DNA from: a virus
Virus record (IMG/VR): IMGVR_UViG_3300032291_002679
Location: 1 to 25,008 of that record
Length of the DNA stretch: 25,008 nucleotides
Direction: 5' to 3' (one strand)
Shown here: positions 1 to 25,008 of the stretch, piece after piece
Position numbering within the stretch: position 1 is the first letter of the stretch
Layout of the letters: every line of letters begins with the position of its first letter
Notes under the pieces: model-generated
What the model was told of the DNA's origin: nothing
The model's database searches: none
What the model saw: the letters and a program-made list of their open reading frames with translations, nothing else
Position numbers and translations under genes: made by a program

Positions 1-1647
1 AATTCCGTAGAAACCTCCTGAGATTACAACCTGACCACCGCTACTCGCTGTTTCGGTTGAACCACCTAGAATATAAACCCAGCCGCCACTGGCTGTGACT
101 CCCACACCGCCTTCTAGCGTTATAGAGCCACCAGAACTGACTCCACTTCCGCCATAAATTGACACTACTCCGCCATTAATATCGTAGCTATTTCCGGCTA
201 CAATGTTTACGTTACCGCCAACTTGATCCATAGAATGGCCAGCGTTCAGTGAAATGCCGCCACCTTGACTGCCGTTTACATCGCCGAACGTAACCGCAAA
301 ATCACCGATCAATGAATCATAATTTGTCGCCGCAATATTAAAATCTACGCCGGAGTATGCGGTTGAGGTGTAGTTGGTCCCGCTTCTAAAATATAATTTT
401 CCTTCGCTGTATAGACCGCCACCGAGTAGACCATCCTCGGCTCTAAAATATGTGTTTACGTAATCGGTCGTGTTGAAAACGTGAAATCCTCCTGAATTGC
501 CGCCTGAGTTGCTAACAGTATAAAACGTAGCTAAATCGACGTCTCCAGAAGGGATGGATGCGTTTAATGAAAAAAGTAATCCGACTGAATTGAAGATCCA
601 TCTTGTTGCGCCGGCGGTCGCTACTCCTATGGTGTCGGCTGCATAGTTATAAAAACCTGTGTTGCTGTCTGCGCCGAATGAGTGCGAAGGTGCTAACGCC
701 GATCCTGCCGAGGTATAGCATACGCCGGATATGCTTAAACCTGCGGAGTTAAAGGTAGCTCTTGTAGATCCGCCAGTAGTTACAGAGAGGTTATCTGCTG
801 CCGAAACATAGAAGCCGGTATTAGTATCTCCCGCAAACGATATAGCTGGATATATAGCAGAGTTTTGACCGTGCCCGAGTATCTGACCGCTTGCTTGAAT
901 ATCGCCAGTGACGTTAATTCCTTGAGTAACAATACCGCCAGAGCTTGCGTAGTTAATTACGCTAAAATTATCAAGTTGCCATGTGTTTGCAGTATCGTCG
1001 GTTGCGTTTTGTCCAATGGTTCCCGCTGACAGTCCGCAAAGTCCCGCTGCGCTGATACCTGTATCGCTAGTAATTTTTACGATAACATTGTTAGCATACA
1101 CGACAATGTTTGAGCCTACCGCTCTAACTCGCCAGACGGCTCCCGCCGCCATACCTATCGATGTGGTTCCGAGGTTGGTCCATATACCTGCAACTTTTTT
1201 GTATAAGATACAGTTTGATTGCGTACTTGAGAGCGTTAGCAAATAGTAGTTATTGCTGTCAACGTATCTAAAAACGAGTCCTACGGTATTAGCACCTGAA
1301 ACAACAGTAGGAGCTGTAATCGAAACTTGAACGGCTGCTGCTGGTGCTACGTTGTTAGCGAGGTATAAACATCCTACGTTAGACAGTGTTGTTGTCGGAC
1401 GAACATAACCCGCACCTGCTAGAACTGTATACGTTGCTCCACCTGTGCTGAGAGCGAGTGACCAACTTGTTCCAACCGTAGGTGTATGAGCATTAAGTAA
1501 TACTGTCGATGCGGCTGTAAACGTATCGGAGAACACCGTTGGTCCAGTGGGAGCAATAAACGCATTATCCGGCGCACGAACTGTCTGCAAGTTCTGTACG
1601 GTATCGAACGCTCCTGCAAGTGGATTAAAAACGTAACTGTATCCCAC
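1..1647 (-). CDS. Tail fibre / receptor-binding-type protein, partial (C-terminus beyond the window)
   Basis: Open for 549 codons from a GTG at 1647 to the left edge, with no stop. The GTG shares its first base with the stop of the upstream gene (TAGTG) and follows a GAGGAG ribosome site. No upstream ATG is available. Residues about 20-230 have the alternating hydrophobic pattern of a LamG/concanavalin-like beta sandwich and end in WQLDNFSV. Two copies of a fibre repeat with the core NTGFY follow, at about residues 270-305 and 320-360 (FAGDTNTGFY and FGADSNTGFY). From about residue 450 there are six glycine-rich repeats of roughly 17-20 residues with the pattern GG-x-V-x-I-x-GG, suggesting a beta-helical or glycine-rich shaft. 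The last gene of the left late operon visible here. It probably acts in adsorption at the tail. The fold is inferred; the fibre assignment rests on the repeats and position. Confidence 0.85.
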   Translation of the reverse strand, partial: MGYSYVFNPLAGAFDTVQNLQTVRAPDNAFIAPTGPTVFSDTFTAASTVLLNAHTPTVGTSWSLALSTGGATYTVLAGAGYVRPTTTLSNVGCLYLANNVAPAAAVQVSITAPTVVSGANTVGLVFRYVDSNNYYLLTLSSTQSNCILYKKVAGIWTNLGTTSIGMAAGAVWRVRAVGSNIVVYANNVIVKITSDTGISAAGLCGLSAGTIGQNATDDTANTWQLDNFSVINYASSGGIVTQGINVTGDIQASGQILGHGQNSAIYPAISFAGDTNTGFYVSAADNLSVTTGGSTRATFNSAGLSISGVCYTSAGSALAPSHSFGADSNTGFYNYAADTIGVATAGATRWIFNSVGLLFSLNASIPSGDVDLATFYTVSNSGGNSGGFHVFNTTDYVNTYFRAEDGLLGGGLYSEGKLYFRSGTNYTSTAYSGVDFNIAATNYDSLIGDFAVTFGDVNGSQGGGISLNAGHSMDQVGGNVNIVAGNSYDINGGVVSIYGGSGVSSGGSITLEGGVGVTASGGWVYILGGSTETASSGGQVVISGGFYGI

Positions 1648-1895
1648 TAGCTCCTCACAACGCTTGTAAGATTATCGCCTGTGTAGCCTAACGTCAGAGT
1701 AGCAACCGTCACAGTTGCTAGCTTATAAACCACACCAGTGAGGTTAGTTCCTGTGTAGCTCAACACAATCTCATCATGCGGCTGGTTAACAATACCCGAA
1801 ACGATCTCCTGATACACGTTGCCGCTACGAACAATGGTAGCCACAGGAATATCAGGATTAACTGATGCTGCTGAGTTGGATACTGTTGTTGGCAT
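1647..1895 (-). CDS. Small phage structural-type protein, 82 aa
   Basis: This 82-residue protein lies between portal and fibre. Its ATG overlaps the portal stop (TAATG), and its stop overlaps the fibre GTG by one base, so it is almost certainly co-translated. The second half holds two imperfect copies of a module, LSYTGTNLTGVV at about 45-56 and LGYTGDNLTSVV at about 69-80, a beta-strand-rich pattern like those found in fibre-associated phage proteins. There is no signal peptide or membrane segment. A role as a small neck, connector or fibre-attachment component is inferred from position only; I do not recognise a named family. Confidence 0.75.
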   Translation of the reverse strand: MPTTVSNSAASVNPDIPVATIVRSGNVYQEIVSGIVNQPHDEIVLSYTGTNLTGVVYKLATVTVATLTLGYTGDNLTSVVRS

Positions 1896-4477
1896 TAGTC
1901 TTGATCCTCAATCTCAATACCTACAGGGTTTCCAGTTTCATCGGTAATAATCTTACCTTTGCGCTTACGAGACTTCTTCTTTTCACGCTCGATGATAACT
2001 GGCTTTTCGCTCTGGAACATGATTGATGATGACGGACTTCGCTCAATGGCATCCATCTGCAACCGCACACGCTCGATTTGCTGCTCTGAAGCTAACCGCC
2101 GCTCTTCCATGAGTTTCTCGGATTCGGACAAGCGCATACGCATTTGCTCAAGCTCAAGTTTTTGAATCTCAAGGATTTGAGCCATACGGTTAGTTTCCTG
2201 TTGTATGGCCTGCTTATTAGCGTCGCTAGCTGACATTGCTTGAACTTTAAGCATATCAACCTGAACGGCGCTTTGTTTGACTTGTATCTCTTGCTGTTGC
2301 AAGCCAAGCTCTTGTTGCTTGTAGTACTCGTCAGTTTGCTGTTTCTGTATGTCGAGCTGTGCTGAAAGCTGGTCACGCTGCATTTTAAGCTGTTGGTCTT
2401 GATAAGCGAGCTGGTTCTTAGTCGCCTTATCCTGCATTTCCATCTGCATGACTTGGAGCTTAGCTTGTGACTCAACCTGAGCTATTTGGAGACGCCCTTG
2501 TACCTCAAGCGTTGTAGGGTCCGGCGGCGGCGGTTGCTTAGCAGCTTCTTCCTTAGCTTTCGCAATTTCTCCAACTTGCTGCATAGCTTTTGTGAAAATA
2601 CCATCGAGTTCCTTGCCTCCCTTCATGGTTTTAATCATGTTTTGGAACAAAGAGATACTGAAGTCTAGTAGCGGTGGATACTGGTCTACTAACCCTCTCA
2701 TTTGGTCGAAGAACTGGCCTGCTTGCTGGATCAGCATAGCGCCATCTCTTTGCTGTTGCTGCTGGTCGATAGCAATCATGCTGTCAGTAGCAATTTGGAT
2801 TCGATAGCTGCGCTTTTTGTTGTCACGAAGCAGTCCGATGATCTGCTGCTTCATATCGTCGATAAGTTGCAACGGATCTGGAGCAGGAGGTGGAGGTGGT
2901 GCCATTGGCGGCATCATACCTGTATCACCTGGTGACATACCCTCTGGCCCCATCTCTGGCATTGGAGGTGCTGGTGGAGGTGGTGGGATGTAGATCGTTG
3001 GCTCAATCAGAGCGTCTGCATCACCAATTTCTAAAATTGTTTCTGGCTCAAACTGTTCCGCAATAATCGTGCCAAGATTGCTAATGGCATCCGATATAAA
3101 CTTGCTGAACATATTTTGACGTACAACCAAACCAAGGGATGACCATTGGCTTTCCAATCTGTTTGCGGTGGCAGACTTGTACTGCTCGCTGGTTCCACGA
3201 AGCAAATCAGATACTTTTAAGGTTTCATAAAGCTGCTGCAATGCAGCTCCACGAGCGCCCTGAAGAACGTTAAGAGCGTTTACGAATGGCTCGACTGGGT
3301 AGAACTCTACTCCTGCTTGCAATCCACCACGGCCTTTATAGGACGGCCAGTTAATGATTGGAGTACCCTTTAGGTCGCCTGCAAACAACTGCTCTACAGT
3401 TGGACCCATTGCAGCGTCATAAAGGAAGTTAGTACGGATGGCCTGAGTTACGGCATGAATACGGGTGGTAAGCCGCTCTACCTCAAGGATTTGGTCTCGA
3501 ACGTGAGCGTAGTCAGATACTGGAACAACTGAGTCTGGATCAGTTGATTGGCTGATTACTGAGCAAGGATAGAACCTTTCAAATTTGGTAGGTGGCTCAG
3601 ACGATTCAATGATGGCATTTTCGCCTGTCTTTTGAAGCCAATACACCTTGTTGGTAGCTTCACACCAAATCTCGTGCAGCTCTGCCTTACCCTCGTACTT
3701 ATCCTCTTTACGAGCCAAGTCTTTTTTCATGACTTCTGGGAACGAGTCATAAATAAGGTCATCAGCTACGTCACGACCAAAGAGTTGTTCCGCTTGATCA
3801 CGGTCAAGGAACGCACGGCGGGATTGCCATTCGATTTCATCCTCAGTACGAGCGTCGGAGCAGTTGTAATCGTTGTATTGGATAACGTCTAATACTGCTT
3901 TTTCCTTAATCTTTTTTTCCACCTCAATGGAAGCTATAAGGATGTTGCCTTCACCTGCCTGGAGTATATCTGTGTCACCTGTGTATGGCCGACCGCTACC
4001 GTCAATAAGCTGACCTGACGGGTCTCTAATTACCGCCATTTCCTCTAAAACGGTTTCAAACTTGGCAGCGTATCTTGCCCAAAGAACGCCCTGACCAGTG
4101 AGCAAAAACTGTAATGCTGCGTTATAACCAACCTTATCGAAGTCAAAATGCGTATCCATGACGAACTGTGTGTTTCGTTCAAGGATGACACTGCCAAGCT
4201 CGTATGGGATGCCTCCGGTGCGTTTACGAAGGTTTACTTCCGCTCTCGGGGTAGAAGAGTAATAAGCAGGAAGCAAAGTATTGATACAATACCACCAAAC
4301 ATTAAGTCGTCGCTCAGCATCGTTTAGAATCCCTACTTGTTTTTGAGCGTTATAAACACGGATTGACTCTTCTGATGTTTCAATGAACTTACGACGACGA
4401 GATTCAGATTGAGTGATTTGAGCCTTCCACCAGCGAGGACTATACTTTTGGACGAGAGGCTTAATCTTTACACTCAT
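1895..4477 (-). CDS. Portal protein (podovirus-type, 860 aa, long Q-rich tail)
   Basis: The portal forms the dodecameric ring at the head vertex through which DNA is packaged and ejected. The N-terminal half (residues 1-490) has the look of large podoviral portals, with a conserved region around 40-90 (YNAQKQVGILNDAERRLN, then YYSSTPRAEVNLRKR). Residues 497-534 are a proline/methionine linker of PPP runs. Residues about 540-640 are helical, a second PPPP spacer lies near 649, and residues 656-812 are a glutamine-rich heptad coiled coil. The tail is basic (KKKSRKRK near 833) and then acidic. Its ATG overlaps the terminase stop (ATGA). At 860 residues it is longer than most portals; the extra length is the coiled-coil extension. 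Position directly after terminase supports the call. Confidence 0.9.
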   Translation of the reverse strand: MSVKIKPLVQKYSPRWWKAQITQSESRRRKFIETSEESIRVYNAQKQVGILNDAERRLNVWWYCINTLLPAYYSSTPRAEVNLRKRTGGIPYELGSVILERNTQFVMDTHFDFDKVGYNAALQFLLTGQGVLWARYAAKFETVLEEMAVIRDPSGQLIDGSGRPYTGDTDILQAGEGNILIASIEVEKKIKEKAVLDVIQYNDYNCSDARTEDEIEWQSRRAFLDRDQAEQLFGRDVADDLIYDSFPEVMKKDLARKEDKYEGKAELHEIWCEATNKVYWLQKTGENAIIESSEPPTKFERFYPCSVISQSTDPDSVVPVSDYAHVRDQILEVERLTTRIHAVTQAIRTNFLYDAAMGPTVEQLFAGDLKGTPIINWPSYKGRGGLQAGVEFYPVEPFVNALNVLQGARGAALQQLYETLKVSDLLRGTSEQYKSATANRLESQWSSLGLVVRQNMFSKFISDAISNLGTIIAEQFEPETILEIGDADALIEPTIYIPPPPPAPPMPEMGPEGMSPGDTGMMPPMAPPPPPAPDPLQLIDDMKQQIIGLLRDNKKRSYRIQIATDSMIAIDQQQQQRDGAMLIQQAGQFFDQMRGLVDQYPPLLDFSISLFQNMIKTMKGGKELDGIFTKAMQQVGEIAKAKEEAAKQPPPPDPTTLEVQGRLQIAQVESQAKLQVMQMEMQDKATKNQLAYQDQQLKMQRDQLSAQLDIQKQQTDEYYKQQELGLQQQEIQVKQSAVQVDMLKVQAMSASDANKQAIQQETNRMAQILEIQKLELEQMRMRLSESEKLMEERRLASEQQIERVRLQMDAIERSPSSSIMFQSEKPVIIEREKKKSRKRKGKIITDETGNPVGIEIEDQD

Positions 4478-6765
4478 ATTTTAGCTCGTTTCTGTTGTGA
4501 CCGCATTTGAGCGATATACGCCTGCAACTTAATCTTACCCTTGTTAAAGACCTCTGCTGGTTGTTCCCACTTGGCGTCTACGAGGCGGCCTTTGCAAAGA
4601 TAACGAAGAGCGTCGCAATTACTTACGACTGCCCCATTATATAGCACAAAATTTCCTGTATTTGGCACATTTAGACAATACACTTCTTGCGTGGCTTGGG
4701 GATAAGAGATGGATTCAACCGTTTTCGTCTCGCTGCCATCTTGCAATTTGGATGGCAGTATTGCGACTTCCATTCCATGTGCTTTTTCGTTTGATATTCC
4801 GTTTTGCAAAAAATACACGTTTTTGTAATTAGCGGCATCGATGCTGCTACGTTCTTGGCGTGCTCTGAGTGCCACCGCTTCCCTTCTTCTGTACCATGCC
4901 AGAACTTCGCCATTGGGATGACTCTTTGAACCATGTCGAGTCTTGCTGCTTCCCTGCGTTCCGGCGTCATGTGGTTCGACAAATGAGTCTTGGCATCCAA
5001 CAGTTCCAGGTTTTCTATTTGATTGTTGCTTCGGTTTGCATCCTTGTGGTGAATGTGAAACCCTTTGGGTATTGGACCGTTGAAATGCTGCCAAACAATT
5101 CGATGCAGTCTCTTGGACCCAATTTGAGACTTTCGCTGTGAACTGAAGTAATACCCGCAGCGATAAAACTTTACCCCACCAAATTCCTGACACGTTTCGC
5201 TGATGATTGCCACCCTCATACGTTACGCAACGTATCAGGTCATGTTGGGTTAGACAACGGGCTTCTTTCCAACGACCATCACTCAACATAAACCGATGGT
5301 CAGGAGTGCAGGTAACTTTGGTGCCGTCTGAAAAGCGTAAAGTAATAACTTTGGCGTCGGTTCGAGTAATGGCGCCACGAGCCTCATGATATTGGCCGTC
5401 ACTTGATAAAACGTAAACGCTGGAACCTTTGCAAAGGTGCCTAATTTCTCGCCAGCCTATATTGGTTTTAACAAGGGTATCGCCGCTAAAACAGGCGTGG
5501 TCATTCCCAGTCGAATCAGCATCTTCAGGGTTACGTTTGTCTATTGACAGAGATGGTAGTGTTTCCAGCAAATATGGGCAACTGGCAAATATGTAGAGGA
5601 GCGGTGGGTTAGATACCAGTCGTTGCCGGATTTGTGACCAGCCTGATATGCGCTCGTTGTCTGCCGCTCTAAACGAAGGAAACTTATATTTGGCAAACAC
5701 CTGGGTAAACTGGTCGGCAATGCTTGGACCGCCCTCGTGGTTGAATATGCTGGGGTCGGCAAAGGCTAATGGATTTTCTCCGACAGAAATTGCTCCAATT
5801 CGATTTGCCTGATCAATGTTATCAACTCCTTTTCCCCACATCTCTCGGTATATGACGATGGCTCCTTTTTGGTACGGAACTTCGTTTCCAGCATCATCAC
5901 GACCTGAGCTGACAGCGCCCCAGACAGCAGCAAAAGGAGAGCGGTAACCCCAATCGTACCCCATATAGCGGGGCCAGTGTTTAGGGATATTGAAAGGACT
6001 AATGATATGTTTAGAAGAGAACTCAGGAAAATAGCTGCCTTCATGGATTTCAAAGTCTCCTTCAAGCCATGCACGAACAAGCTCTGGAGAGCCTACCATG
6101 TGCAATCGGTTGATATACTCAGGGTCACGAGCGAGCAGAATCTGGTTATCGTGTACCCTACTTGGAATATAAATGTAGTCAAAGCTACTTCCGTTGGGTA
6201 ACTGTTTTTGTAGGATTTTCATCCCTTTTGGCGCTGGCTTAATAAACAGTTCTTTAAGCCATCCGTGACCTACGCCGCCTGGGTTAAAGGTGAGTATAAC
6301 CTGGCCACCGCCTTTACCTCGTAACGCTCCGAACAACTTCCATATGCAGGAGGGGTCGGAATAGTTACCTGCCTCCTCTATGGCTGCATGGCTTAGGTTT
6401 TGTCCTTGGTATTTCTCCGCATCGCCGTCATTAGCCAACGGACGAAAGCGCAACCTACCCCCATTAGAAAACGTAAACTGCTTCTTTTGGTCCTGCCAGT
6501 GCGCTTGGAGCGGTAAGTAGATTTGCTTAGCTCGCTCGATGAGGTCATCCGCTTGAGGGAGTTCTTTTCGAAAAAATATCGCATTGAAGTCACTGCCGAA
6601 TTGCTCCTGAGCTATGGCAAACTTGCCTAATACGCCGTCAGTTTTACCACCGCCTCGTGCACCGCCGTAGCCTATAAGGGTTATGGGACAATGGATTAGA
6701 GTCTCTTGAGGGCCGGACTGAGGTGCCCATACAACCTGTTCATTGGCTTGTAACTCAGCATCCAT
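4474..6765 (-). CDS. terL: Terminase large subunit, interrupted by an intein (763 aa precursor)
   Basis: The packaging motor ATPase and headful/cohesive-end nuclease. The ATPase domain carries a Walker A-like GGARGGGKTDG at residues 34-44 and a Walker B-type acidic pair in AAIEEAG near 127-133. The RNase H-like nuclease has D271 in YDWGYRS, D337 in AFADPSIF and the third motif DHA/CDALRY. This third motif is split by an intein: DHA ends at residue 424 and CDALRY resumes at 717. Splicing would give a mature protein of about 471 residues, normal for the family. It overlaps the zinc-ribbon gene upstream by 11 bases and the portal start downstream by 4. Assignment is firm; that splicing occurs is inferred from intact junction residues. 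Confidence 0.95.
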   Translation of the reverse strand: MDAELQANEQVVWAPQSGPQETLIHCPITLIGYGGARGGGKTDGVLGKFAIAQEQFGSDFNAIFFRKELPQADDLIERAKQIYLPLQAHWQDQKKQFTFSNGGRLRFRPLANDGDAEKYQGQNLSHAAIEEAGNYSDPSCIWKLFGALRGKGGGQVILTFNPGGVGHGWLKELFIKPAPKGMKILQKQLPNGSSFDYIYIPSRVHDNQILLARDPEYINRLHMVGSPELVRAWLEGDFEIHEGSYFPEFSSKHIISPFNIPKHWPRYMGYDWGYRSPFAAVWGAVSSGRDDAGNEVPYQKGAIVIYREMWGKGVDNIDQANRIGAISVGENPLAFADPSIFNHEGGPSIADQFTQVFAKYKFPSFRAADNERISGWSQIRQRLVSNPPLLYIFASCPYLLETLPSLSIDKRNPEDADSTGNDHACFSGDTLVKTNIGWREIRHLCKGSSVYVLSSDGQYHEARGAITRTDAKVITLRFSDGTKVTCTPDHRFMLSDGRWKEARCLTQHDLIRCVTYEGGNHQRNVSGIWWGKVLSLRVLLQFTAKVSNWVQETASNCLAAFQRSNTQRVSHSPQGCKPKQQSNRKPGTVGCQDSFVEPHDAGTQGSSKTRHGSKSHPNGEVLAWYRRREAVALRARQERSSIDAANYKNVYFLQNGISNEKAHGMEVAILPSKLQDGSETKTVESISYPQATQEVYCLNVPNTGNFVLYNGAVVSNCDALRYLCKGRLVDAKWEQPAEVFNKGKIKLQAYIAQMRSQQKRAKI
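4618..5493 (-). mobile_element. Intein in terminase large subunit (about 292 aa)
   Basis: The protein intron begins at Cys425 of the precursor (CFSGDTLVKT, block A) and ends at Asn716 (GAVVSN), followed by the extein nucleophile Cys717. Block B is TPDHRF at 488-492 plus SDGRWKEA. Blocks F/G are VYCLNVPNTGNFVLYNGAVVSN at about 695-716. The usual penultimate His is Ser here, a substitution that known inteins tolerate. N-terminal and C-terminal splicing parts total about 130 residues, a typical mini-intein. The middle, roughly residues 516-680, has no recognisable protein in this frame; instead that DNA encodes an HNH endonuclease in the +1 frame. The insertion falls in the most conserved part of the terminase nuclease site, as expected for intein homing. 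Confidence 0.9.
4671..5219 (-). CDS. HNH homing endonuclease nested out of frame in the intein, 182 aa
   Basis: This frame is shifted +1 from the terminase/intein frame on the same strand. Residues 38-84 match HNH homing nucleases closely: LHRIVW, NGPIPKGFHIHHKDANR, then NNQIENLELL, with His57/His58 and Asn70 as candidate metal/catalytic residues. An N-terminal GYY element at 22-24 precedes it. A C-terminal zinc knuckle is CIFC at 135-138 and CHPNC at 155-159, likely for DNA binding. The ATG at 5219 is only two codons after an in-frame TAA (5223-5225), so it is a separate gene, not a fused domain. No good ribosome site precedes it. Its last 20 or so codons overlap the true C-terminal splicing segment. 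Probable role: cutting intein-free terminase alleles to spread the element. Confidence 0.88.
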   Translation of the reverse strand: MRVAIISETCQEFGGVKFYRCGYYFSSQRKSQIGSKRLHRIVWQHFNGPIPKGFHIHHKDANRSNNQIENLELLDAKTHLSNHMTPERREAARLDMVQRVIPMAKFWHGTEEGKRWHSEHAKNVAASMPLITKTCIFCKTEYQTKKHMEWKSQYCHPNCKMAARRKRLNPSLIPKPRKKCIV

Positions 6766-6916
6766 TCTTTATCTCGTTACACTCCGCCCAGAACTGCTCC
6801 CAACTAAGCTCGTATAACTCCTTAACGAACTCCTTTTCGCACTCAATACAGAGGTTTGTAGCAGTGTCCCACAGTGAGCCACATTCGGGACACTTCCAGT
6901 GATTGCTACTATCCAT
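6755..6916 (-). CDS. Small zinc-ribbon protein, 53 aa
   Basis: Two CxxC pairs, CPEC and CIEC, separated by about 13 residues near the N-terminus form a probable zinc ribbon, followed by an acidic, tryptophan-containing tail (YELSWEQFWAECNE). I chose the ATG at 6916 rather than the GTG at 6943 because it overlaps the upstream stop by 8 bases, as elsewhere in this operon, and has GGAG ten bases upstream. The 3' end overlaps the terminase start by 11 bases. Function unknown; a protein- or nucleic-acid-binding accessory is likely from the zinc motif alone. Confidence 0.7.
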   Translation of the reverse strand: MDSSNHWKCPECGSLWDTATNLCIECEKEFVKELYELSWEQFWAECNEIKNGC

Positions 6917-7109
6917 AATGCTTAATCTCCGGCCCCCCGCCAACCATGACAGCGTTATCGCCGTATATGCGCTCTACCTTACAGTTAGGATTTTGGCAGT
7001 AAAAGTAGTAATCAAACCCATCTTGGACGCTGGTGGTAGAGACGTGATTGCACCACGGACAACGCCGTGTGTTCTCAGTTTCATCCTTCATCCTATGCTC
7101 GATTCCCAT
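6909..7109 (-). CDS. Lar-like zinc-binding protein, 66 aa
   Basis: Residues 17-43 contain CPWC, then about 17 residues later CQNPNC, with aromatic residues between (FDYYFYC). This resembles the small phage/prophage Lar (restriction alleviation) family and related zinc-ribbon proteins, which share the CPxC...C.xxC layout. The similarity is to a short, degenerate motif, so restriction alleviation is only a possibility. Its ATG overlaps the preceding stop (TAATG), and its end overlaps the next gene by 8 bases. It is the second of three consecutive small zinc- or WxxV-type proteins ahead of terminase. Confidence 0.7.
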   Translation of the reverse strand: MGIEHRMKDETENTRRCPWCNHVSTTSVQDGFDYYFYCQNPNCKVERIYGDNAVMVGGGPEIKHYG

Positions 7110-7432
7110 TATTCCTCCGTAGGTGGTTTAGGTAGCGGCATCCAGTGGGTCACGCTTAATAGTGGCAACATCGGATAGACTGGATGACGCCAATCACCGC
7201 CATAGCAAGCGATACTAACACCGCCACCAAAGGCTATCAGGACCTCGCTGACATCCTCTGGCAACCGATCCTTCACCGAGATCCAACCGTCCGGCTTTTC
7301 CGGAGAGTTCGATTCCTTTGCGGCTTGGTAGCCAGCGAGGAAGGCATTCGATAGCGGCTTTATGTAAAATAGCTTGTTAGTTGTCATGGCAGCATACTCC
7401 TCTGCCAACTCTTCTGGTGTTTTTTTATTCAT
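7109..7432 (-). CDS. DUF551 domain protein, 107 aa
   Basis: Residues about 49-103 fit DUF551: GWISVKDRLPE, a VLIAFGGG strand, a mid Trp-Arg, and the characteristic ending THWMPLPKPP. The family is common in phages and has no established function. The first 37 residues are a separate module (TPEELAEEY ... NAFLAGYQAAKE) that recurs in the neighbouring 62-residue protein, so this looks like a fusion of that module to DUF551. The start overlaps the upstream stop by 8 bases and the stop overlaps the next ATG. Confidence 0.85.
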   Translation of the reverse strand: MNKKTPEELAEEYAAMTTNKLFYIKPLSNAFLAGYQAAKESNSPEKPDGWISVKDRLPEDVSEVLIAFGGGVSIACYGGDWRHPVYPMLPLLSVTHWMPLPKPPTEE

Positions 7433-7613
7433 ATTGAGTCTTTAAGATATGTTCAGTTACTGCTTCGTGCATCTTCATGCAGAACTCAAAGCCCTCTGAA
7501 TACCCCGCATGGTAGCCAGCAAGGAAGCCATTACGTAGTCCATGCTCATAGGTTTCGCTGCCTGTGGTATTCTTAGAGACCCACTCTTCCGCCAACTCTT
7601 CAGGTGTTTTCAT
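7425..7613 (-). CDS. Small hypothetical protein sharing the TPEELAEE module, 62 aa
   Basis: The sequence begins KTPEELAEEW and has GFLAGYHAGY in the middle, matching the N-terminal module of the 107-residue neighbour, so the two are probably a tandem duplication with divergence. Predicted to be helical and soluble, with no signal peptide or metal motif. The ATG overlaps the upstream stop (ATGA-type overlap at 7610-7613). Function unknown. Confidence 0.7.
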   Translation of the reverse strand: MKTPEELAEEWVSKNTTGSETYEHGLRNGFLAGYHAGYSEGFEFCMKMHEAVTEHILKTQYE

Positions 7614-7765
7614 TTGATAACCTCACCTTTCATACAGACGCTGCTGTAGTATGAGCGTAGGTAAACCCCACCCTTAGCTTCGCACTCATTGCGGTTTACG
7701 CTCTGCCAGTAAACGCATAATCCAACTATAACCAGTGCGCCTAAAGCTATCCAAAGCTCAGTCAT
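7610..7765 (-). CDS. Small membrane-anchored protein, 51 aa
   Basis: A 51-codon gene (MTELWIALGA..., ending MKGEVIK). Residues 4-19 are a hydrophobic segment, followed by a short domain with two cysteines in an ECEAKGGVYLRSYYSSVC-type layout that probably faces the periplasm and may form a disulfide. Both ends overlap neighbours by 4 bases (ATGA), and its start lies in a 17-base repeat shared with the next gene upstream. The layout of a short N-terminal anchor plus a C...GG...C motif is common in small phage membrane proteins of unknown role. Confidence 0.7.
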   Translation of the reverse strand: MTELWIALGALVIVGLCVYWQSVNRNECEAKGGVYLRSYYSSVCMKGEVIK

Positions 7766-7977
7766 TTGCACTCCAATACCTGCTCATCATCAGACCAACT
7801 ACCAACTGGCCGCCACCATTTCGGCGTTCCAGTTATGTTTGTAAATGAGCCGTCTTGATATTTGCTTAAAGTAAATCCTAATTTTTCAGACACAATTACA
7901 TATACCAATTGTCCGTTGTTAGGCTTTGTTTCATTTACATCAACCCAAACATTTGGACGTTCTATTTTATCAGTCAT
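7762..7977 (-). CDS. DUF551-like small protein, 71 aa
   Basis: The order VWVDVNETKPNNGQ, VYVIVSE, then a basic/aromatic stretch ending WWRPVGSW resembles the W-V-P...V-V...W-P layout of DUF551, although the end is WWRPV rather than HWMPLP. I prefer the ATG at 7977 over the GTG at 7989 because it forms an ATGA overlap with the upstream stop and lies in the repeated initiation cassette. Soluble; function unknown. It may be a diverged relative of the DUF551 gene at 7109-7432. Confidence 0.7.
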   Translation of the reverse strand: MTDKIERPNVWVDVNETKPNNGQLVYVIVSEKLGFTLSKYQDGSFTNITGTPKWWRPVGSWSDDEQVLECK

Positions 7978-8237
7978 TTGCACTCCCACGATTTAACGGC
8001 GTACATCGAATAATTAGTGCCATCGCACTCAAGATTAGTAGAGTCACGATACATATCGCATCCAACAGCTTGAGCGTTAGACCCATCAGTAAACTGAATG
8101 ACGCAATACTGTTTAGGTGCAAACTTTTTTATTGATTGAAAAATAAAAGCTAAAACAAACAAAAGTATTGCAACCATGCTTAAAGCTAGAATTGCATAGG
8201 CTATAAAACTACCTATATCCTCAATTAGCTCTCTCAT
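7974..8237 (-). CDS. Membrane protein with C-terminal soluble domain, 87 aa
   Basis: From the ATG at 8237, residues about 11-35 form one transmembrane helix (FIAYAILALSMVAILLFVLA). A 45-residue domain with four cysteines follows (YCVIQF, VGCDMY, LECDG, WECK), probably periplasmic if inserted N-in. A GTG at 8252 would add five residues, but the ATG has a GGGGGA ribosome site about 8 bases upstream. It overlaps the next gene (ATGA) and ends in ECK like that gene. Function unknown. Confidence 0.7.
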   Translation of the reverse strand: MRELIEDIGSFIAYAILALSMVAILLFVLAFIFQSIKKFAPKQYCVIQFTDGSNAQAVGCDMYRDSTNLECDGTNYSMYAVKSWECK

Positions 8238-8239
8238 CT

Positions 8240-8482
8240 TTATATCCCCCACTTTCGGTTGTACTCGTCTTCACTAATCTGGTTAGCCTGTAAATCAACT
8301 AACCCACGGCACCACTTACCACCGCATGGCACCGCCTTAAACTCAGTGACAACGACAGTAGCCTTTCCACAACCTGGACATACGAAATACCATGTTCTGT
8401 ACGTTTCTGCTACATTCTTATTCTTTGCTAAGGAATTTTTCAGCAAACTCTTCTTTGGATAACGGTTTCGCACTGACGACAC
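8240..8482 (-). CDS. Zinc-ribbon-like small protein, 80 aa
   Basis: Residues 35-58 contain CPGCGK and, after about 15 residues, CGGKWC, a probable zinc ribbon, followed by a helical charged tail. No in-frame ATG exists. The GTG at 8482 has a strong GAGG/AGGTGAGGA site just upstream and gives a 65-base overlap with the terminase small subunit gene, while a TTG at about 8446 would shorten the overlap. The start is therefore uncertain. The basic N-terminus (KKSLLKNSLAKNKN) would be consistent with nucleic-acid binding. Function unknown. Confidence 0.6.
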   Translation of the reverse strand: MSSVRNRYPKKSLLKNSLAKNKNVAETYRTWYFVCPGCGKATVVVTEFKAVPCGGKWCRGLVDLQANQISEDEYNRKWGI

Positions 8483-8873
8483 TCCTCACCTCACCACTGT
8501 GCTGGATAAGCTGTGTTTCATTCCAACCCAACTTAGTCTTAACCAAGTGAAGCAATATAGCAGTGTTCCCATTCAACGCCTCAGCCATAGCCACCGTAGC
8601 TAATCCCTTACGCATCTCACCCTCCCCAGCAGCGTACTCATCAGCATAATACTTATCCAAGATATACGGGCTTATACGAGCCGCTATAGCAACATTCCCA
8701 CGAGTTAATCCCATACGTGCCATATCCCTAATCTGAGCACCAATACGCTCACACTTAGTATGCGAAGGACTCTGCTTATGTATGACCTCAACCTCAATTT
8801 CATCATTTTGAAGGCTTAGTTCACTAGTTTTTTGAGTTTCTACCTCAACTATTTTCGTATCTAACTCATCCAT
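8418..8873 (-). CDS. terS: Terminase small subunit-like protein, 151 aa
   Basis: The region IGAQIRDMARMGLTRGNVAI (about residues 44-63) reads as a helix-turn-helix. It is followed by MAEALNGNTAILLHLVKTKLGW near 96-117, which resembles the end of many phage terminase small subunits (A-x-x-GN-x-x-A...K-x-x-x-GW). These proteins bind the pac/cos site and stimulate the large subunit. The ATG at 8873 is preferred over GTG at 8882, although neither has a strong ribosome site. It is the first gene of the left late operon, but eight small genes separate it from the large subunit, which is unusual. The match is to a general pattern, so moderate confidence. Confidence 0.75.
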   Translation of the reverse strand: MDELDTKIVEVETQKTSELSLQNDEIEVEVIHKQSPSHTKCERIGAQIRDMARMGLTRGNVAIAARISPYILDKYYADEYAAGEGEMRKGLATVAMAEALNGNTAILLHLVKTKLGWNETQLIQHSGEVRSVVSAKPLSKEEFAEKFLSKE

Positions 8874-8887
8874 ATAACTCACTAATA

Positions 8888-8916
8888 AAAATATTTTAAA
8901 AATACCCCCTTGACAA
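8888..8916 (-). promoter_or_regulatory. Candidate sigma70-type promoter for the left late operon
   Basis: On the minus strand TTGTCA (8916-8911), a 17-base spacer and TATTTT (8893-8888) form a fair sigma70 match. Transcription would start near 8881, giving a leader of only about 8 bases before the terminase small subunit ATG. That short leader makes it weaker than it looks; the alternative at 9039-9067 may be the real one. Confidence 0.3.
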
Positions 8917-9038
8917 GGTGTGATGTAACCCCCCCTAATAGGGAAGTCCTTCTTTCACACCCCCCTTTTTGCTACACGTTCAGTGCCAAAAGCAATCACT
9001 CCTCTTCTTCATACATAGATTCATTCTTTCTCTATTCT

Positions 9039-9067
9039 ATTATAAAAAAACATTATTAATCTTATAA
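9039..9067 (-). promoter_or_regulatory. Candidate promoter with perfect -10 box (TATAAT)
   Basis: On the minus strand a perfect TATAAT (9044-9039) follows an AT-rich 17-base spacer and a weak -35 TTATAA (9067-9062). The start would be near 9031, giving a purine-rich leader of about 158 bases ahead of the terminase small subunit gene. The AT-rich setting makes chance matches likely. Confidence 0.35.
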
Positions 9068-9341
9068 ATATATTTCAGATCTCTACTACGTTATCTGCTT
9101 AGATTCATTCTTCCCTGCCAGTCGTAACTTTCTCCTACCTTACGCCAAGCAAAGCTCCAACCTATACTCTAAGAACAACCTAACTCTTTCGTCGCTAACC
9201 TATAACCGAATCTATCGTTGCTAACTCTTTCAAAGAAACAACTTATAGAACAATGTTTCAAATAGGGTAGGGAATTTTATATGAGAATGTGGATATACAT
9301 GTAACCGGTACCTGTCTCGTTTTTAAATTCGTTTTAGAAAC

Positions 9342-9369
9342 AAAAATCTCTAATAGGCTACAGAGATTT
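9342..9369 (-). terminator. Probable intrinsic terminator downstream of the HTH regulator
   Basis: An 8-base perfect inverted repeat, AAATCTCT (9344-9351) and AGAGATTT (9362-9369), with a 10-base loop. Read on the minus strand the stem runs into TTTTTGTTTC, a U-tract. It would end the transcript of the regulator at 9435-9695. The stem is AT-rich, so it may be weak. Confidence 0.5.
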
Positions 9370-9397
9370 ATACCCTTGGAATCACTACCTATTTTCT

Positions 9398-9427
9398 CTA
9401 CCTAATTAGTTTTCTAATTCTCGGTAG
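9398..9427. repeat. Imperfect hairpin just after the regulator stop codon
   Basis: CTACC (9398-9402) pairs with GGTAG (9423-9427) and AATTAG (9404-9409) with CTAATT (9414-9419), leaving a TTTT loop and a small internal bulge. No U-tract follows on either strand, so it looks more like an mRNA-stabilising or protein-binding structure than a terminator. Confidence 0.4.
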
Positions 9428-9434
9428 GTAGTAA

Positions 9435-9695
9435 CTATGCACACTCCTTAACTATTTTCATAAAGTCACTGAGTGATATACCGCTTACCTCTTGTAGAGT
9501 TACTATCTCTTGCAGTGAATACAGTCTCTTACTGCGTTCACGGTAGCACCATTGTCCGAGTGAGATACCGAATACAGTAGCGGCCCTACGTTGTGTTAGG
9601 TGTAGCGTCATACGTAAGCGACGGTAGAGGTTATCCTTAGGATACGGTGCAAGGTGTCTGTAACTCGGTATTATTCCAGTACGCAAACTTTGCAT
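9435..9695 (-). CDS. Small helix-turn-helix transcriptional regulator, 86 aa (candidate repressor)
   Basis: Residues about 25-85 have a Cro/CI-type layout: LRMTLHLTQRRAATVFGIS (helices 1-2 and turn), then GQWCYRERSKRLYSLQEIVT (recognition region with many basic and aromatic residues), then a final helix. The N-terminus is a short basic extension. It is transcribed away from the plus-strand early operon. Two near-identical palindromes lie at 9726-9741, upstream of its own start, and at 9906-9920, in the early promoter, so autoregulation plus early-gene repression is a reasonable model. GATAGG precedes the ATG at a suitable distance. The HTH call is from pattern only; the name repressor is inference. 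Confidence 0.75.
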   Translation of the reverse strand: MQSLRTGIIPSYRHLAPYPKDNLYRRLRMTLHLTQRRAATVFGISLGQWCYRERSKRLYSLQEIVTLQEVSGISLSDFMKIVKECA

Positions 9696-9725
9696 AGTTA
9701 CCTATCGTGTTTTGATATAAGTAGA

Positions 9726-9741
9726 ATCATACATCAGTATG
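9726..9741. promoter_or_regulatory. Candidate operator 1
   Basis: ATCATACATCAGTATG contains the palindrome CATAC/GTATG with a 4-base centre. It is nearly identical to the site at 9906-9920. It lies just downstream of a minus-strand promoter candidate (TTGTCT, 17 bases, TATCGT at 9751-9746), at the expected transcription start of the HTH regulator, as for an autoregulatory site. Confidence 0.5.
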
Positions 9742-9745
9742 TATA

Positions 9746-9774
9746 ACGATACGGTAACTACTTACGTCAGACAA
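9746..9774 (-). promoter_or_regulatory. Candidate promoter of the HTH regulator
   Basis: On the minus strand TTGTCT, a 17-base spacer and TATCGT (ending at 9746) match four of six bases in each box. The start would fall near 9739, inside the candidate operator at 9726-9741, leaving a leader of about 45 bases. Confidence 0.35.
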
Positions 9775-9894
9775 CATCGAGGTGGTTACAGCACTGTCAC
9801 GTGTTCTATCAGCATGACGAAACTGACCCTGGTTTTATTCAAAGAAAAAAACATTAACTCTCAAGTTTTTTCACGCTACACCGATACTACCCCC

Positions 9895-9922
9895 TTGCAT
9901 AACACATCATACATAGTATGGT
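9895..9922 (+). promoter_or_regulatory. Candidate early promoter
   Basis: TTGCAT (9895-9900), a 16-base spacer and TATGGT (9917-9922). The second palindromic operator (9906-9920) lies across the spacer and -10 box, which supports a regulated early promoter. It would drive the plus-strand genes from 9968 onward. Confidence 0.45.
9906..9920. promoter_or_regulatory. Candidate operator 2
   Basis: ATCATACATAGTATG carries the same CATAC/GTATG palindrome as operator 1, with a 3-base centre. It overlaps the -10 box of the candidate early promoter, so bound repressor would block polymerase. Confidence 0.5.
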
Positions 9923-9930
9923 TAGGCATG

Positions 9931-9951
9931 GGTGAGTGATTAACGCTCACC
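9931..9951 (+). repeat. Hairpin in the early mRNA leader
   Basis: GGTGAGTG pairs with CGCTCACC (one G-U pair) around the loop ATTAA, immediately ahead of the ribosome site of the first early gene. A 5' stabilising hairpin is likely; there is no U-tract for a terminator. Confidence 0.45.
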
Positions 9952-9967
9952 AATAAGGGAAAACGAT

Positions 9968-10159
9968 ATGAAAGATCAATTTACAATAGAGACAACCTTC
10001 CAAGGTGCCATACGCATTAGCACTGTTCACAATGGCCAATACATCAGTCGGCAGTTTTTCTTCTATGAATTAGAGGAAGCACTCGAGGAATTTGAAAGTC
10101 AGCTTGAATCAGAGTCACGGGAACCAATCGATTGGTTTAGCGGTATCCGTAACAGTTAA
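9968..10159 (+). CDS. Hypothetical early protein, 63 aa
   Basis: First gene of the early operon, preceded by AAGGGAAAACGAT. The first half is beta-strand-like (FTIETTFQGAIRISTV), then the acidic helix YELEEALEEFESQLESES, then WFSGIRNS. The strand-rich start followed by an acidic helix is typical of small phage host-takeover proteins, but no family is recognised. No signal peptide or membrane segment. Confidence 0.7.
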   Translation: MKDQFTIETTFQGAIRISTVHNGQYISRQFFFYELEEALEEFESQLESESREPIDWFSGIRNS

Positions 10160-10174
10160 TTAAAGGGGGAAACT

Positions 10175-10438
10175 ATGTACCAATCAATTAAAACAAAAGC
10201 ACAACTAAAGCGGCTTCCAGTAGGTACTGAACTAATTTTAATCGAGTGCTTTTTTGGACCATGCAACGATCCACGCACGATCAAGCAAGTGCGTAGTAAC
10301 GATATTGTGATGCAACTCCCGGATGGGCGAACGAGCTATTGCAACTTAGGCAAAAAGCTAGAACCAACTGAAGATGGTTTCTTGCTTAGGTGTGAAGATG
10401 GAAGGATAGCAGTTAAGTATCTTGTCAAAGCTAACTAA
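10175..10438 (+). CDS. Hypothetical early protein, 87 aa
   Basis: Preceded by AAAGGGGGAAACT, the leader shared by this operon. The sequence appears beta-rich with two short DG-containing hairpins (LPDGRTSYCNLG near 48-59 and LLRCEDGRIAVKY near 70-82) and three cysteines scattered as CFFGPC and RC. It may be a small SH3-like or barrel fold. Soluble; family not recognised. Confidence 0.7.
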   Translation: MYQSIKTKAQLKRLPVGTELILIECFFGPCNDPRTIKQVRSNDIVMQLPDGRTSYCNLGKKLEPTEDGFLLRCEDGRIAVKYLVKAN

Positions 10439-10449
10439 GGGGAAACGAT

Positions 10450-10944
10450 ATGAGTAAGGAATACTACGATGAATGTCTAAAGAGGTGGGATCATCCTACT
10501 GGTTTTGATAGTGACGCCAATTTTAGCGGCTACAAGCCGATAGGGTATGTGATTTACAGCCGTAACCGGGATAGCTCAATCCTTGAGGAAACTAACTTTA
10601 AAGCCATTCTGGAAGACTTAGGCGGTGAGGGGGATCTAGTGCGGGTTATTCGCCATCGTCATTGGGCTTGCGGCTGGATTGAGTACATAACTGTAGACGA
10701 TACAGCGCCTAAGGCTCTACTTGATCAATGTGTCGAGATAGCAAGAGCACTAGCCGACTACCCCGTTTACAGTGACGGTCTTTACAGTGAAGCACAATGG
10801 GAAGCGATAGCAGAACATTGGGAACAGTCTAACCTAAGAGACCGGGTGGATTATTGTCGAGATGCGGGGATTTCCATATTTGCCGCTAGGCGTGACGTTA
10901 TGCCTGAAGGGATATGGGAAGTATTGAGCGAGTCAATTTACTAG
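10450..10944 (+). CDS. Conserved phage hypothetical protein, 164 aa
   Basis: The sequence has the order GYVIYSRNRDSS, ETNFKAILEDLG, then RHRHWACGWIEYITV, then ALADYPVYSD. I recognise this HWACGW...DYPVxxD layout from uncharacterised proteins in varied phages, but I know no function. Residues 1-25 and 110-164 are mostly helical. Its leader is AAGGGGAAACGAT. It ends eight bases before the small membrane protein at 10953. No membrane or metal motif. Confidence 0.75.
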   Translation: MSKEYYDECLKRWDHPTGFDSDANFSGYKPIGYVIYSRNRDSSILEETNFKAILEDLGGEGDLVRVIRHRHWACGWIEYITVDDTAPKALLDQCVEIARALADYPVYSDGLYSEAQWEAIAEHWEQSNLRDRVDYCRDAGISIFAARRDVMPEGIWEVLSESIY

Positions 10945-10952
10945 GGGACAAC

Positions 10953-11075
10953 ATGAATAAAGCTCGAATCAGACAAGAATATACGGTATCCGGGTCATTC
11001 ATAACGGATGCCATTTACAGTGTGTTAATCGGATTATCCCTATTTGCGGGGATAGTCTTATTTCTTTCATGGTAA
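10953..11075 (+). CDS. Small membrane protein, 40 aa
   Basis: A 40-codon gene starting MNKARIRQEY and ending with a hydrophobic segment (AIYSVLIGLSLFAGIVLFL) and SW. Its leader is AGGGGACAAC, matching the neighbours, and the stop is followed by a short untranslated gap. One transmembrane helix with a basic cytoplasmic N-terminus. Function unknown; small phage inner-membrane proteins of this kind often modulate host functions. Confidence 0.65.
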   Translation: MNKARIRQEYTVSGSFITDAIYSVLIGLSLFAGIVLFLSW

Positions 11076-11138
11076 CTTGCATCCAATGTAGGATGTATGT
11101 CATCATCCATAGGGTAGTTAATTTTAAGGGGAAACAAT

Positions 11139-11459
11139 ATGGCAGATCGAATAACTAAACAGATGGTCGAAACTCAGTTTATTCACCTTTGCGACGCAAT
11201 GGGGAAACGAGTCGCCACACATTACAAGGATGTTGGTGCATGGCGGCTTGACTACCAACGATGTTACGGCGGCTTTTGCATCGTGGAATTGACCGAGCAC
11301 GGGGAGTCTCTCCCATATGGTCACGGGCGATTCAAGGGCGGGGAAATGTTTAATATGCTGCAATTTGCATTGCGCTCAATAGCGGTCGATCGTTCTAACG
11401 GCGAAACTTTTTCCGGCTCCTATTGGCCAACTGACAAAATAACCAACGTAAGAAACTAG
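11139..11459 (+). CDS. Conserved phage hypothetical protein, 106 aa
   Basis: The leader AAGGGGAAACAAT precedes the ATG. The order GAWRLDYQRCYGGFCIVELTE, then PYGHGRFKGGEMFNMLQFALR, resembles small phage proteins with a W-x-LDY...YGG...R layout and no assigned function. A mixed alpha/beta soluble fold is likely. A 63-base gap with a CATCC/GGATG inverted repeat lies ahead of it. Confidence 0.7.
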   Translation: MADRITKQMVETQFIHLCDAMGKRVATHYKDVGAWRLDYQRCYGGFCIVELTEHGESLPYGHGRFKGGEMFNMLQFALRSIAVDRSNGETFSGSYWPTDKITNVRN

Positions 11460-11467
11460 GGGGAACC

Positions 11468-11695
11468 ATGACAATGACGGAAAAAAACTACCGATGCCTA
11501 GGTGCTACTTGTTCAAAGGTACGCAAGGAACGATCCAATCACTACGGAAAAATATATAATATCCCATGCCCCGTATGTATCAGTGAAGGTAGGGGTCCGT
11601 TGTCCGTGTGGGAGTGTACTGATCCAGTGCCTGAAAATGGTTGGGTGCCTGAAGAATGGACAACTAAAACGGTAATAATCAAAAAAGGGGAATAA
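11468..11695 (+). CDS. Zinc-ribbon-type small protein, 75 aa
   Basis: Cysteines are spaced CLGATC (10-15) and CPVC (34-37), with basic residues between (KVRKERSNHYGK), a plausible zinc ribbon. The rest is WECTDPVPENGWVPEEW, then a basic end. The leader is AGGGGGAACC, and it sits one base from the next gene, so they are translationally linked. Function unknown. Confidence 0.65.
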   Translation: MTMTEKNYRCLGATCSKVRKERSNHYGKIYNIPCPVCISEGRGPLSVWECTDPVPENGWVPEEWTTKTVIIKKGE

Positions 11696-11696
11696 C

Positions 11697-12020
11697 ATGA
11701 AAGCACTACTATTTACACTTGCACTAATGCCGGTAGCGGCGTTCGCTCAATTCGACAATCTCAACCTACCAACGGAACGAGATTCGATGTACCCGATGCC
11801 ACCATCCTACGGGATACCCGTTAAACCCGTGTTACCTGTACCAAGGGATCGGGGACCGTGGGGAACGGGTTATAGCGTCATAACTGAAACTAGGGAACGT
11901 CCCGATGGTTGGGGGAGATTCATGGGGGATAGAGACGCTACAACGGCCAGAACGGTCACTAGGGTAGTCCCTAATGACGCTACCGGCCAACCAATAAACG
12001 GCGTGGAAATGCCATGGTAA
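11697..12020 (+). CDS. Secreted protein with signal peptide, 107 aa
   Basis: Residues 1-17 (MKALLFTLALMPVAAFA) are a clear Sec signal peptide with AxA cleavage before QFDN. The mature part is proline-rich (MPPSYGIPVKPVLPVP) and low in secondary structure, ending VEMPW. It starts one base after the upstream stop, with AAAAGGGGAATAAC as its leader. Likely periplasmic. Together with the following lipoprotein, membrane protein and transglycosylase it forms an envelope-directed cassette in the early operon. Function unknown. Confidence 0.75.
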   Translation: MKALLFTLALMPVAAFAQFDNLNLPTERDSMYPMPPSYGIPVKPVLPVPRDRGPWGTGYSVITETRERPDGWGRFMGDRDATTARTVTRVVPNDATGQPINGVEMPW

Positions 12021-12025
12021 TGAGT

Positions 12026-12046
12026 GGTTCCCCTTCGGGGGAATCC
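12026..12046 (+). repeat. cUUCGg tetraloop hairpin
   Basis: GG/TTCCCC (12026-12033) and GGGGAA/T/CC (12038-12046) pair around the tetraloop TTCG closed by C-G, with one bulged T. This is one of the most stable RNA hairpins. No U-tract follows, so it may be an mRNA processing or stability element between the secreted protein and the lipoprotein genes. Confidence 0.55.
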
Positions 12047-12091
12047 CTGATTGCCAGTACGGGATCTGTTTAACGTAAAAATGGGGGAAAT

Positions 12092-12283
12092 ATGAAAGTG
12101 TTTATATACTGCGCCGTGTTGTGCCTTGTTTCTGGCTGTACTGGAATTGAACTAGGTGGCCGTGTTGGCCTGTACCGTGTTGACGAACGGCAAGAGTCGA
12201 GCCGTACCAACGTGGAAAACAAGGTGCCTTTAAAGTGCTACTTTGTAGACTGTTTTAGTGAAGTTTCCAGCGAAGCTAAGTAA
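12092..12283 (+). CDS. Lipoprotein, 63 aa
   Basis: Residues 1-16 (MKVFIYCAVLCLVSGC) are a lipoprotein signal with the lipobox VSGC, so Cys16 would be lipidated after signal peptidase II cleavage. The mature protein has about 48 residues, with a cysteine pair near its end (KCYFVDC). The leader is ATGGGGGAAAT. Small phage lipoproteins can be outer-membrane spanin subunits or superinfection-exclusion proteins; neither is shown here. It lies between the cUUCGg hairpin and a membrane protein gene. Confidence 0.75.
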   Translation: MKVFIYCAVLCLVSGCTGIELGGRVGLYRVDERQESSRTNVENKVPLKCYFVDCFSEVSSEAK

Positions 12284-12292
12284 GGGGGATTT

Positions 12293-12460
12293 ATGATTCA
12301 AGAGATTAAACAATTACTTTTCACACCAACTGGCATCGTGGTTTCCATTCTTCATGTTGCCTTTGCCGTTGGCATTGTCACTTGTTGGGTAGGGATTCAG
12401 ACTCAGATTTTAGGGAATGACCCGATCGAGCAGGTTCAATCGTTAGGCAAGCGAAGGTGA
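12293..12460 (+). CDS. Small membrane protein, 55 aa
   Basis: A 55-codon gene (MIQEIKQLLF...SLGKRR) with a hydrophobic span at about residues 13-36 and a soluble tail of roughly 18 residues. It has the leader AAGGGGGATTT. The stop overlaps the GTG of the transglycosylase by 4 bases (GTGA), indicating coupling. It might be the inner-membrane partner of the lipoprotein upstream, as in a spanin pair, but no coiled coil supports this. Confidence 0.65.
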   Translation: MIQEIKQLLFTPTGIVVSILHVAFAVGIVTCWVGIQTQILGNDPIEQVQSLGKRR

Positions 12461-12960
12461 GCCAGGAAAGCAACCGCCCCTCAGATCCTAACTGGGTCTG
12501 GGGGGCTCTTATAATCGCCGTAGCGGCTTGCAAGCTGGATTTACCTCCAAACCTATCCTATCACGCCACCCGATTCTTTGGACTCAATAGCGGCCATTCT
12601 AAGGCCGTTATACGTCAAGAGGTGAGCAGGGCGGCAGATGCCTATGGGTTAGATCGGAACGTGTATCACGCCGTGGTACAGGTTGAGAGTGGCGGGAACG
12701 TGAAAGCTGAGAGTCATGTAGGTGCTCGGGGCTTGTCTCAGGTTATGCCGTATAACGCTAAACGGTGTGGGTGGCACCCAGATCGCTTGTGGGACCCAAC
12801 TCACAACGTTCGGTGTGGCGCTCGCATATTGTCCGAGGAGTTGGAACGGACCGGAAATATCCGTGACGCTCTCACAGTGTACAACTGCGGCAAAATTAAC
12901 TGTAAGGAGGGTAAAGAATACGCTAGAAAAGTGCTTTCGCTGTCTAAAAAATTAGGCTAG
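12457..12960 (+). CDS. Lytic transglycosylase (SLT/lysozyme-like), 167 aa
   Basis: Cleaves peptidoglycan glycan strands in the periplasm. The catalytic motif VQVESGGN includes Glu77, followed by the SLT signature GARGLSQVMPYNAKRCG and later TVYNCGK. Cysteines at CGW, RCG, NCGKINC suggest disulfides. Residues about 15-30 are hydrophobic (WGALIIAVAACKLDL), probably a signal anchor. The start is GTG, overlapping the membrane protein stop. Placement in the early operon, far from the holin and DUF5675 genes, suggests a role in entry, exclusion or an early cell-wall step rather than simple lysis, but that is inference. Confidence 0.85.
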   Translation: MSQESNRPSDPNWVWGALIIAVAACKLDLPPNLSYHATRFFGLNSGHSKAVIRQEVSRAADAYGLDRNVYHAVVQVESGGNVKAESHVGARGLSQVMPYNAKRCGWHPDRLWDPTHNVRCGARILSEELERTGNIRDALTVYNCGKINCKEGKEYARKVLSLSKKLG

Positions 12961-12994
12961 TAAGATGTAAGATGTAATTTTATTGGAGACAAAC

Positions 12995-13384
12995 ATGAAT
13001 ATATTCAAAAAACTATTTAGACCAACGCCACCGACCGAGTGGATTGAACTGAAAGCAACTAAACATTGCAGTAAGTGCAAAAATACGTTTGAAACGTCGG
13101 CTTTTAATAAGTGCAAGCGCACCGCAGACGGCTTGCAATATTGGTGCCGCACTTGTCAAAACAACTCAGCACGCACTAGCGTTGAAAAGCCAAAGAAAAA
13201 CGCCAAGAGAGTGGTCAAACTACCGGTAACCAACTTTCAAAAGCCATTTTTACAACTTAACGTGCCAAACGTGAGTCAAGCGCAGTACCGGCAGTTAGTA
13301 GAGATTGCAAAGGCTCGAAAATGGCCTATGGAACGTCTTTACCGTCAGATGGTAGCCGATTTTTTAACGCTTAATTCCAAGTAA
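12995..13384 (+). CDS. Zinc-finger protein, 129 aa
   Basis: From the ATG at 12995, GGAGACAAAC lies directly upstream. Residues about 25-57 carry CSKCKNTF, then NKC, DGLQYWCRTC, a treble-clef or HNH-like finger found in small phage proteins. A basic linker (VEKPKKNAKRVV) separates it from a helical C-terminal domain (about 85-129, NVSQAQYRQLVEIAKARKW...RLYRQMVADF). The HNH histidine set is not evident, so nuclease activity is unlikely. DNA- or protein-binding is inferred. It directly precedes the Bet gene. Confidence 0.7.
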   Translation: MNIFKKLFRPTPPTEWIELKATKHCSKCKNTFETSAFNKCKRTADGLQYWCRTCQNNSARTSVEKPKKNAKRVVKLPVTNFQKPFLQLNVPNVSQAQYRQLVEIAKARKWPMERLYRQMVADFLTLNSK

Positions 13385-13394
13385 GGAGACAAAA

Positions 13395-14234
13395 ATGAAC
13401 GATAAAGCACTAATAACACAAAACAACGTGGAGATGCTCAACACGCTCCGCAATACCGTTGCGCCAGGGTTAACCGACAGCGAATTCGCATTATTTGCGG
13501 AGATCGTAAAGTCAACTGGACTTAATCCAGTCACCAAAGAGGTGTGGGCAATTAAGGCAGGTGGCCGCTTGCAACTTATGACAGGGATCAACGGGTTCCT
13601 TCGTATTGCTAACTCTCACCCCATGTTCGATGGAATGGAAGTTGAGTTCGACAAGGAAGGAGATCGTATCGTAGCGGCAACGGCTAAGGTTTACCGCAAG
13701 GATCGACGCTTTCCAGCCGTGGCGACCGCTTTTATGGCCGAATATGGCAAGCCAACACCAATCTGGAAGCAGATGCCTTCGGTTATGCTCGCCAAATGTG
13801 CCAAGAGTCTGGCCATTCGTGAAGCGTTTGTGCAGGAGTTAGGCGGTTTGTATACCCAGGAGGAGATGCCAGCCGAGTTCGCACCTCCGAGAGCTACAAC
13901 CATCCCTCAGGAGGCTTTAATTGTGTCCGAAAAGACCGGAAAAGTCATAGGAACGAAAGTTGAGCCAGCGGAGGCAGTTGTAGACGTAGAAACCGGCGAA
14001 GTATTCGAAAAAATAGAAGAGTTGCCGGAATTTATGGAAGTTAAGCCAAAGGCTAAGAAGTCTAAGGCTACGACAACCTACTACAACACCGAAACGCTAC
14101 AGGATGACAAGCTGGTTATCGCTGAAACGTATTTGGTAGCCAATAACGCCAAACGGCTGACTGAGACGCACTGGAAGTCACCCATTCGGCTTGAAAAACT
14201 GACTAGCTGCATCGACGAGGCTTTCAATGAGTAA
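13395..14234 (+). CDS. bet: Bet/RecT-family single-strand annealing recombinase, 279 aa
   Basis: Promotes annealing of complementary single strands in phage recombination and replication repair. The N-terminal core has the family features: LTDSEFALFAEIVKSTGLNP, VWAIKAGGRLQLMTGINGF, ATAKVYRKDR, then PIWKQMPSVMLAKCAKSLAIREAF and QELGGLYTQEEM. Residues about 165-230 are a low-complexity linker rich in glutamate, valine and KAKKSKAT. A helical C-terminal piece (AETYLVANNAKRLT ... SCIDEAF) follows, likely an SSB-interaction or accessory segment. Leader: GTAAGGAGACAAAA. The 3' end overlaps the next gene by 8 bases. No RecE/lambda exonuclease partner is seen in this window. Confidence 0.92.
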   Translation: MNDKALITQNNVEMLNTLRNTVAPGLTDSEFALFAEIVKSTGLNPVTKEVWAIKAGGRLQLMTGINGFLRIANSHPMFDGMEVEFDKEGDRIVAATAKVYRKDRRFPAVATAFMAEYGKPTPIWKQMPSVMLAKCAKSLAIREAFVQELGGLYTQEEMPAEFAPPRATTIPQEALIVSEKTGKVIGTKVEPAEAVVDVETGEVFEKIEELPEFMEVKPKAKKSKATTTYYNTETLQDDKLVIAETYLVANNAKRLTETHWKSPIRLEKLTSCIDEAFNE

Positions 14235-14430
14235 CGATATACCACCGGCTGACTATTGCCGACCACGTTTTGACTCCCCACGGCCTGGCTATAAGCGACA
14301 CACTATATTCATCAATGTGGATCTGTTGTGGCGCTGTAAGTCAGTGTGCTCAAAGGATAAAATCAGCTTCACCACGTTGTTGGAGGAGGCTTTACGCAAT
14401 CGGATTAACTATCACGGGAAACTAAAATGA
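14227..14430 (+). CDS. Ribbon-helix-helix-like protein, 67 aa
   Basis: Residues about 24-62 match an RHH layout: the strand HTIFINVD, the helix LLWRCKSVCSKDK, then ISFTTLLEEALRNRI. The N-terminus is a proline-rich tail. Starts within the end of bet and overlaps the next start (ATGA). Probably a small DNA-binding regulator; operators unknown. Confidence 0.7.
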   Translation: MSNDIPPADYCRPRFDSPRPGYKRHTIFINVDLLWRCKSVCSKDKISFTTLLEEALRNRINYHGKLK

Positions 14431-14684
14431 TTAGCCAAATAACTCAGGATGCTATTACATTTAGTGAGTCGTTTTTGCCACATCCAAACAGGAATCAAGA
14501 CCTGACTGATTACCAGGCCGCATACGAGGAGGGAGCCAAACAGGTGTTGCGCTACCTCCAACAGTTTGCTGGCAGGGTAAACGGTATGGTGCCGCCGATA
14601 AAGTCCACTGGATTCCAGGACGGCCAGGTTGACGGCATCCTATGGACGGTAGAACACGTCAGCACACTTTTTGGGATTGAATAA
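14427..14684 (+). CDS. Hypothetical protein, 85 aa
   Basis: Largely helical (AYEEGAKQVLRYLQQFAGRV near 29-48), with QDGQVDGILWTVEHV near the C-terminus. Coupled by ATGA to the RHH gene before it. No metal motif or signal. Its stop overlaps an ATG (TAATG) of a nine-codon reading frame inside the minus-strand terminator. Function unknown; position in the recombination cluster suggests an accessory role. Confidence 0.7.
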   Translation: MISQITQDAITFSESFLPHPNRNQDLTDYQAAYEEGAKQVLRYLQQFAGRVNGMVPPIKSTGFQDGQVDGILWTVEHVSTLFGIE

Positions 14685-14686
14685 TG

Positions 14687-14718
14687 AAAAAGCCGGTCAG
14701 GGGGAAACTCTGACCGGC
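14687..14718 (-). terminator. Intrinsic terminator of the minus-strand island
   Basis: GCCGGTCAG (14692-14700) and CTGACCGGC (14710-14718) form a perfect 9-bp GC-rich stem with a 9-base loop. On the minus strand the stem is followed by TTTTT (14691-14687), a classic Rho-independent terminator. It would end transcripts from the genes at 14776-15238. On the plus strand the same DNA encodes a 9-codon frame, MKKPVRGKL, starting at 14684. Confidence 0.8.
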
Positions 14719-14747
14719 CACGACAAAATCAAATGGAGACAAACCCT

Positions 14748-14825
14748 ATGAACGTGTCTTCTTTAATTTACAGCATTATCCCAACAGCGTCAAAGTCCAA
14801 TTCTCACTCGGCGCAGACCGCTTAG
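14748..14825 (+). CDS. Possible tiny protein, 25 aa, or remnant start
   Basis: An ATG with this operon's strong leader (AAATGGAGACAAACCCT) opens a frame reading MNVSSLIYSIIPTASKSNSH..., ending at 14825. It overlaps the 3' end of the convergent gene at 14776-15066. It could be a real micro-protein or the remaining 5' end of a gene displaced when the minus-strand pair was inserted. Confidence 0.3.
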   Translation: MNVSSLIYSIIPTASKSNSHSAQTA

Positions 14826-15066
14826 GCTCGCTTTTCAGCGACGAATTAGTTATCAATTGTCCGTAGTCACAAAAGAACCGCTTGCTGCGTCTGAGGCCAT
14901 TCTCGCCGCTTTCAAAGTCTACCAGGAAAACATTCCCGTCACTATCCACAGCCTTGAATGTGCCGGTGCGGTCACCTTGATGTGTAGAGATTGGAGCGTA
15001 CTCCGGCAAAATGCTGTAAAGCCGCTGGTGTAAGTCAGTAATAATAGGTTTATGCTGTTTTATCAT
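14776..15066 (-). CDS. Hypothetical minus-strand protein, 96 aa
   Basis: The second gene of the two-gene island, overlapping the HTH gene by 17 bases. The middle, GDRTGTFKAVDSDGNVFLVDFESGENGLRRSKRFF, looks like a small beta-barrel followed by a basic helix. No family recognised. It may be a partner or modulator of the excisionase-like HTH protein. Confidence 0.65.
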   Translation of the reverse strand: MIKQHKPIITDLHQRLYSILPEYAPISTHQGDRTGTFKAVDSDGNVFLVDFESGENGLRRSKRFFCDYGQLITNSSLKSEPKRSAPSENWTLTLLG

Positions 15067-15238
15067 GACGCTCCTTTAACCATGCTTCCATATCTGCAAT
15101 TTTTACACGGCGATGGGTTTTGAGCTTTAAGTGTGGGCATCCGGCCTTAAGCCAGGTGCGTATGGTCATATCCGAAACGGCAAAATATGTCTTAGCTGCA
15201 CTTATCGGAACGTAATTGTTTTTTTCTTCATCTGTCAT
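15050..15238 (-). CDS. Excisionase/AlpA-like HTH DNA-binding protein, 62 aa
   Basis: Residues 9-56 fit a winged-HTH/MerR-type excisionase domain: YVPISAAKTYFAVSDMTIRT, WLKAGCPHLK, LKTHRRVKIADMEAWLKE. Such proteins control integrase-directed excision or gene expression in phages and islands. No integrase is in this window, so a transcriptional role is just as likely. Its own promoter candidate overlaps a plus-strand promoter in the 71-base gap before 15310, forming a possible switch. AAGG lies ten bases before the ATG. Confidence 0.8.
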   Translation of the reverse strand: MTDEEKNNYVPISAAKTYFAVSDMTIRTWLKAGCPHLKLKTHRRVKIADMEAWLKERHDKTA

Positions 15239-15246
15239 AAATTACC

Positions 15247-15275
15247 TTGCGGTTTTTGTACGGTTCTTGTAGATA
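15247..15275 (+). promoter_or_regulatory. Candidate plus-strand promoter
   Basis: TTGCGG (15247-15252), a 17-base spacer and TAGATA (15270-15275). It would restart transcription of the recombination genes from 15310 after the antisense island. Its -10 overlaps that of the opposing promoter at 15273-15301. Confidence 0.45.
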
Positions 15276-15301
15276 CTAAGTGCTTTTGTAGTCTTTATCA
15301 A
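15273..15301 (-). promoter_or_regulatory. Candidate minus-strand promoter of the HTH island
   Basis: On the minus strand TTGATA (15301-15296), a 17-base spacer and TAGTAT (15278-15273). It would drive the excisionase-like gene at 15238. The two -10 boxes overlap, so polymerase binding would be mutually exclusive. Confidence 0.45.
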
Positions 15302-15309
15302 GGGGATTT

Positions 15310-15630
15310 ATGGCTGGACCGACGAAATCGTGGCGAAATAAGGGAGTTGATATAGCGGCGTGGACCAATGAAAAGGGTTTAGTGTCGTTTACGCTTCGTA
15401 AGCAGTACCTCAACAAGCAAACTCAAACTTGGACGGATACAAAATACCTGTATCAAGATGACCTCAGAAACTTAATTGACCTTCTTCAACAGGCAGTCGC
15501 CTGGAATAGTGGCAACGCCGCTGACCGTGAAGAACATAAGTGGGCCGCTGTAGAATCTGGCTCTCTAAGCGCAGTAGTGAAAGAGACCGTGAAAGCGGTT
15601 AAGTTTGAAGATGACGATATACCTTTCTAG
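15310..15630 (+). CDS. Single-strand DNA-binding-like protein with SSB-type acidic tail, 106 aa
   Basis: The N-terminal 75 residues (KSWRNKGVDIAAWTNEKG, SFTLRKQYLNKQTQTWTDTKYLYQDDLRNLI) look like the small beta-rich PC4/whirly-type single-strand-binding proteins seen in phages. The C-terminus is DDDIPF, the same six residues as the tip of E. coli SSB, which docks recombination and replication partners. The region between is flexible. Leader AAGGGGATTT. Position with Bet and a resolvase-like nuclease supports a recombination role. The fold is inferred; the tail is seen directly. Confidence 0.75.
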   Translation: MAGPTKSWRNKGVDIAAWTNEKGLVSFTLRKQYLNKQTQTWTDTKYLYQDDLRNLIDLLQQAVAWNSGNAADREEHKWAAVESGSLSAVVKETVKAVKFEDDDIPF

Positions 15631-15638
15631 AGGACTTT

Positions 15639-15899
15639 ATGAAACTTTATAGTATTTTTAGGATATTAGACGGCAAGTGGGAAATAGTTTTGCATATTCG
15701 CCGTAACGACGATTGGCGATTCCAGTATGAGCCAAGGCCAGAGCTGAGAGCGTTGATTGATGAGAACTACACCGTTTCTCCAGATGTTATGGCAAGGCTG
15801 TTGTTGGACAACGTTTTGCACTGCGAGGCGGTAGAAATTCACAATATGTCAGGTCAGGGTATCGTAGTGAGGCGTTGTGATGATCAAGCCAGTGAATGA
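15639..15899 (+). CDS. Hypothetical protein, 86 aa
   Basis: Starts eight bases after the SSB-like gene, with AGAGGACTTT upstream. Residues 1-30 are strand-rich (IFRILDGKWEIVLHIRRND), then YEPRPELRAL, then a helix MARLLLDNVLHCEAVEIHN. Small and soluble; no family recognised. The 3' end overlaps the next gene by about 20 bases. Confidence 0.65.
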   Translation: MKLYSIFRILDGKWEIVLHIRRNDDWRFQYEPRPELRALIDENYTVSPDVMARLLLDNVLHCEAVEIHNMSGQGIVVRRCDDQASE

Positions 15900-16062
15900 A
15901 CTATTTAAAGACCAGATGTGGCGCAAGTTGGAAGCACAGCATAAAGCGTCTGTAGAGCGAGGCAAGATAAACCCAGCCACTATAAGTCAGGACGCTGCAA
16001 TCATACGTTGGAGCAGTGAGGCATTGACCCAAGAGCGGCTAAACAAGGAGACAAAGAAATGA
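15880..16062 (+). CDS. Hypothetical small helical protein, 60 aa
   Basis: Mostly helical and basic (LFKDQMWRKLEAQHKASVER) with a second helix DAAIIRWSSEALTQERLN. The ATG at 15880 follows GAGG; a GTG one codon earlier is also possible. ATGA overlap with the next gene. Function unknown. Confidence 0.6.
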   Translation: MIKPVNELFKDQMWRKLEAQHKASVERGKINPATISQDAAIIRWSSEALTQERLNKETKK

Positions 16063-16667
16063 ACGCTGACATGCCCCCACTCAAGGTTTGGATTAAACGA
16101 GAGTACCTTACAAACGGTGAGGAGTCAGGCTTTGAGGAGGGGGTAGCGTTTGCGGTTCAGTCCATGAAAGGGCGAGCACTGCACTTTCACGTTCTACTCC
16201 GTTCGGGGGCTCACTTTCGTCATGTTCCGCTTCATTGGTTGTGTCACAATGCTCCTACGGTTGTTGGTGAGCGGTCCCTTGAGGATTTACAGCTTTGGGA
16301 CTGCTTTAGCTACAAGCCGGTTGTTACCGTGTTTGACCTGCTTAGAGACTACCAATGCGAGGCGGTGCTCCGTGACAAAACTAAGTTTAACGCCACTTAT
16401 TATTGCACAGTGGATTGGCTTCCTGATTGTGATGCTAAGTCTGGCTGGTTGTTACATCCCGACCAAAATAAATGCGCCCATATACTTCTGTTGGAAAACG
16501 GACAAATTGGATGCCTGCCAACCAATCGAGTCCTTTTTAAAGACGGATTCTTTATCGGAAACGTTCCAGACGCTGCCACCCGCAACTATAAAACCGTGGA
16601 CGTGGTTTTCACCGCCGAAACTTGTGACCGATGGTCAGTAGCTGACAAAGAGGAGACTTACTACTAA
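16059..16667 (+). CDS. Conserved phage hypothetical protein, 202 aa
   Basis: Preceded by CAAGGAGACAAAGAA. It contains VWIKREYLTNGEESG, GRALHFHVLLRSGAHFRHVPLHWL, LEDLQLWDCFSY, HPDQNKCAHILLLENGQIGCLPTNR and CDRWSV. The LQLWDCFS and PxNR elements occur in uncharacterised phage proteins found near recombination and DNA-metabolism genes. The sequence looks beta-rich with many aromatic residues. Its stop overlaps the nuclease start (TAATG). Function unknown. Confidence 0.75.
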   Translation: MNADMPPLKVWIKREYLTNGEESGFEEGVAFAVQSMKGRALHFHVLLRSGAHFRHVPLHWLCHNAPTVVGERSLEDLQLWDCFSYKPVVTVFDLLRDYQCEAVLRDKTKFNATYYCTVDWLPDCDAKSGWLLHPDQNKCAHILLLENGQIGCLPTNRVLFKDGFFIGNVPDAATRNYKTVDVVFTAETCDRWSVADKEETYY

Positions 16668-17020
16668 TGGTAAACAGTAGAGCCAAGGGAGCCAGAGGAG
16701 AGCGAGAGCTGGCTAACAAGCTAAAAGAGCACGGGTTTGAAGCTCGCAGAGGTCAGCAGTTTTGTGGCTCTAATGGTGACCCTGATGTAGTTTGCACCGA
16801 ATTGGATGACTACCACATCGAATGTAAGGTTGTTCAGGCACTCAACATCTACAACGCAATGGAGCAGTCGCTGAATGATTGCAAGGACAAAACCCCAGTA
16901 TGTGTACACCGGAAAAACCACAAACCATGGCTAGTGACAATGTTCCTGGAGGATTGGCTAACGTTGGTAAAACCAAAGGTTACGCAGACATCGAGTCCGA
17001 CCCAGGACCAGAAGAAGTAA
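16667..17020 (+). CDS. PDDEXK-type nuclease, putative Holliday-junction resolvase-like, 117 aa
   Basis: The order NSRAKGARGERELANKLKEH (N-terminal Glu helix), RRGQQFCGSNGDPDVV (GDPD acidic motif), then HIECKVV (E-x-K), is the catalytic layout of small archaeal/phage Hjc-like PDDEXK nucleases. Gly-Asp-Pro-Asp and Glu-Cys-Lys would hold the metal. It probably resolves branched recombination intermediates made with Bet. The C-terminal tail is a disordered KPKVTQTSSPTQDQKK. Substrate unproven. Confidence 0.8.
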   Translation: MVNSRAKGARGERELANKLKEHGFEARRGQQFCGSNGDPDVVCTELDDYHIECKVVQALNIYNAMEQSLNDCKDKTPVCVHRKNHKPWLVTMFLEDWLTLVKPKVTQTSSPTQDQKK

Positions 17021-17310
17021 CTACACCCGAAGGAATCCTGTGGCTGGCTGTCATTGATAAGGCCATAACAGACTATGTTGCCCCAACTCCAGACCTGTCA
17101 CCAACCTACACTCAAGGGTTAGACTGGTTTTTTTATGAAATGAAAGCGGCGCCGTTTAACCTAACCTACATTTGCGATATGCTTTTTGATGACAGCTCGA
17201 AGGTGTCAGCAATAAGAGCAAGAGTAAAAAAGCTCAAGGACGACCCAGAGGAGCTTAAACGCTTCGCAAAGAAACGTTACAACCTACGAATTAACAGTAG
17301 GTTTTATTAG
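16927..17310 (+). CDS. Hypothetical protein, about 127 aa, possible regulator
   Basis: The reading frame overlaps the nuclease gene end by about 94 bases if it starts at the ATG at 16927; an ATG at 16900 and a TTG at 16879 are alternatives and none has a good ribosome site. The core is EGILWLAVIDKAITDY, then LDWFFYEMKAAPFNLTYICDML, SSKVSAIRARVKKL, then a basic end. This W-x-x-A...WF...F...C-x-x-L-x-x-D...R layout is seen in small phage regulatory-type proteins. Its last 30 bases contain a terminator hairpin. Function unknown. Confidence 0.65.
   Translation: MASDNVPGGLANVGKTKGYADIESDPGPEEVTTPEGILWLAVIDKAITDYVAPTPDLSPTYTQGLDWFFYEMKAAPFNLTYICDMLFDDSSKVSAIRARVKKLKDDPEELKRFAKKRYNLRINSRFY
17281..17308 (+). 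terminator. Terminator at the end of the early operon
   Basis: AACCTAC (17281-17287) and GTAGGTT (17297-17303) form a 7-bp stem with a 9-base loop, followed by TTATT. It lies inside the last codons of the 17310-ending gene, at the convergent junction with the holin gene. The short, AT-interrupted tail makes it moderate. Confidence 0.5.
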
Positions 17311-17492
17311 CGCTTTTTCTTATCGAAGAAACTCCAAGCCTGACCAAGACCGTACAACACCGCACCACCTACAATCGGCTCAGCAGCAGTTACAAGGTTG
17401 GAAGCATCAGCCTCAGACACTCCGATGGTAAGCAACCCACCAGCCGCAAGGGTCAGCAGGTGCCGAATAATGGATGCAAGAAATACCGGCAT
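17307..17492 (-). CDS. Holin-like protein, Pam3-gp28-type, 61 aa
   Basis: Two hydrophobic segments, about residues 8-25 (IIRHLLTLAAGGLLTIGV) and 36-52 (AAEPIVGGAVLYGLGQA), end in WSFFDKKKR. MP...ASxxRHLLT...G...WS...K is the pattern of a small phage holin/membrane family I know as Pam3-gp28. It would perforate the inner membrane at lysis. GGAGAATCTT precedes the ATG. It overlaps the secreted protein gene by 40 bases and the early operon end by 4. Confidence 0.8.
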   Translation of the reverse strand: MPVFLASIIRHLLTLAAGGLLTIGVSEADASNLVTAAEPIVGGAVLYGLGQAWSFFDKKKR

Positions 17493-18265
17493 AAGATTCT
17501 CCGTGTTCTAATAAACGTGGCGCTATCGTACTTGCAGTTCCTGCGCCGTGGATCAACAAAGCCACCCCGTATACAATTCATCCAGGGTTCCCAGTAATAG
17601 GCTAAATCACACTTGCGGTATCGGTCTACCCATTTCTTTAAGTCAACGGTACGGCCATCCTTACCGTCCAAATCCACTATACACGGTCCAGATACCTTAG
17701 GAGCCTGTCCGTGTCCTTCACAATGGTATCCATTGGCACAGCGTTGCCGGTGAGGATTGTCCACAGGAATACACTGAGGCAAAGCAGCAGATACCCGATT
17801 GAGTAGAACTCTTCTGGCACTTTCATTTAGGTCACACTCCAAACATGGACTGACGTAACACGTCAGGTTAGTTGAGCTGCTAAACATCACAGCCAGGTCA
17901 TTTAATTGCTTATCAAAGTATCCTGTAATCTTTTTATCCCCACGGATGATGGCCCTGCTCGCTGATACCTTGTTGTACCCATAGAAAGCCTCATAACGGC
18001 CACAGCGCTTGTTTCTCATGCAAGGACCATTAGCCAGGTGGACCCGAACAACCTTTGGCCTAGCGTCGCTCATAAGCCGTTTAACGCACAAACACTTCTC
18101 GCCAAACGTATTGGTCAGCCAAGATAGGTAGAGCGTATCATGGCCACGATACATCTTAACCGTTGCGTCACAGTTCCAATCCTTGTGACACATGGCCAAC
18201 AAGCTGGGAGCTGCTAAGGCTTGCGGTGCTAACGTCAGCACGACAAGTGCCAACAGCCACCTCAT
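17453..18265 (-). CDS. Secreted cysteine-rich protein of the lysis region, 270 aa
   Basis: Residues 1-18 (MRWLLALVVLTLAPQALA) are a Sec signal peptide. The mature protein has about twenty cysteines in motifs such as CHKDWNC, GEKCLC, CMRNKRCGRYE, CLECDL and CANGYHC, so an oxidised, disulfide-rich periplasmic domain is likely. RVHLANGPCMRNKRCGRYEA and YYWEPWMNC stand out as possibly catalytic or binding regions. ATGA overlap with the coiled-coil membrane gene. It may be a peptidoglycan or lysis-related enzyme, but I recognise no family. Confidence 0.75.
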   Translation of the reverse strand: MRWLLALVVLTLAPQALAAPSLLAMCHKDWNCDATVKMYRGHDTLYLSWLTNTFGEKCLCVKRLMSDARPKVVRVHLANGPCMRNKRCGRYEAFYGYNKVSASRAIIRGDKKITGYFDKQLNDLAVMFSSSTNLTCYVSPCLECDLNESARRVLLNRVSAALPQCIPVDNPHRQRCANGYHCEGHGQAPKVSGPCIVDLDGKDGRTVDLKKWVDRYRKCDLAYYWEPWMNCIRGGFVDPRRRNCKYDSATFIRTRRILCRYFLHPLFGTC

Positions 18266-18504
18266 TTTTCCAATACCTTATCGAGCTTCTTATCAATGCG
18301 CTCAATTTGCGATTCAATGTTCTTAAGTTCAGCCTTAAGGATTTGCACTTCCATAGTCACTTGATACTTAGATTGCTCAAGCTCATGAAGTGAGTTCTTT
18401 ACCGACCTGTAATCCATGCCGACTATCGATATGACAACACCAATGATGGCTTTTATGGCAAGGTCAAACCAATACCGTATCTGTGTAAAATCTCCGTCGG
18501 TCAA
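18262..18504 (-). CDS. Membrane/coiled-coil protein, XhlA-like, 80 aa (TTG start)
   Basis: Residues about 12-30 (FDLAIKAIIGVVISIVG) are a transmembrane helix; 35-79 are a heptad coiled coil (LHELEQSKYQVTMEV, IESQIERIDKKLDKVL). The organisation resembles hemolysin XhlA/holin-associated or Rz-like proteins. The start is TTG, overlapping the preceding stop as TTGA, with a strong GGGAGGG site within the last codons of DUF5675. No in-frame ATG precedes residue 30. Likely part of the lysis module. Confidence 0.75.
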   Translation of the reverse strand: MTDGDFTQIRYWFDLAIKAIIGVVISIVGMDYRSVKNSLHELEQSKYQVTMEVQILKAELKNIESQIERIDKKLDKVLEK

Positions 18505-18920
18505 TGTACCCTCCCGCCACCGTAAGCATCTATAACTATTATTTCTGCTTCGGGAGTGTTCCCCATAAGTTCCATGAACTTTTGGAACGCCGACTTACTC
18601 GCTAATATCGCTGATTCACTTCCAAGTTTACCAAACTGCAAACCAACCAAGATACAACCGTGCGTGTCCTTATGCGTGTTGCCAGCGTGAATCAATATAT
18701 GGTTACGCTCAGGGACGTCCATAATTTGGTAGGTTAAACCAAACTTAGGACTGCGGTGCAGTTTTAATTTGTAACGACCAACTGGGATACAACTGATTAA
18801 CTTCTCGTTGTAACGCCAGGGATCCTCCAATGTTACAAGCTCAGGCGAGCCATCGATACAGAGGACGCCCATCGTAGCGCCGTTGTGCTCTGTAACTCTG
18901 ACTAACCTGAGCTGCTTCAT
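18501..18920 (-). CDS. DUF5675 protein, possible peptidoglycan-active enzyme, 139 aa
   Basis: Residues about 28-98 match DUF5675: VTLEDPWRYNEKLISCIPVGRY, HRSPKFGLTYQIMDVPERN, then the hallmark ILIHAGNTHKDTHGCILVG. The His...Gly...His-Gly-Cys arrangement (H78, then HGC near 87-89) is like L,D-transpeptidase/YkuD active sites, so cell-wall activity is often suggested; it is not established. Typical of phage lysis regions, consistent with the holin and XhlA-like neighbours. ATGA overlap with the S74 fibre gene. Confidence 0.88.
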   Translation of the reverse strand: MKQLRLVRVTEHNGATMGVLCIDGSPELVTLEDPWRYNEKLISCIPVGRYKLKLHRSPKFGLTYQIMDVPERNHILIHAGNTHKDTHGCILVGLQFGKLGSESAILASKSAFQKFMELMGNTPEAEIIVIDAYGGGRVH

Positions 18921-19984
18921 GCCTCAAGTGCTGCCACACGTGTTTCGAGTGCTTCTACTTTTGCGTTAAGGTCTTGAATAGCTTTAAAAGCTAAAGCCAC
19001 CATGTTGCCGTAATGAAGAGCGTCAGGTTGATTGTCATCATTATATACGACAAACTCGCTTAATCCTGCGGCATCCACTTCTTCCGCAATCAATCCTGCA
19101 AATTGCTTATCTCCGTCAGTTATTCCTTTATAGAACTTCGGAGCGAGATTCATTACATCAGCAAGACCCTTTGTATAATCCCGAATATCTGTCTTATACC
19201 GAGAAGATGAGGTTGACCGCACCAACAAATGATTACTTGGGTCAATAAATACATTAGCGGCAGAGCCAGTTGTGTGTCGTGATACTAATTTTGATTTAAC
19301 GTAATAGTTGCCAGTAATCGGAAACCCGACAACAAAATCATCTGCATCCACATAAGGAGATCGAACATCTAAAGTTCCTGTTGGTGCGGCTCCGATACCT
19401 ACGTTTCCATTACTATCAATTCTCATCCGTTCGGTAGATGTGCCGCTACCATCAGGTGTTGTAGAGAAAATCATCGTTCCTGGCATATCGTTAGTAGCAC
19501 CTGGAGTTCCTGAAACTAGAACTCCAATTGCAGCAGCATTGGTATATCCAGTGCCGTTCGCTCCCTGCCAAACAATCGATCCTATTTCGTCGCCGTTTTG
19601 AACGATGGTGTTAGTACCTACTGTTGCTCCACGAGACTTTCTAATTCCAAATACAACGCCAGAACTATTGTTACTAAATTGGGTGTTGGTAATGTTGAGT
19701 GCTGTTCCAGAAGTGCTAATTCCTGCTTCGGCTTGACCCAGAGTTACCACGTCAGTTGCAACTGTAGCATTGGCTGCGTTAGTGACCTTAAAGCCGCCTG
19801 CGTTAAGAGGACCAGTAGCAGCGTTCGAGCCGTCCTTGTTAAGGCACTGGTTGATACCTGTAGCAAAGTCATTATCCTGCGTGTCATGCCTTCCAGCTTC
19901 AATGCCAATGCCAAGCGACGCATCGCCAGTCCAGCCGCCAGTTGCGTTATTTCCCTTTGTATAACTTCCACCAGACCAAGGCAT
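18917..19984 (-). CDS. Tail fibre/spike with C-terminal S74 intramolecular chaperone, 355 aa
   Basis: The N-terminus (residues 1-80) has the attachment pattern GIEAGRHDTQDNDFATGINQ, LNKDGSNAATGPLNAGGFKVTNAANATVATD. The middle is Ser/Thr/Gly/Asn-rich, with a SNGNVGIGAAPTGTLDVR segment. Residues 259-345 are the peptidase S74 chaperone: TSSSRYKTDIRDYTKG, then QFAGLIAEEVDAAG, then MVALAFKAIQDLNAKVEALE. S74 domains trimerise a fibre and cut themselves off, probably near the SSS/RYK junction. GGAGAATATC precedes the ATG. It is a second, shorter fibre besides the one at 1-1647. Confidence 0.92.
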   Translation of the reverse strand: MPWSGGSYTKGNNATGGWTGDASLGIGIEAGRHDTQDNDFATGINQCLNKDGSNAATGPLNAGGFKVTNAANATVATDVVTLGQAEAGISTSGTALNITNTQFSNNSSGVVFGIRKSRGATVGTNTIVQNGDEIGSIVWQGANGTGYTNAAAIGVLVSGTPGATNDMPGTMIFSTTPDGSGTSTERMRIDSNGNVGIGAAPTGTLDVRSPYVDADDFVVGFPITGNYYVKSKLVSRHTTGSAANVFIDPSNHLLVRSTSSSRYKTDIRDYTKGLADVMNLAPKFYKGITDGDKQFAGLIAEEVDAAGLSEFVVYNDDNQPDALHYGNMVALAFKAIQDLNAKVEALETRVAALEA

Positions 19985-19993
19985 GATATTCTC

Positions 19994-22900
19994 CTAAACT
20001 AAACTCAAAACTTTATCGACGTACTCTCGTGTTTCTTTTGGAACCTTAACGTAAGCCTTTATATTGGCCCAGGTTGGACGTTTACCCTCTGCCCTTACCT
20101 TAGCCATGACTCGCTTAATGTTGTTAGGTCCCCAGTTATAAGCGGCCAACGCAAGGCTTTCATCGCCAAACTCAATAAGCTGCTGCTGAAGGTAACGACT
20201 GCCACCCTCAACGTTTTGCTTGGGGTCTTTAGCATCCACGCCAAGGTCACGAGCTGTAGCTGGCATAAGCTGCATCAACCCACGAGCACCCTTGCTGCTG
20301 ACCGCTTCTTGCTTACCGCCTGACTCAACCTGCATAACGGCCTTAACCAACGATGCAGGTGCGTACTGCTTGCCAGTAGGAATGCTTATGTTTTGTTTGC
20401 CAACCTTAACTTCTTGTTTCGGAAGCATTTGCCGTAACGACTCCAGCTCTGCCTCAAGGTCAGCAATCTCTGTATCCTCTGTAGGTGTAGCAGTAGGTGA
20501 TACAGGTGCTTGTTCTCCTGCTTGTTGCGCTCCTCGTGCGCCAAAGTATCCAGACTGAATTAACTTATTTTTTACCCTTTCTGGTAAAATTGCTAACTCC
20601 TCTGGAGTCATTTTAGCCAGAGCTTGCGGGTTTTCTTTAAGCAATCGTTCGTATGCCATGTCCGCTGGTTCAGCTATCTTCGGATTAAGAATAGCTAATT
20701 GTGGCCCACCAAATTCAGTAGAAAATGGCGTAGCTCGCAACTCGATATTTTCAGCTAAATCAAATAGTCGTTTTTCAATACTGCTCTTATCTGCCTCAAC
20801 TATTCCTTTGCCTGTTTTCTCAGCATATCGTTGTGCAGCTTTGCTAGCTTGTTTGCCAGCAAATGTTTTTATTTTCTCTTTAAGCCAGGTTTGATTTTCC
20901 CTAATGTTGATTGCATCTACTCCAGCTTTTATTAAATCATTCTTTACTTTCGATGCAGCTTTAAGCGATTCAGGCGCATCCGCTTCAAAGTATAATTTTG
21001 CCGCAAGCTCATCGCCAGTCATACCAATTTTCTTGGCGATATTATCAAAATCTTTATATGTATCTACATTTACAATGTTAGCTTCAGGCTTAAGATAAAC
21101 TGGCATTTGCTTATCTAATGACCACATTCTTCCTTCGGCAGCTTTCTTAGGATCAAACCACCAAGTATTTCTTTCTGCGGCATAAATCGTGCCTGGTCCC
21201 AAAACGGAATATCTAATTGTTTTAGGAATAAATCCACCATAGCCTTTAATTGCTTTCAATCCAGCTTCATCAGTTCCATGCACAAATGGTTGTGAAGCGC
21301 CAAACTCTTCTTTGCTTAAGTATCCAAGGCGTGACGCTTGTTCAAAGAACGATTCAACGTTTTTAACTGTAGGTGGAGCGGCGGCAAACTTAATAAGCTC
21401 AGGCTTAGAAAGCATCTGATTGATAGCAGCGTTTAATTGCTCTTCAACAGCGGCAGCTTTTTTACCTACCCGTAAAGCCGTTACCTCACCAAGAACGCCT
21501 CCAACAGCGGCGCCAAGAATACCACCCGATCCAGCACCGCCAACGATACTTCCTACAATACCAGCTACATATTTGCTATTTTGTGCAGCTCTTAATAAAG
21601 CTCGTTTGTTAAATATGGTGCCGAGTGTGGTTTGAGCTTGAGCTGTAATAGACTGCTTGCCAGTGGCTTGTTGCTTTAAACGCTCAGGTAACGCTGCACC
21701 TTCAATGTCAGTAATAACCTTTTCAAGCTGGTCGTAGTCACCTTTAAATATAGTTTTGGCTACATCACGCTGAGAGGCTAAACGATCTGCTATAGTGCCT
21801 CTGCCTGTTTGCAAACTCTCAATAAACTTGCCACGAGTAAGATCCTCAAGCTGCGTGCCTTCTACGTCTTTCATGAAACGACGTGCTTTGCCAAGGTCGC
21901 TAAAGATTTGACTTGGAATCTGTCCCTCTGAAACCTTAGCAAACTCAGACAACTGTCCAGGCTCAAGCGTTGCTTTGAGTGTTTGCTCTGCGTTTTCAAT
22001 AGACGGCCAGAAGTTTGCTTCGGACAATGCTGGTCTATTCTTGGTTATCCAAGCAAGTTTCTTTTCTGCTGTTGGCAGATTCATAAACTCGCTTAGCTTC
22101 TGTGTTTCAATTTGCTGCGCTCCTACACCAGCTTTCTTTAACGCTCCAATAGAAGCTGATTCACTGGAAAGGAATGGCACTACCTTTTCTGGCGATTTTT
22201 TAAGAGCTTGTTTAAGCGGTGATATAACCCCACGTTCTCGGTCGTAAACAAACGTATCAAAGTAGTTTTTCCACTTATCCTTAGCAGCGAACAAAGCGTC
22301 AGAGCCTGGAGCATTTTCCATGACGCTTTCAATGTATTTGTAAAGATTAAGAGCTAACGCTTGGCTTGGAGTGCGTTCACCTTGCTTAGTTGATGACAAC
22401 ACCTTGCCAAGTTGTACTTGAATATCGTGCAGTTCTCCAATCTTCACCGCAGGAACAAAGCCTTCCGGCAAATCCTCCTTTGGCATATCTAACTTACGTA
22501 AGCGTTTTATTTGAGACAAAACTGTAGCGTCGCCAATTCGTTGTGAAGGGTCTCGTTTCCAACCTCGTACAATGCGATTGACGTCCTGTTTAATGTTTGG
22601 AACGTCCACCACTACATTGTAAACGGCAGGGTCTTTGAACGCAGAACGCCCAGCTTCTTTAGCGTCTTTAGCTGCTGTTTTAATTTGACTAATAACTTCC
22701 GTCCCAAGTGACTGCACAAGTCTGCTTGGCTCTTCCATTGCCGCTGGATTGCGAGAAGCTAAATCAAGGTCGATGCCTTTGATTGCTTCGTCTGCTTTAA
22801 GTACGCCTTGCTGAGCAGCTACAGTTCGCAATGCTTCCGAAAGCTGTCCTTTCTGCGGTTGAGTTCCAAGTGCCCCAAACGCTAATGCTTGCTCTTCCTT

Positions 22901-23704
22901 ACGCTTTGCCAACGCATCGAGCAATGTTTGGCCACCCATTTCTGGTTTGCTCATTGCGTATTGATAAGTAGCCAATGAAGGTGTTTGTGCTATTTCAGCA
23001 GCCGTCATTGGAACGCCAAGAGGACTCATAAGCGGAGTGCCTAACTCTTGCGCTATTGCAATACGGGCAGCTCCTTCAGGTCCAGCTCTGTCAAGAATTT
23101 CTTGTACTGCTGCGTTTTGAATTGCAGTTTCATCACCACGCAACAACGCTCTTGGTTCATCTAAAGTTGAGATTGCTCTGCGACCCAAGCCAACAGCACC
23201 TTGAGCTGTCAGCGGTGCAGCAAGTGCTCCAAGAATAGCTCCACCTGTACCACCAATCGTTGCTTCGCCTAATTCACTACCACCATAAGCCGCTAACCCT
23301 AAGCCAGCTTCTTTTAAAGGACGAGCAACGGACATTAGCGCTTCTGCCTTACCGGCAGGCACAGGAGCCATAAAGCTAAGAGCGGTTTCCAATCCAGACA
23401 AACCTTGTCGTTCTCGCTCTGCTGCGTATAAATCTTTAAGTGCGTTTACCTTCGCAAGTTCTTGACTGTAGTAGTCTTGTGGCTCAGCACCCGTAGCCAG
23501 TCCATAAAGATCACGACCAATAGCAGGAACCGCAGCAATGCCTTTGCTAAGTTGGCCAAAAGTAAGGATGTCACCAAGGTTAAGCAAGCCGCCAGTAGCA
23601 ACGGCAGGTCTCATATCTGGTGTTGCCGTCGGAGTTGCAGGAGCATTTACAGCAGCTCGCAACTGCGCCAGTTCTGCTTCTAATGCCTGTAACTCTTCAT
23701 CCAT
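19994..23704 (-). CDS. Internal virion protein with PARP/ART-like and lytic transglycosylase domains, 1236 aa
   Basis: Residues 1-30: short coiled coil, then TPTATP linker. Residues 134-174 and 712-744 are glycine-zipper hydrophobic segments (VGSIVGGAGSGGILGAAVGG) that could enter membranes during ejection. Residues about 806-1015 read as an ADP-ribosyltransferase-like fold: FVHGT (H809), GTIYAAERNTWWF (Y841), PVYLKPEANIVN, GVDAINI, GPQLAILNP (Q1002). Residues 1068-1097 repeat the linker/coiled coil. Residues 1112-1236 are a transglycosylase: AVMQVESGGK (Glu1127), GARGLMQLMPATA, AAYNWGPNN. Such large proteins are injected with the genome to breach peptidoglycan. TAATG overlap with the gene before it. 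Confidence 0.88.
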   Translation of the reverse strand: MDEELQALEAELAQLRAAVNAPATPTATPDMRPAVATGGLLNLGDILTFGQLSKGIAAVPAIGRDLYGLATGAEPQDYYSQELAKVNALKDLYAAERERQGLSGLETALSFMAPVPAGKAEALMSVARPLKEAGLGLAAYGGSELGEATIGGTGGAILGALAAPLTAQGAVGLGRRAISTLDEPRALLRGDETAIQNAAVQEILDRAGPEGAARIAIAQELGTPLMSPLGVPMTAAEIAQTPSLATYQYAMSKPEMGGQTLLDALAKRKEEQALAFGALGTQPQKGQLSEALRTVAAQQGVLKADEAIKGIDLDLASRNPAAMEEPSRLVQSLGTEVISQIKTAAKDAKEAGRSAFKDPAVYNVVVDVPNIKQDVNRIVRGWKRDPSQRIGDATVLSQIKRLRKLDMPKEDLPEGFVPAVKIGELHDIQVQLGKVLSSTKQGERTPSQALALNLYKYIESVMENAPGSDALFAAKDKWKNYFDTFVYDRERGVISPLKQALKKSPEKVVPFLSSESASIGALKKAGVGAQQIETQKLSEFMNLPTAEKKLAWITKNRPALSEANFWPSIENAEQTLKATLEPGQLSEFAKVSEGQIPSQIFSDLGKARRFMKDVEGTQLEDLTRGKFIESLQTGRGTIADRLASQRDVAKTIFKGDYDQLEKVITDIEGAALPERLKQQATGKQSITAQAQTTLGTIFNKRALLRAAQNSKYVAGIVGSIVGGAGSGGILGAAVGGVLGEVTALRVGKKAAAVEEQLNAAINQMLSKPELIKFAAAPPTVKNVESFFEQASRLGYLSKEEFGASQPFVHGTDEAGLKAIKGYGGFIPKTIRYSVLGPGTIYAAERNTWWFDPKKAAEGRMWSLDKQMPVYLKPEANIVNVDTYKDFDNIAKKIGMTGDELAAKLYFEADAPESLKAASKVKNDLIKAGVDAINIRENQTWLKEKIKTFAGKQASKAAQRYAEKTGKGIVEADKSSIEKRLFDLAENIELRATPFSTEFGGPQLAILNPKIAEPADMAYERLLKENPQALAKMTPEELAILPERVKNKLIQSGYFGARGAQQAGEQAPVSPTATPTEDTEIADLEAELESLRQMLPKQEVKVGKQNISIPTGKQYAPASLVKAVMQVESGGKQEAVSSKGARGLMQLMPATARDLGVDAKDPKQNVEGGSRYLQQQLIEFGDESLALAAYNWGPNNIKRVMAKVRAEGKRPTWANIKAYVKVPKETREYVDKVLSLV
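20660..21289 (-). other. PARP/ART-like domain region within the virion protein
   Basis: Covers residues 806-1015 of the 1236-residue protein. The order His-Gly-Thr, Gly-x-Ile-Tyr-Ala-Ala, a vYLK strand, a GxDA strand and a final Q-L-A-I-x-N-P-x-I strand matches H-Y-[E/Q] ADP-ribosyltransferases in outline. An insertion of about 120 residues separates the later elements. Seen from motif order only, so the enzyme call is tentative. Confidence 0.5.
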
Positions 23705-24825
23705 TATTGATTCCTTTGAGCTAACAACGCTTTAAGCTCATCTATTTCTCTGCGTAACTGCGCCGCTCTAGTTTTCTTTGCTGCTTCGTCTGAAGGTGTA
23801 GTGTCTGTCGTTGTAGCGAGTTGTCGCTTGCCCATTTCGAGTTTAGCCTTGATTCGATCCGCTATTGAGCTACTTCCAGATATCCCTCCCATTCCCATTG
23901 GCAACTGTGGGCCGATAACCGAAGCAAGCTGCTGTTCAAGGTCTACGTTGCTTAATTGAGATGTTTGACCTGACACACGAGCAAGCTGCGCTAATGAGCC
24001 TTTAAGTTTACTCATTGCCAACTCAACCGGATCTCCTGGAATAGCAGCCCTGGCTTTTAGCTCTACCGCACTTACGTCTAAGTCACGAAAGGTTTTCTCT
24101 AAATCTTTTACTGTTTCAAATGCAGCCTTTTGAGCCTTGGCAACTTCAGACCCTTCTTGCGCTGCCTTAGTTTGAACTAATTTGCTTATCTGTTCTTTCT
24201 GTTCAGCAGGTGGCAAAGTCCTAATATATTCTTTAGCTGCTGGATCAACGTTAAGCGTATCCAATACTGAAAGATCGGCAGATGGCTTAGCAGCAAACAA
24301 GTCTGCATATCCCGTTGGTATATTCCCAGCTTGGATTCCAGCCAGCAAAGCAGCCTTGCGTAAATCTTGCTCTTCTAGTTTCTGGCCTAAGCTACCTAAC
24401 TTAAACTCGGCAGCAGTTGTAAGCTCTGCAAGTTTTGCGGCCCTTGCTATTCGCTGTTCCGTTTCACTTGCTGCCAAAGCACGAGACAAGGCACTGAGTC
24501 TGCTGCCCACCCCAGAACTTATCGCTTCACTTGGCAAAGCTGCCAAGAAATCCGTACGAGCTTCTGGTGTAGTAAGAGCTGCCATTTGATTGGCGTACTG
24601 CTGGGTTTGCAATCCCATATTGAACGATTCTTTTTGCGCCTGGTATCCAAGCAATGACGCTACTAACGCACCACCCAGGGTAACGCCAAGATTCTGTAGT
24701 GGACTTGCGTATGGATTGACCAGCGTAGGAAGTGCTTGAGCCACACCTTGTGCGCCAATGCCATAACCAGTATCAAGTGGCGTATACTGTAATCCAGCTA
24801 ATGCGTTGGTAAGTTCATCTGCCAT
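23704..24825 (-). CDS. Internal virion/structural protein, 373 aa
   Basis: Residues 40-65 are a hydrophobic glycine/alanine segment (LQNLGVTLGGALVASLLGYQ). The rest is mainly helical and rich in Ala, Leu, Gln and Glu (LAELTTAAEFKLGSLGQKLE), with a C-terminal coiled coil ETRAAQLRREIDELKALLAQ-type segment near 350-372. The short coiled-coil plus Thr/Pro-rich linker resembles that of the 1236-residue neighbour. Such alanine-rich helical proteins next to the transglycosylase protein are typical of podoviral ejection or core proteins. No named family recognised. Confidence 0.75.
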   Translation of the reverse strand: MADELTNALAGLQYTPLDTGYGIGAQGVAQALPTLVNPYASPLQNLGVTLGGALVASLLGYQAQKESFNMGLQTQQYANQMAALTTPEARTDFLAALPSEAISSGVGSRLSALSRALAASETEQRIARAAKLAELTTAAEFKLGSLGQKLEEQDLRKAALLAGIQAGNIPTGYADLFAAKPSADLSVLDTLNVDPAAKEYIRTLPPAEQKEQISKLVQTKAAQEGSEVAKAQKAAFETVKDLEKTFRDLDVSAVELKARAAIPGDPVELAMSKLKGSLAQLARVSGQTSQLSNVDLEQQLASVIGPQLPMGMGGISGSSSIADRIKAKLEMGKRQLATTTDTTPSDEAAKKTRAAQLRREIDELKALLAQRNQ

Positions 24826-24827
24826 AG

Positions 24828-25008
24828 TTAACTCGGTCGATTAAGTCTACCAATAATTCCTTGACTTACTCCTTGACTCACACCAGTTGCAACGGCATTG
24901 CCAGTGGATTGCCCACGGTTTTGCCCTTGATTGGCATACTGACCCATAGTGTACGCTGCCAACTGAGCTTCAGCAGAATTTGCTCCACCGCCACCACCGC
25001 CGCCTTGT
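24828..25008 (-). CDS. C-terminal end of a glycine/glutamine-rich structural protein (partial)
   Basis: The last 59 codons plus stop (ending at 24828) lie in the window; the rest is past the right edge. It begins with a run of six glycines (QGGGGGG), continues GQYANQGQNRGQSTGN and ends GVSQGVSQGIIGRLNRPS, with a repeated VSQG. The stop is two bases before the next gene's ATG. Probably another internal or tail protein of the late operon. Confidence 0.65.
   Translation of the reverse strand, partial: QGGGGGGGANSAEAQLAAYTMGQYANQGQNRGQSTGNAVATGVSQGVSQGIIGRLNRPS

What the first reader, a model, noticed from the sequence alone, without database searches (positions are those of the whole stretch)
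4618..5493. Intein whose homing endonuclease is encoded out of frame and nested within it
Seen: a 292-codon intein (CFSGDTLV... to ...VVSN/C) lies in terL, and a 182-codon HNH nuclease with a clear HxHH core and zinc knuckle occupies its middle in the +1 frame. The terminase/intein frame stays open through all 183 codons of overlap; under equal codon use, 165 codons free of stops has a chance of roughly 1 in 2,700. Known inteins carry LAGLIDADG or HNH domains in frame; out-of-frame nested endonucleases are usual for introns, not inteins. This could be a distinct mobile class, or an HNH gene captured by a mini-intein at a length divisible by three.
Basis: partly seen in the sequence, partly recalled or inferred. 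Interest (0 to 1): 0.88.

Follow-up and report, generated by a model that had tools for sequence, protein, structure and literature searches.

The report
Intein with out-of-frame nested homing endonuclease
A self-splicing insert in a phage DNA-packaging gene carries a second, separately encoded DNA-cutting enzyme in another reading frame of the same DNA; more than 100 related virus sequences share this hidden arrangement, which shows a new way for such selfish elements to be built.

Summary
A 292-codon intein (4618-5493, -) interrupts terL at its nuclease motif. A 182-codon HNH endonuclease gene (4671-5219, -) lies inside it in the +1 frame, and the terL frame stays open throughout. This is neither chance nor an assembly error. 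About 108 of 131 related viral loci have the same nested layout, in two different frame registers. Eighty-five non-redundant host frames have 0 stops, against about 414 expected from synonymous shuffles; the third frame and non-nested relatives show no such depletion. The HNH frame is under purifying selection (dN/dS about 0.1), while the intein frame over the same DNA changes freely except where the HNH tail overprints intein block F. AlphaFold predicts an intact Hint domain with a disordered linker in one frame, and a confident HNH fold in the other. Near-identical phages have an empty terL, or a 136-aa mini-intein without HNH at the same site, and a short co-conversion-like patch flanks the insert. 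Some relatives are split inteins with the HNH gene between the halves. Best reading: a mobile bicistronic intein. The nearest published case (ShiLan domain, 2025) lacks a splicing domain. Splicing, HNH translation and cleavage remain unproven.

The parts
4474..6765 (-). terL with in-frame intein, 763-aa precursor
   Evidence: ORF; terminase PHROG phrog_2 E=1.6e-38; Intein_splicing PF14890 E=4.1e-12
5494..6765 (-). TerL N-extein, aa 1-424, ending ...DSTGNDHA
   Evidence: ungapped match to intein-less TerL L145, 100% aa identity over the spliced 471 aa
4618..5493 (-). intein, 292 aa, CFSGDTLV...VVSN, followed by +1 Cys of the C-extein
   Evidence: NCBIfam intein_Nterm and intein_Cterm above cut-off; exact insert relative to empty alleles
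5212..5493 (-). N-terminal Hint half (aa 1-94; blocks A and B, TPDH)
   Evidence: AF2 pLDDT 81-93 over residues 1-90; fold matches SspDnaB, NpuDnaB, NpuDnaE inteins
4618..4734 (-). C-terminal Hint half (aa 254-292; blocks F and G, EVYCLNVP...VVSN)
   Evidence: AF2 pLDDT about 90
4735..5211 (-). host-frame linker (intein aa 95-253) made by translating the HNH gene in the terL frame
   Evidence: AF2 pLDDT below 50 throughout; host-frame dN/dS about 1.6 over the overlap
4671..5219 (-). HNH endonuclease gene, 182 aa, nested in the +1 frame relative to terL
   Evidence: HNH_3 E=3.9e-18; phrog_15471 E=1e-28; AF2 mean pLDDT 90.5; I-HmuI the only PDB relative; dN/dS about 0.1
4989..5111 (-). HNH core (residues 37-77, RLHR...HIHHKD...NNQIENL)
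   Evidence: Pfam stretch; H39, H58, N66, N70 invariant across 32 relatives
4743..4817 (-). zinc knuckle, Cys135, Cys138, Cys155, Cys159 of the HNH protein
   Evidence: invariant across 32 relatives
5218..5238 (-). HNH start region inside the intein: seven host codons with lowered synonymous diversity (ATA and TGC invariant); no Shine-Dalgarno match
   Evidence: host-synonymous difference fraction 0.23 against 0.31-0.59 upstream
4671..4742 (-). double-constrained overlap: HNH tail overprinting intein block F
   Evidence: HNH-frame pS drops to 0.13-0.46 at codons 160-182; host-synonymous diversity 0.03-0.16 before the HNH stop and 0.48-0.61 after it
4474..4617 (-). TerL C-extein, CDALRYLCKGRL...
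   Evidence: matches intein-less TerL; the first 20 nt carry a co-conversion-like patch against L145

Best explanation
This is a mobile intein built from two overlapping genes. The terL frame encodes a splicing-competent Hint domain that should remove itself from TerL after translation; the 160 or so codons translated through the HNH gene act only as a disposable, unstructured linker at the place where other inteins hold an in-frame endonuclease domain. The +1 frame encodes an I-HmuI-like HNH homing endonuclease, translated from its own ATG on the same mRNA. It probably cuts intein-less terL alleles at or near the nuclease-motif codons, so that repair copies the whole intein plus a short flank. 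The HNH most likely began as a freestanding gene beside terL that entered a mini-intein. Thereafter stops in the terL frame were purged in some lineages (nested form), and in others the intein split into two genes with the HNH between them. Shown here: anatomy, recurrence, selection on both frames, presence/absence polymorphism. Inferred: splicing, independent translation of HNH, cleavage, direction of evolution.
For: Intein blocks and boundaries, Hint fold for residues 1-94 and 254-292 with the overlap disordered. HNH fold confident in its own frame, nearest solved protein I-HmuI by sequence and by fold. HNH-frame dN/dS about 0.1; host frame about 1.6. Host-frame stops 0 against 307.6 expected (35 sequences, window register) and 0 against 106.3 (50 sequences, other register); third frames 353 against 311 and 793 against 808; split and freestanding relatives at expectation. 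The classes were set by which frame lacks stops, but intein blocks found independently support nearly all of them. About 108 of 131 viral loci nested, 15 split, none in frame, with more in prokaryote assemblies. 75 of 80 close TerL relatives empty, including L145 with 100% identical TerL protein; one 136-aa mini-intein, L156. Mismatches to L145 bunch (5 in the first 20 nt) directly 3' of the insert and then stop. Freestanding homologues lie directly downstream of terL.
Against: No splicing, ribosome-profiling or cleavage data. The window HNH start has no Shine-Dalgarno sequence, unlike most split and freestanding relatives, so its expression route is unknown. The co-conversion patch rests on 5 mismatches in one pair. 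No recognition site was identified. Tree support for the number of independent nestings is weak at deep forks.
Confidence: 0.82

Rival explanations
1. The intein splices, but the nested HNH is not a homing enzyme: it is a packaging helper of the terminase, like the HNH next to the HK97 terminase, kept inside terL because it works with TerL.
For: Freestanding members of the family sit beside terL; packaging HNH proteins next to terminases are known (discussed in PMC10448857).
Against: 75 of 80 close TerL relatives lack intein and HNH, so the phage does not need it; the only solved relative is the homing enzyme I-HmuI; the gene is found inside inteins at several TerL positions.
Confidence: 0.08
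2. The HNH is not started at its own ATG but is made as a fusion to the N-intein by ribosomal frameshifting.
For: The window HNH has no Shine-Dalgarno sequence, and synonymous diversity is lowered just upstream of the ATG.
Against: A TAA in the HNH frame ends 3 bases before the ATG in the window, leaving almost no room. Two opposite registers exist, which would need +1 shifts in one and -1 in the other. Several nested relatives have strong Shine-Dalgarno sequences before the HNH ATG, such as AAGGAGGT in L042 and GGAGG in L003. Freestanding homologues begin at the same place with the same residues.
Confidence: 0.08
3. The intein is dead, and TerL is either non-functional or works unspliced.
For: Splicing was not tested; a 160-residue unstructured linker could hamper folding.
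Against: Intein catalytic residues C1, T63, H66, N292 and the +1 Cys are conserved across the clade; the insert interrupts the TerL nuclease motif DHA/CDALRY, so an unspliced protein should be inactive; every relative keeps the frame open.
Confidence: 0.05
4. RNA-level splicing (a group I intron inside the intein) removes the HNH, so the open frame is accidental.
For: Nested out-of-frame endonuclease genes are usual in group I introns (general knowledge).
Against: No Rfam match anywhere in the window or in the region at E up to 1. Zero stops in 85 relatives against about 414 expected would be unexplained if the segment were removed as RNA.
Confidence: 0.01

Closest known systems
ShiLan domain and Pacc40 gp60 insertion (phage DNA methylases with hidden HNH), PMC11855218
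   Same: An HNH gene read out of frame with the host gene, the host frame open through the whole insert, sporadic distribution, freestanding homologues nearby (Pacc40 case), no clear ribosome-binding site.
   Different: That paper finds no Hint or splicing domain and predicts that the insert stays in the methylase. Here the HNH lies inside a complete intein at the canonical endonuclease position, in an essential gene, and in many lineages.
Inteins with an in-frame HNH domain, e.g. cyanophage CL131 dCTP deaminase (PMC6293099)
   Same: Hint halves flank an HNH_3 domain; that protein was shown to splice in E. coli.
   Different: In CL131 the Hint and HNH_3 domains are parts of one ORF product; here the HNH is a separate ORF in another frame.
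Fractured genes: split inteins with an endonuclease gene between the halves (Dassa et al. 2009; paper not held, from memory and from citing papers)
   Same: Relatives of this element (L018, L037, L058, L128 and others) have terL IntN gene, HNH gene and IntC gene in that order.
   Different: Dassa's endonuclease is, as I recall, of another (Vsr-like) family. In the window the host frame is continuous and the intein contiguous.
Group I introns with nested HNH genes (I-HmuI type) and collaborative homing of freestanding endonucleases with introns
   Same: Out-of-frame HNH within a splicing element; an HNH gene beside the invaded gene as a possible ancestor.
   Different: Removal is predicted at protein, not RNA, level, so the host frame must remain open.

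Membership tests
Intein (Hint splicing element) | N-terminal splicing region with Cys1 and TxxH block B | tested here: met
   TIGR01445 above cut-off at aa 425-493; C1, T63, H66 invariant in 19 relatives
Intein (Hint splicing element) | C-terminal splicing region ending in Asn, followed by Cys/Ser/Thr | tested here: met
   TIGR01443 full length, above cut-off; N292 followed by Cys
Intein (Hint splicing element) | Hint fold | tested here: met
   AF2 plus Foldseek: SspDnaB, NpuDnaB, NpuDnaE inteins, probability 1.00
Intein (Hint splicing element) | Removal restores an uninterrupted host protein | tested here: met
   L145 TerL is 100% identical over all 471 residues with a zero-length insert
Intein (Hint splicing element) | Protein splicing activity | not testable with these tools
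   needs expression of the precursor
HNH homing endonuclease (I-HmuI-like, HNH_3) | HNH core and zinc knuckle | tested here: met
   HNH_3 E=3.9e-18; invariant H39, H58, N66, N70, C135, C138, C155, C159
HNH homing endonuclease (I-HmuI-like, HNH_3) | Maintained as a protein | tested here: met
   dN/dS about 0.1 in its own frame
HNH homing endonuclease (I-HmuI-like, HNH_3) | Presence/absence polymorphism at a fixed site, with co-conversion | tested here: met
   75 empty, 4 full, 1 HNH-less allele among 80; a 20-nt patch 3' of the insert in one pair, weak on its own
HNH homing endonuclease (I-HmuI-like, HNH_3) | Site-specific cleavage of the empty allele | not testable with these tools
   needs purified enzyme or phage crosses
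ShiLan-type hidden HNH insertion | HNH out of frame with an open host frame | tested here: met
ShiLan-type hidden HNH insertion | No splicing domain in the host frame | tested here: not met
   complete intein present
Fractured gene / split intein | Intein halves encoded by separate genes | tested here: not met
   single 763-aa ORF in the window; met in relatives such as L018 and L037
Intein with in-frame endonuclease domain | Endonuclease in the intein frame | tested here: not met
   HNH in the +1 frame; none of 131 viral relatives has it in frame
Group I intron | Intron RNA structure | tested here: not met
   no Rfam match

The most novel reading that the evidence does not exclude
Bicistronic inteins are a distinct and common class of mobile element in tailed phages: freestanding HNH genes repeatedly enter mini-inteins in either alternative frame. 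The element then either keeps the host frame open by purging stops (overprinting) or breaks the intein into two trans-splicing genes, so that out-of-frame nesting is a natural route to split inteins.
Probability: 0.5. Interest if true: 0.87.

Novelty: new variant of a known kind. Interest (0 to 1): 0.77.

Why it matters
Textbook inteins carry their endonuclease as a domain of the spliced protein. Here the endonuclease is a separate gene written in another frame of the same DNA, which uncouples the two activities and hides the enzyme from annotation: three complete public phage genomes with the layout (Tetrasphaera TJE1, Highwayman, LS06-2018-MD07) list only terL there. The set gives one gene family in four states (freestanding, nested in two registers, split), so how mobile inteins arise and how split inteins originate becomes directly testable. 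It also supplies a clean natural case of long same-strand overlapping genes with measurable constraint in both frames, and a collection of natural TerL inteins, contiguous and split, for protein engineering.

Tried and rejected
Assembly frameshift: rejected, the same two frames recur in dozens of independent contigs. Accidental open frame: rejected by synonymous shuffles and by the third-frame and split/freestanding controls. RNA intron: no Rfam match. In-frame relatives: searched for, none found; the nine long 5' extensions of the HNH frame contain neither TerL nor a Hint domain. My first sorting called 20 loci freestanding; reading both sides showed that about 15 are split inteins. A Shine-Dalgarno site for the window HNH was sought and not found; other nested members have one. 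The tree does not give a reliable number of independent nestings, since only some branches are well supported. L137 was dropped as a GC-rich locus where an open frame is expected, and L142 as having no intein. Literature: seven text searches found only the ShiLan paper and a genome announcement citing an out-of-frame HNH; the library lacks most subscription papers and Dassa 2009, so an earlier report elsewhere cannot be excluded.

Full report
The observation. The terL ORF (4474-6765, minus strand) encodes 763 aa without a break. NCBIfam intein_Nterm starts at exactly aa 425 and intein_Cterm ends at the splice junction, both above their curated cut-offs. Inside it, nt 5219-4671 encode a 182-aa HNH protein (HNH_3, E=3.9e-18; HNH PHROG, E=1e-28) in the +1 frame. 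The HNH frame is closed by a TAA ending 3 bases before its ATG.

It is not chance. I shuffled synonymous codons within each HNH gene, keeping the protein and codon usage. The window should show 6.7 stops in the terL frame and shows none (0 of 2000 shuffles); the third frame is at expectation.

It is not unique. HNH searches of phage records and viral contigs brought in relatives. Reading all frames around them gave four layouts. First, about 50 viral loci have the window's register, and their terL frame is open. Second, about 55 have the opposite register, again with an open host frame. Third, about 15 viral loci and the Vibrio phage 1.245.O have terL ending inside an N-intein where the HNH begins, and a separate C-intein plus C-extein gene beginning at or near the HNH stop: split inteins with the HNH between the halves. 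Fourth, a few HNH genes are freestanding, directly downstream of terL or elsewhere. None has the HNH in frame with the intein. The nested layout is present in deposited phages (Rhodobacteraceae phage LS06-2018-MD07, Tetrasphaera phage TJE1, Acinetobacter phage Highwayman) whose records list no HNH there, and in prokaryote assemblies.

Selection on both frames. Summed over non-redundant sequences, host-frame stops are 0 against 307.6 expected (35 sequences, window register) and 0 against 106.3 (50 sequences, other register). The unused frame shows 353 against 311 and 793 against 808, and the 23 split or freestanding sequences are at expectation in both frames. The classes in that test were assigned by which frame lacks stops, so the zeros are partly by construction; the independent support is that nearly all of those host frames carry intein blocks on both sides and that the non-nested sequences show no depletion. 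In 19 ungapped members of the window's clade the HNH frame has dN/dS about 0.1 and the host frame over the same bases about 1.6: the HNH is maintained as a protein, while the intein frame needs little more than freedom from stops. At the HNH 3' end both matter: HNH synonymous change falls (pS 0.13-0.46 at codons 160-182), and host-synonymous diversity jumps from 0.03-0.16 to about 0.5 exactly at the HNH stop codon. Just upstream of the HNH start, host-synonymous diversity is 0.23 against 0.31-0.59 elsewhere, with ATA and TGC invariant, which suggests a nucleotide-level start signal, although there is no Shine-Dalgarno match.

Structure. AlphaFold of the intein gives confident Hint strands at residues 1-94 and 254-292 and pLDDT below 50 from 95 to 253, the stretch that overlaps the HNH. 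Foldseek matches mini-inteins. The same DNA in the HNH frame gives a mean pLDDT of 90.5, low only in the overprinted tail. The only solved relative is the homing endonuclease I-HmuI, by sequence and by fold.

Mobility. Of 80 close TerL relatives, 75 have no insert, 4 have an insert of 873-876 nt and one, L156, a 408-nt mini-intein at the same site. L145 has a TerL protein 100% identical to the window's exteins (97.8% nt), but empty. Five of its mismatches to the window lie in the first 20 nt 3' of the insert, with none in the next 100 or so; by my own binomial estimate that is about 3 in 100,000, and it looks like a short co-conversion tract. L156 has the same 3' flank as the window and almost the same intein ends; it keeps DNA that reads MAARRKRLNPSPIPKPRKKCIV* in the HNH frame, so it is most simply a derivative that lost its HNH. 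Its middle differs, so recombination is also possible.

Origin. On an HNH tree, nested (both registers), split and freestanding forms are intermixed: at least 15, 7, 4 and 6 changes of label on the best tree, with fewer forced by well-supported branches. Freestanding members beginning with the same residues (MRVKVIS in Ec1-ASingh) lie directly after terL. The simplest account is repeated capture of a terL-adjacent HNH gene by terL mini-inteins, as has been proposed for introns (collaborative homing, discussed in PMC10448857), followed either by overprinting or by splitting. The direction from nested to split is an inference.

Known or new. Inteins with in-frame HNH domains exist (CL131 dCTP deaminase, PMC6293099). 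The ShiLan and Pacc40 methylase insertions have out-of-frame HNH genes but no splicing domain (PMC11855218). Split inteins with an endonuclease gene between the halves are known as fractured genes. I found no report of a contiguous intein with an out-of-frame endonuclease in the held library, which is not complete. I therefore call it a new variant of a known kind, and a widespread one.

Limits. Splicing, HNH expression and cleavage are inferred. The survey started from this HNH family, so the share of nested forms is not a rate for inteins in general. The counts of layouts depend on motif reading at both ends, checked by eye for most but not all loci.

Noticed in passing
[quoted passage not shown]
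   Followed up: partly
L250 (Spirochaetaceae assembly), 70-354: A nested HNH in an ORF whose downstream part looks like a C-intein ending HN before a DNA methylase C-terminus (TQKPRILYDKIL...), suggesting nested HNH inteins in methylases too; the contig is cut at its 5' end.
   Followed up: partly
L006 (Vibrio phage 1.245.O), 146-3022 and 3557-3874: TerL with two inteins: one near the N-terminus that looks like a LAGLIDADG type, and a second one split, with an unannotated HNH gene between its halves.
   Followed up: partly
L080 and L232 (same 4955-base contig), 7-519: The HNH frame has an internal stop while the terL/intein frame is open: probably an HNH decaying inside a still intact intein.
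   Followed up: partly
L132 and L133, HNH matches at 637-1125 and 3501-3989: A nested HNH intein at a different TerL position (before CQHEKDVFNWL...FLVIEQAEQ, near the ATPase motifs) rather than at the nuclease motif.
   Followed up: partly
L140, 1076-aa host ORF: TerL that appears to hold two inteins; the one at the ATPase motif has a low-complexity, Lys/Ser/Arg-rich middle that may hide a second out-of-frame gene.
   Followed up: no
window 19994-23704 and 12457-12960: Two separate lytic transglycosylase-like domains, one at the C-terminus of a 1236-aa virion protein and one in a 167-aa protein.
   Followed up: no
window 16059-16667: 202-aa protein matching a phage ferredoxin PHROG (E=2.7e-40), overlapped in another frame by a 139-aa ORF at 16222-16641.
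   Followed up: no
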